The translations under genes were made by a program, and so were the position numbers. A stretch of 64,000 bases of DNA from Desulfovibrio psychrotolerans (lineage in GTDB: Bacteria; Desulfobacterota; Desulfovibrionia; Desulfovibrionales; Desulfovibrionaceae): the NCBI RefSeq assembly GCF_013340305.1, contig NZ_BLVP01000035.1, forward strand, positions 124,001 through 188,000. The letters run 5' to 3'. A model generated the notes under the pieces. It saw only the letters and a list, made by a program, of their open reading frames with translations, was not told the origin of the DNA and made no database searches. Shown one piece after another: positions 1-64,000 of this stretch (position 1 is the stretch's first letter; each line of letters starts with the position of its first letter).

Positions 1-16
1 CAGGGTCTGACGGAGT

Positions 17-73
17 CAGCCGGGGGCTGCCTGTTCAGCCGGGGTCTGCCCGTTCTGTCGGGGGCTGCCGGGA
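17..73. repeat. Degenerate tandem repeat, about 19-bp period, 3 units
   Basis: Three consecutive GC-rich units begin at 17, 36 and 55, each reading approximately cagccgggggctgcctgtt. No coding function is apparent. Similar short arrays with other periods occur in several intergenic regions of this window. Confidence 0.6.
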
Positions 74-120
74 TTATCAGGTTCGGGTATTCTCTGGAAA
101 CGTCTCTCTCGTCAGGTAAT

Positions 121-210
121 CCTGAGCAATCCTGAGCAATCCTGAGCAATCGCGGGCATTGCCGGGCAATAACGGGGAATACCGGGGAACGCCGGGTAAT
201 GCTGAACATA
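121..210. repeat. Tandem repeat, 10-bp period, about 9 units
   Basis: Three perfect copies of cctgagcaat (121-150) are followed by about six diverged units of the same 10-bp period, such as gccgggcaat, aacggggaat and gccgggtaat. The 10-bp period is close to one helical turn and is not a multiple of three, which argues against coding. Confidence 0.75.
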
Positions 211-828
211 CCGGGCATAGCCGTATCCCATGGTCCATCCCGCCTGCCCGCTCAGGCATCCGCATATACGGGTATGGTGCGCCGTGCTCATATACGTGTT
301 TTCCGCCCACGGTACAACCTTCCCCGTGCCGGATAATCCCCTGCCGCCGCATCATGCCCGCGCTCTGCCTGCACCGCCACCTCCAAGGCACTCACCCTCA
401 CCAATTGTCTGCCCATACGCCTTACAAGAAGCTCTCCCAAAACTCTCCAAGACACTCTCCAAAATGCCCCCAGAAACCTCTCAGAACACCTTTCAAGACA
501 CCTTCCAAGATACCTTTCAATATGCCTTTCGGGATACCCCCCGGCGGTGTCAGCCCCCGCATCTCAGGCCCAGTGCCGTGCGGGCAGCCGAAAACCGCTC
601 TCGACTACCGTTTGCCTTAGTGCTATACAGCGCGGAAAATAAAAGGAAGTGGCTTCGCAGGTTTCTTTCTTTTGTTCCGCCCGGTTTTGATCGCGTCGGT
701 CTGAACCATTCCCCCACGGGCGGTTTTTTGTCATCAAACGGCGGCATGGCATGCCGTCCCTTCCGTGAGCCGAGCGGAAAGGATGCCCGCCGCCGAGAAG
801 TATCGGCATACGCAGAAGGACGGCGTTC
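211..828. other. Non-coding GC-rich stretch with a 12-bp repeat at 488-535
   Basis: No gene could be supported here. Long open frames exist on both strands, but they have Pro/Arg/His-rich composition and no recognisable family. At 488-535 four 12-bp units (acctttcaagac, accttccaagat, acctttcaatat, gcctttcgggat) form a degenerate array. The end of the stretch carries the ribosome binding site of the small gene at 829. Confidence 0.5.
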
Positions 829-1008
829 GTGGAGAAACTCCAGAAAGAAGCCTTGCAGGTTACCAAGGAAATTGTCGTGAAGTTCATTGAAACGGGCCGG
901 GTATCGCCCCAGAACATCACGGAAATATTCCCCGCCGTGTACGAGGTCATTCTGAACACCATCGAGGGCGGCTACACGCCTGCCCCTGCGGAAGAAGAAG
1001 CACAGTAG
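829..1008 (+). CDS. Small conserved-looking protein upstream of ubiE
   Basis: A 59-residue protein begins at a GTG codon and is preceded by AAGGA at 816-820, eight bases upstream. It starts VEKLQKEALQ, is predicted to be mainly helical, and ends in an acidic tail rich in Glu and Ala. The N-terminal half, with a Lys/Glu helix followed by a SPQNITEIFPAVYEVI-type segment, loosely resembles the N-terminal helices of MucR/Ros-type regulators, but the zinc-finger part is missing, so no function is assigned. It lies 13 bp before ubiE in the same direction and is probably cotranscribed. Support is the binding site, composition and spacing, not a family match. Confidence 0.6.
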   Translation: MEKLQKEALQVTKEIVVKFIETGRVSPQNITEIFPAVYEVILNTIEGGYTPAPAEEEAQ

Positions 1009-1021
1009 GCGCACGGCTCCC

Positions 1022-1801
1022 ATGCAGCATACCGCACCCCAGTCCGGCACAGCCGCCGGAGCACCACAGTATACTCCCGCCTCGGCATACACGGAACATG
1101 CGCGCCACGCGGAGCAGGTGTCCGGCATGTTCGGGCGCATTGCCCGCTGGTACGATTTCCTGAACCACCTGCTCAGCGGGGGCATGGATTATTACTGGCG
1201 GCAGCAGCTCGTACGGCAGCTTCTCCCCGGTCCCACGGGCAGGGTGCTGGATCTTGCGGCAGGCACCATGGATGTCTCGCTGGAAATTTTGCGCCAGCAT
1301 CCGGGCGTCACCGTGCCCGCACTGGACTACTGCCACCCCATGCTGGCGGCGGGAACGGGCAAGATAGCCAGAAAAGGGCGCAGCACCCGCATCATGCCCG
1401 TGCAGGCAGACGGGCGCGCGCTCCCGCTGCCGGACGCCAGCGTAGACTGCGCCACCATCGCCTTCGGCATACGCAACATCGTGCCCAGGGAAGATGCCCT
1501 CCGGGAACTGCACCGCGTGCTTGTGCCCGGCGGCAGGCTGTGCATACTGGAGTTCGGCACCGGCAAGCACCCGGTGTGGATGGGATTGTACAACTGGTAC
1601 CTGAACAGCGTCCTGCCGGGCATAGGCAAGATCATTTCCGGCGACGACGGTGCCTACAAGTACCTTGCGGACACCATCATGGCCTTTCCCACAGCGGACG
1701 AACTGGTGCAGGAAATGATGGACGCGGGCTTTTACCGCGCCTTCTACAAGCCCATGACATCCGGCATCGTGTACCTGCACGTGGCGGAAAAACGGGGCTA
1801 G
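1022..1801 (+). CDS. ubiE: Demethylmenaquinone methyltransferase
   Basis: This 259-residue class I SAM methyltransferase performs the last C-methylation of menaquinone (MenG/UbiE). Two family signatures are visible: YDFLNHLLSGGMDYYW near residue 45 and TIAFGIRNI near residue 147. The SAM loop reads LDLAAGTMDVS near residue 77, a slight departure from the usual glycine-rich form. The first 35 residues form an Ala/Thr/His-rich extension of unclear role, so translation might start further inside. Nearby mqnB and a polyprenyl diphosphate synthase on the same strand support a role in quinone rather than other methylation. Confidence 0.93.
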   Translation: MQHTAPQSGTAAGAPQYTPASAYTEHARHAEQVSGMFGRIARWYDFLNHLLSGGMDYYWRQQLVRQLLPGPTGRVLDLAAGTMDVSLEILRQHPGVTVPALDYCHPMLAAGTGKIARKGRSTRIMPVQADGRALPLPDASVDCATIAFGIRNIVPREDALRELHRVLVPGGRLCILEFGTGKHPVWMGLYNWYLNSVLPGIGKIISGDDGAYKYLADTIMAFPTADELVQEMMDAGFYRAFYKPMTSGIVYLHVAEKRG

Positions 1802-1808
1802 AGACTGT

Positions 1809-2006
1809 TTACCCCCGGGCCAGCCACACCAGCAGCACCCCTGCACCTATGGCGGCAAGGCCCATGATACGCAGAGAAGGAGCACCGCGCCGGGCAAGGG
1901 TGGCAAGCACGGCGGGCAGTTTTTCGGCAAAAAGGGCATAGGGCAACCCTTCCAGAACAAGCGCAAGCCCCAGCGCGGTAACAAAAAGATTCCAGTCCAT
2001 GTGCAT
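1809..2006 (-). CDS. DUF2065 family small membrane protein
   Basis: A roughly 65-residue hydrophobic protein runs opposite to its neighbours, with its stop 8 bp from the end of ubiE. The segment FVTALGLALVLEGLPYALF and the C-terminal IMGLAAIGAGVLLVWLARG are two membrane spans typical of DUF2065 (YjeT-like) proteins, which are 60-65 residues long. The open frame extends to 2036; starts at 2012 (GTG), 2006 or 2000 fit family length better, and a GGAGG lies just upstream of them. The function of the family is unknown. Confidence 0.75.
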   Translation of the reverse strand: MHMDWNLFVTALGLALVLEGLPYALFAEKLPAVLATLARRGAPSLRIMGLAAIGAGVLLVWLARG

Positions 2007-2065
2007 GGGCACGTTGTTCCACAGCCTCCGGAACATGTCCAGCCCGCAGCACAGGCGAGGACACC

Positions 2066-3379
2066 ATGATAATGTTTGAACAGCTTGCGGAAAAAAAGGC
2101 CCCTGTCGCAGTCATCGGCCTCGGTTACGTAGGCCTGCCCCTCGCGGTGGCCCTGTCCGACCATTTCGAAACCATAGGCTTCGACATCTCCGCCTCCCGC
2201 GTGGCGGAACTGAACGGCGGGCACGACCGCACAGGCGAAGTGGAAGACTCCCGCCTTGCCCTCAGCAAGGCCGCCTTCACCACAGACCCGGCGCAACTGG
2301 CCCGCGCGGGTGTTATCATCGTGGCCGTGCCCACGCCCATAGATTCCCACCGCAACCCGGACCTCACCCCCGTGCTCCTGGCATCGGAAACCGTGGGCCG
2401 TCACATGTCGCGCGGCTGCATCGTGGTCTATGAATCCACCGTCTACCCCGGCCTGACCGAAGAAGAATGCGTGCCCGTGCTGGAACGCTGCTCCGGCCTG
2501 CGCTTCGGGGCCGACTTCACCGTGGGCTACTCGCCGGAACGCATCAACCCCGGCGACAAGGTCCATACGCTGGAATCCATCGTCAAGGTGGTGGCAGGCT
2601 CCGATGCACGCACGCTGGACATACTGGACCGCCTCTACGCCTCGGTGGTCAGGGCGGGCGTCCACCGCGCCAGCTCCATCCGCGTGGCAGAGGCCGCCAA
2701 GGTCATAGAAAACACCCAGCGCGACCTGAACATCGCCCTCATGAACGAACTGGCCGTCATCTTCGACAAGCTGGGCATCGACACGCTGGAGGTTCTGGAG
2801 GCGGCGGGCACCAAATGGAATTTCCTGCCCTTCCGTCCCGGTCTGGTGGGCGGGCACTGCATCGGCGTAGACCCCTACTACCTCACCTTCAAGGCAGAGG
2901 CCATCGGCTACAACCCGCAGGTCATCCTTGCGGGCCGCCGCATCAACGACGGCATGGCCAAGTTCGTGGCAGAAAGCTGCGTCAAGCAGCTCATCCGGCG
3001 CAACCGTCTCATTCAGGGCGCGCGCGTGGGTGTACTGGGCTTCACCTTCAAGGAAAACGTGCCGGACCTGCGCAACACCAAGGTCATTGATCTGGTGAAC
3101 GAACTGCGCGACTACGGCGTGAACGTGCTGGTGCACGACCCCGTGGCAGACGCCGAAGAAGCCCGGCACGAATACGGGCTGGAGCTTTCGCCCCTCAGCG
3201 ATTTCACCGGGCTGGATGCCCTCATCCTCGCTGTGGCGCACGATGTGTACCGGGCCATGGACCCCGTGCAGCTCAAGACATGGTTCACAGACCCCCAGTC
3301 CCCTCTGTTGCTGGACATCAAAGGCATGTTCCCGCCGCAATCCGTGCGCGACGCGGGTTTCTGCCTCTGGAGGCTGTAG
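2066..3379 (+). CDS. Nucleotide-sugar dehydrogenase (UDP-HexNAc 6-dehydrogenase type)
   Basis: This 437-residue NAD-dependent enzyme oxidises C6 of a UDP-sugar to the uronate in two steps. The Rossmann motif VIGLGYVGLPLA lies at residues 15-26, and the catalytic cysteine is in GLVGGHCIGVDPYYL near residue 260. The lysine-containing GFTFKENVPDLRNTK segment is near residue 325. The form of the cysteine motif matches the WbpO/TviB branch (UDP-N-acetylgalactosamine or glucosamine dehydrogenase) better than UDP-glucose dehydrogenase, but substrate cannot be fixed from sequence. GAGG lies five bases before the ATG. No other polysaccharide gene is adjacent, so the pathway is open. Confidence 0.88.
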   Translation: MIMFEQLAEKKAPVAVIGLGYVGLPLAVALSDHFETIGFDISASRVAELNGGHDRTGEVEDSRLALSKAAFTTDPAQLARAGVIIVAVPTPIDSHRNPDLTPVLLASETVGRHMSRGCIVVYESTVYPGLTEEECVPVLERCSGLRFGADFTVGYSPERINPGDKVHTLESIVKVVAGSDARTLDILDRLYASVVRAGVHRASSIRVAEAAKVIENTQRDLNIALMNELAVIFDKLGIDTLEVLEAAGTKWNFLPFRPGLVGGHCIGVDPYYLTFKAEAIGYNPQVILAGRRINDGMAKFVAESCVKQLIRRNRLIQGARVGVLGFTFKENVPDLRNTKVIDLVNELRDYGVNVLVHDPVADAEEARHEYGLELSPLSDFTGLDALILAVAHDVYRAMDPVQLKTWFTDPQSPLLLDIKGMFPPQSVRDAGFCLWRL

Positions 3380-3382
3380 GCC

Positions 3383-3634
3383 ATGCAGGATATCCCGGTC
3401 ATCAATTGCTGGGCCGATTGCTGAATAGGCTTCATGGAGGCGAGTTCGCGCCTTCGTGCAGCACAGCCGGGCGAGCGCATCATCGCGCAGGCACGGCAGG
3501 AAGACCGGCAGCGTCTGGGCCGCATCGCCAAGGTGCGCGACGCGGCCATCGTGGAGGCACACATCCTCCCCGCGGGCAGCGTCTGCGGGCAGAATGGTGA
3601 ACTGGTGAACTTTGTTCTGGAAAAACGCGCATGA
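3383..3634 (+). CDS. Candidate selenocysteine-containing TusA/SirA-like protein (in-frame TGA)
   Basis: A reading frame starts at ATG 3383, nine bases after a strong GGAGG (3369-3373). It meets TGA at 3422-3424 (codon 14) and then stays open to a TGA at 3632-3634 that overlaps the mqnB ATG as ATGA. Read with selenocysteine (U), it is 83 residues beginning MQDIPVINCWADCUIGFMEA. The layout fits TusA: short strand, Cys motif, helix, PGE, and a final FVLEK strand; the U takes the place of the first Pro of the TusA CPxP motif. A hairpin with SECIS-like geometry follows the TGA. Alternatives are a pseudogene with a nonsense TGA, or a shorter 66-residue product from ATG 3434, which has no convincing binding site. 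Selenoprotein status is an inference. Confidence 0.6.
3436..3455 (+). promoter_or_regulatory. Candidate bacterial SECIS hairpin
   Basis: Eleven bases after the in-frame TGA, a 7-bp stem (3436-3442 with 3449-3455, one G-T pair) closes a six-base loop AGTTCG. The spacing and a G in the first two loop positions fit the known rules for bacterial SECIS elements recognised by SelB. The hairpin lies inside the coding sequence, as in formate dehydrogenase genes. Confidence 0.5.
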
Positions 3635-4473
3635 CACTGCTGCTCGCCACTGCCACGCAAAAGGAAATGAAGGCCGTCCTCAAAGGCTTTAACGGACGCG
3701 GACGCGTCGGCTGCCAGTTACCCGTGCAAGGACAGTGGTGCGAATCGCCCATAAACGAGCACCTGTGCCTGCTCGCCGTAACGGGAGTGGGGCCGCTCAA
3801 TGCCTCATTCACGCTGGGGCGCATTCTCGGAGAATGTTTCGGCGTCACCGGCGTCATCAATCTGGGCGTGGCAGGCAGTTTCGATACCGCCATCCTGCCT
3901 CTGGGCACTGCCGTGCTGGCGGACAGGGAAATCTGGCCGGAATACGGCCTGCGTGCCAATCATACCGGACGATGCGGCACCGTGGCAGAGGCACCCTGTA
4001 TCACCGGCACCGCCGGCACCTCCTCCCCCTGCGGCACCTCATGTTCCGATGGAGACGGTGCCCCCCCGTGGCTCGATGTGAACCCGCGCGGCATCGCCTT
4101 TCCCCTGTGGGAATCCGGCGATGAAGAAGATGCTCCGCCTGCCCGCACCGTGTGGGACCGCGTGGACCTTGCCCCCCATGCAGACATCGCCCGCATGGGC
4201 CTGAACAGACCCGCCGCCGCGTGCGCACCCAGCATCACCGTGGCGGGCGTAAGTGCCACCCCGCAGCGCGCCGCCGACCTGCACCGTACCTACGGCGCGC
4301 TCACGGAGAATATGGAAGGCTTTGCCCTTGCGCTGGGCTGCCTGCAGGCGGGCATACCGTTCGTGGAACTGCGCACCGTCTCCAATGTGGTGGGGTCGCG
4401 CGCGCCGGAAGACTGGAAGCTGGATGAAGCCCTTGCCGCACTGGGCGCAGCGGCACGGTCCCTTTTCATATAA
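3631..4473 (+). CDS. mqnB: Futalosine hydrolase
   Basis: This 280-residue nucleoside phosphorylase-fold enzyme removes the base from futalosine (or aminodeoxyfutalosine) in the alternative menaquinone pathway. It starts MTLLLATATQKEM, has GVAGSFDT near residue 90, and ends with TENMEGFALALG and the RTVSNVVGSRAPEDW segment typical of MqnB. It is longer than usual (about 220-230 residues): a Gly/Ser/Cys- and acid-rich insert occupies roughly residues 112-185. The start overlaps the preceding TusA-like gene (ATGA), indicating translational coupling. The pathway's other steps are not in this window. Confidence 0.85.
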   Translation: MTLLLATATQKEMKAVLKGFNGRGRVGCQLPVQGQWCESPINEHLCLLAVTGVGPLNASFTLGRILGECFGVTGVINLGVAGSFDTAILPLGTAVLADREIWPEYGLRANHTGRCGTVAEAPCITGTAGTSSPCGTSCSDGDGAPPWLDVNPRGIAFPLWESGDEEDAPPARTVWDRVDLAPHADIARMGLNRPAAACAPSITVAGVSATPQRAADLHRTYGALTENMEGFALALGCLQAGIPFVELRTVSNVVGSRAPEDWKLDEALAALGAAARSLFI

Positions 4474-4512
4474 GCTGTAGCCCTGAACCCAACCAACGGG
4501 AACCATACCGTC

Positions 4513-5481
4513 ATGCGAGAACTCATAGCCTATCTTTCTGCGGAACAGCCGCGCATAAACGCCACTCTGGAGCGTGAAACCGCCGGTCTCAACCCGCTGG
4601 TGCAGCCCGTGGTGGCCCATGTGCTGGAAGCGGGCGGCAAGCGTCTGCGTCCCCTGCTCACCCTGCTCACAGCCCGCGCGCTGGGCTATGCAGGCGATGA
4701 TGTCTACCCCCTCGCCTGTTCGGTGGAACTGCTCCACTCCGCCACGCTCCTGCATGACGACATCATAGACGATGCCGACCTGCGGCGCGGCACCCCTGCC
4801 GCCCATACCATGTTCGGCAACACCAAAACAGTGCTCGCGGGCGATGCGCTGCTGGCACTTGCCAACGCCATCGTTGCCCGCTACGGCAATCCGCGCCTCA
4901 CGGCCTGCATTTCGGAAGCCATTGTGGAAACCGTTACCGGCGAAATCGCAGAAATTGCCTACCTGCGCAGCACGGGACACCCGCAGCAGACCTACATCGA
5001 CATCATCAAGGGCAAAACCGCCTACCTTATTCAGGCCTCCTGCCGACTGGGCGCGCTCATCGCCGGTGCGGACAAAACGCAGGAAGAGGCCGCCGCCCTC
5101 TTCGGCATGCACCTCGGCATCGCCTTCCAGATAGTGGACGATGCGCTGGACTTCGCCCCTTCCGCCAAAGACATCGGCAAACCCGTTGCCGGAGACCTGC
5201 GCGAAGGCAAACTCACCCCCCCCCTGCTCATGTATCTCGAAAACCTCACCGGCGACGCGCACAAATCATTTGTGCAAAAATTCGAAACTGGTATGTTTAC
5301 AGAAGCGGAGGTGCTGGCTGTTGCCGCCGCCATCCGCGAGCAGGGTCTGGACGCGCGCACCCGCACGCTGGCGGAAGACTATCTCGCCACCGCCCGCACG
5401 GCACTGAACGCCCTGCCGGACTGCGCAGAACGCACGGTGCTCGCCCAGACCATGGAGTATGTACGAAGCAGGTCCCATTAA
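4513..5481 (+). CDS. ispB: Polyprenyl diphosphate synthase
   Basis: This 322-residue trans-prenyltransferase extends farnesyl diphosphate with isopentenyl units to make the menaquinone side chain. The first Asp-rich motif is LLHDDIIDDADLRRG (about residues 78-92) and the second is FQIVDDALDF near residue 211. GGKRLRP near residue 41 binds diphosphate. The gene follows mqnB by 39 bp. Chain length cannot be read from the sequence; octaprenyl or heptaprenyl synthase are both possible. Confidence 0.9.
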   Translation: MRELIAYLSAEQPRINATLERETAGLNPLVQPVVAHVLEAGGKRLRPLLTLLTARALGYAGDDVYPLACSVELLHSATLLHDDIIDDADLRRGTPAAHTMFGNTKTVLAGDALLALANAIVARYGNPRLTACISEAIVETVTGEIAEIAYLRSTGHPQQTYIDIIKGKTAYLIQASCRLGALIAGADKTQEEAAALFGMHLGIAFQIVDDALDFAPSAKDIGKPVAGDLREGKLTPPLLMYLENLTGDAHKSFVQKFETGMFTEAEVLAVAAAIREQGLDARTRTLAEDYLATARTALNALPDCAERTVLAQTMEYVRSRSH

Positions 5482-5660
5482 CGGCACACCCGCACCACGC
5501 TTCCGGCATGCTGGCACCGGCCCTTTTTCCATGCGGGGTAAAAGGGCACTTCTGCCCCGGTTCCTTCCCGGCGCGGCAGAAACCGACATGGCAGGCGGGC
5601 TATGCCCATGAAACGAAATTTCATAATGAATTCGCACTGACATGAGCGGGGGGAGGCGGC

Positions 5661-8189
5661 ATGCGCAGCGGGAAAGAGGAAAAAATGCACAGGCAACTCG
5701 CCGATGTAACGCCGGAAGCTCTTGCAAAATGCCTTGCCCTCACCTTTCCTCCCGCCATGGTGCAGCTGGTGCAGGAGCTTGTGGCCCCTGTTCCCGCCTT
5801 CGACACCATCGCCCGCATCATCCAGAGCGACCCCGTCCTCTCCGCCACCGTGCTCACGCTGGTCAATTCGCCCTATTACGGGCTGAGCGCCAAGGTCACC
5901 AATCTGGAACGCGCCGCCGTGGTGCTCGGCACGCGTGAGATTCTGAAAATAGCCCTGTCCATTTCCTTCCAGCACAACACCTCGCGGGCCATCAAGCGCA
6001 ACCGGGAATCCCTGTTCGCAGACTGGCGCCTCTCCGTATGGTCCGCCATCGCGGCAGAGCACATTGCCCAGCGCACCGCGCCCAAGGAAGCCCATCTGGC
6101 CTATCTGGGCTCGCTCCTCAAAGACCTTTCCCTGTTCATGTACCTGTGCCTTGAACAGGGCGACGACATGCCGGACGGCAACGCCTGCTTCCTGTGGCTG
6201 GAGGATAACCAGCTGGAGCTGGAACGCCAGCGCTGGGGCGAAACCCATGCCGACCTTTCCCGCACGCTGCTCAGCCAGTGGGGCCTGCCTGAATCCATTC
6301 TGGACGGCATAGCCAACCACCATAATCTGCTGGAGATAGAGGCCCACCAGCCCCTCACCCAGTGCATCATCCTCGCCACGCGCTGGGCGGAACTGCAGCA
6401 CGGGCCGGACCTCAACCCCGGCACCATCATCCAGTTCGAACTGCAAATGCGCTCGCTGCTCAAGCTGGAAGACGCCCAGCTCGAATCCCTGCGTGACGAA
6501 TGCACCCAGCGTTTCGAATCGCTGCTCAACCTGCTGGGCATACAGAATGCCACGCCGGACAACCGCTTCTACGCCCAGTCGCTCCAGTCCATGCAAAGCT
6601 TCTACTTCCACGCCATGGAAATAAGCCACACCACCACAGGCGTGGAGGGCATCGCCAGAATCATCAGCCGCCACCTGCGCTGGAAGTGGGGGCTGGAAAA
6701 GGCCCAGCTCGCCCTGCGCACCATAGAGGGCGGCGGGTTCACCCTGTTCACCATCTCCCCGGAGGGCACGGAAGCAACAGGAACGGAATCCCCCTCCATC
6801 GCCAAACTGCCATGGAAGGTGCGGGGAGAAGCCCTCACCCTCGGCCCGCAAAAGGCCCCGTACGGAGAACTGCGCTTCCAGCCTTCCGGCAAGGCAGACC
6901 CGGCTGCGGGCCAGCAGCTGCGCATCTATTCGCGCTTCATGACCACCGCCCTCGCCACCTATTACAATGAACAGGCGGTGGTGCTTACCAAGGCGCAAAC
7001 CCTGCAATCGCTGCCCGTGGGCGTGGCTCTGGTGGACCTCAAAGGCACCATTCTGGACGCCAACCAGCGGTTTCTGTCCTTCCAGAGGCTGGAATCCGTC
7101 CCGGCGGGCACCAACGTGGCAGACCTGCTCAAAGACACGCTGAGCATCCACTTCGCGCCGCTGCTCACCAACCTGCTTGCAGAGGCAGACCGCCCCTCCA
7201 TCAGCCAGCTGTTCTGTTCCGTGGCCCTGCGGGAAGCCGCCAAAACCCCGTGCCTGTACCTTTCCGTGCACCGGCACGACTCAGGCGGCTCCAACACCCT
7301 GCTCGTGCTGCTGGAAGACGTCACGGAAATCTCGGCCATGGAGATGCAGGCCCTGCAGCAGCGGGATTTTCTGGAACGCCTCGTCAGTTCCATGCAGGAA
7401 TTCATCGCCACCGTGGACCTTACAGGCACCATCCTGTGGACAGCCCCTGCATCCGGGCACATGCAGGGCAAAAACCTCTTTACCGTCACCCGGCCTGCGG
7501 GCCGTTTCTCCGGCCAGTGGACTCCCGCCTTCCTCGAGGGAGCACCCGCCCCCGCCGTTCCCGTGGAAGTCACGCTGGCAGACGGCACCCAGCCCCCGCT
7601 GCAACTGGAGCTCATCTTTTCTCCCCTGCTCAGCGCCACATCGGGCACCACCTATCTTGTGGTCGGCAGAGACCTCACCGTCATCCGCAGGCTGGAAGAC
7701 AAAATCCGCCAACAGGCCATGTTCGACGGCCTGACCGGGCTGTTCAACTATTCCCAGTTCAACGCCGTGCTCGGCCGCGAGGTGGAGCGCAGCGCACGCA
7801 CCGGACGCGGCATGGGTCTGGTCTTTTTCGATCTGGACGGCTTCAAGAAGGTGAACGATACCTACGGGCATCAGGCCGGAGACAAGCTGCTCAAGCTCAT
7901 TGCCAAGGGCGTGCTGCTAAGCGTGCGCAAGGGCATGGATTTCCCCTGCCGCTACGGCGGTGACGAATTCGCCGTGGTGGTCACGGAAGTGAACCGCCCC
8001 ACGCTGGAAGCCCTGTGCGAACGCCTGCACGCCGCCGTGCGCAAACACTGTCAGGGCACGGTATCTCTGAGCATGGGCGTTGCGCAGCTCAGGCAGGGCG
8101 AAACAGCCGAACAGCTGCTCCAGCGCGTGGACCGCGCCAGCTATCAGGCCAAAAATGCCGGCGGCGCGCAAACTGTCTGGGCGGAATAA
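5661..8189 (+). CDS. HDOD-PAS-GGDEF signalling protein (probable diguanylate cyclase)
   Basis: An 842-residue cytoplasmic protein. Residues about 25-240 form a HDOD domain with SDPVLSATVLTLVNSPYYG. A middle region with PAS-like segments (about 455-570 and 580-685) follows. The C-terminal GGDEF domain starts at DGLTGLFNYSQFN near residue 688 and has an intact active-site motif RYGGDEFAVV, so it should make cyclic di-GMP. The allosteric I-site position reads KGMD instead of RxxD, so product inhibition may be weak. GGAGG precedes ATG 5661; an ATG eight codons later also has a binding site. The gene appears monocistronic, with a terminator hairpin after it. Confidence 0.9.
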   Translation: MRSGKEEKMHRQLADVTPEALAKCLALTFPPAMVQLVQELVAPVPAFDTIARIIQSDPVLSATVLTLVNSPYYGLSAKVTNLERAAVVLGTREILKIALSISFQHNTSRAIKRNRESLFADWRLSVWSAIAAEHIAQRTAPKEAHLAYLGSLLKDLSLFMYLCLEQGDDMPDGNACFLWLEDNQLELERQRWGETHADLSRTLLSQWGLPESILDGIANHHNLLEIEAHQPLTQCIILATRWAELQHGPDLNPGTIIQFELQMRSLLKLEDAQLESLRDECTQRFESLLNLLGIQNATPDNRFYAQSLQSMQSFYFHAMEISHTTTGVEGIARIISRHLRWKWGLEKAQLALRTIEGGGFTLFTISPEGTEATGTESPSIAKLPWKVRGEALTLGPQKAPYGELRFQPSGKADPAAGQQLRIYSRFMTTALATYYNEQAVVLTKAQTLQSLPVGVALVDLKGTILDANQRFLSFQRLESVPAGTNVADLLKDTLSIHFAPLLTNLLAEADRPSISQLFCSVALREAAKTPCLYLSVHRHDSGGSNTLLVLLEDVTEISAMEMQALQQRDFLERLVSSMQEFIATVDLTGTILWTAPASGHMQGKNLFTVTRPAGRFSGQWTPAFLEGAPAPAVPVEVTLADGTQPPLQLELIFSPLLSATSGTTYLVVGRDLTVIRRLEDKIRQQAMFDGLTGLFNYSQFNAVLGREVERSARTGRGMGLVFFDLDGFKKVNDTYGHQAGDKLLKLIAKGVLLSVRKGMDFPCRYGGDEFAVVVTEVNRPTLEALCERLHAAVRKHCQGTVSLSMGVAQLRQGETAEQLLQRVDRASYQAKNAGGAQTVWAE

Positions 8190-8198
8190 CCCCCTCCT

Positions 8199-8227
8199 CG
8201 CGGCACCTCGGTGCCGCGCCGCATTTT
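8199..8227 (+). terminator. Terminator after the HDOD-GGDEF gene
   Basis: A perfect 8-bp GC-rich stem (8199-8206 with 8211-8218, loop CTCG) is followed by a short T run at 8224-8227. It lies 10 bp after the stop codon. Confidence 0.6.
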
Positions 8228-8305
8228 GGCCTTTCCAAACGCCGCAAATGCCAGTATGGAGTGCCCAACCCATAACCACAGCAACCCGTTTTTGAGGAGA
8301 AGTAC

Positions 8306-11287
8306 ATGCTGCGGCGCATTGAAGTAGGGCTGCGCGCCGGTGTCACAGACACCGTGGGACGCAAGACAGCAAGCAAGATCAAGGAATCTTTGGGGCTGGA
8401 CGTCACAGACGTGCGTCTGGTCAAGGTATTCACCGTAGACGGTCTGGACGGGGAGCATCTGGAGCACCTTGTCGGCACGGCCGGCCTGCATGATCCGGTA
8501 CTTCAGGAAGCGTCGCTCACCCCCGTTGCCTCCGACGCGGACTGGGTGCTGGAAGTGGGCTTCCGCCCCGGCGTCACGGATAACGAAGGCCGCACGGCGC
8601 GCGAAACCATCGCCATCGTGCTGGGGCTGAAAAAGCGCGAAAGCGTTTCCGTGTTTGTCTCCAACCAGTACCATATCTACGGTGCCCTCACCGAGGCGCA
8701 GGTCGATTCCATCGGCAAGGACCTGCTCGCCAACGAGCTCATCCAGCGCTACGAATACACCAGCGGCGCGGCATGGCGCGCCAAGCCCGGCTTCGCGCCC
8801 TTTGCGGCCCGTGTTTCCGGTCATGCAAGCAGCGAGGTGGCCGTCATTCCCTTCGCCACCATGAGCGATGAAGAGCTCATGGCCTTCTCGCGCGAAAACA
8901 CGCTGGCCCTCTCGCTGGAAGAACTGCACGCCATCCGCGCCTATTACACGCGCGAAGACGTCCGTGCCCACCGCACCGCCACGGGGCTGCCCGCCAACCC
9001 CACAGACGCCGAAATAGAGGTGCTGGCCCAGACATGGTCCGAGCACTGCAAGCACAAGATTTTCTCCTCGCGCATAGACTACACCGATGCAGAGACCGGC
9101 AGGCGCGAAACCGTAGACAGCCTCTACAAAACCTACATTCAGGGCTCCACAAAAATCCTGCGCACCCGCATGGGCAAAGACGATTTCTGCCGCTCCGTGT
9201 TCAAAGACAACGCGGGCGTCATCGCCTTCAACGAAACCCACGACGTGTGCATCAAGGTAGAAACCCACAACTCCCCCTCCGCGCTCGACCCCTACGGCGG
9301 CGCGCTCACGGGCATTGTGGGCGTAAACCGCGACCCCATGGGCACCGGCATGGGCGCGAACATGGTCTGCAATACAGACGTGTTCTGCTTTGCCTCGCCC
9401 TTCCATGAAGGCGAGCTGCCCCCGCGCCTGCTGCACCCCCGCCGCGTGCTGGAAGGCGTGCGCGAAGGCGTGGAACACGGCGGCAACAAGTCCGGCATTC
9501 CCACCGTAAACGGCTCCATCGTGTTCGAGGACCGCTACCTCGGCAAGCCGCTGGTCTACTGCGGCACCGTGGGCATGATCCCCAAAGAAATCCACGGCAA
9601 GCCCGGTCATTACAAGAAAGCCCTCCCCGGCGACATCATCGTCATGGCGGGCGGGCGCATCGGCAAAGACGGCATCCACGGCGCAACCTTCTCCTCGGAA
9701 GAACTGCACGAAGAATCACCCGCCACTGCGGTGCAGATAGGCGACCCCATCACCCAGCGTAAGATGTACGACTTCATCATGCGCGCGCGCGACAAGGGGC
9801 TTTACAACGCCATCACAGATAATGGCGCAGGCGGCCTTTCCTCCTCCGTGGGCGAAATGTCGGAAGATACGGGCGGGTTCCGCATGGACCTCTCCAAGGC
9901 CCCGCTCAAGTACGACGGCCTGCGCCCGTGGGAAATCCTGCTCTCCGAGGCGCAGGAACGCATGACCCTCGCCGTGCCGCCCCGGCATATGGAAGAGTTC
10001 ATGCAGCTTGCGGGCGAGATGGATGTAGAAGCCACCGCCCTTGGCGAATTCACCGACAGCGGCTTCTTCCACGTCACTTACGGCGACAAGCCCGTTGCCA
10101 GCCTGCACATGGACTTCGTGCACGAGGGTGTGCCCCAGATGCGCCTTGTGGCGGAATGGAAGCAGCCCAGACACGCCGATGCGAAGATAGACGTGGCAGA
10201 CGCCGATCAGGGCGGGCTGCTCAAAACCATGCTCGGCCGCCTGAACATCTGCTCCAAGGAATACGTCATCCGCCAGTATGACCACGAGGTCAAAGGCGGC
10301 AGCGTCATCAAGCCTCTTGTGGGCGTAAAGCGCGACGGTCCCGCCGATGCGGGCGTGGTGCGCCCCCGGCTGGATTCCGAATACGGCATCGTGCTGTCCC
10401 ACGGCATCTGCCCGCGCTACAGCGACTACGACACCTACTGGATGATGGCCAACGCCATAGACGAGGCCGTACGCAACGCCGTGGCCGTGGGCGCGGATCT
10501 GGACCACATGGCGGGCTGCGACAACTTCTGCTGGTGCGACCCCGTGCAGAGCGAAAAAACGCCCGACGGCCACTACAAGCTGGCCCAGCTGGTACGCGCC
10601 AACAAGGCCCTTGCCCACTTCTGCCTTGCCTACGGCGTGCCCTGCGTGTCCGGCAAAGACTCCATGAAAAACGACTACACCGGCGGCGGCGTGAAGATAT
10701 CCATCCCGCCCACGGTGCTCTATTCGGTCCTCGGCGTCATCAAAGACGTGAACAAGACCACCACGTCAGACTTCAAAAAACCCGGCGACCGCATCTATCT
10801 GCTCGGAGCCACCCTGCGCGAGCTGGGCGGGTCGGAACTTATCGATGAGCTTGCACTCAGTGCCGCCAGCGTGCCGCAGGTAGATGCCCTTGCCGCCCGC
10901 GCCCGCTACCGGGCCGTGCACACCGCCATCACCTCCGGCCTCGTAAACGGCTGCCACGACTGCTCAGACGGCGGCTTCATCGTCGCGCTGGCAGAAATGG
11001 CACTGGCGGGCCGCCTCGGGGCGCGTGTGGACATGGAAAAGCTCGTCACCGTAGGGGCCATGAACAGAACAGAGGCCCTGTACTCAGAATCCGCCTCCCG
11101 TCTCATCGCCACCGTGCCCGCCGCCAAGGCTGCCACCTTCGAAGCCCTGTTCAAGGGGCAGCACATTGCCTGCCTCGGCGAGGTCACGGACAACGGCGTT
11201 CTCACCGTCACCTCCGGCACCTCTCCCCTCATCACCGAAAACGTGGAGGCGCTGGCCAAGGCGTTCAAGGCGACGTTGAACTTCTAA
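8306..11287 (+). CDS. purL: Phosphoribosylformylglycinamidine synthase (PurS-PurL fusion)
   Basis: This 993-residue ATP-dependent enzyme converts FGAR to FGAM in purine synthesis. The N-terminal ~200 residues contain two PurS-like segments, IEVGLRAGVTDTVGR and LEVGFRPGVTDNEGR, followed by the PurL synthetase core with VETHNSPSALDPYGGA near residue 315 and GGRIGKDGIHGATFSS near residue 448. There is no C-terminal glutaminase domain, so a separate PurQ is needed. The length matches the fused form found in Desulfovibrio relatives. GAGGAG lies seven bases before the ATG, and a strong terminator follows. Confidence 0.95.
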   Translation: MLRRIEVGLRAGVTDTVGRKTASKIKESLGLDVTDVRLVKVFTVDGLDGEHLEHLVGTAGLHDPVLQEASLTPVASDADWVLEVGFRPGVTDNEGRTARETIAIVLGLKKRESVSVFVSNQYHIYGALTEAQVDSIGKDLLANELIQRYEYTSGAAWRAKPGFAPFAARVSGHASSEVAVIPFATMSDEELMAFSRENTLALSLEELHAIRAYYTREDVRAHRTATGLPANPTDAEIEVLAQTWSEHCKHKIFSSRIDYTDAETGRRETVDSLYKTYIQGSTKILRTRMGKDDFCRSVFKDNAGVIAFNETHDVCIKVETHNSPSALDPYGGALTGIVGVNRDPMGTGMGANMVCNTDVFCFASPFHEGELPPRLLHPRRVLEGVREGVEHGGNKSGIPTVNGSIVFEDRYLGKPLVYCGTVGMIPKEIHGKPGHYKKALPGDIIVMAGGRIGKDGIHGATFSSEELHEESPATAVQIGDPITQRKMYDFIMRARDKGLYNAITDNGAGGLSSSVGEMSEDTGGFRMDLSKAPLKYDGLRPWEILLSEAQERMTLAVPPRHMEEFMQLAGEMDVEATALGEFTDSGFFHVTYGDKPVASLHMDFVHEGVPQMRLVAEWKQPRHADAKIDVADADQGGLLKTMLGRLNICSKEYVIRQYDHEVKGGSVIKPLVGVKRDGPADAGVVRPRLDSEYGIVLSHGICPRYSDYDTYWMMANAIDEAVRNAVAVGADLDHMAGCDNFCWCDPVQSEKTPDGHYKLAQLVRANKALAHFCLAYGVPCVSGKDSMKNDYTGGGVKISIPPTVLYSVLGVIKDVNKTTTSDFKKPGDRIYLLGATLRELGGSELIDELALSAASVPQVDALAARARYRAVHTAITSGLVNGCHDCSDGGFIVALAEMALAGRLGARVDMEKLVTVGAMNRTEALYSESASRLIATVPAAKAATFEALFKGQHIACLGEVTDNGVLTVTSGTSPLITENVEALAKAFKATLNF

Positions 11288-11308
11288 ACGAGTATTGCAG
11301 CAAAACCC

Positions 11309-11341
11309 AAAGCCCCCTTCCGCAAGGATGGGGGCTTTTTT
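11309..11341 (+). terminator. Terminator after purL
   Basis: AAAGCCCCC (11309-11317) pairs with GGGGGCTTT (11330-11338), followed by T residues to 11341. It sits between the convergent purL and hipA genes and may act weakly in both directions. Confidence 0.85.
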
Positions 11342-11374
11342 GGTAATATCTCTCCACAAACACTGATTGAAATC

Positions 11375-12649
11375 CTACCCCGGCAACTGGGCAAAGCGGT
11401 GCTCAAGCTCCCTGATGTCCCTTTCCGCTACGCCACACGCTGCGTAGTGCTCTCGCCAACCGCGCATAACCTTTACAATGCCCATGCCTATATCCTCCGC
11501 CTCGTCTTTCCGCAGGCCGAAAGGCTCCGGCCAGCTGAGAACATTGGTCAGGGTTGCCTCCCTCCCCCGGTGGCCACAGGCAAGCGCGAGTTCGTATTTT
11601 CTGAACCGGGCCTGCGTGGGAACAACATCATACACAGGCGTTATGGCTATCCCCGTCCGGGTCACAAACCATGCGTGATTGCGGGGATGATCATCAATGT
11701 TGGCGCACAGCGCGTTAAAAACCATCCGCCTGAACAACTCCTGCCCGGAAAAAGCATCGCCGTGCTGCCTCGCCAACTGCGCAAGGTCCTGATACCCTCC
11801 CCACATGCCCTCCTCGGAAATGGCTGCATGGAGCGTAAATCCCGAAATAAAGTGCCTCGGTTCCCCGGCATCCGTCCTGTCAAACCGCTTAACAAGAAGA
11901 ACACTGCCGTAAGCCGTCTCCAAAACACGGGTTCCGGCAACCGATATGCCGCACCGGGCCGCGAGCGTCATTGTGGCGTGTTCAATCCTCGGCTCATTCC
12001 ACGGGTCTCCCCGTCTGGAAAACTTGGCAATGTAAGCGCCATCGTCCATCTCGACCAAGGCCTTGGGCCGCCCGCCTCCCACACTGAGCGAAGATGCCAA
12101 CGCCTGCATGAAGGCCTCTTCCGGCAACGCTCTGCGCAATTCGTCAAGGTCGGCATCATCGTCAAGCCCGTCCACCTTCGCCACCACGTACGCCACCTGC
12201 TCAATGTCATCTCTGGGAACGGAATACACAGAGCCGCCGGCCCACAAGGCCATGGATTTGGGCCCTTCCGATGCCGATTCCCCGAAAGCCAGCGCACCGA
12301 TACGGTTTGCGGAATGCGCGGCGGTCAGAATATCAGTCTCGGTCAACGTCACCGCATGTCGCCCGGCCAGCAGGGAAAGGATTTTGCGCCCCCATCTGTC
12401 AGGAGCGGCATCACGGAGCACGGAGAACATTTCCCCCCGCCTGCTTGTGGCCGGTGTGGCCATGACAAGCGGAAACGACACCGGGTCCAGAGGAACGGCG
12501 TCCGGGCGGCGGATATAACGCTGGCCGTAACCAAGCGTACACAGCCTGTCAGGCCTGTGCTCCGTAAGCAGGGCAGCCGGAACATATCCCTTTTCCGGCA
12601 GCCAGATGAATACAACAATACCACGACCGTCAGAAGTCATACGCATCAT
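11375..12649 (-). CDS. hipA: HipA-family serine/threonine kinase toxin
   Basis: This 424-residue protein is a type II toxin; HipA of E. coli phosphorylates glutamyl-tRNA synthetase and drives dormancy. The N-terminal subdomain includes VFIWLPEKGYVPAALL. The kinase segments VGGGRPKALVEMDDGAYIAKF-like (about residue 195) and NIDDHPRNHAWFV (about residue 315, catalytic Asp) are both intact, so the toxin should be active. Its start overlaps the end of hipB by 20 bp, the usual antitoxin-first arrangement. ATG 12640 is an alternative start. Confidence 0.92.
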   Translation of the reverse strand: MMRMTSDGRGIVVFIWLPEKGYVPAALLTEHRPDRLCTLGYGQRYIRRPDAVPLDPVSFPLVMATPATSRRGEMFSVLRDAAPDRWGRKILSLLAGRHAVTLTETDILTAAHSANRIGALAFGESASEGPKSMALWAGGSVYSVPRDDIEQVAYVVAKVDGLDDDADLDELRRALPEEAFMQALASSLSVGGGRPKALVEMDDGAYIAKFSRRGDPWNEPRIEHATMTLAARCGISVAGTRVLETAYGSVLLVKRFDRTDAGEPRHFISGFTLHAAISEEGMWGGYQDLAQLARQHGDAFSGQELFRRMVFNALCANIDDHPRNHAWFVTRTGIAITPVYDVVPTQARFRKYELALACGHRGREATLTNVLSWPEPFGLRKDEAEDIGMGIVKVMRGWREHYAACGVAERDIRELEHRFAQLPG

Positions 12650-12977
12650 CCCCGGTCACGCCTTCACGGATTCGCTTGGGTTCACGGCCTCTTTCCAGCA
12701 GTGTGCCGAGCTGATCCCGCCCGGGGTCTGCAACGCGCGCAAGGTCCTGGTGCAGCTGCAAAACCCAGAGCACGCTGGCCAGAATCCCCATCCCCACTCC
12801 CGGCTCACCGGCCTCAAGCCGCTGGATTGTCGCCCGCGATGTGTAGGCAAGCGCGGCCAGCTTCGATTCGCTCAACCGCCGCCGCTTCCGGGCAATCTGG
12901 ACAGAACGCCCAAGGTCTTTGAGAATGCTCTCCACCGGCAGGGGAAGGGCCCTGTCTGCTTTCTTGTTCTTACTCAT
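12630..12977 (-). CDS. hipB: HipB-like XRE-family antitoxin
   Basis: This 115-residue DNA-binding antitoxin has a Cro/CI helix-turn-helix in residues about 25-75 (LGRSVQIARKRRRLSESKLA followed by SRATIQRLEAGE). It should neutralise HipA and repress the operon by binding the inverted repeat at its own start. The C-terminal tail is charged and likely flexible. The predicted transcript start falls on or next to the ATG, so the mRNA is probably leaderless; no ribosome binding site is seen. Confidence 0.9.
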   Translation of the reverse strand: MSKNKKADRALPLPVESILKDLGRSVQIARKRRRLSESKLAALAYTSRATIQRLEAGEPGVGMGILASVLWVLQLHQDLARVADPGRDQLGTLLERGREPKRIREGVTGDDAYDF

Positions 12978-13026
12978 GACTCAAATATACGCCACTAAAC
13001 TCTCTAGTGCAATATATTTGAGTCAT
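12976..13026 (-). promoter_or_regulatory. hipBA promoter and operator
   Basis: A perfect 14-bp inverted repeat (12976-12989 and 13013-13026, ATGACTCAAATATA and its complement) flanks a 23-bp spacer with an inner CACTA/TAGTG repeat. On the minus strand, TTGCAC (13012-13007), a 17-bp gap and TATATT (12989-12984) form a near-ideal promoter inside it. The left arm overlaps the hipB start codon, so HipB binding would occlude both promoter and start. Confidence 0.8.
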
Positions 13027-13106
13027 TCTTGCACGCATCGCAGCAAGTCCTGCTCACAAAACACGGCATCCACCGCCCGTTCAGGCTGCCACCGGGCCTG
13101 CCCGAC

Positions 13107-13132
13107 AAAAAGCGGGAGCCGAAGCCCCCGCT
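13107..13132 (-). terminator. Terminator downstream of malate synthase G
   Basis: Read on the minus strand, AGCGGG (13132-13127) pairs with CCCGCT (13116-13111) around a GC-rich loop, followed by a T run (13111-13107). It lies about 180 bp after the glcB stop. Confidence 0.6.
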
Positions 13133-13180
13133 GTTTTCTGTTCCGTTCCCGGCAGTTGCCACACCAGCCGACCTTACATA

Positions 13181-13243
13181 TGGACCAAGTGAGCCAAGTG
13201 GACCGAGTGGACCAAGTGGACCGAGTCAGCCATGTCGGCCATG
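13181..13243. repeat. Tandem repeat, 9-bp period, 7 units
   Basis: Seven consecutive 9-bp units resembling tggaccaag / tggaccgag lie between glcB and its terminator. Late units diverge (tcagccatg, tcggccatg). They are intergenic and probably transcribed in the glcB 3' untranslated region. Confidence 0.75.
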
Positions 13244-13311
13244 CCAGTCATATCGACTGCACGGCCTACAGGCCCTGCGGGGCGGCCGGAAGTGGCGTTC
13301 CCGGCAGCCGC

Positions 13312-15489
13312 CTACCCTGCAGCCTTGGCCTGCTGACGGCGGGCATGAAGAATAGGTTCGGTGTAGCCGTTGGGCTGTTCACGCCCCTTAAACACCAGAT
13401 CGCAGGCCGCGGCAAAGGCAATGCTGTTCTCAAAATCAGGGGCCATGGGCCGGTAGGCAGGGTCATCCGCGTTCTGGCGGTCCACCACGGCGGCCATGCG
13501 GCGCATGGTCTCCATCACCTGCTCATGGCTGCACACGCCGTGGTGCATCCAGTTGGCAATATACTGGCTGGATATCCGCAACGTGGCCCGGTCTTCCATC
13601 AGGCCCACATCGGTTATGTCCGGCACCTTGGAGCAGCCGATACCCTGATCAATCCAGCGCACCACGTAGCCCAGAATACCCTGTGCGTTGTTGTCCAGTT
13701 CCCGCTGCACCTCCTCAGGCGTCAGCGGCGCACTGAGCAACGGCATGGAGATAAGATCGTCCAGCGTGGCGCGCGGCTTGCCCATAAGCGCCGCCTGCCG
13801 TGCGAACACGTCTTCCATGTGGTAATGCATGGCGTGCAGCGTGGCGGCAGTGGGCGAAGGAACCCACGCGCAGTTGGCTCCCACTCTGGGATGCCCTATC
13901 TTGGCCTCCATCATCTCACGCATCATGTCCGGCTTGGGCCACATGCCCTTGCCTATCTGCGCCCGGCCATGAAAACCCGCCGCAAGCCCCACGTCCACGT
14001 TCCAGTCCTCATAGGCAGCAATCCACGGCTGGGCCTTCATATCATTCTTGCGCACCATGGGCCCGGCTTCCATGCTGGTGTGTATCTCATCCCCCGTGCG
14101 GTCCAGAAATCCGGTGTTGATGAAGATAACCCTGTCAGCCGCCGCGCGGATGCACTCCTTCAGATTCAGCGTGGTGCGCCGCTCCTCGTCCATAATGCCT
14201 ATCTTCAGGGTCAGCGGCGCAAGCCCCGTGGCCTGTTCCGCCCGCGCAAAAATCTCGCAGGCAAAGGTCACTTCCTCCGGCCCGTGCATCTTGGGCTTCA
14301 CAATATACACGCTGCCCTTCTTGCTGTTGCCGTACCGCCCCGTGCCGCGCACGTCGTGCAACGCCACATACGCAGTGACAAAGGCATCCAGCATCCCTTC
14401 CGGTATCTCGCGCCCGTTCAGCAGCACGGCGTCCGTGGTCATAAGGTGGCCCACGTTGCGGATAAGCAGCATGCTGCGCCCCGGCAGCACAAGCGGGCTG
14501 CCATCCGGCGCGGTATACGCCCGGTCGGGGTTCAGGCTGCGCTCCACCACGGAATTCCCCTTGGGAAAGCTCGCCGCAAGGTCGCCCCGCATAAGTCCCG
14601 CCCAGTTGCCGTAGGCCAGCGCCTTATCCTCGCCGTCCACCACCGCCACGGAATCCTCGCAGTCGTTAATGGTGGTTATGGCGGCTTCCAGCACCACATC
14701 CTTTATGCCGCAGGGGTTCTGCCTGCCTATGGGGTGGCTGCGGTCCACATGCAACTCAATATGCAGGCCGTTGTTACGCAGCAGCACCACAGAAACTCCG
14801 CCGTCTCCGGCCACAAATCCGGCAAACCCGGCCGGGTCCGCAAGCCCCGTCACAGAGCCGTCCGCAAGGGTCACCACAAGCTCTCTGCGGCCTGCGCCCC
14901 CGGCAACAGCATACTCCGCCGCCCCGGTATGGCTGCCCGAAGCAAGCGGAACGGCAGAATCCAGAAACCGCGCCGCGTACTCAATAACCTTGGCCCCGCG
15001 CACGGGATTGTATCCCCGGCCCTTTTCCGCGCCGTCATCCTCCGGCAGCACGTCCGTTCCGTACAGGGCGTCATACAGGCTGCCCCAACGCGCATTGGCG
15101 GCGTTCAGGGCATAGCGGGCGTTGGTCACGGGCACCACAAGCTGCGGCCCCGCAATGGTGGCTATTTCCGGGTCCACGTTCTGCGTGGTTATGGAAAAAT
15201 CCGGCCCCTCAGGCAGCAGGTAGCCGATATCATACAAAAACTGCTTGTAGGCCACGGCATCGTGCGGCTTGCCCTTGCGGTCCAGATGCCAGCGGTCAAT
15301 GGCCGCCTGCATGGTGTCGCGAATGCGCAGCAACTCGCTGTTGCGCGGCTGCAACTCCGCAACGGTCGCCTCCAGCCCCTTCCAGAATACATCCGGCTCA
15401 AGCCCCGTTCCCGGCGCCACCCGCTGCGCAATGCAGTCATACAGCGCCTTGTCGATGGCAAGATTGCCTACCTGTACTCGTTCTTTCAT
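13312..15489 (-). CDS. glcB: Malate synthase G
   Basis: This 725-residue enzyme condenses glyoxylate with acetyl-CoA to malate. Clear family segments are [20 protein letters not shown] near residue 120, [14 protein letters not shown] near 425, and [20 protein letters not shown] near 555. Length matches the G isoform (about 720). The open frame runs on to 15747, but ATG 15489 is chosen because AAGGAGA lies six bases before it and [18 protein letters not shown] aligns with the family N-terminus. No isocitrate lyase is nearby, so it may serve glycolate or glyoxylate use. Confidence 0.95.
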
Positions 15490-15758
15490 GCCGGTCTCCT
15501 TGTTACGTCCGCAGATACGGACCCGTGCGGGAAAATGGACGGCAAGCCGGAAACGGCAGGCAAATCGGGTACAACCCACACAGCACCACGTGCGTACCCA
15601 CTTCCGGCTGACGGAACACCCGTTGAATTGGTCAGACCATATATGTGACACAGCTCGCTGCCGCTGACAAGACAACCCCAAAAGCTCCCGTCCCTCACCC
15701 CTGTTGCAACTCGTCCCGCAGTTGACAAACCCACGCCGCCCCCGCATGCTCCAGCCGC

Positions 15759-18700
15759 ATGAACAGCGGTGAACAGGGAATAGGCGAGTATCTGGCAGCC
15801 CTCATGGCCTCTCCCCGGTTGGGGGAGCAGGTGGTCTGCCACCGCGTGCTGCCGCAGGCAGATGCGCACACCGCGCCCAACCGCAGGCCGTGGCCCGCCG
15901 CCATACGCGACCTGCTGTCCATGCAGGGCATAAATGAACTCTACGCGCATCAGGCGCTGGCTACAGATATCATCCGCTCCGGCAGGCACGTGGTGGTGGC
16001 AACCCCCACCGCAAGCGGCAAGACGCTGGTCTACAACCTCCCCGTCATAGAACGGTTCCTGCACGACAAAGAAAGCCGTGCCCTGTACCTCTTCCCCCTC
16101 AAGGCACTGGCGCAGGACCAGCTGAAAAACTTCCGCCAGCTCACGGCGCACTGGCCCAAGGAAGCCCGCCCGCAGGCAGCCATTTACGACGGCGACACCA
16201 CTCCCCATTTCCGGCGCAAAATTCGCCAGTCGCCTCCCGCCGTACTCATGACCAACCCGGAGATGCTCCACCTCTCCATCCTGCCGCACCATGAACAATG
16301 GGCCGTCTTCCTCGCCTCGCTGCAATACATCGTGGTGGATGAGGTGCACACCTACAGGGGCGTTCTCGGCTCGCACATGGCCCAGCTGTTCCGCCGCCTG
16401 CTGCGCATCTGCGCCCTGTACGGCATTGCCCCCACCTTTATTTTCTGCTCCGCCACCGTGGGCAACCCCGGCGAACTGTGCAGGCAGCTCACCGGCCTGC
16501 CGGAAGAGCACATGCAGGTGGTCACGCAAAGCGGCGCACCGCAGGGCAAACGCCACTTCGTGTTTCTGAACCCGGAAGAAAGCCCCTCCACCGCCGCCAT
16601 ACAGCTTCTGCAATCAGCCTTGGCGCGCGAGCTGCGCACCATCGTCTACACCCAGTCGCGCAAAATGACAGAGCTCATCAGCGTCTGGGTCGGCCAGAAA
16701 TCCGGCCCGTTCCGGGAGCGCATCTCCGCCTACCGCGCAGGATTCCTGCCCGAGGAACGCCGCGAGATAGAAGCCCGCATGAACAGCGGCGACCTGCTTG
16801 CCGTCATTACCACCAGCGCGCTGGAACTGGGCATAGACATCGGCTCGCTGGACCTGTGTATCCTCGTGGGCTACCCCGGCACAGTAATGTCCACGCTGCA
16901 ACGGGGCGGGCGCGTAGGCCGGGCCACGCAGGAAAGCGCGGTGGTGCTGGTGGCGGGCGAGGACGCGCTGGACCAGTATTTCATGCGCCACCCGCACGAC
17001 TTTTTTGAACGCCCTGCGGAACACGCGGTGCTCAACCCCTTCAACCCGGTTATTCTCAAGCGGCATCTGGAATGCGCGGCGGCAGAACGCTCCCTGCGCA
17101 CGGGCCGTCCCGCGAACAGGTCCGGAGCCGCCCCTTCCGCCAGCCCGGAAGACAATTCCGCCCGCAGGGATGCCGAGCCATGGCTGCAACTGCCCCCCGT
17201 GCAGGCCGCCCTTGCGGAACTGGAAGCAGAAGGCCTGCTCCTGCGCGATGCGGAAGGCACAACGGTTTTCGCCGCCCGCAAACGCCCGCACCGCCATGTG
17301 GACCTGCGCGGCGCGGGCAGCAGCATTCATATCCAGACCGGAGAAGGCACCGTCATCGGCAGCGTGGACGGCATAAAAGCCCTGCGCGAGACGCATCCCG
17401 GCGCGGTCTATCTGCACAAGGGCGAAACATGGATCGTCACCGCGCTGGATCTGGAAGCCCGCACCGCCACGGTCACGGCTCCGCCCGGCGGCAGGGTGGA
17501 CTACTACACCCGCGTGCGCGGCAACAAGGAAACAGAAATCCTCGAAGTGCTGGATCAAAAAACCCTGTGGGGCACCCGTATCAGCCTCGGACGCCTGCGG
17601 GTGACAGAAACCGTCACCGGATTCGAAAAACGCAACACGCGCGGCGGCACCCTGCTGGGCATCACCCCGCTCTCCCTGCCGCCGCAGGTCTTTGAAACAG
17701 AGGGCCTGTGGTTTGAAATCCCCATGGAGGCACAGCGCGCCACAGAAGACGCCTTCCTCCATTTCATGGGCTCCATCCACGCGCTGGAACACGCCGCCAT
17801 CGGCATGCTGCCCCTGCTGGTCATGACAGACCGCAACGACCTTGGCGGTATATCCACCCCCATGCACGCGCAGGTGGGCAAGCCCGCCGTCTTCATTTAC
17901 GATGGCATGCCCGGCGGCGCGGGCCTTACCCGCCTCGCCTTCTCCCGTGCCGATGAAATGTTCGCCAGCACCCTTGCCGCCATCCGCGACTGCGGCTGCG
18001 AACTGGGGTGCCCCTCCTGCGTGCATTCGCCCAAGTGCGGCTCCGGCAACCGGCCCATAGATAAAGCGGGCGCGCTGTTCCTGCTCGGGCAGTTGGAGGC
18101 GCACCGCACAGCGCCCCACACCGTTGTCGACGCACCAACGCAAATCGTCCACGCATCGTCCGTCATCGTCCACCCTTCGTCCACACGCCCGCAGCCCAAA
18201 TCCCCGCCTGCGGGCCTGCCGTTGCCTGCACTGCCGGAGCCGGAAAAAGAACCCACCACACCCGCCCGCTATGCCGTCCTGGACGTGGAAACCCGCCGCT
18301 CCGCGCAGGAGGTGGGCGGCTGGAACAAGGCGGAGCGCATGGGCGTAAGCGTTGCCGTGCTGTATGATTCCGCCGCAGACACCTACACCGCCTACACGCA
18401 GGACCGTATGCCGGAGATGCTGAACTCGCTTGCGGACTACGACCTCATCGTGGGTTTCAACATCCTGCGCTTCGACTACCGCGTGCTCTCCGCCTTCACC
18501 ACCCGCAACCTCTCCGCCCTGCCCACGCTGGACATGCTGGATATCATCCGCAAACGCCTCAGCTACCGCGTCTCGCTCGATAACCTAGGCTCCGCCACCT
18601 TCAACGCCCCCAAATCAGCAGACGGCCTGCAAGCCCTGCGCTGGTGGAAGGAGGGCAAGGTTGACGAAATAGCCCGCTACTGCGAGCAGGATGTACGCAT

Positions 18701-18797
18701 AACCCGCAACCTCTACCTGCACGGGCGCGACCACGGCTATGTGCTATTCACCAACAAATCCGGGCAGAAGGTGCGCATTCCCGTGGACTGGAAGTAA
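15759..18797 (+). CDS. DEAD-box helicase fused to an exonuclease domain (MrfA-MrfB type)
   Basis: A 1012-residue fusion. The N-terminal superfamily 2 helicase has [15 protein letters not shown] (Walker A, about 83-97), [10 protein letters not shown] (DEVH box, about 191), CSATVGNP and the motif VI region QRGGRVGRA. The following DUF1998-type region ends in a cysteine cluster [19 protein letters not shown] near residue 747-765, likely zinc binding. After a Pro-rich linker, residues about 835-1012 form a RNase H-like DEDD exonuclease with [15 protein letters not shown] and [13 protein letters not shown]. In Bacillus subtilis the helicase (MrfA/YprA) and exonuclease (MrfB/YprB) are separate proteins that repair mitomycin C damage; here they are one chain. 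Role in DNA repair is inferred. Confidence 0.85.
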
Positions 18798-19085
18798 CAG
18801 CGTCAGCAACCGCTTACCTGCCGTTTCTTTTTCCTCTTTTCCTCAACGGGAATGCTGTGCTATCATCGTGCATCCGTCCGGACCCGGAACAGACAGAACC
18901 CTACCGGCAAGCAGTAGTGCGCAGCGGCAAGCAGCGACAGCCATGTCCCGCCTGCTTCCGTGCAAGGGACGCACAAGGACGGAACGCTCCGCATTGCCAT
19001 GCGGCGAAAGTCCGGCATGGCGCGAGATACAGGAATCATTTTAGGCAAGTTGCCACCCCGTCACACCACACCCCGGAGGAAACGC

Positions 19086-21914
19086 ATGCTGCCTGCTCCG
19101 TATGCCGACTTTTACAGAGACCTTCTGGAAGTCGTGCCCAAACAGAACGTCTACACCGACCCCCTGCGCGTCCTCGCCTACGGCACGGACGCCAGCTTCT
19201 ACCGCCTCATCCCCAAAATGGTGGTAGATACCAACGCGGAAGAAGAGATCATCCACATCCTCAAGCTGGCCAATAAATACCGCGTTGCCGTCACCTTCCG
19301 CGCCGCCGGCACCAGCCTTTCCGGGCAGGCCATTTCCAATTCCGTGCTGGTCCGGCTGGGCGATGGCTGGCGTCGGTTCCGCATCTTCGACAACGCCACC
19401 CGCATCTCGCTGCAACCCGGCATCATCGGCACGCATGCCAACCGGCTGCTGGCAGAGTTCGGCAAAAAGATAGGCCCGGACCCCGCCTCCATAGATAGCG
19501 CCAAGATTGGCGGCATCGTGGCCAACAACGCCTCCGGCATGTGCTGCGGCGTGGCGGAAAACAGCTACAAAACGCTGGGCTCCATGCGCCTCGTCATGTA
19601 CGACGGCACGGTGCTGGATACCGCCGATGACAAAAGCCGTGCGGAATTTTCCCGCAGGCATCCCGGCATGCTGGAAAACCTGCGCCTGCTGCGGCAGGAG
19701 GTAGCCTCCAACACCGCCCTCGCAGACCTCATCAGCCGCAAGTTCAAGATAAAAAACACCACGGGCTACAGCCTGAACGCGCTGGTCGATTTCGAAGACC
19801 CCTTCGACATCATCCAGCACCTCATGGTCGGCTCGGAAGGCTCGCTGGGCTTCATTGCAGAAGTAACCTACCGCACCGTGGTGGAGCACCCGCACAAGGC
19901 TTCCGCCCTCATCTTCTTCCCGGACATCAAGTCCGCGTGCGAGGCCACCATAACCCTGCGCGAAACCCCTGTTTCCGCCGTAGAACTGATGGATGACCGC
20001 GCCCTGCGTTCCGTATGCGGCAAGCCTGGCATGCCCGCCTGCCTTATGGGCGACATTGCGGACAACACCACCGCCCTGCTTGTGGAAACCCGCGCCGCCA
20101 CCAAGGAACAGCTGGAAAAGCAAATCGCCGCTGTCACCGCCTCCATCACCCACATTCCCAAGCTGGGCGAAGTGGAATTCACCGATATCCCGGAAGAATT
20201 CAACAAACTGTGGGCCGTGCGCAAGGGCCTGTTCCCCGCAGTGGGCGCCGTGCGCCGCGTGGGCACAACGGTTATCATCGAAGACGTGGCCTTCCCCATC
20301 AAGGATCTCGCCAAAGCCACGCTGCAATTGCAGGAACTGCTGAAAAAGTACGAATACAACGAGGCCATCATCTTCGGGCACGCGCTGGAGGGCAACCTGC
20401 ACTTCGTGTTTACGCAGGACTTTTCCGACCCGCGCGAGATCACCCGCTATCAGGGCTTCATGGATGAAGTCTGTTCCATGGTGGTCAAGGAATACGACGG
20501 CTCGCTCAAGGCGGAGCACGGCACCGGGCGCAACATGGCTCCCTTTGTGGAAATGGAATGGGGCGCAGAAGCCTACCGCCTGATGAAAGAAATCAAGGCC
20601 ATCTTCGACCCCTACGGCCTGCTCAATCCCGGCGTCATCATTAACGAAGACGCAGAAGCGCACCTGCGCAACCTCAAGCCCCTGCCCCCCGCGCACTCCA
20701 TTGTGGATACCTGCATAGAGTGCGGCTTCTGCGAACCTATCTGCCCCTCGCGCAATGTCACCTTCACCCCGCGCCAGCGCATTACCGCATGGCGCGAGAT
20801 AAGCCGCATGAAGGCCTCTGACGAAAAAGACAAGCTGCTCAAAAAGCTCTTCTCAGACTTCAGCTATTTTGGCGATAACACCTGCGCCACAGACGGCCTG
20901 TGCGCCACGCGCTGTCCCGTTTCCATAAACACGGGCAGCTTCATCAAGCGCCTGCGGGCAGACAGCGTCACCCCGTGCCAGCAAAAATCGGCCCAGTGGG
21001 TCGCCACCAAATTCGGTACCGTGGCAAAGACCGTGGGCGTTACCCTTAAGGGTGTAAACCTTGCCCACCGCCTGCTGGGCACCAAGGTTATGGATACCGG
21101 CTCCATGGTGCTGCGCGTGGCAACACTCAAAAAGCTGCCCCTGTGGAACAGGCAGATGCCCAAGGGCCTCAGCCCTGTCAAACCCGTTCCCGTCAACGAT
21201 TCCAACCCGCACAAGGTGGTCTACTTCCCCAGTTGCATCAGCCGCACCATGGGTCCCGCCCAGAGCGACCCGGAAAAGATGGACCTGCCCCGCAAGACCA
21301 TCGCCCTGCTGCTCAAGGCCGGGTACGAGGTCGTCTTCCCCGACAGGCTGGGCGAGCTGTGCTGTGGTCAGGCCTTTGAATCCAAGGGGTTTGACGCGCA
21401 GGCAGACATGAAGGCCAAGGAACTTTCCGAAGCCCTGCTCAAGGCCAGCAACAATGGCGAATACCCCGTGCTCTGCGATACCAGCCCCTGCCTGTACCGC
21501 ATGAAGGAGACGCTGGATAAACGCCTCACCCTGCTGGAACCCATCGAGTTTGCCCTTACGCACCTGCAGGACAAGCTCACCTTCACCAGGCAACCCAAGA
21601 CCATCGCGGTGCACACCACCTGCACCTCGCGCAAGCTGGGGCTGGATGCCAAGTTCGCCCAGCTCGCACAGCTCTGCGCAGAAAAGGTCGTTGTACCGGA
21701 AAACGTGTTCTGCTGCGGCTTTGCAGGCGACCGGGGCTTCAGCTACCCGGAACTGAACAAGGCCGCGCTTGCGGAGCTTAAGGCGCAGGTGGAACACTGT
21801 TCAGAGGGCTACTCCACCTCGCGTACCTGCGAGGTAGGCCTTGCCCTGCACGCCACCATTCCCTACCGCAACGTGCTCTACCTTGTGGATGAGGCCACAA
21901 CGCCCAAGCGGTAG
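19086..21914 (+). CDS. FAD-linked, Fe-S oxidoreductase (D-lactate dehydrogenase type)
   Basis: A 942-residue fusion of a FAD-binding PCMH domain, a FAD oxidase C-terminal domain, a 4Fe-4S pair and CCG domains, as in three-domain D-lactate or D-2-hydroxyacid dehydrogenases. FAD contacts are visible at VTFRAAGTSLSGQAISNS (about residue 69) and GGIVANNASGMCCG (about 142). Ferredoxin motifs CIECGFCEPICP (about 543) and CATDGLCATRCP are followed by CCGQAFE and CCGFAGDRG. The start at 19086 has GGAGGA eight bases before; the frame extends 126 bp further upstream without support. Oxidation of D-lactate to pyruvate is likely but the substrate is unproven. Confidence 0.87.
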   Translation: MLPAPYADFYRDLLEVVPKQNVYTDPLRVLAYGTDASFYRLIPKMVVDTNAEEEIIHILKLANKYRVAVTFRAAGTSLSGQAISNSVLVRLGDGWRRFRIFDNATRISLQPGIIGTHANRLLAEFGKKIGPDPASIDSAKIGGIVANNASGMCCGVAENSYKTLGSMRLVMYDGTVLDTADDKSRAEFSRRHPGMLENLRLLRQEVASNTALADLISRKFKIKNTTGYSLNALVDFEDPFDIIQHLMVGSEGSLGFIAEVTYRTVVEHPHKASALIFFPDIKSACEATITLRETPVSAVELMDDRALRSVCGKPGMPACLMGDIADNTTALLVETRAATKEQLEKQIAAVTASITHIPKLGEVEFTDIPEEFNKLWAVRKGLFPAVGAVRRVGTTVIIEDVAFPIKDLAKATLQLQELLKKYEYNEAIIFGHALEGNLHFVFTQDFSDPREITRYQGFMDEVCSMVVKEYDGSLKAEHGTGRNMAPFVEMEWGAEAYRLMKEIKAIFDPYGLLNPGVIINEDAEAHLRNLKPLPPAHSIVDTCIECGFCEPICPSRNVTFTPRQRITAWREISRMKASDEKDKLLKKLFSDFSYFGDNTCATDGLCATRCPVSINTGSFIKRLRADSVTPCQQKSAQWVATKFGTVAKTVGVTLKGVNLAHRLLGTKVMDTGSMVLRVATLKKLPLWNRQMPKGLSPVKPVPVNDSNPHKVVYFPSCISRTMGPAQSDPEKMDLPRKTIALLLKAGYEVVFPDRLGELCCGQAFESKGFDAQADMKAKELSEALLKASNNGEYPVLCDTSPCLYRMKETLDKRLTLLEPIEFALTHLQDKLTFTRQPKTIAVHTTCTSRKLGLDAKFAQLAQLCAEKVVVPENVFCCGFAGDRGFSYPELNKAALAELKAQVEHCSEGYSTSRTCEVGLALHATIPYRNVLYLVDEATTPKR

Positions 21915-21984
21915 CAGCCTGCGGAAAGGCCCTTCTCCACCGGTCGGATGACACAAAGCCGGAGCAGGAGAATCAAAACAGAAA

Positions 21985-22016
21985 AAGGCCGGGGTGAGCG
22001 CGTTCACCCCGGCCTT
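21985..22016 (+). terminator. Terminator after the FAD/Fe-S oxidoreductase
   Basis: A 13-bp perfect stem (21985-21997 with 22004-22016) with a six-base loop lies 70 bp after the stop. The T run is short, so it could also be an mRNA-stabilising hairpin. Confidence 0.7.
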
Positions 22017-22076
22017 CTGCCTTGTGATAAGACACAATCTTTCTTCCGGCTGTCAGCAGCCCGTCCGCAGGGACGG

Positions 22077-22298
22077 CTATCCCCGCCGTCTCACGCAATC
22101 GGCATCATGTGAAGGACACATCATGCCAAGGCACAAATGCTCAGCCTGATGCCGCATGGGGCGAAGCCCCTTGCGCAGGCGTCCGGTACCGCACAGGCTG
22201 GAATGATGAAAACTCAGCCGCCGCGAAGCCTCACGCGCCAGCCACACACAGGTGATTACTGCCACCGCGTACAGCACAAATCCCAGAATGATATTCAT
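22077..22298 (-). CDS. Small membrane protein of unknown function
   Basis: A 73-residue frame starts at ATG 22298 after GGAGGGAAC. The first 22 residues (MNIILGFVLYAVAVITCVWLAR) form one membrane span; the rest is His/Arg/Cys-rich and unlike any family I recognise. The N-terminus and binding site look genuine, but the tail has the composition of random GC-rich sequence, so the gene may be decayed. It has its own upstream palindromes. Confidence 0.4.
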   Translation of the reverse strand: MNIILGFVLYAVAVITCVWLAREASRRLSFHHSSLCGTGRLRKGLRPMRHQAEHLCLGMMCPSHDADCVRRRG

Positions 22299-22319
22299 GT
22301 TCCCTCCGTCTCATTTGAT

Positions 22320-22352
22320 TGAGCGCTCACATCATTGTGATGCGTTTCACAA
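22320..22352. promoter_or_regulatory. CRP/FNR-type palindrome and an adjacent palindrome
   Basis: TTGTGA-N6-TCACAA (22335-22352) is a perfect CRP-like dyad located 37 bp upstream of the small membrane protein gene. Next to it is the 10-bp palindrome TGAGCGCTCA (22320-22329). The regulator cannot be identified from sequence; this family has several members in Desulfovibrio. Confidence 0.4.
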
Positions 22353-22758
22353 GTAGGACTCATCCAGTGTCGCTGTCAATGATAAATAGTGATTACTCAA
22401 CCAATCCGTGCAAACACATCCGCTCCGCCGCCTCCGTCCAGACGCAGATCATGCAAACAGGGTGCTGAACGCGCCATAACACCATGCTTTTACATGTCTT
22501 TTCAGAACAGCCGCACCCGCTACTTTTCCCACTCCCTGCCCCCGCACCATCGGTATGGCCACAGGCCACACAGACAGAAGCGCACGGTCTGCCCGCAATT
22601 GCACGGGCATGCGGTTCCGCAACATTGATGGGTCACGGTCATCACGCGGTATTTACAGTCTGCTCAATCCGGTAGTAAGTGGGCGCTGACACATCGGCAT
22701 GACATGCTGGATGCAAACGGACACACAGGGCGCAGCCTATACGAAACGGAGAATGACC

Positions 22759-23625
22759 ATGAACATTGGGTCGGTTACGTTGCTTTACTTTTCCCCCACC
22801 GGAACCACGCGCACGTTGCTGCAAAGCATCGCGCAGGGAGTGTTGGGGCACAGCGGCCATGGCGCCAATGGATCCAATGGAGCCAACGAAACAAACGAAA
22901 ACAACGGAGCCTCCGTGGCAGAGCACGCAGACATCACCACACCGGAGGCAAGGGCGGCAGCCCTGCGTAACATCACGGCAGATACCGTCCTCGTGGTCGG
23001 CATGCCCGTATACATGGGCAGAATTCCTGCACTGGCAGCAGAATGGCTCCGCAGCATCCGTGTGCAGCAGGTTCCGGTGATATGCGTTGCAGTGTACGGC
23101 AACCGCGCATATGAGGACGCTCTGGCCGAACTGCAACACCTTATGGCGGAATGCGGGGGCGTTCCCGTTGCCGCCGCAGCATACATTGGTGAACATTCGT
23201 TCTCTTGCGAAACCCTTCCCACGGCTCACGGCAGACCCAATGCAGACGACCTTGCCCACGCAAAAGACTTTGGCAGCCGGGTACGCGCCAAGCTGCAAAA
23301 CATGTCAGATCTTTCTGCGCATAAGGGCATTGCTGTGCCGGGAGAATACCCGTCACAGAAGAACACGGTGCTGTGGTCGGTGGATTTCATCGCGGTAAGC
23401 GATGCCTGCGCCCGGTGCGGGCAGTGTGCCGCCGTGTGCCCCGCAGGAGCAATTTCTCCTTATGACAGCGCTGCCATTAACATAGAAGCCTGCATCACCT
23501 GCTGCGCCTGTATCAAGCAATGCCCCGTGCAGGCACGCAGCATCAAGCCCGGTCCGGTCATGGAGGCACGCAAGCGGCTGAACAGTCTGTTCAGTGCGCC
23601 TAAGCAGCCGGAAGTGTTTCTGTAG
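22759..23625 (+). CDS. Flavodoxin-ferredoxin fusion protein (EFR1 type)
   Basis: A 288-residue electron carrier. The N-terminal flavodoxin-like domain has the FMN phosphate loop FSPTGTTRT (residues about 11-19), and the C-terminus holds two 4Fe-4S motifs, CARCGQCAAVCP and CITCCACIKQCP. An Asn/Gly/Glu-rich stretch near residues 34-55 is an unusual low-complexity insert. ATG 22759 is chosen because GGAG lies seven bases before; the frame also has ATG 22753 and 22699. Its redox partner is unknown. The gene stands alone. Confidence 0.85.
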   Translation: MNIGSVTLLYFSPTGTTRTLLQSIAQGVLGHSGHGANGSNGANETNENNGASVAEHADITTPEARAAALRNITADTVLVVGMPVYMGRIPALAAEWLRSIRVQQVPVICVAVYGNRAYEDALAELQHLMAECGGVPVAAAAYIGEHSFSCETLPTAHGRPNADDLAHAKDFGSRVRAKLQNMSDLSAHKGIAVPGEYPSQKNTVLWSVDFIAVSDACARCGQCAAVCPAGAISPYDSAAINIEACITCCACIKQCPVQARSIKPGPVMEARKRLNSLFSAPKQPEVFL

Positions 23626-23645
23626 GCAGGGTTGTCACGCTTTCT

Positions 23646-23705
23646 GCCGTGCGGCGGCAGGGTCGGGGAATCGCTGTCCGGCATCCTCCTACCCCGCCGC
23701 ACGGC
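23646..23705. repeat. 12-bp inverted repeat downstream of the EFR1-type gene
   Basis: GCCGTGCGGCGG (23646-23657) and its exact complement (23694-23705) are separated by 36 bp. It may form a 3' end hairpin for the preceding gene; no T run follows. Confidence 0.5.
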
Positions 23706-23729
23706 GGCCCCGCCACCGCCGCCACCTGA

Positions 23730-23843
23730 CCATGCCGCCCGGCTCTCACATATCCGCCGGCTCTGGCCATATCCGCTGACTCTGACCACGCCTGTCGGTT
23801 CTGATCATGTCCGTCCGCCCCTGACCACGCTTGGCGGGCCTGA
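23730..23843. repeat. Degenerate tandem repeat, about 19-bp period, 6 units
   Basis: Six units of 18-20 bp, such as ccatatccgctgactctga and ccacgcctgtcggttctga, lie in the 830-bp gap between the EFR1-type gene and dctP. The rest of the gap is AT-rich from about 23,990 and holds the promoter at 24153; no gene is supported in it. Confidence 0.65.
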
Positions 23844-24152
23844 CCAAGCCCGTTCATGCCGTGCCAGCCGTAAGGCATGCGCACACCCCATTCCTCAAAT
23901 AACAAAATTGTACAACACAGCCTTCTGAGGCGCATTATTGTCTTCCGGAGCACCGCTTGTCCGGCTGTTGCAGCCCATGGCTGAGCATGAGTGGTCTGAA
24001 GCCATGGAATTACAAGGATAACATTAGATTTTCAATTTTGTTAAAGTCACTATGCCAATTTATGATAAAATTGTAAAAAATGGCGTATTTTTCACCTGCC
24101 AAAAGCGCTTCCAAGAGCTTCCGCCGGGTTTGAAAAAGAAAAAACTCTTTTT

Positions 24153-24181
24153 TTGACGAGCTATATCACTCATTTTATAGA
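24153..24181 (+). promoter_or_regulatory. Sigma-70 promoter for the dctPQM-eutBC unit
   Basis: TTGACG (24153-24158), a 17-bp spacer and TATAGA (24176-24181) form a good promoter in AT-rich sequence. It would give a 5' leader of about 270 bases before dctP. Confidence 0.6.
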
Positions 24182-24459
24182 GATAATCTTTCAACCTCTC
24201 CGATGCGGCTGTCGCGGGGAACGGTTCTTGCTCAAAGCAACGCAGCCTACTGAGCAACCTGCCGGGAGTGGCAAGACGGAATGTGCGTTCAGAGAATGCT
24301 GAATGCTGACCGCTTCAATCTCCGGAAGGCACGTGCGGACAACCTGACCAGAACCGCCCAACCTTCAGGCAGCGCGCATTAGATGTCGACGCGGGCAGTG
24401 GCCCGTGGTGCGCGTCCTGCTGATGGTTGGGCGACCAAACACATCGATCGGAGACAGAC

Positions 24460-25512
24460 ATGAAGAGAAGAGAATTTCTGAAGAAGGCAGGCGTGGGAGC
24501 CACAGCCGCAGTGGCCGCCGCAACCGTGAATGCGCCTTTCGTGCATGCCAGCAAGAAAACCCCCATCCGCTGGCGTATGCAGACCTATGCCGGTCCCGCC
24601 CTCGCGGAGCATGTCATCAAGCCGCAGATTGATGCCTTCAACAAGGCTGCCAACGGGGAGATGGTCATAGAACTATACCATGCCGACCAGCTGATCCCCA
24701 CCGGCGAGTTGTTCCGCGCCATGCAGCGCGGCACCATCGATGCCGTGCAGAGCGATGACGATTCCATCGCCGCCCCCGTGGATGTCTCCATCTTCGCCGC
24801 GTATTTTCCCTTTGCCTCGCGCTACTCGCTGGATGTGCCCACCCTGTTCAACCATTACGGGCTCAATGAAATATGGGAAGAGGCTTATGCAGAGGTAAAG
24901 GGCGTTACATGGCTTGGCGCGGGCGCGTGGGACCCCTGCAACTTTGCCACCGTGGCCCCCATACGCTCCCTGAGTGACCTGAAGGGCAAGCGCGTGTTCA
25001 CCTTCCCCACGGGCGGCAAGTTCCTCAGCCGGTTCGGCGTGGTGCCCGTGACCCTGCCGTGGGAAGACGTGGAAGTCGCCCTGCAGACAGGCGAACTGGA
25101 CGGCGTGGCGTGGTCCGGCATTACCGAAGACTACACCGTGGGCTGGGCCGATGTGACCAAATACTACCTCACCAACAACATTTCCGGCGCATGGTGCGGC
25201 TCCTACTTTGCCAACAGCGACAAGTGGGATGCCGTGCCCGAACATCTGAAGACCCTGTTCCGCCTGTCCATGGACAGCTCCAACTACTACCGCCTGCACT
25301 GGTACTGGTGGGGCGAGGCGCACTACCGCGTCACGGGCGGCAAGCTGGAGCTTACCACCATTCCCGAAGATGAATGGAGCATCGTGGAAGCCGAGGCAGA
25401 GAAGTACTGGGATGAAGTGGCCGCCAACAGCCCGCGCAGCGCAAAGATTGTGTCCATTCTCAAAAACTATGTGGACACCATGAAAAAGGCCGGAAAGCCC
25501 TACCGCTACTAG
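24460..25512 (+). CDS. dctP: TRAP transporter substrate-binding protein (probable ethanolamine)
   Basis: A 350-residue periplasmic binding protein. It starts MKRREFLKKAGVGATAA, a twin-arginine (Tat) signal ending near HASKK, so it is exported folded. The DctP fold is seen in FNKAANGEMVIELYHADQL and LSDLKGKRVFTFPTGGKFL, which includes the segment expected to contact substrate. GGAG lies before the chosen ATG. It heads dctQ and dctM and is followed by eutBC, which suggests ethanolamine as ligand. TRAP binding proteins usually recognise carboxylates, so the ligand is an inference from context. Confidence 0.88.
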   Translation: MKRREFLKKAGVGATAAVAAATVNAPFVHASKKTPIRWRMQTYAGPALAEHVIKPQIDAFNKAANGEMVIELYHADQLIPTGELFRAMQRGTIDAVQSDDDSIAAPVDVSIFAAYFPFASRYSLDVPTLFNHYGLNEIWEEAYAEVKGVTWLGAGAWDPCNFATVAPIRSLSDLKGKRVFTFPTGGKFLSRFGVVPVTLPWEDVEVALQTGELDGVAWSGITEDYTVGWADVTKYYLTNNISGAWCGSYFANSDKWDAVPEHLKTLFRLSMDSSNYYRLHWYWWGEAHYRVTGGKLELTTIPEDEWSIVEAEAEKYWDEVAANSPRSAKIVSILKNYVDTMKKAGKPYRY

Positions 25513-25583
25513 TCGGGTCCGGTGACGTGCGGGGGCGCATGCCTGCTTCCTGCCATGCTCATCAGGCTTCATGACGTTGAACC

Positions 25584-25611
25584 GGCCCTGTGCGGCCCGC
25601 CGCACAGGGCC
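25584..25611 (+). terminator. Strong hairpin between dctP and dctQ
   Basis: A 13-bp perfect inverted repeat (25584-25596 with 25599-25611) with a minimal loop lies 71 bp after dctP. Such hairpins often stop or stabilise transcripts so that the binding protein is made in excess over the membrane subunits. No strong T run is present. Confidence 0.6.
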
Positions 25612-25755
25612 TTGTTCCGGGCAGGGCGGACCCGGTGCCCAGTACCATACCCGTCCATGTACAGCTGCCCTGCCGGGCAATCCGCGCCCCTTCCGGGGCA
25701 AAGCCGGGTACGTGGTCCGTCAAACGCAACATTCAATTCCGTCAACGAGTGTATC

Positions 25756-26268
25756 GTGCCAAATTTTATCAGAATATATGTGCGCTATGTGGACGCCATC
25801 AACCGGCTCGTGGGCAAGGTTGCGCTGTATATGGTGTTCCTCATGATGGGCATACTGCTGTATTCGGCCATTTCCCGAACCCTGTTCAATTCTCCAGTCA
25901 TCTGGGCGGTGGAGATGGCGCAGTTTTCCATGGCCGCCTACTACCTGCTGGGAGGAGGCTTTTCCCTGCTCCTCCACGCCCATGTGCGCATGGACGTGCT
26001 CTATTCCCGCTGGTCCAGACGCAAACAGTCCAAGGTAGATGTCTTCACGTCCTTGTTTCTCATCATCTACCTTATCGTGCTGCTGTACGGCGGCATCTCC
26101 AGCACCGCGTATTCCATTGAATACAACCAGACCAACTATTCCGCATGGGCCCCCCCCATGGCACCCATCAAGTGCATCATGGTGTTCGGCATTTTCATGA
26201 TGCTGCTGCAGGCCTTTTCGGAACTGTTCAAGGATATCGCAAGAGCCAAGGGAGAGCTTATTCCATGA
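25756..26268 (+). CDS. dctQ: TRAP transporter small membrane subunit
   Basis: A 170-residue protein with four predicted membrane spans, starting near VALYMVFLMMGILLYSAISR, and a charged link RWSRRKQSKVDVF. The frame runs back to 25522, but the upstream part is Pro/Arg-rich and overlaps the hairpin; the GTG at 25756 (VPNFIRIYVRYVDA) gives family-typical length. It ends in ATGA overlapping dctM. DctQ and DctM together form the sodium-driven permease. Confidence 0.85.
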   Translation: MPNFIRIYVRYVDAINRLVGKVALYMVFLMMGILLYSAISRTLFNSPVIWAVEMAQFSMAAYYLLGGGFSLLLHAHVRMDVLYSRWSRRKQSKVDVFTSLFLIIYLIVLLYGGISSTAYSIEYNQTNYSAWAPPMAPIKCIMVFGIFMMLLQAFSELFKDIARAKGELIP

Positions 26269-27587
26269 GTTACGAAATGATTGCTCTGCTGATGGGCTCA
26301 TCCCTCATGCTGCTGTTGCTGACAGGGCAGCGGGTGTTCGGGGCCATCGGCTTCATCGGTGCCATGGCTGCGCTGCTTCTTTGGGGCGACGGCGGCTCGG
26401 AGATGCCGTTCAACGCCAGCATCTCGCTGCTGAACTGGTTCCCGCTGCTCACGCTGCCGCTGTTCATCTACATGGGGTACATGCTCTCGGAATCCGGCAT
26501 TGCCAACGACCTGTACCGCATGATCCATGTTTGGATGGGACCGCTGCACGGCGGTCTGGCCATAGGCACCGTGGTGCTCATGGTGGCCATTTCCGCCATG
26601 AACGGGCTGAGTGTGGCAGGCATGGCCATCGGCTCATCCATAGCCCTGCCGGAGATGCTCAAGCGCGGATACGACAAACGCATGGTCACGGGCGTGATAC
26701 AGGCGGGCAGCTCCCTCGGCATCATGGTGCCGCCCAGCATCGTGCTGGTGCTGTACGGCATGATAGCCCGCCAGCCCGTGAGCAAGCTGTGGCTTGCGGG
26801 CGTAGGCCCCGGCCTGCTCTTTGCGGCCATGTTCATCGCGTACATTGTCATCCGCTGCAAGATTAACCCCGCCATGGGCCCGGCCCTTTCCGCCGAGGAA
26901 CGCGATATCCCCAAAAAGGAGAAATACTCCCTCCTGCTGGCCGGGCTGCTGCCGCTGGCCATCATCTTCTCCGTTACCGGCTTCTTCATGATGGGGCTGA
27001 CCAGCCTTGTGGAAAGCTCTGCCGTGGGGGCTGCTGCCGCCACGCTGGCTGCCCTGTGCAAGGGAAGACTTACCCGCAAGGTCATGGACGACACCCTGCA
27101 TCAGACCCTCAGCGTAAGCTGCATGTTCATGTGGATCATCATGGCTGCCCTGTGCTTCGGTGCCGTGTTCGACGGGCTGGGCGCGGTGCACGCCATCAAG
27201 AGCCTGTTTCTGGATGAATGGGGCCTCACGCCGTGGGGCGTGCTCATCATGATGCAGGTTTCCTACATCATCATGGGCATGTTTCTGGACGACACGGCCA
27301 TGCTGGTTATCGTGGCCCCGCTGTATATTCCGCTTATCATCTCGCTGGGCTTCAATCCCATCTGGTACGGCGTGCTCTATACGGTAACCTGCCAGATTGC
27401 CTACATGACCCCGCCCTTCGGGTACAACCTGTTCCTCATGAAGGCCATGGCCCCCAAAGAGGTGACGCTGGCAGACATCTACAGCTCCATCGTGCCCTTT
27501 GTCATTATCATGGTGCTGGGGCTGGGACTTGTCATGGCCTTTCCGCAGATTGCCATGTATCTTCCGGATACCTACTTCGCAAAATAG
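26265..27587 (+). CDS. dctM: TRAP transporter large membrane subunit
   Basis: A 440-residue integral membrane protein with about 12 spans, the transport channel of the TRAP system. The start MSYEMIALLMGSSLML overlaps the dctQ stop (ATGA), giving translational coupling. Typical DctM features are the GSSLGIMVPPSIVLVLYG segment near residue 150 and the C-terminal MTPPFGYNLFLMKAMAP. A hairpin separates it from eutB. Confidence 0.93.
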   Translation: MSYEMIALLMGSSLMLLLLTGQRVFGAIGFIGAMAALLLWGDGGSEMPFNASISLLNWFPLLTLPLFIYMGYMLSESGIANDLYRMIHVWMGPLHGGLAIGTVVLMVAISAMNGLSVAGMAIGSSIALPEMLKRGYDKRMVTGVIQAGSSLGIMVPPSIVLVLYGMIARQPVSKLWLAGVGPGLLFAAMFIAYIVIRCKINPAMGPALSAEERDIPKKEKYSLLLAGLLPLAIIFSVTGFFMMGLTSLVESSAVGAAAATLAALCKGRLTRKVMDDTLHQTLSVSCMFMWIIMAALCFGAVFDGLGAVHAIKSLFLDEWGLTPWGVLIMMQVSYIIMGMFLDDTAMLVIVAPLYIPLIISLGFNPIWYGVLYTVTCQIAYMTPPFGYNLFLMKAMAPKEVTLADIYSSIVPFVIIMVLGLGLVMAFPQIAMYLPDTYFAK

Positions 27588-27596
27588 CCATATGGT

Positions 27597-27627
27597 GCCC
27601 CGCCGGAGACCCCGGCGGGGCTGTTTC
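27597..27627 (+). terminator. Hairpin between dctM and eutB
   Basis: A 10-bp perfect GC stem (27597-27606 with 27612-27621) with loop AGACC is followed by TGTTTCT. It resembles a terminator but may only attenuate, since eutB follows within 35 bp. Confidence 0.65.
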
Positions 27628-27655
27628 TCCAATCATTGAACCGTGAGTGGAATCT

Positions 27656-29014
27656 ATGAACCGCAACGCACCATTGCGCGAACTGCTGGCCAAGGCATCG
27701 CCCCTGCGGTCGGGAGATGTGCTGGCCGGGGTGGCTGCCCGTTCGGAAGAGGAGCGCGTCAAGGCGCAGATGACGCTTGCAGACGTGCCGCTCAAACGGT
27801 TTCTGAATGAATGCGTGGTGCCCTATGAAGAAGACGAGGTAACCCGTCTTATTCAGGATACGCACGATACCGCGGCCTTTGCCCCGGTCAGCGGGTTCAC
27901 GGTGGGCCAACTGCGCGACTGGCTGCTGACCGATGCGGCAGATACCGCCGCCCTTTCCCGCCTTGCTCCGGGGCTTACGCCGGAAATGGTTGCGGCGGTG
28001 TGCAAGCTCATGCGGTTGCAGGATCTGGTGCTGGTGGCATCCCGGTGCGAGGTGGTAACCCGATTCAGAAACACCATAGGGTTGCCGGGCCATTTTTCCG
28101 TGCGGCTGCAGCCCAACCATCCCACCGATGACCTCAAGGGCATTCTGGCTTCCACCATAGACGGCCTGCAATACGGCTGCGGCGATGCGGTCATCGGCAT
28201 AAATCCGGCCACGGACAGCGTGGAGAACATTTCCCGGCTGCTGGACCTGCTGGATTCCGTCGTGCAGCGGTACGCCATTCCCACCCAGACCTGCGTACTC
28301 ACCCATGTGACCACAGCCATGGAAGTCATGGCGGGCGGCGCACCCGTGGACCTGTGTTTCCAGTCCATCGCGGGAACGGAAAAGGCCAACGCCAGCTTCG
28401 GCATATCGCTGGCCCTGCTGGAAGAGGCGCATCAGGCAACCCTGTCGCTGGGACGCGGCACCGTGGGAACAGACTGCATGTATTTTGAAACCGGGCAGGG
28501 CAGCGCGCTTTCCGCAAACGCGCACCACGGCGTGGACCAGCAGACGCTGGAGGTGCGGGCCTATGCCGTGGCCCGGCGGTTCCGCCCGTTGCTGGTGAAC
28601 ACCGTGGTGGGCTTTATCGGCCCGGAATACCTGTTCAACGGCAAGCAGATCATCCGCGCCGGGCTGGAAGATCATTTCTGCGGCAAATTGCTGGGGCTGC
28701 CCATGGGGGTGGACATCTGCTACACCAACCATGCGGAGGCCGATCAGGACGATATGGACATGCTGCTCACCCTGCTGGGCAACGCCGGATGCAATTTCAT
28801 CATGGGCATTCCCGGCGCGGACGATATCATGCTCAATTATCAGTCCACCTCGTTCCATGACGCAGCCTACCTTCGCGCTCTGCTGGGCAAGCGCCCTGCG
28901 CCGGAGTTCGCCGCGTGGCTGGAGTCCATGGGCATACACGACAGTGCGGGCAGGTTGCTTCCCCCCGGTGCGGGCGGCAGGCTGCGGGCGCTTGCATCGG
29001 ATATGATGGCATAA
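27656..29014 (+). CDS. eutB: Ethanolamine ammonia-lyase large subunit
   Basis: A 452-residue catalytic subunit of the adenosylcobalamin-dependent lyase that splits ethanolamine to acetaldehyde and ammonia. The TIM-barrel core includes SRCEVVTRFRNTIGLPGHFS near residue 127 and LQPNHPTDDLKGILASTIDG, with ATDSVENISRLLDLL and GTDCMYFETGQGSALSANAH further on, matching EutB well. ATG 27656 is taken as start; a GTG at 27647 in frame is possible. No carboxysome-like shell gene is nearby, so acetaldehyde is probably handled in the cytoplasm. Confidence 0.95.
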   Translation: MNRNAPLRELLAKASPLRSGDVLAGVAARSEEERVKAQMTLADVPLKRFLNECVVPYEEDEVTRLIQDTHDTAAFAPVSGFTVGQLRDWLLTDAADTAALSRLAPGLTPEMVAAVCKLMRLQDLVLVASRCEVVTRFRNTIGLPGHFSVRLQPNHPTDDLKGILASTIDGLQYGCGDAVIGINPATDSVENISRLLDLLDSVVQRYAIPTQTCVLTHVTTAMEVMAGGAPVDLCFQSIAGTEKANASFGISLALLEEAHQATLSLGRGTVGTDCMYFETGQGSALSANAHHGVDQQTLEVRAYAVARRFRPLLVNTVVGFIGPEYLFNGKQIIRAGLEDHFCGKLLGLPMGVDICYTNHAEADQDDMDMLLTLLGNAGCNFIMGIPGADDIMLNYQSTSFHDAAYLRALLGKRPAPEFAAWLESMGIHDSAGRLLPPGAGGRLRALASDMMA

Positions 29015-29039
29015 CGGGCCGCACAGGGAGCCAGCCAAT

Positions 29040-29837
29040 ATGAACACCACCCGGCAGACCATAGTTACGGAAGACCCGTGGGCGGAACTCAAGCAGTTCA
29101 CCGATGCGCGCATAAGCCTCGGCCGCTGCGGCGTGAGCCTGCCCCTTTCCGAAAGCCTCGCCTTTCGCCTTGCCCATGCGCAGGCGCGGGATGCCGTGCT
29201 GCAACCCTTTGCCATGGATGCGGTATCTTCCGCGCTGGAACGGCAGGGCCATTCCTGCCTGCAACTGCACAGCGCGGTGGCCGACCGGGGAGAATTTCTC
29301 ACCCGTCCCGATCTGGGCAGGCGGCTTTCGGAAGCCTCGCGGGAGCGGCTGCGCGCCCTCGGGCCGGAGTCGCGGGGGGCGGATGTGTGCGTGGTCATAA
29401 GCAACGGCCTGTCTTCGCGTGCGGTGCACGAAAACGCCGTGCCCTTCGCCGTGCAGTTTCTCGATTCCCTGCGCTACGGCGGCCTCAGCTATGCGCCGGT
29501 GTGCCTTGTGGACCAGGGCCGGGTGGCCGTGGGCGACGAGGTGGCCGAACTGCTGAGCGCACGGCTGGTGGTCATGCTTATCGGTGAGCGGCCGGGCCTC
29601 AGTTCTCCCAACTCGCTGGGCGTATATATGACCTTTGCACCCCGCGTGGGGGTAACGGATGAGGCACGCAACTGCATTTCCAACGTGCGGGAGGGAGGCC
29701 TGAGCGTGGATATGGGCGTGCGCAAACTGGCCTATCTGGTGGAAAACGCCTTTGCCATGCGGCTTTCCGGCGTGCAACTGAAGGACAAGATGCCCTCCGG
29801 CTATCTGCCGTTTCGCCCGCAGCCCCGGCTTGCCTGA
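29040..29837 (+). CDS. eutC: Ethanolamine ammonia-lyase small subunit
   Basis: A 265-residue subunit that completes the B12 site of ethanolamine ammonia-lyase. ARISLGRCGVSLPL (about 22-35) and VCVVISNGLSSRAVHENAVP (about 115-135) are typical of EutC, and GERPGLSSPNSLGVYMTF near residue 183 is strongly conserved. The gene follows eutB by 25 bp with GGAG upstream of the ATG and ends the unit. Confidence 0.95.
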   Translation: MNTTRQTIVTEDPWAELKQFTDARISLGRCGVSLPLSESLAFRLAHAQARDAVLQPFAMDAVSSALERQGHSCLQLHSAVADRGEFLTRPDLGRRLSEASRERLRALGPESRGADVCVVISNGLSSRAVHENAVPFAVQFLDSLRYGGLSYAPVCLVDQGRVAVGDEVAELLSARLVVMLIGERPGLSSPNSLGVYMTFAPRVGVTDEARNCISNVREGGLSVDMGVRKLAYLVENAFAMRLSGVQLKDKMPSGYLPFRPQPRLA

Positions 29838-29941
29838 CCCTGTCTGCAATCGCCGGAAGCTCCCTGCCTTTTCCTGAATTTGCCGGAATGGCCTGTGGCA
29901 ATGGTCCGCCGCAGTGGTCTGCCATGACGGGATGCCGCAAC

Positions 29942-30002
29942 GGGATACGGTAACGGGCTGCCGCGACGGCCTGCCGCAGCGGGATACGGTAACGGGCTGC
30001 CG
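29942..30002. repeat. 22-bp direct repeat, period 39
   Basis: A 22-bp sequence at 29942-29963 recurs exactly at 29981-30002, within diverged related sequence from about 29,900. It lies between eutC and the Fur-box promoter; no gene is seen in this gap. Confidence 0.7.
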
Positions 30003-30038
30003 ACGGTGCCCTCTTAAAGACATCAGCGGGGCAGCCTT

Positions 30039-30100
30039 CATAATGATAATGAAAATTATTTCCATTTGTGCCTTGCCAACAAAGCGGGGGTGACTATTCT
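30039..30100 (+). promoter_or_regulatory. Fur box and promoter
   Basis: CATAATGATAATGAAAATTATT at 30039-30060 can be divided into hexamers like the Fur consensus (GATAAT repeats with an ATTATT counterpart). Just downstream, TTGCCA (30073-30078), 16 bp and TATTCT (30095-30100) form a promoter. Iron-regulated transcription rightwards is inferred; the operator lies slightly upstream of the -35, so another start inside it is also possible. Confidence 0.65.
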
Positions 30101-30344
30101 CTCTCCATGCCGCCGGAAAAGGCGGCGCACCGTTCCGACCTGCCCGCATAGACGGCAGATTAACGGAACGGTGACAGACAGACAGAACACATGCTCTGTC
30201 TACTGGAAGGTCAGAAAATCGGACAGAGAGTCTGACAGGAAAACAGTCAGACAGTCAGATAATCAGAAAGCCGGGCAGACCCCCTGCAACAGGGACGCCC
30301 GGTTCAGTATGGCGGGACAATACAGTTCTCGCGAGGAGGTTCCT
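30101..30344 (+). ncRNA. Structured leader or candidate small RNA downstream of the Fur box
   Basis: Between the promoter and the 45-residue gene lie three nested or simple hairpins: 30128-30137 with 30164-30173 (10 bp, inner CTGCC/GGCAG), AGACAGA/TCTGTCT near 30178-30212, and 30271-30276 with 30297-30302 (inner CCCTG/CAGGG). No open frame of its own is convincing. It may be a long 5' leader, or a regulatory RNA. Confidence 0.45.
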
Positions 30345-30482
30345 ATGCCCAACATGGATTACCCCGGCCCGTGCACCAACTGCGTGGGCGAAAACGAATG
30401 CACCATCGAGCATGACCTGCTCAATGACCTCATCACGCTGGACGACCTGAATGAGCGGAATGAACTGAAAGCGCAGGAATAA
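30345..30482 (+). CDS. Small Cys-containing protein, probably iron-regulated
   Basis: A 45-residue acidic protein starting MPNMDYPGPCTNCVGENECT, preceded by GAGGAGG five bases before the ATG. Three cysteines in CTNCVGENEC could bind iron or a cluster; the remainder is a Leu/Asp/Glu-rich helix. The Fur-box promoter lies upstream and a strong terminator follows, so it appears as a single-gene unit. I do not recognise the family; small genes of this sort occur in Fur regulons of Desulfovibrio, but this link is from general recall. Confidence 0.65.
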   Translation: MPNMDYPGPCTNCVGENECTIEHDLLNDLITLDDLNERNELKAQE

Positions 30483-30511
30483 CAGCCCCAACCTCTTGAA
30501 GACTCTTCAAG

Positions 30512-30543
30512 CCGCCCCGCAGCATTGCCGCGGGGCGGTTTTT
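30512..30543 (+). terminator. Terminator after the small Cys protein gene
   Basis: CCGCCCCGC (30512-30520) pairs with GCGGGGCGG (30530-30538), followed by five T residues. It abuts the convergent rsmB gene. Confidence 0.9.
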
Positions 30544-31875
30544 CTATGCTTTGCGCAGCACAGCCAGATAGAAAAACTCCCGGCAGGCAGTATCGTGCGG
30601 GGTGTGCCATTCCTGTTCGCAGGCGGCGGCGGGGGTACGGGCGAGAAAGGCGGCTATCTGCCGTTCATTCTCATCCGGATTCATGGTGCATGTCATGTAG
30701 ACAAGCTTGCCTTTGGGGGCAAGCTGGGTAAAGGCATTATCCAAAATGGCAGCCTGCGTTTCCACGAGGGAACGCACGCCCTCCTGCGTCCGGTGATACC
30801 GGGCGTCCGGTCTGCGGGACAACGTGCCCAGACCGGAGCAGGGCACATCCGCCAAAACGGTTCGGAAGCTGGAACTTCCAATTTCCGTCCACACTTCGTC
30901 CAGTGGCGGTTCCGTGGCGGAACGCAGCAGGGAGAACGGCGGTTCAAGGCCCAGCCGCTCCATTTCTTCACGCATTCCAAGCAGCCGTTCGCGCGAGGTA
31001 TCGCTCGCGTAGCGCACGGGCACGCCGGCTTCCAGCAGGGCAGTGGTCTTCCCGCCGCGTCCGCAGCAGCAGTCCCATACGGGGCCCTGCCACACCTGCG
31101 GGCGGGCGGCCTCCAGCACCTGTTGCGAGGCAAGCGACTGCCGTGAGATGCGGCCTTCCGCCAGCATGGACTTCATCCCCGTGGGCGCATGCCCCGCAGG
31201 GAAAAGCAGCCCGAATCCTTCCCGCCGCAGGCAGTCCGGGTGCGCGGCAAGCTCCTGCGCCAACGCTTCCGCATCGGGCTTGGTCCGGTTCACCCGCAGG
31301 CCCACCGGGGCGGCGGAAATGCCCGCCTCCAGAAAAACGCGCGCTGTCTCTTCGCCGTAGCCCGCAAGCCACATCTCCACTATCCACTGCGGGCAGGAGT
31401 ACCACAGAGCCAGCCGCTCTGCCTGCGAAAGATGGGGCGGACACACGGTGTCGATATCATGAGCGGCTTCGCCCATGCGGTCCAGATTGCGCAGCACGGC
31501 GTTGGTAAGCTTGCCGAGACCGGCAGAAAACTGCCGCTTGGAGTAGCTGACGCACCAATCCACCGAGGCGTAGGTAGGAATGCGGTCCAGATACAGCATC
31601 TCATATGCCGCCAGCCCCAGGGCAAGGCGGTGTTTGGGCGGCAGCTTGGCGCTGTCCTTGAGGAACCGGGAAAGCAGGGCGTGGATGCGGTCGCGCAGGC
31701 GCACGTATCCGTAAACCAGTTCCGTGCACAGGGCGGCATCGGGCATGGATATGCGCACGCTGCGGAGCTTGCCGTCCAGCACCGATTGCAGGTCGTGCCC
31801 GTGCTCAAGGATATCGTTCACGCATTCCAGCGCCAGCGCGCGCGCAGGGGGAAGAAGAGAAACTTTTTTTGTCAA
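30544..31875 (-). CDS. rsmB: 16S rRNA m5C methyltransferase RsmB family
   Basis: A 443-residue protein with an N-terminal NusB-like RNA-binding domain (about residues 8-150, RALALECVNDILEHGHDLQS) and a SAM methyltransferase domain. CCCGRGGKTTALLEAG near residue 267 is the SAM loop, and the catalytic cysteines lie in LADVPCSGLGTLSRRPD and YMTCTMNPDENE. It should methylate a cytosine of 16S rRNA (C967 in E. coli). The start is TTG at 31875; no better ATG exists nearby. It follows hisF by 49 bp. Confidence 0.88.
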   Translation of the reverse strand: MTKKVSLLPPARALALECVNDILEHGHDLQSVLDGKLRSVRISMPDAALCTELVYGYVRLRDRIHALLSRFLKDSAKLPPKHRLALGLAAYEMLYLDRIPTYASVDWCVSYSKRQFSAGLGKLTNAVLRNLDRMGEAAHDIDTVCPPHLSQAERLALWYSCPQWIVEMWLAGYGEETARVFLEAGISAAPVGLRVNRTKPDAEALAQELAAHPDCLRREGFGLLFPAGHAPTGMKSMLAEGRISRQSLASQQVLEAARPQVWQGPVWDCCCGRGGKTTALLEAGVPVRYASDTSRERLLGMREEMERLGLEPPFSLLRSATEPPLDEVWTEIGSSSFRTVLADVPCSGLGTLSRRPDARYHRTQEGVRSLVETQAAILDNAFTQLAPKGKLVYMTCTMNPDENERQIAAFLARTPAAACEQEWHTPHDTACREFFYLAVLRKA

Positions 31876-31924
31876 TGGGTTACCTGTGGGAATAGCCTGT
31901 AGGGGGCTGCTGGCCGCTTGCCCG

Positions 31925-32704
31925 TTACCACACCATGCGCATTTTTGCGCCCATGGCGTGAATCTGCCGCTTAAGGTCCGGGATGGTGTATTCGCCGTAA
32001 TGCACTATGGAGGCAATGAGCGCCGCCGTAGCCTTGCCCTCGGTAAGCGCCTCGTACATGTGGCGGGGGTTGCCCGCGCCGCCGGAAGCAATGACCGGAA
32101 TGGAAACCGCTTCCGATATCATGCGGGTAAGGGTCAGTTCATAGCCGTCCTTGGTGCCGTCCGCATCAATGGAATTGACGCAGATTTCCCCTGCACCCAG
32201 CGCCTCCGCGGTCTTGGCCCATTCTATGGCGTCCATGCCCATGTGCTTGCGTCCGCCGTGGATGACAATCTCATACCCGGAGGGAATATCGCCGGTCTTG
32301 TCCACCTGCTTTACGTCCATGCCCAGCACAATGGCCTGCGAACCAAACCGCACAGCACCTTCGCTGATGATATCCGGGTTCTTCACCGCGCCGGAGTTTA
32401 TGGAAATCTTTTCCGCACCTGCGTTCAGCGCATCGCGCATGTCGTCCACGGAGTTGATGCCGCCGCCTACGGAGAAGGGGATGAAGATGGTGGAAGCCAC
32501 CTTTTCCACAACATCCAGAAAGATGCCGCGCCCTTCGTGGGAGGCCGTGATATCGTAAAACACGATCTCGTCCGCGCCTTCCTCGTAGTACTTCCTGGCA
32601 GTGAGAACAGGGTCGCCTATGTCCACATTTCCCTGAAATTTAACACCCTTGGTCAGCACACCGTTGCGCACGTCAAGGCAGGGGATGATGCGTTTACTCA
32701 GCAT
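31925..32704 (-). CDS. hisF: Imidazole glycerol phosphate synthase cyclase subunit
   Basis: A 259-residue (beta/alpha)8 barrel that uses ammonia from HisH to make imidazole glycerol phosphate and AICAR in histidine synthesis. [18 protein letters not shown] carries catalytic Asp11, and the second Asp lies in [10 protein letters not shown] near residue 128. The start overlaps the hisH end by 11 bp. HisFH pairs also serve other amidotransfer reactions in some bacteria, but the sequence looks canonical. Confidence 0.95.
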
Positions 32705-33335
32705 GGGCGGCCTCCCGGCAGTAGACGTGGAAATTTTGCAGGAACTTCAGACCCGGCCTGCCGCTTTTTTCCGGATGGAACTGCACCGCCCACAGGCCGG
32801 GACCGCCGTGTATGGCGCAGAACTCGTGCCCGTAATGGGTGGTGGCAATGACGTATTCCGGGTCCGGGGCGGGGTAGTAGCTGTGCACGAAATAAAATTC
32901 CGCATCGGATTCTATGCCGCGCATCAGTTCGCAGGTCTTACGCAGGGTAAGCCTGTTCCAGCCCATGTGGGGCACGCGGATGGGAGTGCCGTCTTCCTCT
33001 TCCCACGCGGGGTTGAAGAGATTGCACTGGCCGGGGATTATGCCCAGCGCCTTGGTGTCATTCTCCTGGCTGTAGTCCAGCATGATCTGGCAGCCCACAC
33101 AGATGCCCAGCAGGGGTTTACCCGCTTCCACGGCATTCTTGAGCACCGTGTCCAGCCCGGTGGCCACCAGTTCGTCCATGGCCTGACCCGCCGCTCCCAC
33201 ACCGGGAAAGATGATGCCCTGTGCGGCCATTATCTCGTCCGGATCGGCCGTTATGGCGCAGGGAATACCAAGGTGGTCCAGAGCGCGGCGGACGCTGGTC
33301 TGGTTTCCCGCCTTGTACTTCAGGATTGCGAGCAT
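32694..33335 (-). CDS. hisH: Imidazole glycerol phosphate synthase glutaminase subunit
   Basis: A 213-residue class I glutamine amidotransferase. [11 protein letters not shown] holds the nucleophilic cysteine near residue 79, and VQFHPEKSG supplies His and Glu of the triad. ATG 33335 ([15 protein letters not shown]) is chosen because AGGAGGA stands just before it; the frame extends 14 codons further without support. It heads the hisH-hisF-rsmB run. Confidence 0.93.
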
Positions 33336-33542
33336 GCACTTCCTCCTCTTGTCAGGCCTGAATGGTTCTTGCGCCATGCAGTGTACCCTATTGAACGCTC
33401 TGCGAAAGCAGAAATTTCACCGGGCAGTTTGGGGCCGCAGCCCTCACGCAGGCTCATATCGCTATCGGGGAGTACCAAGCATGCGGGGCAAGGGCAAGCA
33501 TTTCGTGCGCAGCGCCATACGTGCCGCCAAGCTTGCGGAAAT

Positions 33543-34433
33543 TCAGGAAAGCCATGCCGCAAGCCGCTCGCCCCACAGCACCTGCACCATGCCGCCAAGG
33601 GAGAGAAAAGGGCCGAAGGGGATCATGCGGCGCACGGGGCGTGCGGCGGCGGCAAGATGCAACAGGCGGGCAAGGCTGGCACAGGCGTGGAAAAGCAGGG
33701 CGCTTACCGCAGCCACGGTGAACAGCACGGGCAGACCGGCCAGCCCGCTCAGCGCGCCCAGCATGAGCATGAGCTTTACATCACCTGTGCCCACGCCTTC
33801 CGTTCCCAGCAGCCGATAGGCACGCTGCATCAGCCACAGCAAGCCCGCTCCTGTCACGCTGCCCAGCAGTGCCTGTTCCGGGGCCATACCCATGGGCAGC
33901 ACGGAGACAATAAACGCGAAAACGGCTCCGGGCAGGGTGAGCACATCGGGCAGCAGGTAGCATTCCATATCAATGGCGGAAGCCATGAGCAGAATGGCCC
34001 CCACGGCCATAAGGCCCAGCCACTGCGCCAAGGCTGTGCCCATTTCCGCAGAGAAACCCGGAAGCGGGCCGAGTGCCGTGGCGACTCCTGACCCGATCCC
34101 TGAGCCGGGTGCAGCAACAGGCAGAACCTGTACGGCAGCGGCCACCGCCCACAGGCAGGAGGCCACGGGCAGCAGCAGGTTGGCCGATGGCAGCGATGTG
34201 CCGCAGGCAGGGCAGCGGCCCCGTGCAAGCAGGTATCCCAGCACCGGCAGAGCATAGCGCCCGTGACGGCGCGCACGGCAGGCCCTGCACCCGGAATGCG
34301 GCCTGTAGCGGCTGCCCGTGAGAGCACCCGCATGCGCGTCTTCGCGTGTACCGGCAAGAAAGCGGTTCACCACGGCGGCATACATGCAGCCCGTAAGAAG
34401 GCCGATTACACCTGCGAGAATGGGGAGCAACAT
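33543..34433 (-). CDS. Prepilin peptidase (type IV leader peptidase, A24 family)
   Basis: A 296-residue membrane aspartic protease that cleaves and methylates type IV prepilins or pseudopilins. The N-terminal cytoplasmic domain has two CxxC pairs (CRAC and CPAC) for zinc. The catalytic aspartates lie in ASAIDMECYLLPD near residue 152 and GVGTGDVKLMLMLGA near residue 213. About eight hydrophobic spans follow. No pilus genes are adjacent. Confidence 0.92.
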   Translation of the reverse strand: MLLPILAGVIGLLTGCMYAAVVNRFLAGTREDAHAGALTGSRYRPHSGCRACRARRHGRYALPVLGYLLARGRCPACGTSLPSANLLLPVASCLWAVAAAVQVLPVAAPGSGIGSGVATALGPLPGFSAEMGTALAQWLGLMAVGAILLMASAIDMECYLLPDVLTLPGAVFAFIVSVLPMGMAPEQALLGSVTGAGLLWLMQRAYRLLGTEGVGTGDVKLMLMLGALSGLAGLPVLFTVAAVSALLFHACASLARLLHLAAAARPVRRMIPFGPFLSLGGMVQVLWGERLAAWLS

Positions 34434-34610
34434 GCGTTTTTTGCCTGTTCCTTACGCGGTGTGTGGAAAAAACGGCGGGGCTGCGCAGGGTGCCACGCCC
34501 GTCCGGCACGCAACATAGCCAATTTATTGCATGCTCCCGGCAGGCTGACAACCCGGTTTCTGTCCTTGCTAAAGCGTTGCTTCATATAGTAGGGAATGAG
34601 GGTTTCAGGC

Positions 34611-34636
34611 GGGGGCGTCGCATACAAGACGCCTCC
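34611..34636 (+). other. Hairpin in the carB leader
   Basis: GGGGGCGTC (34611-34619) pairs with GACGCCTCC (34628-34636), one G-T pair, with an eight-base loop. It lies 170 bp before carB; no leader peptide or known riboswitch was recognised. The 34434-34809 gap has no other feature I can support. Confidence 0.35.
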
Positions 34637-34809
34637 TTGTGAAGGGCGTGCCCTATCATTCCCGAGAGGAATACACGGCCGCACGGTACCGCCTGCCGCA
34701 CCCCCGCGCGGGGCGGCTCCGGCCCGTGCCGCACAGGCAGGAAAGACCCGATCCAACAGCCAGCTAAACAGGGACCGGAACAGGCTCCTACACAGGGAAT
34801 AATCGAGAC

Positions 34810-37800
34810 ATGCCAAAAAGGACTGACTTAAAGCGCATCATGGTCATAGGCTCCGGACCCATTGTCATCGGGCAGGCCTGCGAATTCGACTACTCCGGCA
34901 CGCAGGCGGTGAAGGCGCTCAAGGAGGAAGGCTACGAGGTGGTGCTGGTGAACTCCAACCCCGCCACCATCATGACCGACCCGGACCTTGCAGACCGCAC
35001 CTACATTGAACCCATTGAGCCGGAAACCGTGGCCGCCATCATCCGCAAGGAACGCCCCTGCGCCCTGCTGCCCACCCTTGGCGGGCAGACCGGGCTGAAC
35101 ACCGCCCTTGCCGTAGCCAAGATGGGCGTGCTGGAAGAATGCGGCGTGGAACTCATAGGGGCCACGGAAGCGGTGATAGAAAAGGCGGAAAGCCGCGAGC
35201 TGTTCCGTGCGGCCATGGAGAACATCGGCCTTAAGGTGCCGCTTTCCCACATTGCCCGCTCCATGGACGATGTACGCCGCATTGGCGAAGAAATGCCCTT
35301 CCCCATCATCATCCGCCCCGCGTTCACGCTTGGCGGCAAGGGCGGCGGCATTGCCTACAACATGGAAGATCTGGAGCACATCGCCTCGCAGGGGCTTGCG
35401 GCGTCCATCCAGTCAGAGGTGCTGCTGGAGCAGTCGGTGCTGGGCTGGAAGGAATTTGAGATGGAGGTCATGCGCGACAAGGCCGACAACTGCGTCATCA
35501 TCTGTTCCATCGAGAACTTTGACCCCATGGGCGTGCACACGGGCGACTCCATCACCGTTGCCCCCTCGCAGACCCTGACCGACCTTGAATACCAGAAGAT
35601 GCGCGATGCCTCCATCGCCATCATGCGCGAGATAGGCGTGGAAACGGGCGGTTCCAACGTGCAGTTCGGCGTGAACCCGGAAAACGGCGAACTGGTGGTC
35701 ATAGAGATGAACCCCCGCGTGAGCCGTTCTTCCGCACTGGCGTCCAAGGCAACGGGCTTTCCCATCGCCAAAATCGCGGCCAAACTTGCCGTGGGCTACA
35801 CGCTGGACGAGATTCCCAACGACATCACCCGCGAGACCATGGCCTCCTTTGAACCGACCATAGACTACGTGGTGACCAAGATTCCGCGCTTCACCTTTGA
35901 AAAATTTCCCGGTGCAAAAGACGAACTGAACACCGCCATGAAGAGTGTGGGCGAGGCCATGTCCATAGGCCGCACCTTCAAGGAATCGCTGCAAAAGGGG
36001 CTGCGTTCTCTGGAAATAGGCGCGGCAGGGCTGGCACGCCGCCTCCGCAGCCGCCTGCCGGAGCGTGAAGAGGTTATCTCCAAGCTGCGCACGCCCAACT
36101 CCCTGCGCATGTTCTACATCCGCGACGCCATGCTCATGGGCATGAGCATTGAAGAGATATTCGACCTGACCAAGATAGACCCGTGGTTCCTGCACCAGAT
36201 ACGTGACATCATTGACGTGGAGGACGAACTGCGCGACTTCGGCCGGGCCAATTCGCTCATTCCCGACAATCCCGAGCTTATGAACCTGATGCGCCGTGCC
36301 AAGGAATACGGCTTCTCTGACCGCCAGCTGGCGGACATGTGGAAGCAGCCGGAAGTGGCCATACGCCAGCTGCGCAAAGACATGGGCATTATGCCCACCT
36401 ATTATCTGGTGGATACCTGCGCATCCGAGTTCGAAGCCTACACCCCCTATTACTACTCCACCTACGAGACGGGTAAAGAAATCGTGGCCGAAGACCGTAA
36501 AAAGGTCATCATCCTCGGCGGCGGTCCCAACCGTATCGGGCAGGGCATAGAATTCGACTACTGCTGCTGCCACGCCTCCTTCGCCCTGCGCGACATGGGC
36601 GTGCAGTCCATCATGGTCAACTCCAACCCGGAAACCGTTTCCACGGACTACGACACCTCGGACAGGCTGTACTTCGAGCCGCTGACCTACGAGGACGTGA
36701 TGAACATCGTGGAACTGGAGAAGCCGGACGGCGTGATCGTGCAGTTTGGCGGGCAGACCCCGCTGAACCTTGCCGTGCCGCTGCTGCGTTCCGGGGTGCC
36801 CATTCTGGGCACGCATCCAGACTCCATTGACCGCGCGGAAGACCGTGAGCGGTTTCAGGCGCTTATACAAAAGCTGGGACTCAACCAACCCGCCAACGCC
36901 ACGGTCATGACGCTGGATGAGGCGCGCCGTGCGGCGGAAAGCATAACCTATCCGCTGGTGGTGCGACCCTCCTACGTGCTGGGCGGACGTGCCATGGAAG
37001 TGGTGTACGACGAGGAGCAGCTTGCCACCTACTTCCGCGACGTGGTGGGCACCACCGCTCCTGAGCACCCCATCCTGCTGGACAAGTTCCTTGAGAACGC
37101 CATAGAGGTGGACGTGGACGCCCTTGCCGACGGCACGGACGTGTACGTTGCGGGCATTATGGAACACATAGAGGAAGCGGGCATCCATTCCGGCGACTCC
37201 GCCTGCGCACTGCCGCCCTATTCGCTGCCGCAGCCCATCATTGACGAGATTGACCGCCAGACCGTGGCCCTTGCCAAAGAGCTGCGCGTGGTGGGGCTTA
37301 TGAACATCCAGTTCGCCGTTAAGGACGGCACCGTGTTCATACTGGAAGTAAACCCCCGCGCCTCGCGTACCGCACCGTTCGTCTCCAAGGCAACGGGCGT
37401 GCCGCTGCCGCGTCTTGCCACGCAGGTGATGATGGGCAAAACTATCAAGGAGCTTAACCCCGCCTCCATGCGCCGCTCCGGCTACATCTCGGTGAAGGAA
37501 TCTGTGTTCCCGTTCAGCCGCTTCCCCGGCGTGGACATTCTGCTGGGACCGGAAATGCGCTCCACAGGCGAGGTGATGGGCATTGCGGACACCTTCGAAG
37601 AAGCCTTCATGAAGGGGCAGCTTGCCTGCGGGCAGCGCCTGCCGCAGTCCGGCAAGGTGTTCATCTCCGTCAATGACCGCGACAAGACCAACATCCTTGA
37701 TGTGGCGCGCAAGTTCCACGAACTGGGATTTGAAATTCTGGCCACCACCGGCACGGCGCAGCTGTTCGGCGAGAACGGCATCCCCGCCACCCGCGTGGCC

Positions 37801-38079
37801 AAGGTGTATGAAGGACGTCCCAACATTGTGGACTTTATCAAGAACGGAGAAGTGGCCCTGCTGCTGAACACCGCCTCCGGCAAACGCACGGTGGAGGACT
37901 CCAAGTCCATCCGTCAGGCAACGCTGCTCTACAACGTGCCTTACTCCACCACAGTTTCCGGGGCGCGGGCCATAGCCATGGCCATAGCCGAACAACGCCG
38001 CTGCGGCCTGAATGTGAAGAGCCTTCAGGAATACTACGCAGGCGACAAGACAGTGCGCGCCTGCAAGGAAGAAGCATGA
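34810..38079 (+). CDS. carB: Carbamoyl phosphate synthase large subunit
   Basis: A 1089-residue enzyme making carbamoyl phosphate from bicarbonate, ATP and glutamine-derived ammonia for pyrimidines and arginine. Two homologous halves each have an ATP-grasp domain; the first opens [20 protein letters not shown] and the second [19 protein letters not shown] near residue 570. The C-terminal MGS-like regulatory domain contains [17 protein letters not shown]. The small subunit carA is not in this window. It overlaps purF by the ATGA junction at 38076-38079. Confidence 0.97.
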
Positions 38080-39467
38080 AACGCGAATATTGCGGTGTCT
38101 TCGGCATATACAATCATCCCGAAGCGGCCCGCCTGACCTATTTCGGCCTGTATGCCCAGCAGCACCGCGGGCAGGAAAGTGCCGGCATAGTGACATGGGA
38201 CGGCAAGATCATCCGCGAGGAACGCGGCATGGGCCTTGTGCCCGAGGTGTTCAATGAACGCCATCTGGGCAAGGAGCTGAAAGGTTCCATCGCCATGGGG
38301 CATGTGCGCTATTCCACCACGGGGGCATCGCTCATACGCAATGCCCAGCCGTTTCTGGCGCGCTACAAGAACCTGCACATTGCCATAGCGCACAACGGCA
38401 ATCTGGTGAACACCATGGAGCTGCGCGGCAGGCTGGAGGAAGAAGGTTCCATCTTCCAGACCACCATAGACAGCGAGGTGTTTGTACACCTTATCGTCAA
38501 GTACATGAACGGCAACACCGTGGAAGACGCCGTGCTGCGGGCATGCAAAGACGTGAAGGGCGCCTATTCGCTGCTGCTGCTCATAAACGACAAGCTCATC
38601 GCCCTGCGCGACCCGCACGGCATACGCCCGTTGCAGATGGGGCGCGTGGGCAGCTCGCACGTGTTCGCCTCCGAGACCTGCGCCTTTGACCTGCTGGAAG
38701 CGGAACTCATCCGCTCCGTGGAACCGGGCGAGATGGTGGTGGTGGAAGGAACAAGCGTGACCAGCTACAAGATGGACATTCCGCCCCAGCCCACCAAGCA
38801 CTGCATCTTCGAGCTTATCTACTTTGCGCGGCCCGATTCCACGGTGTTCGGGGAAACGGTATACACCTGCCGCAAGGAAATGGGCCGCCAGATGGCGCTG
38901 GAATCGCACGTGGATGCGGATTACGTGATGCCCTTCCCCGATTCCGGCATTTACAGCGCGGTGGGCTATGCCCAGCAGTCCGGGCTGCCCTATGAACACG
39001 CCATGATACGCAACCACTATGTGGGGCGCACGTTCATCCAGCCTTCGCAGGATATGCGCGACTTCTCCACGCGGGTAAAGATTAACCCCGTTAAGGAGAT
39101 GATCAAGGGCAAGCGCATTGTCATTGTGGACGATTCCATCGTGCGGGGCACCACCATACGGTCCCGCGTGAAGAAGCTGCGCGAGCTTGGTGCGCGCGAG
39201 ATACACTTCCGCGTCAGTTGCCCGCCCATCAGGTTCCCGTGCTTTTATGGCATAGACTTCTCCTCAAAGGGGGAGCTTATCGCCGCGAATCACACCATTG
39301 AAGAGATAGAACGCTTCATCGGGCTGGACAGTCTGCACTACATCAGCATCGAAGGGCTGCTCAAGGCCGTGAAGAAGCCGGACCATTACTGCCTTGCCTG
39401 CTTCACAGGGGAGTATCCCATCCCCTGCGAGGGTGGCGGGAAGATGTGTACGGAGTGTGGTTGTTAG
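38076..39467 (+). CDS. purF: Amidophosphoribosyltransferase
   Basis: A 463-residue enzyme for the first committed step of purine synthesis (PRPP plus glutamine to phosphoribosylamine). It starts [17 protein letters not shown]; Cys6 should become the N-terminal nucleophile after removal of a short propeptide. The PRPP loop is [18 protein letters not shown] near residue 350, and the C-terminal [10 protein letters not shown] plus final CTECGC resemble Fe-S ligands of the Bacillus type enzyme. carB-purF adjacency, from recall, also occurs in Desulfovibrio vulgaris. Confidence 0.97.
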
Positions 39468-39501
39468 GTCGCTAGCTAAATAGAATGACAGAAGAAATGA
39501 G

Positions 39502-39535
39502 AAAGCCCGGAGTCGCAAGACTTCGGGCTTTATTA
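39502..39535 (+). terminator. Terminator after purF
   Basis: A 13-pair stem (39502-39514 with 39519-39531) with a GCAA tetraloop is followed by TTTATTATTT. It marks the end of the GC-rich core region; base composition falls sharply to the right. Confidence 0.88.
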
Positions 39536-39541
39536 TTTCCA

Positions 39542-40546
39542 TCAACCCTTTACAATACCAGCAGCATCTGCACTATGAGAATTGTAGTTCTTTAAAACAA
39601 CATTTTTTGAGTTATTCGCGTAACAGTACATACACATATGCGGGCAAGTATTATACATGCCAATATCCTTGCTCTCGATACACCCACAATCACTTCTTTG
39701 CCCTTTATCTTTGCAAACAGAAAGCTCGCCACATTTAGCATCCAATAGAGAAAATTGATCAGTTTTTATTCCAAGATGCTTTTGCAATCTATAGTTCTCT
39801 GGACTGCAAATTTTTGCAAAAAGCTCTCCGTCGATACATTTGTTGCGAGCGATTCCAAACTTAGAAAAAGACCGAGCCTCTCCGCATGTATACGCATTGA
39901 GCCCTTTAGTTTCAACATACTCAGAGACTCCTTGCGCAATCACATCTTGTTCTTCTAAAGAAGGCTCCCGCATGGCACATGAACCTTTAATACAAATGTT
40001 TCTTTTTACTTTTGAATATGCCTGTATATCAACAAAACTAATCACAAGTTGCTCTGTATAATCCGCAATCTCATCTCCAACTTTAACAATTTTTTCGATA
40101 ATCGTATGAACACTTATTGTGTCAGATAAGCAAATCGGATCAAATCTCCAAATAACACGATCTTTTCCCAATTTATCAGACAGCCTCTTAAAAGTATCTA
40201 TCCTGTCTTTAAGGCGAGGGACACCTGGTTCAAATCCATCAACTTCGTAATCGTTGACTGTATACTGAAAATAGTAATCTATTTTTCGATCATCTAATAT
40301 TTTAAGATAAGGAAAAATCGGCTTTGGATTTTTAGACCAAAAAACAACTCCAGCTACGGAACTTAAATCCACGTAATGCATTTTCTGATTAAAAGGATTT
40401 TTCCATCGAATAAAGCCATCATGCAAACGCTTTACAAACCATTCTGAATAAAACGCAGGAATGTCTGTAGATCGACTTGCTGATAAAATGACTGGCAGCA
40501 ACGCCTTATGATCGTCGCCATCGACATTAATAGTCGAATGTTCCAT
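39542..40546 (-). CDS. DUF1848 family protein with C-terminal radical SAM-like cysteines
   Basis: A 334-residue protein. The N-terminal part (ILSASRSTDIPAFYSEWFVK, then GVVFWSKNPKPI) is characteristic of DUF1848. A cysteine set C301-x3-C305-x2-C308 (TCPHMCMYCYANN) lies near the C-terminus; this is the spacing of radical SAM proteins but at the opposite end, as recalled for the family. Its substrate is unknown. It follows the methyltransferase-like gene by one base in an AT-rich, probably acquired, block. Confidence 0.8.
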   Translation of the reverse strand: MEHSTINVDGDDHKALLPVILSASRSTDIPAFYSEWFVKRLHDGFIRWKNPFNQKMHYVDLSSVAGVVFWSKNPKPIFPYLKILDDRKIDYYFQYTVNDYEVDGFEPGVPRLKDRIDTFKRLSDKLGKDRVIWRFDPICLSDTISVHTIIEKIVKVGDEIADYTEQLVISFVDIQAYSKVKRNICIKGSCAMREPSLEEQDVIAQGVSEYVETKGLNAYTCGEARSFSKFGIARNKCIDGELFAKICSPENYRLQKHLGIKTDQFSLLDAKCGELSVCKDKGQRSDCGCIESKDIGMYNTCPHMCMYCYANNSKNVVLKNYNSHSADAAGIVKG

Positions 40547-40547
40547 A

Positions 40548-41444
40548 TTAATCCCTTTTATATTTCAAGGCAACATAAGATAATTCACCGAGAGTTAAGG
40601 TCGGCCATCGAGAAACGTATTCTCGACAATCAGGGAGCGGGCAATTTATATATGAACTCTGCTCACATTTTTCGACCATTCCACTACAGAAGCTCACTGC
40701 CTCAGCATCGTTTACCGCGTTAAACCAGCTGTACTTCTGTGCAATTCCATTTCTGCCATTCCTGCCAAAAAAATTAACTATATCTAGACCTGAACGCCTA
40801 ATCCAAATGTCAAGACTGTATCCTGTCAACAAATTACCAAATGCGACAAGTTTTTCAAAATCATATTCTATATCATTTCTGCATGTAGCAGTAACATATA
40901 TAATATCCGAATGAAGTCGAGAAGCGAGCAATGAACCACTCAACTCATTCATTCTTTCTCCTAAATCACCTACTGACCGAGGAAAATGAAATACGTTTGT
41001 TGTATCAGGAAAATCTCGCGCTAGAAATAGATCCCCCTGCCAAAATTCGCAACCATCTCCCAACGCTACTCCTTTTAGATGCCAATCATGTATATCATAT
41101 CCTCTATATCGGTAGACCCCATCAAAAACATACTGAGCCGCTTTGGCATCTAATAATGATCCACATCCAAATGAAGTAATCACTGGAAACTGAAGGCCAT
41201 TTTCTGACAATTCTTCAAACAACATACATGTTTCTGCCAAATAGGCCGCGTAATACCGAAGCAAGTATATAGACTGCATGTGCCGCTCGCCATACGGATA
41301 TCCCCCCGGAAGATCAAAGCGAGCACGCTTTAAATCACAGAATCTCGCATTTTCTCGAGCCCACTCATCAAAACTAGCCTTAGCAGCATTAAGCATATTA
41401 GCCAAATGATCACGCATACCCATCTCCGTATAAGTATTATTCAA
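40548..41444 (-). CDS. Methyltransferase-like protein of unknown function
   Basis: A 298-residue protein that I do not recognise by name. VITSFGCGSLLDAKAAQYVF (about residues 90-110) followed by YRGYDIHDW resembles the SAM-binding loop and acidic second strand of class I methyltransferases, and SDIIYVTATCRND could be the motif IV strand. The C-terminal half has Cys residues in INCPLPDCREY. It precedes the DUF1848 gene with a one-base gap, so the two are probably translated together. Codon use is AT-richer than the core genes. Confidence 0.6.
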   Translation of the reverse strand: MNNTYTEMGMRDHLANMLNAAKASFDEWARENARFCDLKRARFDLPGGYPYGERHMQSIYLLRYYAAYLAETCMLFEELSENGLQFPVITSFGCGSLLDAKAAQYVFDGVYRYRGYDIHDWHLKGVALGDGCEFWQGDLFLARDFPDTTNVFHFPRSVGDLGERMNELSGSLLASRLHSDIIYVTATCRNDIEYDFEKLVAFGNLLTGYSLDIWIRRSGLDIVNFFGRNGRNGIAQKYSWFNAVNDAEAVSFCSGMVEKCEQSSYINCPLPDCREYVSRWPTLTLGELSYVALKYKRD

Positions 41445-41609
41445 TTCGAGACCAGACCTTGGCAGATATCAGAAAACTTATCAAGCCTAAGGTGATAAAC
41501 GCTCACACCCTCCTACCATTGAACATGAGAAAAATTTAGTTGCGACCATAGAACCACTACTGCTGCATTGACACGCTTATATACGCTGCCAAACCCTATC
41601 GCCGACCAT

Positions 41610-41843
41610 TCATATCCTTTCCACAAACGGCCCTTCGCTCCGCTCACGTACAATCTTGGCATCCTCAAGGTCTTCCAGTCGCTCCATAAGCCGCTCATAC
41701 ACGGCGGCGGAAAGCAGATAGTCTTCCGGCCTGTTGTGGTTGAGCACGGCAACAGGCTCATCGCCCGCTTCACGCAGCACGGCGGATAGATTGCGCTTCA
41801 ACTCGGTAACGCTGACTGTCTTGGAGGCATGAATAGTCTCCAT
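41610..41843 (-). CDS. Orphan Phd/YefM-family antitoxin
   Basis: A 77-residue protein starting METIHASKTVSVTELKRNLS, the DNA-binding N-terminus of the Phd/YefM family, followed by DEPVAVLNHNRPEDYLLSA and a charged helix that would bind a toxin. AAGGAG stands before the ATG. No RelE/ParE/Doc-like gene follows in the 165 bp to the next gene, so the partner toxin seems lost or located elsewhere. Confidence 0.78.
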   Translation of the reverse strand: METIHASKTVSVTELKRNLSAVLREAGDEPVAVLNHNRPEDYLLSAAVYERLMERLEDLEDAKIVRERSEGPFVERI

Positions 41844-41948
41844 ACGGACTCCTTTTTGATGCTATTTTGAGCACTGAATTTAGTTTCAAAAAAGCATCCC
41901 GTCAAGCCACACTCAGCGCACACAAACTTGACCCCGCCTACAAACAAA

Positions 41949-41974
41949 AGGCCGGAACCACACGGCTCCGGCCT
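41949..41974 (-). terminator. Terminator-like hairpin (minus strand)
   Basis: AGGCCGGA (41949-41956) pairs with TCCGGCCT (41967-41974). Read on the minus strand it is followed by TTTTG. It lies 40 bp after the doubtful small frame at 42014. Confidence 0.6.
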
Positions 41975-42013
41975 ACATAATTCTCTACCATTTCAGAGTC
42001 CTACAAAAACACC

Positions 42014-42196
42014 TCAGGCTGCTTCGGCCCGCTGAACAGACTGTTCAACCGCCTCCGCGCATCCATAACCGGCCCCTGCTTCATGCGGCGGGCCTGCACG
42101 GGGCATTGCTAAATACAGGCGCAGCAGGTGATGCGTCACCTCACGGGCGACCATCACAACCATTAGCACGCCAACACGCCAGTCGGTTGCTGCCAT
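42014..42196 (-). CDS. Doubtful small protein between two terminators
   Basis: A 60-residue frame starts at ATG 42196 with AAGG upstream, begins MAATDWRVGVLMVVMVAREV and ends in an Ala/Glu-rich tail. It is the only plausible frame in the 840-bp gap between the antitoxin and the CheB-CheR gene, and a terminator follows it. No family is recognised; it could be a gene remnant. Confidence 0.25.
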   Translation of the reverse strand: MAATDWRVGVLMVVMVAREVTHHLLRLYLAMPRAGPPHEAGAGYGCAEAVEQSVQRAEAA

Positions 42197-42374
42197 GCAG
42201 CCTTACGGCCTTCCTATGCCCCGTCTTCTCGGCATCCGCGACCCACTCAGCCCCTCCATCGCGTATAGCCCTTTCGCCCAACGAGATAGCGAACTCTCTG
42301 CCTTGCTTGCTATGCCACATTGCCGCTAGGACACACGCACGAAAAGCTCCTTATCCAAAACTTCCCCAGAACAG

Positions 42375-42408
42375 AAAAAGCGGCCAGCCCGTTTAAGGCT
42401 AACCGCTT
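42375..42408 (-). terminator. Terminator downstream of the tRNA-Lys fragment
   Basis: On the minus strand, AAGCGG...CCGCTT (42408-42403 with 42383-42378), with inner AGCC/GGCT, ends in CTTTTTC. It sits immediately after the tRNA 3' end, as expected for a native tRNA terminator. Confidence 0.75.
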
Positions 42409-42417
42409 GCATTGACA

Positions 42418-42463
42418 TGGTGGGCCTTGCGGTGCTCGAACCTGCGACTCTCTGCTTAAAAGA
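42418..42463 (-). other. tRNA-Lys(TTT) 3' fragment, candidate attachment site
   Basis: The minus strand reads from an anticodon-loop-like CTTTTAAGCAG through GTCGCAGGTTCGAGC to GGCCCACCA with encoded CCA. The 5' half of a tRNA (D arm, 5' acceptor strand) is missing, and three T-stem positions have decayed. Integrases that use tRNA genes leave just this piece, from the anticodon loop to the 3' end, at the far end of an insertion. It is followed by a tRNA-type terminator. It is therefore a candidate att scar, not a functional tRNA. Confidence 0.7.
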
Positions 42464-42683
42464 CTACGTATTCTTGTGTCATAGTCGCACGGACAGGCTA
42501 ACGCAATGTGGCGGCAATTATTGTGTCGTATTGACGATGCTTGTGTATATGTGGGATAGAAACATAATATTATGAATATACCAAGATGGAAAAGTGACCA
42601 AGAGAGTTGGGTATGCAGATACGGTTCTACTATCGCACAGATAAATTGAGACACACAGCGCACTGCTGGCTGATGGCTTCATC

Positions 42684-45317
42684 ATGAAGTCAAAAATCAA
42701 GCATCACGAAGCGTCATCCTTGAAGCAGGGAGCCACGCCCCCGTCAAAAAAAAACTCTCGCCGAGCGTTTTCCATTGTCGGGCTTGGCGCCTCTGCTGGC
42801 GGGCTTGAAGCCTTGGAACTATTCCTCAGGCATGTGCCCGAAAAATGCGGCCTGGCCTTTGTTATCGTCCAGCATCTGGACCCCACTCACAAGGGTCTCC
42901 TGCCGGAACTGCTCCAGCGCGCAACCACTATGCCGGTACACCAAGCCAAGAGCAGGACGCCGGTCAAGCCAGATTGCGTCTATGTAATCCCACCTAACCA
43001 CGATATGTCCATACTGCATGGTGTGCTACATTTATCCAAGCCGGACGCCCCCCGGGGCCTGCGCCTTCCCATCGATTTTTTCTTCCGCGCTCTGGCCGAA
43101 GACCAGCGGGGCCGCAGCGTTGGCATCATCCTTTCCGGCATGGGTTCTGACGGAACAATGGGACTGCGGGCCATCAAGGAAAAAGCAGGACTGGTTCTTA
43201 TCCAAGACCCATCCACCGCCAAGTTTGACAGCATGCCCAGAAGCGCGCTCAATGCCGGGCTGGCAGACATGGTAGCCCCGGCGGAAGAACTCCCCGCAAA
43301 GCTTCTTGAATTCATCAACCATGAGCGGGTCATCCGCTCATCCGTCACTTCTGCTGAGGATAATATCCAAAGCGGTCTGGAAAAAATACTCATCTTGCTG
43401 CGCACAAAAACCGGCCATGACTTTTCCATGTACAAAACAAACACCCTGTACCGCCGCATTGAACGGCGCATGAGCATCCACCAGATTGATCGAATAATGA
43501 CGTATGTCCGCTTTCTTCAGAATAATACACAAGAAACGGAAATTCTGTTCAAAGAGCTTCTTATAGGCGTAACCAGCTTTTTCAGAGACCCGGCAGCATG
43601 GGAACTGCTGCAAACAAACGCTCTCCCCCTGCTCTTGAAGTCATGCCCGCCCAATGGCACATTGCGGGCATGGTCTGCAGGCTGCTCCACTGGCGAAGAG
43701 GCTTATTCGCTGGCTATTGCCTTCAAGGAAATCGCCCCCCGTTCAGAACTGACACCCAACGCCAAGTTGCGCATCTTTGCGACCGATCTGGATAAAGACG
43801 CCATCGACAAGGCACGCTACGGGCACTACCCGGCTAACATAGTGTCCGATGTCTCTCCTGAACGACTGGACCGCTTCTTCATCCAGGACCTGCATGGCTA
43901 CCGGGTTGGAAGTGAAATCAGAGAGATGATTACATTCGCCACGCAGAATGTCATCATGGACGCACCTTTTACAAAGCTCGACCTCATCATCTGTCGTAAT
44001 CTCCTTATTTACCTTTCACCCGCACTACAGCAGAGGCTGCTCGCACTCTTTCATTATAGCTTGAACCCGGGCGGAATCCTATTGCTGGGGAGTTCAGAGG
44101 CGATCAACACCGGTCTGGACCTCTTCTCTCCTTTGGATAGCAAGGCAAAAATATTCCAGCGACGCGAATCAGCACTGACAAGCGTAACGCCTGCCTTTCC
44201 AGCCTCGTTCACCCCGGCAACGCCGGGCATCCCACAGGGAACCACAATGCTCAAGCCGGTAGTCAACATCCAATCCCTTGCTGAGCAGGTGCTGCTGCAG
44301 CACTTCTCCCCACCAGCCGTGCTGGTCAACAAAAAGGGAGACATTCTCTACATCAGCGGCAGAACAGGGAAGTATCTGGAACCGGCAGCAGGCAAGGTCA
44401 ACTGGAACATCCACGCCATGGCACGAGAAGGCTTGCGCCTTGAGCTAGGAACCGCCTTCCAGAAGGCGCAAAGGCTTAAAGAGACGGTAACAGTCAAGGG
44501 ACTCAAGGCAGGAGAGGACGATACTGCCCATACCGTGGACATAACCGTGCAGGAGATTCAAGACCCCGAAGCGTTACGCGGCATGGTAATGATCATCTTT
44601 GCAGAAGCGCCTACCCCGCCGAAAACAAAGTCTGCCCGCCGTTCAAAACGCGGCGACGCTGATAATGCCAGAACCATGGAACTGGAGCACGATCTCGCAC
44701 GCTGCCGGCAGGAATTGCAAACCACACGCGAGGAGATGCAAGCTTCACAAGAAGAACTGCACTCCATCAACGAAGAGCTGCAATCTACAAACGAGGAACT
44801 GCAGTCCGCAAACGAAGAGCTGACCACATCTCGTGAGGAGATGCAGTCTCTGAACGAAGAGCTGCAAACGGTAAACGCAGAGCAGCAGGCAAAAATGGAC
44901 GAACTCTCCCGCACCAATGATGACATGCACAATCTGCTGAACAGCACAGAGATTGTGACTGTATTTCTGGATAACAATCTTCACATTCGTCGTTTCACTC
45001 CCGGCGCGAACAAGATCTTCAAACTGCTCCCGGGCGATGTAGGGCGCCCGCTCTCCGACATCGCCTGCGACCTGCTCTATCCGGAACTTTCTGAACAGGC
45101 GGAAGAAGTGCTGCGCACGCTGGCCTTTGTCGAAAAGCAAGTGACCACGCGTGATGGCCGCTGGTATGAGGTGCGCATTATGCCCTATCGGACCATGGGT
45201 GACGTTATTGGCGGCCTCGTCATAACCTTCGGCAATATTACCGCAGCCAAGAAGCTGGAAAGTGAACTCCGCGCGGAGAATAAGCAGCTCAGGCTTCGGC
45301 TTGAAGGCAGGGAATAA
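42684..45317 (+). CDS. CheB-CheR fusion protein with coiled coil and PAS domain
   Basis: An 877-residue protein. A CheB methylesterase domain (about residues 29-215) keeps Ser in GLGASAGG, His in VQHLD and Asp in GMGSDGT. A CheR methyltransferase domain (about 225-490) has [19 protein letters not shown]-like region near 525-625 is followed by a long coiled coil (about 665-750) with repeated [17 protein letters not shown], then a C-terminal PAS domain with [19 protein letters not shown]. No receiver or kinase domain is present. It lies two bases before the sigma-54 activator gene, so the pair is likely one unit. Such fusions often act in stress or chemosensory signalling rather than taxis. Confidence 0.92.
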
Positions 45318-45319
45318 CC

Positions 45320-47011
45320 ATGAGTGCTCATAGAAAAGCGCGGCAGACTGTTGCGCCGCAGAAGAAAGCGCGGCCCCCGGGGCCAAAGGACGACTTAAAA
45401 CGCCTTGTGCAGGAACTGGAGATTCACCAGCTTGAACTGGAGATGCAGAACGAAGAATTGCGCCAAACACAGAACAAACTTGAGGCATCACTCAATGCCT
45501 ATGCCGGACTGTACGATTTTGCACCGGTTGGCTATTTCTCTGTAACCCCTCAGGGATTGATTCAGACTGTCAACCTGACCGGTGCCCAGCTGCTGGACGC
45601 TGAACGCCTGCGCCTGATAGGCACTCCCATGAGTCTATGGATACCCACCACGCATGACCGGAAGATTTTTCTCAAACACTGCGAAGAGGCGTATACGGCG
45701 CGGGGCAGCCACGCCTGCGAGCTGCAACTGCGAAAAAAAAACGGCACAACCTTCGATGCCCAGTTACAAAGCACGGCGACGGATATGGTCGATGGCCAGA
45801 CCGGCTCAATCCGTATCACCGTTTTTGACATGACAGAACGCAAACAGATGCAGAACGCCATGCAAAAGGCATATGAAGAGCTTGACCGGAAGGTCGCTGA
45901 GAGAACGCGCGAATTAACACTGGCCAACGAACTTCTGGTTCAGGAAATCGGTGTGCGCAAAGAGGCGGAAGATTCCCTGCGCCTCGCGCTCCGTGAAATA
46001 AAACTGCTGAAGGATCGTCTCTTGGCCGAGAACGTCTACCTCCAGCAAGAGGTCGCCAGAGCGTCTAACTTTGGTGAAATAATCGGCAAAGGCCGCGCAA
46101 TATCGCGCGTTTTTGCAAAAATAGACATGGTGGCCCCCCAAGATACAACAGTGCTCCTTCTCGGCGAGACCGGGAGCGGTAAAGGCGTTGTGGCCCGGGC
46201 TATCCACGCCCGCAGCTCCCGCAAGGACAGGCCCATGGTCACCGTCAACTGCACCGCGCTACCGGCAAACCTCATAGAAAGCGAACTGTTCGGGCGTGAA
46301 AAGGGAGCATTTACCGGAGCCGCCGCCCGGCAGATGGGACGCTTCGAACTAGCCGACGGAGGAACCATATTCTTAGATGAAATCGGCGAGATGCCGGTTG
46401 ACCTGCAATGCAAGCTCCTGCGCGTGATTCAGGATGGTGAATTCGAGCGGCTGGGAAGCCCCCGCACCATAAAAGTCGATGTGCGTATCATCGCGGCGAG
46501 CAACCGCAATCTGGAAGAAGAAATAAAGAAAGGCAATTTTCGGGAAGATCTCTATTACCGACTCAATGTTTTTCCTATCACAATTCCGCCGCTCAGATCC
46601 CGCAAGGAAGACATCCAACTGCTGGTCAATTTTTTCGTAGCCAAGTTCAATAAAAAAATTGGCAAGCAAATCCAAACCATTCCTCTGGAATCTCTGGATA
46701 TCCTGCAAGAATACAGCTGGCCAGGCAATGTTCGGGAACTGGAAAGTGTCGTCGAAAGGGCTGTCATCTCAAGCCGTGGGTCCGCCCTGCATGTAGAAGA
46801 TCGATTCTCGCCACTGCCAAAACCGAACGATGCTTCCCTGCAGGATATCAAATCCCTTCCCGATATGGAGCGAGACTATATCCTGCGCGTGCTCCAAAAG
46901 ACCAACTGGCGCATCGAAGGAAAGAATGGTGCCGCCGTCATTCTGGACATGAACCCTAGCACACTGCGTGCACGCATGCGCAAATTCGGTATTCATCGCA
47001 ACTACATCTAA
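45320..47011 (+). CDS. PAS-containing sigma-54-dependent transcription activator
   Basis: A 563-residue enhancer-binding protein. After an N-terminal helical segment ([13 protein letters not shown]) comes a PAS domain opening [12 protein letters not shown] (about 55-175), then a coiled coil, an AAA+ domain with GETGSGKG (Walker A, about 280) and GAFTGA (sigma-54 contact, about 330), and a C-terminal Fis-type helix-turn-helix ([21 protein letters not shown]). The intact GAFTGA means it can open sigma-54 promoters. The promoter at 47385 with an upstream dyad is the obvious target. It has no receiver domain, so control is through PAS or by partners. Confidence 0.95.
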
Positions 47012-47255
47012 CGCCTCAAGAACCTCTCCCTTCATGCGGTCCGGCCTCCCCCACTGGTTCCCGTTGCCGCAATCGTCATTTTCTGACGACCAATCCCACC
47101 AGATGTGACGCTTTTTCGGATTTGCCATCTCCTCGGTGGCCAACCCCTTCCGCGGCAACACACGCTCTTGACTACGCATCTTCTCCTTCAGCCCGCCTTC
47201 TCCTCCACCCATCAAACGCTCCACACGCATCGGCCACCAAATCGCCGTGTGCATA

Positions 47256-47293
47256 ATCCGCCAAATACCACCGAAATGGGGCATATGGCGGAT
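47256..47293 (+). promoter_or_regulatory. Candidate enhancer dyad for the sigma-54 activator
   Basis: ATCCGCCA (47256-47263) and its exact complement (47286-47293) are separated by 22 bp, ending about 92 bp before the -24 element. The distance suits an upstream activating sequence. Confidence 0.45.
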
Positions 47294-47384
47294 ACGTCTG
47301 TTGCAGCTATGTGCCGTGACGCCAATTTTCAATTAATTAATTTAGAAAAACAGCGACATGCGGCAAATTGAACAATAAAAATCT

Positions 47385-47401
47385 TTGGCATGGTTGTTGC
47401 T
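47385..47401 (+). promoter_or_regulatory. Sigma-54 promoter
   Basis: TTGGCAT-N5-TTGCT matches the -24/-12 consensus TTGGCAC-N5-TTGCW at all but one position. It is 53 bp upstream of the DUF3309 gene. The remainder of the 47012-47453 gap has no gene. Confidence 0.85.
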
Positions 47402-47453
47402 AATTATATTCCAGCAATAGCTACAACTACAAATTAACATTAAGGAAATAATC

Positions 47454-47606
47454 ATGGGACTCTTACTCATAAGCATACTGGTTCTTATACTTATCGGAGC
47501 TTTGCCAACATGGCCGCATAGCAAAAAATGGGGATACTACCCAAGCAGCGGTCTCGGGCTGATTCTTATCTTCGTGCTTGTACTTCTCCTTATGGGGCGG
47601 ATTTAA
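47454..47606 (+). CDS. DUF3309 family small membrane protein
   Basis: A 50-residue protein with two hydrophobic segments around the characteristic GALPTWPHSKKWGYYPSSGL core. DUF3309 proteins are near 50 residues and of unknown function, often found with stress genes. AAGGA precedes the ATG. It is the first gene after the sigma-54 promoter. Confidence 0.88.
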   Translation: MGLLLISILVLILIGALPTWPHSKKWGYYPSSGLGLILIFVLVLLLMGRI

Positions 47607-47722
47607 AAACAGATTATCATTATTCATAATTACAACAGCGCTTGATATGCCTGTATCATCTCTATTTTTTCTGAATATAACATTATTTATAAGCGATTAG
47701 CTTTTCAAGGAGCACAGCCACC

Positions 47723-48349
47723 ATGGACAAACAACATCATGACGATACAAACGTAAAATTCTTGGTGGAACTGCTGGAAAGCAATAACGGCCTGATTCGC
47801 CGGAACGCACGCCTAGCTCTTATGGAGATGGGTAGCGCCGCTGCCATCCCACTCTCAAAGACGTTAATGAACTCAGGACAAGATCAGGCGCGCTGGGGAG
47901 CAGCCAAGGCACTCGGGGCAATAGTCGACCCCAGAACAATTCCCGCCCTGGTGAGCGCGCTTGACGATACCGACCCCGATGTAGGCTGGCTCGTCGTCTT
48001 AGCGTTGAAAAAATTCAAGAAGTCAGCATGGAAGCTCATGCTGCACAAACTGATCGAAAATGGCGGAACCTCCGCAAGACTGCGTAAAGGCGTGCGCCAC
48101 GTCTTCACTGGTCAACGGGCACAAGGATTCGATGACCTGCTCAAAAAACTCATGCGCGCCCTAGAAGACGCTGCACACCCCGATGAAGGAATAATTATAG
48201 CAGCGGAAATACTGATGCACATACGGAACGAAGAAGCAGGTACAACCGGAGCTATGCAACCAACCTACGCGGCAAGACCAAACCCAGACTCAGCACATCG
48301 ATTTTACAAAAATCGTGCGCAACATACAACCATGGAAGAATGGAGATAA
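47723..48349 (+). CDS. HEAT-repeat protein
   Basis: A 208-residue helical-repeat protein. Repeats such as LIRRNARLALMEMGSAAAIP, ARWGAAKALGAIVDPRTIPA and VGWLVVLALKKFKKSAWKLM (residues about 24-120) suggest a protein-binding scaffold related to PBS-lyase HEAT repeats. The C-terminal tail is disordered-looking. AAGGAG lies 10 bases before the ATG. It lies between two stress-type small genes; its partner is unknown. Confidence 0.8.
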   Translation: MDKQHHDDTNVKFLVELLESNNGLIRRNARLALMEMGSAAAIPLSKTLMNSGQDQARWGAAKALGAIVDPRTIPALVSALDDTDPDVGWLVVLALKKFKKSAWKLMLHKLIENGGTSARLRKGVRHVFTGQRAQGFDDLLKKLMRALEDAAHPDEGIIIAAEILMHIRNEEAGTTGAMQPTYAARPNPDSAHRFYKNRAQHTTMEEWR

Positions 48350-48353
48350 CACA

Positions 48354-48668
48354 ATGAAAAACCTAGCGATTATTATTAAAATTGTCATGTGCACCTTGCT
48401 GGTTACGGTGCTTATGAGTTGTGCTGGAACAAGCAAAAAAGAAAGCACAGGGCAGTATGTAGACGACTCAACCATCACAGCAAAAATTAAAACTGCGATA
48501 TTCAACGACGACTCTTTGAAAACTCTTCAAATCACAGTCGTGACATTCAAAGGAAACGTTCAGTTAAGCGGCTTTGTCGACACCATACAACACGTACACA
48601 AAGCAGGAAACATCGCCATCAATGTTGACGGAGTCAAATCAGTCATAAACGACCTTGTAGTAAAATAA
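48354..48668 (+). CDS. BON-domain lipoprotein
   Basis: A 104-residue protein with a signal peptide ending in the lipobox LMSC (Cys near residue 23), so it should be a lipoprotein anchored in the envelope. The rest is a single BON domain (DDSTITAKIKTAIFNDDSLK, then GNVQLSGFV and GVKSVINDLVV), which binds phospholipid and supports osmotic or envelope stability, as in OsmY. GGAG precedes ATG 48354, four bases after the HEAT gene stop. Confidence 0.9.
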   Translation: MKNLAIIIKIVMCTLLVTVLMSCAGTSKKESTGQYVDDSTITAKIKTAIFNDDSLKTLQITVVTFKGNVQLSGFVDTIQHVHKAGNIAINVDGVKSVINDLVVK

Positions 48669-48758
48669 CATTTATATGCATCATTACAGCTAGAGACAGA
48701 CCCGATCACAACACAGTGATGACTCAATTGATAACTACAACCAAAAAAGGAACACGAC

Positions 48759-48938
48759 ATGAAATCAAGCACAAAGAATAAGACAGAAGGAACTTACCAC
48801 GAGACCAAGGGCAAAATAAAAGAGATAAGTGGAATAATTATAAACGACCCAAATTTGGAAGCTGAAGGAGCCGTAGAAAAAAACGCGGGCAAAATCCAAA
48901 AAAGAATTGGTCAAATCGAGAAGGCCCTGGAGAAATAG
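48759..48938 (+). CDS. CsbD family stress protein
   Basis: A 59-residue hydrophilic protein, MKSSTKNKTEGTYHETKGKI, with GKIKEISG and a second Gly-Lys-Ile repeat AGKIQKRIGQIEK. CsbD family members are general stress proteins of unknown biochemistry. AAGGA lies eight bases before the ATG. Confidence 0.88.
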   Translation: MKSSTKNKTEGTYHETKGKIKEISGIIINDPNLEAEGAVEKNAGKIQKRIGQIEKALEK

Positions 48939-48957
48939 ACTGTCCCTCCTCCTTCCA

Positions 48958-49004
48958 CCGAGCATCCGCAAAATGAAGAGGCAAAGCACATCGCGGATGC
49001 TCGG
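48958..49004. repeat. 12-bp inverted repeat after the CsbD gene
   Basis: CCGAGCATCCGC (48958-48969) and its exact complement (48993-49004) have a 23-bp spacer. It could be a terminator-like structure or an operator for the following DUF3185 gene. Confidence 0.55.
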
Positions 49005-49043
49005 ACCAGTAGCCCTTACACATTGCTACAAGCTGGAGTTGTC

Positions 49044-49265
49044 ATGAAAAGCGTAAGTATCATCGGGATCCTGCTGATTGTTCTGGGAATAGCAACCTTC
49101 GCATACCAAGGGATCACCTTCACTACTCGGGAAAAAGTTGTAGACCTCGGCCCGCTGCAAATGACCGCTGAAAAAAAACGCACAATACCGTTCACGCCGG
49201 TCGTGGGAGCAGCAGCCTTGCTGGGCGGCATCATCTTGATCGTCATTGCCAAAAAGCGTGGGTAA
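49044..49265 (+). CDS. DUF3185 family small membrane protein
   Basis: A 73-residue protein with spans IIGILLIVLGIATFAYQG and VVGAAALLGGIILIVIAKK around a charged central loop. This is the layout of DUF3185, a small family of unknown function. GGAG precedes ATG 49044; an upstream ATG at 49023 lacks one. Confidence 0.85.
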   Translation: MKSVSIIGILLIVLGIATFAYQGITFTTREKVVDLGPLQMTAEKKRTIPFTPVVGAAALLGGIILIVIAKKRG

Positions 49266-49328
49266 TTGACAACATGCTTCATCAAAACAGCTCACTATAT
49301 TTCTATTAATAAAAAAATGGAGAAAACA

Positions 49329-49478
49329 ATGTTATACACCATTGCAGTTGTTTTGATTGTCCTGTGGCTTCTTGGAGTGGTCAGCGGATATACAGTCAAC
49401 TCACTCATTCACATACTCCTTGTCGCAGCCATCATAATCATCGTGGTGAACTTGGTTCAAGGAAGGTCTGCACTATAG
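49329..49478 (+). CDS. DUF5670 (Lmo0937-like) small membrane protein
   Basis: A 49-residue hydrophobic protein, MLYTIAVVLIVLWLLGVVSG followed by INSL-type TVNSLIHILLVAA, typical of the Lmo0937/DUF5670 family. GGAG lies before the ATG. Ends the series of small stress-type genes. Confidence 0.85.
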   Translation: MLYTIAVVLIVLWLLGVVSGYTVNSLIHILLVAAIIIIVVNLVQGRSAL

Positions 49479-49649
49479 CTGCGGCAAAATTCATGTGACA
49501 ACACCAGGAATGGTACCATCATTAGTATGGGCCTGAACACGACCACGGACAACTACGTTCGTCCATGGCATTTATGATATCAGCGTGCAATAGTGTGACG
49601 GCTAGGGTGCGAACATCCCAACCTTTCGCATCGCTACAGGAGCAATTTA

Positions 49650-51791
49650 ATGTCGAGCAAAGATGTCCAAGCCACAAGCCAGAACTCTCTCAGCCAGCAG
49701 ACCAAGGGAATTGATAAGAAAAATGAGACAAGCTCTTGGAACAAACCACCATTGAACATCATTGGCGAGGCTACACAGGGTGAGTCCTCGCGGATAGTCT
49801 ACGAACTGCGTGTTCACCAAATTGAGCTGGAGATGCAAAACGAAGAACTGCGGCGCATGCATCAAGAGCTTGAAGAGGAACACGAAAGATATTTGGATCT
49901 CTACGACTTTGCTCCGGTGGGCTACTGCTCTCTCTCTGAGCGGGAACGAATTGTTGGCGCAAATCTTACGGCCGCCACGATGTTGGGCATGCCCCGCACC
50001 GAGCTAGTCGGCCAGCCAATTTCCCGCTTCATAAGCAACGGGGAAGATAGGCATATTTTCTCCGCCACACTGAAGCAACTCTTCATGACGGGAACAGCGC
50101 AAAACTGTGAATTAGGCCTGCAAAAGGCAGACATACTTTCCTTCTGGGCCAATATAGAAGCGGTCATAAAGAAAAACACGGAAGGTTCTGTGTGCAATAT
50201 TGCAATAAGTGACATCAGTGCTCGGAAAAAGGCAGAAATGGCGCTGGCAGAAAGCGAGTTACACTTTCGCAACCTGGCCAACAGCGGACAAGCTTTGATC
50301 TGGACGTCCGGGACAGACATGCTGTGCGATTATTTTAATGACTCATGGCTCACTTTCACTGGCCGTGAATTAAACCAAGAACTTGGGAACGGCTGGAGCC
50401 AAGGCGTGCATCCGGAAGATATGGAACGTTGCCTAAGCACCTACAGCACGGCCTTTGAGCGACGCGAACCATTCAGCATGGAATACCGGCTACGCCATGC
50501 CTGCGGCGAGTATCGCTGGCTGGTGGATCAAGGCACACCACGCTTCAATTCCCGGAGCGCATTTGTCGGCTACATAGGCCATTGCCTAGACATCACCTCC
50601 CGCAAACACATGGAAGAGGAGCTTTTATCCACAAAGAATGCGGCAGAATCGGCCAACAAATCCAAAAGCGCATTTCTGGCCAACATGAGCCATGAAATAA
50701 GAACGCCTCTAAATGGCCTTCTTGGCATGATGCAACTGCTGGAAATGACGCCAATGAATGATGAACAGAAAATGTTTATCGAAATGGCCATCCGTTCCGG
50801 CGACAGATTAACCTGCCTGCTGAGTGATATCCTTGATCTCTCCCGCATCGAAGCCGACAGGATGCCCCTGAGCGAAGAAGTGTTCACACTTTCCGAAACC
50901 CTATCTGCCATCACCGACAGCTTTGGCCCGCTGAGCATACAAAAGGGTCTGCCCCTCCATATAGACATTGTCCCCGGCACCCCTGAAAGAGTGATGGGTG
51001 ACGAGGTGCGCGTCCGACAGGTACTGTTTAACCTTGTCGGCAATGCCATGAAATTCTGCGACCAAGGAGAAATTCGCTTAGAAGTGTTTCCCCTGCCCCC
51101 TCTGCCCCCGGACACAGTTCGCATTCTGTTTTGCGTGTCCGACACAGGCCCCGGCATGAACGATGCCACACTAAAGACGCTGGGCACCCCCTTCTTTCAG
51201 GCTACGGGTGGCGTTACGCGCAAACATCAGGGCGCGGGGCTCGGACTCTCAATTTGCAGACGCCTAGTTTCCGCCATGGGGGGCACATTGACGTTTGAAA
51301 GCCATTTGGGATCAGGAACCACCGCGTACCTGATGCTGCCGTTCAAAGTTCAGGAGCATAGCAGTCTTCTTCCTTACCAACCCCAGCCTGCCCTCATCGC
51401 GCCATCTCTTCGCATTCTGCTTGTCGAAGATGATGCCACATGCCTGATTGCGGAAGCAGAGATACTCAAACGGATGGGGCACACCGTGCATACCGCCAAA
51501 AACGGAAAGGAAGCCCTGCACATGCTGCAAGGCCGTATATTCGACTGCGTGTTAATGGACATTCAGATGGAGGTCATGGACGGTCTGGAGACCACCAGAA
51601 ACATCAGGGGGGGCACCTCAAAATCAATTGATCCGAAAATCCCCATCGTCGCCATAACCGCCTATGCGATGAGTGGCGACCGTGACCGGTTTCTCATGGA
51701 GGGGATGAATGACTATATCGCGAAGCCTTTCGACAGCAAAGAGCTAAAGGCCGTTCTGGGCAGGCTTGAAACAATACAACAAGCCCATTAA
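49650..51791 (+). CDS. PAS hybrid sensor histidine kinase
   Basis: A 713-residue hybrid kinase without membrane spans. It has a helical [13 protein letters not shown] segment (about residue 53), a PAS domain starting [12 protein letters not shown], a second PAS domain (about 200-325), HisKA with MSHEIRTPLNG (phosphoacceptor His near 346), HATPase with DTGPGMN and GAGLGLSICRRL, and a C-terminal receiver with LMDIQM (Asp near 635). The N-terminal PAS block is closely related to that of the sigma-54 activator. No separate response regulator is adjacent. Confidence 0.94.
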   Translation: MSSKDVQATSQNSLSQQTKGIDKKNETSSWNKPPLNIIGEATQGESSRIVYELRVHQIELEMQNEELRRMHQELEEEHERYLDLYDFAPVGYCSLSERERIVGANLTAATMLGMPRTELVGQPISRFISNGEDRHIFSATLKQLFMTGTAQNCELGLQKADILSFWANIEAVIKKNTEGSVCNIAISDISARKKAEMALAESELHFRNLANSGQALIWTSGTDMLCDYFNDSWLTFTGRELNQELGNGWSQGVHPEDMERCLSTYSTAFERREPFSMEYRLRHACGEYRWLVDQGTPRFNSRSAFVGYIGHCLDITSRKHMEEELLSTKNAAESANKSKSAFLANMSHEIRTPLNGLLGMMQLLEMTPMNDEQKMFIEMAIRSGDRLTCLLSDILDLSRIEADRMPLSEEVFTLSETLSAITDSFGPLSIQKGLPLHIDIVPGTPERVMGDEVRVRQVLFNLVGNAMKFCDQGEIRLEVFPLPPLPPDTVRILFCVSDTGPGMNDATLKTLGTPFFQATGGVTRKHQGAGLGLSICRRLVSAMGGTLTFESHLGSGTTAYLMLPFKVQEHSSLLPYQPQPALIAPSLRILLVEDDATCLIAEAEILKRMGHTVHTAKNGKEALHMLQGRIFDCVLMDIQMEVMDGLETTRNIRGGTSKSIDPKIPIVAITAYAMSGDRDRFLMEGMNDYIAKPFDSKELKAVLGRLETIQQAH

Positions 51792-52043
51792 CAAGCCGCC
51801 TCAAAACAGGCCGTTAAAGAGACGGCCACATATATAGAACGTCAGGCAATATTCCCATTGCAACTGCGGAATGCTCGATCACTCGCCCATCCCGCACACA
51901 TCTTTGAGACAAAAAGTGAACATTTTTTGCACCTTGCATTGCGCCTCTTTTAAACGACCGTAAGAAAAATTTTTCAAAGCCAGATCATCATTTTCCGCAA
52001 GCGGCGGCGTTTCAGACGGATGCATTCTACACCAACTGCCTGT

Positions 52044-53537
52044 TTACAACCGAGAGAACGTTGAGTTCATGACACGACGTGACACCCGTTCAAAATGCAG
52101 CCCCAGAATCGCAAGCTCAACAACCGCAGAAAGGGCCTTTGGCTTTGTTACAACAGTCTTAAGTATAAGTTTCCAATAATGAATACGGGCAGATGATACA
52201 ATACCTACAGCCCACATACTTTTTAAAAAAGCTTGAACATCTGTTCGCACAATCCTTCCACGTGAAGTCGGATTATATGAAGATAGGAACATACTAATTC
52301 TGTCATAATATTTTTTTGGCGAGTACAAAACACCCAGCAATTTCTTGTACCCTTCAAGAAGAACGTCGCACCCCATTATAGGATTAAAATTTATACACGC
52401 GTCAGTATTCTCCCCGCTCAGACCATCGAACAAGCGCCCCTCAGACTTAAGACGATTCCACAGCCTTGTATGCGGCAACGCGTTAAGCACACCGACCATG
52501 GCAGTAACAACACCTATTTCTTGAATAAATTTAAACTGCTGATCGAAAATTGATGGGGTGTCATTGTCAAAGCCTACAATAAAACCACCCATCACCTGCA
52601 TTCCATGCTGGTGTATCTCTCGCACAGCAACACTAAAATCAGTTCTCACATTCTGCTTTTTTCCGCACTCTACCAAGCTCTGTGTTGAAGGAGTCTCAAT
52701 ACCAATAAAAACCTTATGAAAATTAGCCGCGCTCATCATCTCCATAAGTTCCTCATCCAGCGCCAAATTCACACTCGCCTCGGTCATAAGTTTAAATGGA
52801 TAGTTGTGCCTTTTTTGCCATTCTGCAAGTACAGGAAGAAACTCCTTCACCTGAACAATATTCCCGATAAAATTGTCATCAACAATAAATACAGAATCTC
52901 TCCACCCTGCATCATATAAGCTTTGAAACTCTTGTATCATCTGCTCAGGACGCTTCACGCGCGGACGTCTGCCATTCATGACCACAATATCGCAGAATTC
53001 ACAGTCAAAGGGACAGCCGCGCGAATACTGCAACGCCATGGATACGTAGTCTCTCATTTTCAGCAAGCCCCAAGCAGGGAGAGGTGTCGACTTCAAGTTG
53101 GGATGCTCAGACGACCCGTATTCCCTTTTTGCCACCCCCCGCGTGAAGTCCTGCAAAAATGCGGGCATTACGACTTCAGACTCGCCAATGATGAAGTGGT
53201 CCGCATCGGGAAAATGCTCCAAGTGGCCCCTGAATGCAGGACCGCCCGCCACCACAATTTTTCCTGCATGCTTTGCACGCCTCATAATGCTCTTCGCACT
53301 TGGAGACTGCACGAGCATGGCGCTGACCAGAACGACATCTGCCCACTCAAGGTCAGCGTCTTCCAGAGAAGCAACATTCGCGTCCACCAAACGCTTATCC
53401 CATTCTGCAGGAAGCAGCGCAGCGACAGTGAGCAACCCCAAGGGAGGAAAGGCCGCCTTTCTGGAAACAAAAGGCAGTATACTCCTGAAACTCCAAAATG
53501 TATCCGGGTACGATGGGTAGACCAGAAGTGCTTTCAT
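52044..53537 (-). CDS. B12-binding radical SAM protein with DUF4070
   Basis: A 497-residue protein. The N-terminal cobalamin-binding-like domain (about 1-150) precedes a radical SAM core with GCPFDCEFCD (about 171-180) and GFDNDTPSIFDQQFKF. A C-terminal DUF4070 region follows (about 350-497). Family members modify lipids or act as methyltransferases; the substrate cannot be named. GAGGTG lies before the ATG. It is divergent from the cyclic glucan synthase, with a shared AT-rich intergenic region. Confidence 0.87.
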   Translation of the reverse strand: MKALLVYPSYPDTFWSFRSILPFVSRKAAFPPLGLLTVAALLPAEWDKRLVDANVASLEDADLEWADVVLVSAMLVQSPSAKSIMRRAKHAGKIVVAGGPAFRGHLEHFPDADHFIIGESEVVMPAFLQDFTRGVAKREYGSSEHPNLKSTPLPAWGLLKMRDYVSMALQYSRGCPFDCEFCDIVVMNGRRPRVKRPEQMIQEFQSLYDAGWRDSVFIVDDNFIGNIVQVKEFLPVLAEWQKRHNYPFKLMTEASVNLALDEELMEMMSAANFHKVFIGIETPSTQSLVECGKKQNVRTDFSVAVREIHQHGMQVMGGFIVGFDNDTPSIFDQQFKFIQEIGVVTAMVGVLNALPHTRLWNRLKSEGRLFDGLSGENTDACINFNPIMGCDVLLEGYKKLLGVLYSPKKYYDRISMFLSSYNPTSRGRIVRTDVQAFLKSMWAVGIVSSARIHYWKLILKTVVTKPKALSAVVELAILGLHFERVSRRVMNSTFSRL

Positions 53538-54094
53538 TATTTTTCACCTCATCTTCACCATAACCCTATCTCTGCAAATCGCAACAAATATTACAAACCA
53601 ACTTGATACGTATTCACATAACTACTTCTCAAATAAAGAATATTTATTCAAAAAAATTTTATTCTCTTAATACATAAATTGTAATCTACAAATAATAGAG
53701 ATCCATGCCATAATAATCACACTTATTCACGCGAATCTGCGCTATGTAAAATTTATGGATTAAAAAAAACGCATCCGTGAAATTTATCATCAGAATAACG
53801 CCTGCCATTTTTACAACATGCCGCACATAATCACTTTTATTATGTGACATGAATAAGCTAAAACCAAGGATACTTCTATCAACATATGATAATACGTGTT
53901 ATTCAAGTCAGAACTCGAAAAACCTTCTCGTGAAGGCTAACGCCCCGACGCTGCTTCCAACCCAAGCCCTTCATGTCCGCTTCTCTCCTTACAAGCAATC
54001 CGTCAGCCCTTCCCTAGCGTTCCCTCTGCGTTTGCACAATTCAACCCGCCCGCACCCTGCCCGTACCCTGTCCGTCTCAACAGCAGGAGATCCG
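53538..54094. other. AT-rich divergent promoter region and ndvB leader
   Basis: About 300 bp (53538-53840) is very AT-rich and must hold the promoters of the divergent radical SAM and glucan synthase genes. The stretch 53849-54094 is open in the ndvB frame, but its translation is Ser/Thr/Pro-rich and family-unlike. No -35/-10 pair stood out. Confidence 0.5.
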
Positions 54095-57000
54095 ATGAAC
54101 CTAAATGACAAAGCCATACGCACACTGCTGCTTCGCGCATGGTCCCGGTTGCGCGGAACCAAATCGGAACGCCGGTATACCGGAGAGCACCTTCCTTTGC
54201 GCTCCGAGCTGTTCAGCGCGGACAGGATGGAACAACACGGCAAGTTCTTGGCAGAGTCACACACGCTTAAGACCGGCCAGTCCCAAGGCCTATTGCTGAC
54301 AACACGACTTGCCGAAAACGAAATACTACTGCTTGAAGTCCACACATTGCTCACGGAAGACGTGAAGGCTGACCGCCGGATATCACCGGCCGCAGAGTGG
54401 CTGCTGGACAACTTCTATGTGATTGAGGAACAGATCCGCACCGCGCGCCTGCATTTCCCCAAAGGGTACAGCCGTGAGCTGCCCTGTCTGGCGGGCGGAC
54501 CTTCGGCCGGACTTCCGCGGGTGTATGATCTAGCCTTGGAGAGCATCTCCCACCGTGATGGCCGAGTGGACCCGGAGAGTTTGAAGAGCATCGTGGTTGC
54601 CTACCAAACCGTGACGTCTCTGCAGCTAGGCGAGCTCTGGGCCATCCCCATAATGCTGCGTCTGGCACTCATAGAGAACCTGCGTCAGGTGGCAGTCCGC
54701 ATTGCCGCTCAAAGGCTCGACCGAAACTGCGCCGGAATATGGGCAGACAAAATGACTTGGGTTGCCGCCAAACAGCCGCAAGATATCATCCTTACCATCG
54801 CAGACATGGTCCGCTCCAATCCGCCTATGGCAAGCTCATTTGTGGCGGAGCTCCTGCGACGCCTGCAAGGTCAGGGGCCAGCTCTGGCCCTGTCACTCAC
54901 CTGGATCGAACAACATCTGTCAGGGACAGGCCAGACCATCGAACAGTTGGTCTTGTCGGAAAATCGGCAGCAAGCTGTCGACCAGGCCACCATGAGCAAC
55001 AGCATAGGCAGCCTGCGCTTCCTCGGAATCATGAACTGGCGTGATTTCGTAGAATCCATAAGTACCGTTGAGGATATCCTGACCAAGGACCCTGCAACTG
55101 TTTACGACACCATGGACTTTACCACGCGCGATCGTTATCGCCACAGAGTAGAGCACATTGCCAGAAAAAGCCCGTTCTCCGAGGCGGAAGTCGCTCGAAA
55201 GGCCATCGCCCTGGCTCAGGAGGATGCGTCCATAAATGGCAAAGACTCTCTGGCAGCACATGTAGGATTCTATCTTATCGACAAGGGCCAAGAGCAACTC
55301 AAAAAATCGGCGGCTGTAGACGAATCATCTCTCAATAGCCTGCGCGCACTTTGCCGCCGGTTTCCTTTACTGCTGTATGGTGGCAGCATACTGCTTCTCA
55401 CTACGCTCTTCGCTGGAATCTTCGTAGCTGAAGCGCATACCGACGAACTCCGCGGATGGCATATCGCCCTGTTATTTTTGCTCTCTTTTCTGGGCACCAG
55501 CCATCTGGCGGTGGCGCTGGTGAACTGGCTGACGACCCTGATAACCAAACCCAATCCCTTACCTCGCCTAGATTTCTCCAAAGGCATTCCGGAATGCCGA
55601 CGCGCTCTGGTCGTTATTCCGACCATGCTCACAAATGCCCCAAGCATTGAAACCCTGATCAAATCTCTGGAAGTCCGCTTTCTGGGTAATCAGGACAAGC
55701 ACCTGCACTTCGGCCTGCTTACGGATTTCTGCGACGCCGCAGAAGAGACACTCCCCGACGACATCCACCTGCTACATCTTGCCCGACAAGGCATAGAAGG
55801 ACTGAACGAGAAATATTGCAACACAACGGGGGACATTTTTTACCTGTTCCACCGACCGCGGCGGTACAACTCACAGGAACGGCTCTGGATGGGCTATGAG
55901 CGCAAGCGCGGCAAATTGGCAGACCTGAACAACCTGCTGCGCAACGGCACATCAGCGTCCTTTGCCTTAATTGTCGGTGAGGTAAGCATTCTGCAGGGAC
56001 TGAAATACGTTATCACGCTGGATACTGACACACAGCTGGGGCGTGACTGCGCCCGGCAGTTGGTAAGCACAATGGCACACCCGTTGAACCGCCCGCGCTA
56101 CAACGCTGACAAGGAGCGTGTGGTTGGCGGCTACGGTATCCTGCAACCCCGCGTATCAGCCAGCCTTGCCGGCACCAACCGATCACGCTATGCGCGGATG
56201 TGCGCCAGTGAGGTTGGTATCGACCCTTATACCCGCACGGTCTCAGACGTGTATCAGGATCTGTTCGGTGAAGGTTCATTCATCGGCAAAGGAATATACG
56301 AAGTTGAAACCTTTGAGCAGACCCTGGGCAGACGCTTCCCCGAAAACCGCATCCTGAGCCACGACCTTCTGGAGGGCTGCTACGCCCGGGCAGGACTTAT
56401 AAGCGATGTACAATTTTACGAGGATTATCCCGCCAGCTATGAGGCGGATGTCCGTCGAAGGAAGCGCTGGATTCGCGGCGATTGGCAGATCGCGCGATGG
56501 CTGTTCCCTCGCGTTCCCGGTGCCGATGGACGGCCACGGAGAAATCCGCTCTCACTCCTGTCCCGCTGGAAAATTCTGGACAACCTGCGCCGCAGCCTGA
56601 CCGCCGCCGCACTAACCGTGCTTCTGCTGACAGGGTGGTCCGCCTTGGCATCAGCCTGGTTCTGGACACTGGCTGTCTGCGGCATCATTCTGTTCCCTTC
56701 GATCATCGCAGTACTCCTGAGCACGCTGCAAAAACCTGTAGATATGCCTCTGAGGCAACACCTCTCCACCATATTGAGCCTGCTGCCCAAACATGCTGCT
56801 CAGGCCGTCTTTTCTCTCGCCTGCCTGCCGCATGAGGCCTGGTACAGCCTGACATCTCTGGCGAACACCATCTGGCGAATTAACTTTGCACATAAGGGAC
56901 TCCTTGAATGGGAGCCTTCGGGCGAGGCGGAAAGCACAGACAGAACGGATATTATTGGCTCGTTCCGAACCATGTGGATCGGCCCGGTTCTCGCTGTTTT

Positions 57001-60000
57001 CACAATCCTTATCCTCACCGCGATCAACCTTCCAGCCCTCTTCGCGGCTGGCCCGGTGCTGGGACTGTGGATCATCTCTCCGGCGTTAGCGCGGTGGCTC
57101 GGGCTGCCTATCACCCGCCATAAGGAGCAATTGACGGAAGCCCAGACCATCTTTTTACGCAGAATAGCCCGTAAGACATGGTACTTTTTTGAGACGTTCG
57201 TTGGCCCAAAAGACCACTTTCTGCCACCGGACAACTTTCAGGAACAACCCGTAGCCGCCATTGCGCACCGCACCTCGCCTACCAACATGGGGCTTGCGCT
57301 TCTGGCGAATCTGGCCGCGTATGACTTCAGTTTCATCTCCTGCGGAAGGTTAATGGAACGCACCATGCAGGCTCTGGAGACCATGAACAGGCTTGAACGG
57401 CATAAGGGACACTTCTATAATTGGTACGACACCCTCACTTTACAACCACTGTCACCCCGCTACATTTCCTCTGTTGACTCCGGCAATCTGGCTGGGCACC
57501 TCCTGACTCTGCGCGCAGGGCTGCTTGCCCTGCCGGAAGACAAAATCCTCTCACAGGGCCTGCTCAAGAGCCTGAGTGAAGCTCTGGACATAGCCTTGGA
57601 AGCTTCTCCACCCTTATCCCATTCCGTATCTCCCACTATATCCACAGACACCTTACCCCCCTCTCCTTCAACTCTGCTTGCATCGCTACGCCAAGATATG
57701 GATGCTGCCATGCTCAACCCCCCTGTCACGTTACGGGCCATACGTCAGTGCCTGGAGCGGCTGGTTGTTTCGGTCGCGGAACTGATTGCCAGCCGTAATT
57801 TTCAAACAGCCCCCCCCGACAGCTCATTATATGCAGGAATCAATACCTTTGCAGGCCAGTGCCGGGACGCCTTGGATGAACTAACTCTGCTGGCACCATG
57901 GGCCACATCATCCCATACATTTCGCGCCGACCTGGCCGTTCTGAACGATATTCCCACCCTGCAGGGACTGGCGGCACTGGAAACCAAGGTCGGTCACATC
58001 GCAGCTGCGCATCCGGATACCGAGCTGGTAAACATGATTCAGGCTGCCAGCGGACAGGCAAAATCCAGAATTGCGACGATTACCACCCTCGCCAAACTCT
58101 GCAGCGCCCTGACCCAGATGGAGTACGGATTCCTTTATGACGTAACAAGACACCTGCTGGCTATAGGATACAATGTCGATGAGCGTCGCAAAGACCAAGG
58201 CTGCTATGACCTGTTGGCCTCGGAAGCACGGCTCGCGACGTTCGTGGCCATTGCTCAGGGGCGCCTGCCACAGGAGAGCTGGTTCGCTCTTGGGCGGCTG
58301 CTCACGACAGCCGGAGGAAGCCCTGTTCTACTCTCCTGGAGCGGCTCCATGTTTGAGTACCTTATGCCCAATCTGGTCATGCCGCTCTATGCGAGTACCT
58401 TGCTTGACCAAACCTGCAGAGCAACCGTAGCGCGTCAGATAGACTACGGTAAGAAGCGGAAGGTGCCTTGGGGAATTTCAGAATGTGGCTACAATGCCAT
58501 TGATGTACACCAGAATTACCAATACCGCGCATTTGGTGTACCCGGCTTAGGACTCAAGCGGGGCCTTGCCGAAGACCTAGTCATTGCGCCTTACGCCACA
58601 GCCCTGGCCCTGATGGTTACCCCTCGGGATGCATGTCAAAACCTAATCCGCCTGAGCAGCGAGGGGCTTGAAACCCGCTATGGATTTTACGAAGCCGTCG
58701 ACTACACCCCTTCCCGTCTTCCCCGTGGCCGGACAAGCGCCGTGATCCAGTCTTTCATGGCTCACCATCAGGGCATGAGCTTCCTATCTCTTGGAGGGGT
58801 GCTGATGGATCACCCGATGCAGCGACGCTTCGCATCTGATGCCCAGTTTCAAGCTACTCTCCCTCTGCTTCAGGAGCGCATCCCTCTTTCTGCGGCATTC
58901 TATGCGCACACATCGGAACTGACAGAGCTTCGCAGTACCCCAAGTACTGACCACACTCCTATCCGCGTCTACAACACTCCCGACACACCTACCCCGGAAG
59001 TGCATCTGCTCTCCAACGGACGCTACCACGTTATGATCACCAATGCCGGGGGCGGACACAGTCGTTGGGAAGATATCTCCGTTACCCGCTGGCGGGAGGA
59101 TCCCACATGTGACGGCTGGGGCACGTTCTGTTTCCTGCGCGATATAGAAAGCCACGAGTTCTGGTCTGTTGCCCACCAACCCACGCGCAAACGCCCAAAG
59201 CACTATCAGGCAATCTTCTCGGAAGGAAAGGCCGAATTTCTGCGCCGCGATCACGACTATATCACACATACTGAAATCGCAGTCTCGCCCGAAGACGACA
59301 TAGAACTGCGCCGTGTGCGCATTACCAACCGCGCACGTACGCGTCGATCCATAGATGTGACCAGCTACACCGAAGTAGTTCTGGCACCGCAGGCGGCAGA
59401 CGCGCTGCATCCCGCATTCAGCAACCTCTTTGTACAAACAGAGATCATCTACAAAAACAAGGCTATCCTCTGCACCCGCAGGCCCAGGTCTCAAGAGGAT
59501 ACTTCACCCTTCATGCTACACATGATGGTCACGCGCAGCGCAGTGATTGAAGACACTTCCTATGAAACTGACCGCATGAACTTCATTGGCCGCGGCAACA
59601 CCACCGCCAATCCTCAAGCACTCCATGCCACCCTAGCGCTCTCGGGCAGTGAGGGGGCGGTGCTCGATCCCATTGCCGCAATTCGACAACGCATAACCCT
59701 TAAGCCGGAAGAGTCCGTGACCATTGACATGCTCTACGGCATTGCAACAACCCGCGAGGCCGCCCTGAGTTTGGCAGAAAAATATCAGGACAAGCGCATG
59801 GCCGATCGCGTTTTTGATTTGGCTTGGACCCACAGCCAGGTCCTGCTGCGCCAGTTGAACGCCTCTGAGGCGGAAGCACATCTTTACGGAAAACTGGCAG
59901 GTTCCATCCTGTACGCCAATGCTGCCCACCGGGCCAATGCGGGCGTGCTCCTCAAGAATCGCCGTGGTCAATCCGGACTTTGGGGATATTCCATCTCGGG

Positions 60001-62854
60001 CGACTTACCCATCGTGCTACTGCAGATAGAGGATGCGGCTAATATCGAACTGGTGCGGCAGCTTATACAAGCACACGCCTATTGGAGACTCAAAGGACTG
60101 GCCGTGGATCTGGTTATCTGGAATGAAGATCATGATGGATACAGGCAAACCCTCCACGACCAGATTCTGGGGCTCGTTGCTGCGGAAACCAAGGCCGGTC
60201 TCAGCGAACGTCCCGGCGGGATATTCGTCCGCTCCACGGATCGCATAGCCGAAGAAGACCGCATCCTGTTCCAAGCCGTTGCCCGGGTGATCATCAGTGA
60301 TACCAAAGGGAGCCTGGCGGACCAGATAGACGGCAGCAGGATACCGGACATAGCAATGCCCCCTCTCATCCCCAAGCGAATAATAAGCCCTCCCCTTCTG
60401 GCGGTGGCACCCCTGCCCCGTCTGGATCTGCACCTGCCCAATGAACTGGGCGGATTCACATCAGATGGTCGCGAATACGTCATATCCACAGGCCAAGGAC
60501 AAGTAACGCCCACCCCTTGGGTTAATGTGCTGGCAAATCCGGACTTCGGGTGCGTTATCTCAGAAAGTGGATTGGCCTGCACATGGAGCGAAAACGCCCA
60601 TGAGTTTCGCCTCACTCCTTGGAGCAACGATCCGGTCAGCGACTCGCAAGGAGAAGCCTTCTACATCCGCGACGAGGAACGCGGACACTTCTGGTCGCCT
60701 ACGCCTTTGCCCTGTCGTGGAAACACTCCCTATGCCACCCGCCACGGCTTCGGCTACAGCGTTTTCGAACACGTGGAACGCGGTATCTCCAGCAAGCTAT
60801 GGGTCTACGTAGCGCTAGGAGATGCCATCAAATTTGCAGTACTGAAATTGCGCAACGATTCTGGCCGTCCCCGCAGGCTTTCAGCCACCGGCTACGTCGA
60901 ATGGGTTCTGGGCGACCTGCGCAGCAAGACCGCCGAGCACGTGGTTACTGAAATCGACCCGGAAAGCGGCGCTCTTTTCGCCCGCAATCCCTACAATACA
61001 GAGTTCAAGGACCGGACCGCATTCTTTGATGTTGACGAGACAACGCGCACAGTAAGCGGAGACAGAAGAGAATTTCTGGGCCGCGGCGGCACACTGGAGG
61101 CCCCGGCCGCCATGACCCGCACACGGCTTTCAGGCAGGGTCGGGGCCGCTCTGGACCCCTGCGCAGCCATACAGGTGGTCTTTGATCTCGGGGTCGGGCA
61201 GGAGCGCGAGATAGTCTTCCGGCTCGGCATTGGGCGAGATACTGAAAACGCAAGGCTTCTGGCCTCTCGTTATCAGGGACCAGTCGCCGCCCGCATGGTT
61301 CTGGACAACGTCTGCCAGCACTGGGCACACACCTTGGGAGCCGTGTATGTGGAAACTCCGGATAACGCCCTCAATTTTCTGGCCAACGGATGGATTCTCT
61401 ATCAAACCATTGCCTGCCGCCTTTGGGCTCGTGGGGCCACCTATCAATCCGGCGGTGCTTTCGGCTTCCGAGATCAGTTGCAAGACGTTATGGCTCTCAT
61501 TCATGCACAGCCGCACCTCGTGCGAGAACATGTATTGCTCTGCGCAAGCCGACAATTTGAGGAAGGTGACGTACAACACTGGTGGCACCCGCCAGCAGGA
61601 CACGGTGTGCGCACCTCATGCTCCGACGACTACCTCTGGCTGCCGCTTGCCGTATCCCGCTACATACAAGCCACCGGAGACACAGGCGTGCTGGACGAAC
61701 CCGTAGGCTTTCTGCACGGCAGGGCATTGAAGGCGGACGAGGACTCCTACTATGACCTGCCCGGTAACTCCCACGAGGTGACCAGCCTGTACGACCACTG
61801 CATCAGGGCCATCAGGCACGGGATGCGTTATGGCGCACATGGCTTGCCACTCATGGGTTCCGGGGATTGGAACGATGGAATGGACCTTGTGGGCAAAGGC
61901 GGCTCAGGTGAAAGCGTATGGATGGGGTTTTTCCTCTATACCGTACTTATGAACTTTGCCGAGATTGCACACATCCATAAAGATACCCTCTTTGCAGAAC
62001 GTTGCAAGAAAGAGGCGGCGGAGTTGCGCAGCAACATTGAGAACAACGGATGGGACGGTGAGTGGTATCGCCGCGCCTACTTTGACGATGGTACCCCCCT
62101 CGGCTCATCGACAAATCAGGAATGCCAGATTGATTCCATTCCGCAAAGCTGGTCAGTGCTCTCTGGTGCCGGAGATCCAAAGCGTACGACCCGGGCTATG
62201 AATACGGTGGATCAGCGTCTTGTGCGCCGTGAGCACGGCTTGGTGCAGTTGCTGGATCCCCCTTTTGACACGTCTTCCCTGAATCCCGGATACATCAAAG
62301 GCTATACTCCGGGGGTACGGGAAAACGGTGGACAATACACGCATGCAGCCGTTTGGGCCGCCATGGCCTTTGCCAAGCTGGGGGACAACCACCGGGCTTG
62401 GGAGCTTTTCAATATCATCAACCCCATACACCATGCGCACACTGCCGGGCAGACCGCCATTTACAAAGTGGAACCTTACGTCATGGCCGCTGATGTCTAT
62501 GCGGTGGCACCACATATTGGCCGAGGTGGATGGACATGGTACACGGGTTCCGCAGCTTGGATGTACCGGTTAATTCTCGAATCACTCCTCGGCCTCAATC
62601 GTGAAGCAGATAAACTGCGTCTTGAACCATGCCTTCCTCCAGAGTGGCAAGAGTATTCAATACATTACCGCTATATGGATACTATATTTCACATTCACAT
62701 TGTACAGGTTCGTGGAGAAAACAAAGGCATCCGCGTAACCTTAGACAACATACCGCAACAGGATGGTTTTATTCACTTGACAAATGACCACAAGGAACAT
62801 TGGGCAGAGGTGCTGGCACCTTCATGCCCGGCTGGCTGGTCGCCCCGAGAGTAG
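54095..62854 (+). CDS. ndvB: Cyclic beta-1,2-glucan synthase
   Basis: A 2919-residue multidomain enzyme that initiates, elongates and cyclises beta-1,2-glucan. Two membrane spans near residues 422-485 precede the GT84 glycosyltransferase, with VITLDTDTQLG (about 640) and KRWIRGDWQIARW (about 790). Further spans lie near 833-875 and 952-1002. A glycoamylase-like domain (about 1345-1600), two beta-sandwich domains (about 1630-1900 and 2110-2400) and a GH94 phosphorylase domain (GGAFGFRDQLQDVM near 2455, CSDDYLWLPLAVSRY near 2509) follow. AGGAG precedes ATG 54095; the frame continues to 53849 without support. Length is typical of the family. Confidence 0.95.
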   Translation: MNLNDKAIRTLLLRAWSRLRGTKSERRYTGEHLPLRSELFSADRMEQHGKFLAESHTLKTGQSQGLLLTTRLAENEILLLEVHTLLTEDVKADRRISPAAEWLLDNFYVIEEQIRTARLHFPKGYSRELPCLAGGPSAGLPRVYDLALESISHRDGRVDPESLKSIVVAYQTVTSLQLGELWAIPIMLRLALIENLRQVAVRIAAQRLDRNCAGIWADKMTWVAAKQPQDIILTIADMVRSNPPMASSFVAELLRRLQGQGPALALSLTWIEQHLSGTGQTIEQLVLSENRQQAVDQATMSNSIGSLRFLGIMNWRDFVESISTVEDILTKDPATVYDTMDFTTRDRYRHRVEHIARKSPFSEAEVARKAIALAQEDASINGKDSLAAHVGFYLIDKGQEQLKKSAAVDESSLNSLRALCRRFPLLLYGGSILLLTTLFAGIFVAEAHTDELRGWHIALLFLLSFLGTSHLAVALVNWLTTLITKPNPLPRLDFSKGIPECRRALVVIPTMLTNAPSIETLIKSLEVRFLGNQDKHLHFGLLTDFCDAAEETLPDDIHLLHLARQGIEGLNEKYCNTTGDIFYLFHRPRRYNSQERLWMGYERKRGKLADLNNLLRNGTSASFALIVGEVSILQGLKYVITLDTDTQLGRDCARQLVSTMAHPLNRPRYNADKERVVGGYGILQPRVSASLAGTNRSRYARMCASEVGIDPYTRTVSDVYQDLFGEGSFIGKGIYEVETFEQTLGRRFPENRILSHDLLEGCYARAGLISDVQFYEDYPASYEADVRRRKRWIRGDWQIARWLFPRVPGADGRPRRNPLSLLSRWKILDNLRRSLTAAALTVLLLTGWSALASAWFWTLAVCGIILFPSIIAVLLSTLQKPVDMPLRQHLSTILSLLPKHAAQAVFSLACLPHEAWYSLTSLANTIWRINFAHKGLLEWEPSGEAESTDRTDIIGSFRTMWIGPVLAVFTILILTAINLPALFAAGPVLGLWIISPALARWLGLPITRHKEQLTEAQTIFLRRIARKTWYFFETFVGPKDHFLPPDNFQEQPVAAIAHRTSPTNMGLALLANLAAYDFSFISCGRLMERTMQALETMNRLERHKGHFYNWYDTLTLQPLSPRYISSVDSGNLAGHLLTLRAGLLALPEDKILSQGLLKSLSEALDIALEASPPLSHSVSPTISTDTLPPSPSTLLASLRQDMDAAMLNPPVTLRAIRQCLERLVVSVAELIASRNFQTAPPDSSLYAGINTFAGQCRDALDELTLLAPWATSSHTFRADLAVLNDIPTLQGLAALETKVGHIAAAHPDTELVNMIQAASGQAKSRIATITTLAKLCSALTQMEYGFLYDVTRHLLAIGYNVDERRKDQGCYDLLASEARLATFVAIAQGRLPQESWFALGRLLTTAGGSPVLLSWSGSMFEYLMPNLVMPLYASTLLDQTCRATVARQIDYGKKRKVPWGISECGYNAIDVHQNYQYRAFGVPGLGLKRGLAEDLVIAPYATALALMVTPRDACQNLIRLSSEGLETRYGFYEAVDYTPSRLPRGRTSAVIQSFMAHHQGMSFLSLGGVLMDHPMQRRFASDAQFQATLPLLQERIPLSAAFYAHTSELTELRSTPSTDHTPIRVYNTPDTPTPEVHLLSNGRYHVMITNAGGGHSRWEDISVTRWREDPTCDGWGTFCFLRDIESHEFWSVAHQPTRKRPKHYQAIFSEGKAEFLRRDHDYITHTEIAVSPEDDIELRRVRITNRARTRRSIDVTSYTEVVLAPQAADALHPAFSNLFVQTEIIYKNKAILCTRRPRSQEDTSPFMLHMMVTRSAVIEDTSYETDRMNFIGRGNTTANPQALHATLALSGSEGAVLDPIAAIRQRITLKPEESVTIDMLYGIATTREAALSLAEKYQDKRMADRVFDLAWTHSQVLLRQLNASEAEAHLYGKLAGSILYANAAHRANAGVLLKNRRGQSGLWGYSISGDLPIVLLQIEDAANIELVRQLIQAHAYWRLKGLAVDLVIWNEDHDGYRQTLHDQILGLVAAETKAGLSERPGGIFVRSTDRIAEEDRILFQAVARVIISDTKGSLADQIDGSRIPDIAMPPLIPKRIISPPLLAVAPLPRLDLHLPNELGGFTSDGREYVISTGQGQVTPTPWVNVLANPDFGCVISESGLACTWSENAHEFRLTPWSNDPVSDSQGEAFYIRDEERGHFWSPTPLPCRGNTPYATRHGFGYSVFEHVERGISSKLWVYVALGDAIKFAVLKLRNDSGRPRRLSATGYVEWVLGDLRSKTAEHVVTEIDPESGALFARNPYNTEFKDRTAFFDVDETTRTVSGDRREFLGRGGTLEAPAAMTRTRLSGRVGAALDPCAAIQVVFDLGVGQEREIVFRLGIGRDTENARLLASRYQGPVAARMVLDNVCQHWAHTLGAVYVETPDNALNFLANGWILYQTIACRLWARGATYQSGGAFGFRDQLQDVMALIHAQPHLVREHVLLCASRQFEEGDVQHWWHPPAGHGVRTSCSDDYLWLPLAVSRYIQATGDTGVLDEPVGFLHGRALKADEDSYYDLPGNSHEVTSLYDHCIRAIRHGMRYGAHGLPLMGSGDWNDGMDLVGKGGSGESVWMGFFLYTVLMNFAEIAHIHKDTLFAERCKKEAAELRSNIENNGWDGEWYRRAYFDDGTPLGSSTNQECQIDSIPQSWSVLSGAGDPKRTTRAMNTVDQRLVRREHGLVQLLDPPFDTSSLNPGYIKGYTPGVRENGGQYTHAAVWAAMAFAKLGDNHRAWELFNIINPIHHAHTAGQTAIYKVEPYVMAADVYAVAPHIGRGGWTWYTGSAAWMYRLILESLLGLNREADKLRLEPCLPPEWQEYSIHYRYMDTIFHIHIVQVRGENKGIRVTLDNIPQQDGFIHLTNDHKEHWAEVLAPSCPAGWSPRE

Positions 62855-63100
62855 TCTGTGTGTTTGCACCTTCGCGGCGTTGCCCATTTTCCAACATCAG
62901 ACCCTGCTTCGGCCAGAAGTACATTTTTCCACAAAAAAAACGAAAATCAACAGAGCACAAGTTTTTCTAAGTGCACACACGGGCAGGAAGATGCGGCTTT
63001 TACCCCCTGCACGATGCCGTTTCAGGCCATCGTGACACATCCTCCTGCCCCCGTCTGTTTTAGCAGGTTTCGTCCTCATAATCCCCAGCCACGCAGGCGT
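62855..63100. other. Gap after ndvB holding a nested inverted repeat (62982-63049)
   Basis: No gene is seen. Arms 62982-62993 and 63038-63049 (12 bp, one mismatch) enclose an inner 7-bp stem, 63010-63016 with 63028-63034. The whole can fold into a long hairpin, lying next to a phage-type gene pair. Confidence 0.5.
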
Positions 63101-63493
63101 CTATCCGGGGTATTGCACGATTCCAATTCCAAACTTCAGAAACGTATACGTGTCAGCGTCCTGCGCCGTCACAACCGTCCGCACATCTCCCAAAGAGCAG
63201 TGCATGTCCTCCAGCCAGCGCAGGTACGGCAAGAGGGCGATCTCCAGAGCCTTGCCCGACACCGTGAGGATGTATGCCTGGCCTGCATGCAGGATCTGAA
63301 GGTCATAAGCGACCACCCATCCAGGCGGGCATTCCCGTTCATCGTTGCACGGCATTGACTCCGGCAGGCCGCCTCCTTGTTTCCATTTCAGGAACCTCTT
63401 GCCCGCAATCGTCATGGGGCCGTTCAGTTCGGAACCAAGATCCACCTGATTGCTCCAGAACCTTCCGTTACGGCAATTTATGAACATATGCAT
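63101..63493 (-). CDS. Hypothetical protein
   Basis: A 130-residue protein starting MHMFINCRNGRFWSNQVDLG with AAGGAG six bases before the ATG. It is mixed alpha/beta in look, with several Cys and Trp, no signal or membrane span and no family I recognise. It lies 133 bp downstream of the inovirus Gp2-type gene on the same strand, so it may belong to the same small element. Confidence 0.55.
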   Translation of the reverse strand: MHMFINCRNGRFWSNQVDLGSELNGPMTIAGKRFLKWKQGGGLPESMPCNDERECPPGWVVAYDLQILHAGQAYILTVSGKALEIALLPYLRWLEDMHCSLGDVRTVVTAQDADTYTFLKFGIGIVQYPG

Positions 63494-63626
63494 AGTTATC
63501 TCCTTGTTTTTCCAGTATAGATTAAGGGGCTCATGCCCGTGCCAAATCCAACAAAGAAGGGAGCGACCGTCTCCCGGTACACTCCCTCACCACGCTGTAA
63601 CAGCGTCATGCCTACTGCCTCCTGCC

Positions 63627-64000
63627 CTATCGCAACACCGACGAATCAAAGCTGTTCACCCGGTACGGCGCACTCGCCTTCTGGTTCTCCTTGGCCAGAT
63701 AGCTCGCCCAGTAGAAACACCGGTCATAATCCTGCTTAAACAGTATTTGCAGATGCTCTCTCGCAGGGTGCTTTAGTGGCGGGCGACACAGCATGATCCC
63801 ATTCTCCATCCGATTGCCATCCGCATCCTTGTCGCAGAAGTGGATAAGCCCCGTGGCATCACATCCCAGCACCCGTCCCCACGTTTCCTGAACTTTCAGC
63901 AGGAAATGGAAATAATTCATCACCTTGTTGCCATCCAGCAGCGCAATGCAGTGATAGTGCTGGTGCTTCTCCCGTGACTGCTCCCGTACCCAGAGGTAGT
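63627..64000 (-). CDS. Inovirus Gp2-type (YagK/YfjJ-like) protein, C-terminal part
   Basis: The frame is open from the window edge to a stop at 63627, about 124 residues. It includes YLWVREQSREKHQHYHCIAL and LLDGNKVMNYF, matching the HYH-type motif of the YagK/YfjJ C-terminal domain found in inovirus Gp2 replication-like proteins. The N-terminus lies beyond position 64000. It signals a phage or satellite-type element at the end of the window. Confidence 0.7.
   Translation of the reverse strand, partial: YLWVREQSREKHQHYHCIALLDGNKVMNYFHFLLKVQETWGRVLGCDATGLIHFCDKDADGNRMENGIMLCRPPLKHPAREHLQILFKQDYDRCFYWASYLAKENQKASAPYRVNSFDSSVLR

Follow-up and report, generated by a model that had tools for sequence, protein, structure and literature searches.

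A putative selenocysteine-containing TusA-like protein family in Desulfovibrio psychrotolerans and its phylum

Gene layout and selenocysteine machinery

Analysis of the window, a stretch of 64,000 nucleotides of Desulfovibrio psychrotolerans, identified a gene on the forward strand at 3383–3634 that encodes a putative selenocysteine (Sec)-containing, TusA-like protein of 83 residues followed by a stop. A Shine-Dalgarno-like GGAGG (3369–3373, forward strand), read directly, lies nine bases 5' of the ATG at 3383, codons 13 and 14 are TGC (Cys13; 3419–3421) and an in-frame TGA (predicted Sec14; 3422–3424), and 69 sense codons then lead to a stop TGA at 3632–3634 that overlaps the ATG of mqnB at 3631 (ATGA). 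The sequence-only reading had described this ribosome-binding site, the TGA at codon 14, the open codons after it and the overlap, and all were present in the sequence.

The genes surrounding this frame lie on the same strand. Directly upstream is a nucleotide sugar dehydrogenase gene (2066–3379; TIGR03026, 385 bits against a cut-off of 189.8), while the overlapping mqnB (3631–4473) encodes a futalosine hydrolase (TIGR03664, 174.7 bits; cut-off 124.7). The same neighbourhood holds a MenG/UbiE-type methyltransferase gene (1022–1801; TIGR01934, 219.2 bits; cut-off 158.35) and a polyprenyl diphosphate synthase gene (4513–5481), to which 16 related models match, none of them above its own cut-off. 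MqnB appears to have some 40 additional residues, its matches in relatives being interrupted near residues 109 and 150.

A scan of the genome for SelA, SelB, SelC and SelD had been proposed, and all four were found above cut-off: selA (611 bits), selB (366 bits), tRNA-Sec (selC; 79.4) and selD (341 bits). The selD gene (L245, G000:C8:668866-669792) has its own in-frame TGA followed by its own hairpin, making it a second selenoprotein gene of this genome. Among 99 relatives selB scored above cut-off in 88; the 11 in which it did not include two carriers of the Sec gene, G023 and G030, whose fragmented assemblies comprise 430 and 520 contigs, G023 being rated 95% complete.

Conservation of the TGA and the downstream hairpin

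When the 83-residue protein was used to search the 99 related genomes, 27 of them yielded a total of 28 places; exactly one in-frame TGA was present at 26 of these places, the other two being weak matches without it (E 0.001 and 0.009). A profile built from those 26 TGA-bearing sequences (A1) matched 53 of the 288 genomes of the family, with one TGA at all 53 places, and gave 24 matches among 395 genomes sampled from the phylum, own genome included, of which 23 had one TGA and one was a weak match of 16 residues. A broader profile of 33 sequences (A2) gave 36 matches in the phylum sample, 32 with one TGA and four without; two of these four were canonical CPxP TusA proteins matched via their later part and two were chance-like. 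Members were counted in 53/288 genomes of the family and 32/395 of the phylum sample. All TGA-bearing places found, one more from the order included, made up a set of 85 distinct genes (L027, L028, L203 and L306–L309, as well as repeats of the same gene, were left out of the counts). All 85 genes read had one in-frame TGA and all 85 had a Cys codon directly before it.

Conservation of the TGA in homologs had been named as a check in the earlier reading, and the codon was kept in every member, none of the 85 having a sense codon in its place. The Cys (TGC) homologs that were also expected did not appear, as protein and profile searches found no Cys form among the matches in the sets of 99, 288 and 395 genomes. 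Cys-containing homologs are usual for bacterial selenoproteins, although they are not required. A pattern scan of contigs that allowed any TGN codon at this position gave at least 119 matches in at least 118 stretches (TGG 38, TGC 31, TGA 29, TGT 21), and the 81 non-TGG matches examined among those listed contained three real members (L069, L096 and L173), all with TGA. Sequencing error as the source of the TGA can be ruled out, since an error would not strike the same codon in many genera.

The coding sequence on both sides of the TGA appeared to be under purifying selection. For 20 gene pairs picked by hand, dN/dS came to 0.065 over the eight codons 5' of the TGA; on the 3' side it was 0.095 over the first four codons, 0.114 within the codons of the hairpin described below and 0.14 over codons 12–35. 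In the same pairs, synonymous change per site (pS) was down to 0.22 within the hairpin codons and 0.32 over the four codons preceding these, in comparison to 0.55 upstream and 0.60 downstream. Such low pS at the hairpin is expected where an RNA element overlies a coding sequence.

This hairpin begins eleven bases past the TGA with a core stem of 7 bp (3436–3442 with 3449–3455) that closes an apical loop AGTTCG at 3443–3448, 18 nt past the TGA. RNAfold lengthened it to 10 bp (3433–3458, forward strand); three of the four stretches that were folded gave the hairpin (z -2.50, -2.59 and -2.45) and the fourth, 59 nt long with the TGA as its first bases, preferred another fold (z -1.28). According to the available text of PMC13188914, a bacterial SECIS element has a loop of 3–9 nt, a stem of 4–16 bp, a G in the first two loop positions and a UGA-to-loop distance of 16–37 nt, and follows a free-energy rule. 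The window gene agreed with the loop, spacing and G rules.

These three rules of PMC13188914, as given in its available text, were applied to all members, with 6 or more pairs required in the stem and G-U pairs allowed, and the null was obtained by redrawing synonymous codons at each gene's own GC3. A SECIS-type hairpin was found in 82 of the 85 genes versus 15.8 expected, and a loop of 4 or 6 bases located exactly 18 nt after the UGA in 79 versus 3.6 expected; the genes are related and several are near-identical, so that these counts are not independent trials. Under the rules applied L019, L346 and L356 had no hairpin, and three further genes had one out of register. A looser rule with loops of up to 10 nt had given 67/67 genes at a smaller sample size, as compared with the 82/85 obtained for all genes at the published limit of 9. 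A control window placed further down the first 58 genes showed a hairpin in that register in only 2, while RNAfold alone placed a loop at the expected position in 51 of the 58, with a mean z against synonymous redraws of -1.86 (below -1 in 48/58). The loop codon was AGT in 63/85 genes; of the 186 Ser codons elsewhere in the first 58 genes, 12 were AGT.

The pairs of this hairpin covary. Two registers were distinguished, one with a 6-nt loop (26 genes) and one with a 4-nt loop (32 genes), in which 91.8% and 94.2% of cells paired and 19 and 35 cells, respectively, had changed on both sides, these counts leaning toward pairing because each of the 58 genes used (of 85) was put in its better-fitting register. 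In both registers 0/500 shuffles reached the paired percentage, the number of both-side cells or the covariation score. Less separation was seen for the number of pairs with change on both sides, reached by 30 and 12 of 500 shuffles, and for further pair types (25 and 7). Structures slid out of place were only 33–62% paired. The sequence-only reading had interpreted the 7-bp hairpin with its AGTTCG loop as a SECIS element, an interpretation that is now backed by the recurrence of the hairpin in 82 members and by covariation.

The observations above bear directly on the reading that the TGA is an ordinary stop, so that either a product of 66 aa is made from the ATG at 3434 or the gene has decayed. 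An open reading frame of that length does exist, but the Met at residue 18 from which it would start is not conserved, codons 5' of the TGA are under purifying selection, and the TGA persists in 85/85 members with the hairpin in 82, leaving this reading with a close to negligible probability. From these sequence comparisons the gene almost certainly encodes a selenoprotein in which the UGA at codon 14 would be decoded as Sec.

Relationship to TusA

The sequence-only reading had also proposed a TusA-like layout, and both fold and profile comparison backed it. An AlphaFold2 model made with 26 sequences (mean pLDDT 82) had the order beta-alpha-beta-alpha-beta-beta, which matches that of the PF01206 fold. 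No Foldseek match reached E 0.001, the best being the TsuA-TsuB complex (E 0.0024). The seven best VIA-align rows were, in order, two TsuA-TsuB chains, a SirA-like protein, YhhP, IscS-TusA, HP1264 and IscS-TusA (Z 10.8 to 8.2), so that six of the seven were TsuB, SirA-like or TusA chains, and Alba followed at Z 8.1. We did not take HP1264 (row 6) or the proteins from row 8 on (Alba, IF3 and methyltransferases) as TusA relatives. A search of PDB sequences with the profile returned four matches that were taken as chance, the best being a zinc-finger protein (E 0.0032).

At the sequence level, the window protein alone matched neither Pfam nor NCBIfam, and PF01206 matched 6 of the 33 members of profile A2 (best E 1.2e-4). 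When A2 was compared by hhalign against 21 canonical TusA domains, the result was 92% and E 6e-7 over an alignment from helix 1 to the end. When this alignment is extended without gaps, Cys13 would correspond to the conserved Cys of TusA, Sec14 to the first Pro and Gly16 to the second Pro of the CPxP motif. This agrees with the earlier proposal that a Cys-Sec pair stands in place of the Cys-Pro of CPxP. The motif itself is absent from the protein, which has Cys-Sec-x-Gly/Ala instead; two positions past Sec, 70 of the 85 members have Gly, 14 have Ala and one has Pro. Fold and profile results together make a TusA-like fold very likely, and as an account of identity and decoding, function being considered separately, a TusA-like selenoprotein is the best explanation and a highly probable one.

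Comparison with known systems relates this family to several groups of proteins. It resembles the TusA/SirA sulfur carriers (PF01206; solved structures 1dcj, 3lvj and 3hz7) in size, predicted fold, profile similarity (92%) and the placing of the key Cys where helix 1 begins, and differs from them by the replacement of CPxP described above; identity to solved or aligned TusA domains is about 9 to 19%. YedF (TIGR03527), whose gene is present in the same genome, shares a TusA-like domain and a selenium context, but it joins this domain to a C-terminal DsrE-like domain and in this genome has CPQP without an in-frame stop, whereas the Sec protein is a single domain of 83 residues with Sec and no NCBIfam match. 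Since YedF was the one place listed by a PF01206 search of the genome, the genome may encode no stand-alone TusA-fold protein other than the Sec protein. Also close is the TsuB domain of the TsuA-TsuB thiosulfate uptake complex (8k1r), which ranked first in the structural comparison (Z 10.8, rmsd 2.0 over 74 residues) and differs in that it partners a membrane transporter. The aligned part of the 8k1r chain, residues 375–450 (the last 75 or so), is what we take to be TsuB.

Neither a TusA nor a SirA family is listed in Table 1 of the 2026 inventory of 119 families (PMC13188914), in the form in which that table was available, and the words TusA and SirA are absent from its main text. No NCBIfam model of June 2026 sensibly matches or names the family, no paper connecting TusA with a selenoprotein turned up in full-text searches of the open-licence literature, and neither TusA nor SirA is named in the available portions of PMC9312934, PMC1088965 and PMC12013277. 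PMC4607533, as far as its accessible text goes, mentions SirA only for YedF. The authors of deep-Sep state, in the available part of PMC12013277, that their method may miss selenoproteins that lack Cys homologs. The lack of a Cys form may likewise be the reason why screens based on Cys/Sec pairs have missed this family. The addition of the family, which is distributed across a bacterial phylum, to the known selenoproteins shows what screens that rely on Cys homologs can overlook.

Gene neighbourhoods and a candidate role in selenium supply

Gene neighbourhoods were surveyed at 40 loci, 20 of the order and 20 from elsewhere in the phylum. The overlap with mqnB could suggest a part in menaquinone (futalosine) biosynthesis, and indeed in 16/20 loci of the order the Sec gene has MenG, sugar dehydrogenase and mqnB genes on its own strand and no more than about 3 kb away. 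This setting was found at 0/20 loci outside the order, however, and the dehydrogenase gene lies close to mqnB all the same in seven genomes in which the protein search found no copy of the Sec gene (G012, G013, G014, G017, G019, G029 and G063), while in G022 and G030 the Sec gene is on a different contig than this pair. As these seven genomes keep the pair without it, the Sec gene behaves in the menaquinone setting like an insert that some genomes have and others lack. Its position in the menaquinone operon looks incidental, the linkage to mqnB noted in the sequence-only reading is probably not functional, and a menaquinone role is very improbable.

Selenium-associated genes were found beside the Sec gene at some loci. 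A LysR-family gene scoring above the cut-off of NF040786 (selenium metabolism-associated) lay directly upstream on the same strand in 5/20 loci outside the order and was absent from beside the Sec gene in the remaining 15. At one of the five, L235, selD and yedF are located downstream, at distances of 2.6 and 3.5 kb, which was the only case of SelD and YedF near the Sec gene among the 40 loci. Both the LysR_Se subfamily and YedF have been tied to selenium by comparative genomics, according to the accessible text of PMC5322559 and, for TIGR03527, of PMC2276186.

A role of the protein in selenium trafficking or homeostasis, as suggested by these neighbours, is nearly an even call and is put no higher because LysR_Se, SelD and YedF occur in a minority of loci. 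More specifically, and tentatively, this Sec-only TusA-like family might serve as a dedicated selenium relay that passes selenium from a lyase or from selenide to SelD and excludes the excess sulfide of sulfate reducers. The predicted Cys-Sec dyad would sit at the start of helix 1, with the Cys of TusA's CPxP kept, its first Pro replaced by Sec and its second by Gly or Ala. Cys13 could then carry a chalcogen, most likely selenium as Cys-S-Se-, in the way that the Cys of TusA carries a persulfide, and the neighbouring Sec14 might aid its loading or release. Sec is more nucleophilic than Cys. By such steps selenium would reach SelD selectively in a sulfide-rich cell. If true, a selenoprotein would feed selenium into selenoprotein synthesis, as Sec-containing SelD does. 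Section 7 of PMC13188914, in its available form, describes the in vivo selenium supply of SelD as incompletely elucidated, and the family offers a specific candidate protein for this question.

Alternatively, the protein may be a selenoprotein whose Cys-Sec dyad works in sulfur relay or as a persulfide reductase, TusA-like, and does not carry selenium. The TusA-like fold is consistent with this, as is a gene of the TauE family (sulfite exporter) directly downstream in L210 and L211, the two loci of genus g8 that were scanned. It is harder to reconcile with the selenium-associated LysR gene directly upstream in 5/20 loci outside the order, with selD and yedF near the Sec gene in L235, and with Sec in 85/85 members and no Cys form; we consider it unlikely. 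The sequence-only reading had regarded a protein of this kind as a potentially notable sulfur-relay variant. A TusA-like Cys-Sec protein is retained from that description; sulfur relay alone is not, as the LysR_Se, SelD and YedF neighbours favour selenium, and selenium metabolism is the better-supported setting.

A third possibility, also rather unlikely, is that the selenoprotein binds metal(loid)s or acts in thiol/selenol redox chemistry. A Cys directly beside Sec is also seen in the CU-motif selenoproteins SaoC, SaoL, HgcA and KCU-star, for which CU is the listed motif in the available part of Table 1 of PMC13188914. Some neighbours are metal-related: a CbiK-type cobaltochelatase gene is present downstream in 7/20 loci outside the order (L224, L226, L227, L228, L230, L232 and L233), and in L235 the interval between the Sec gene and selD holds a gene of opposite orientation with a molybdopterin-binding domain (L235:9370-10416). 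The Sec protein differs from these CU families, however, in having no NCBIfam match to any of them, and its fold is that of a carrier and not theirs as far as tested. Identity with another CU-motif selenoprotein family was dropped in view of the missing NCBIfam match.

The loci also contained other recurrent or single genes. An FDH-alpha-like gene was found near the Sec gene on the other strand in 6/20 loci outside the order. Upstream of the LysR gene, L235 and L240 showed genes for a metallo-beta-lactamase-fold hydrolase (4/20 loci) and an Rrf2-type regulator (2/20). In L211 the Sec gene is preceded by the gene for ribosomal protein S1, and an acyl-CoA dehydratase activase gene is located further upstream.
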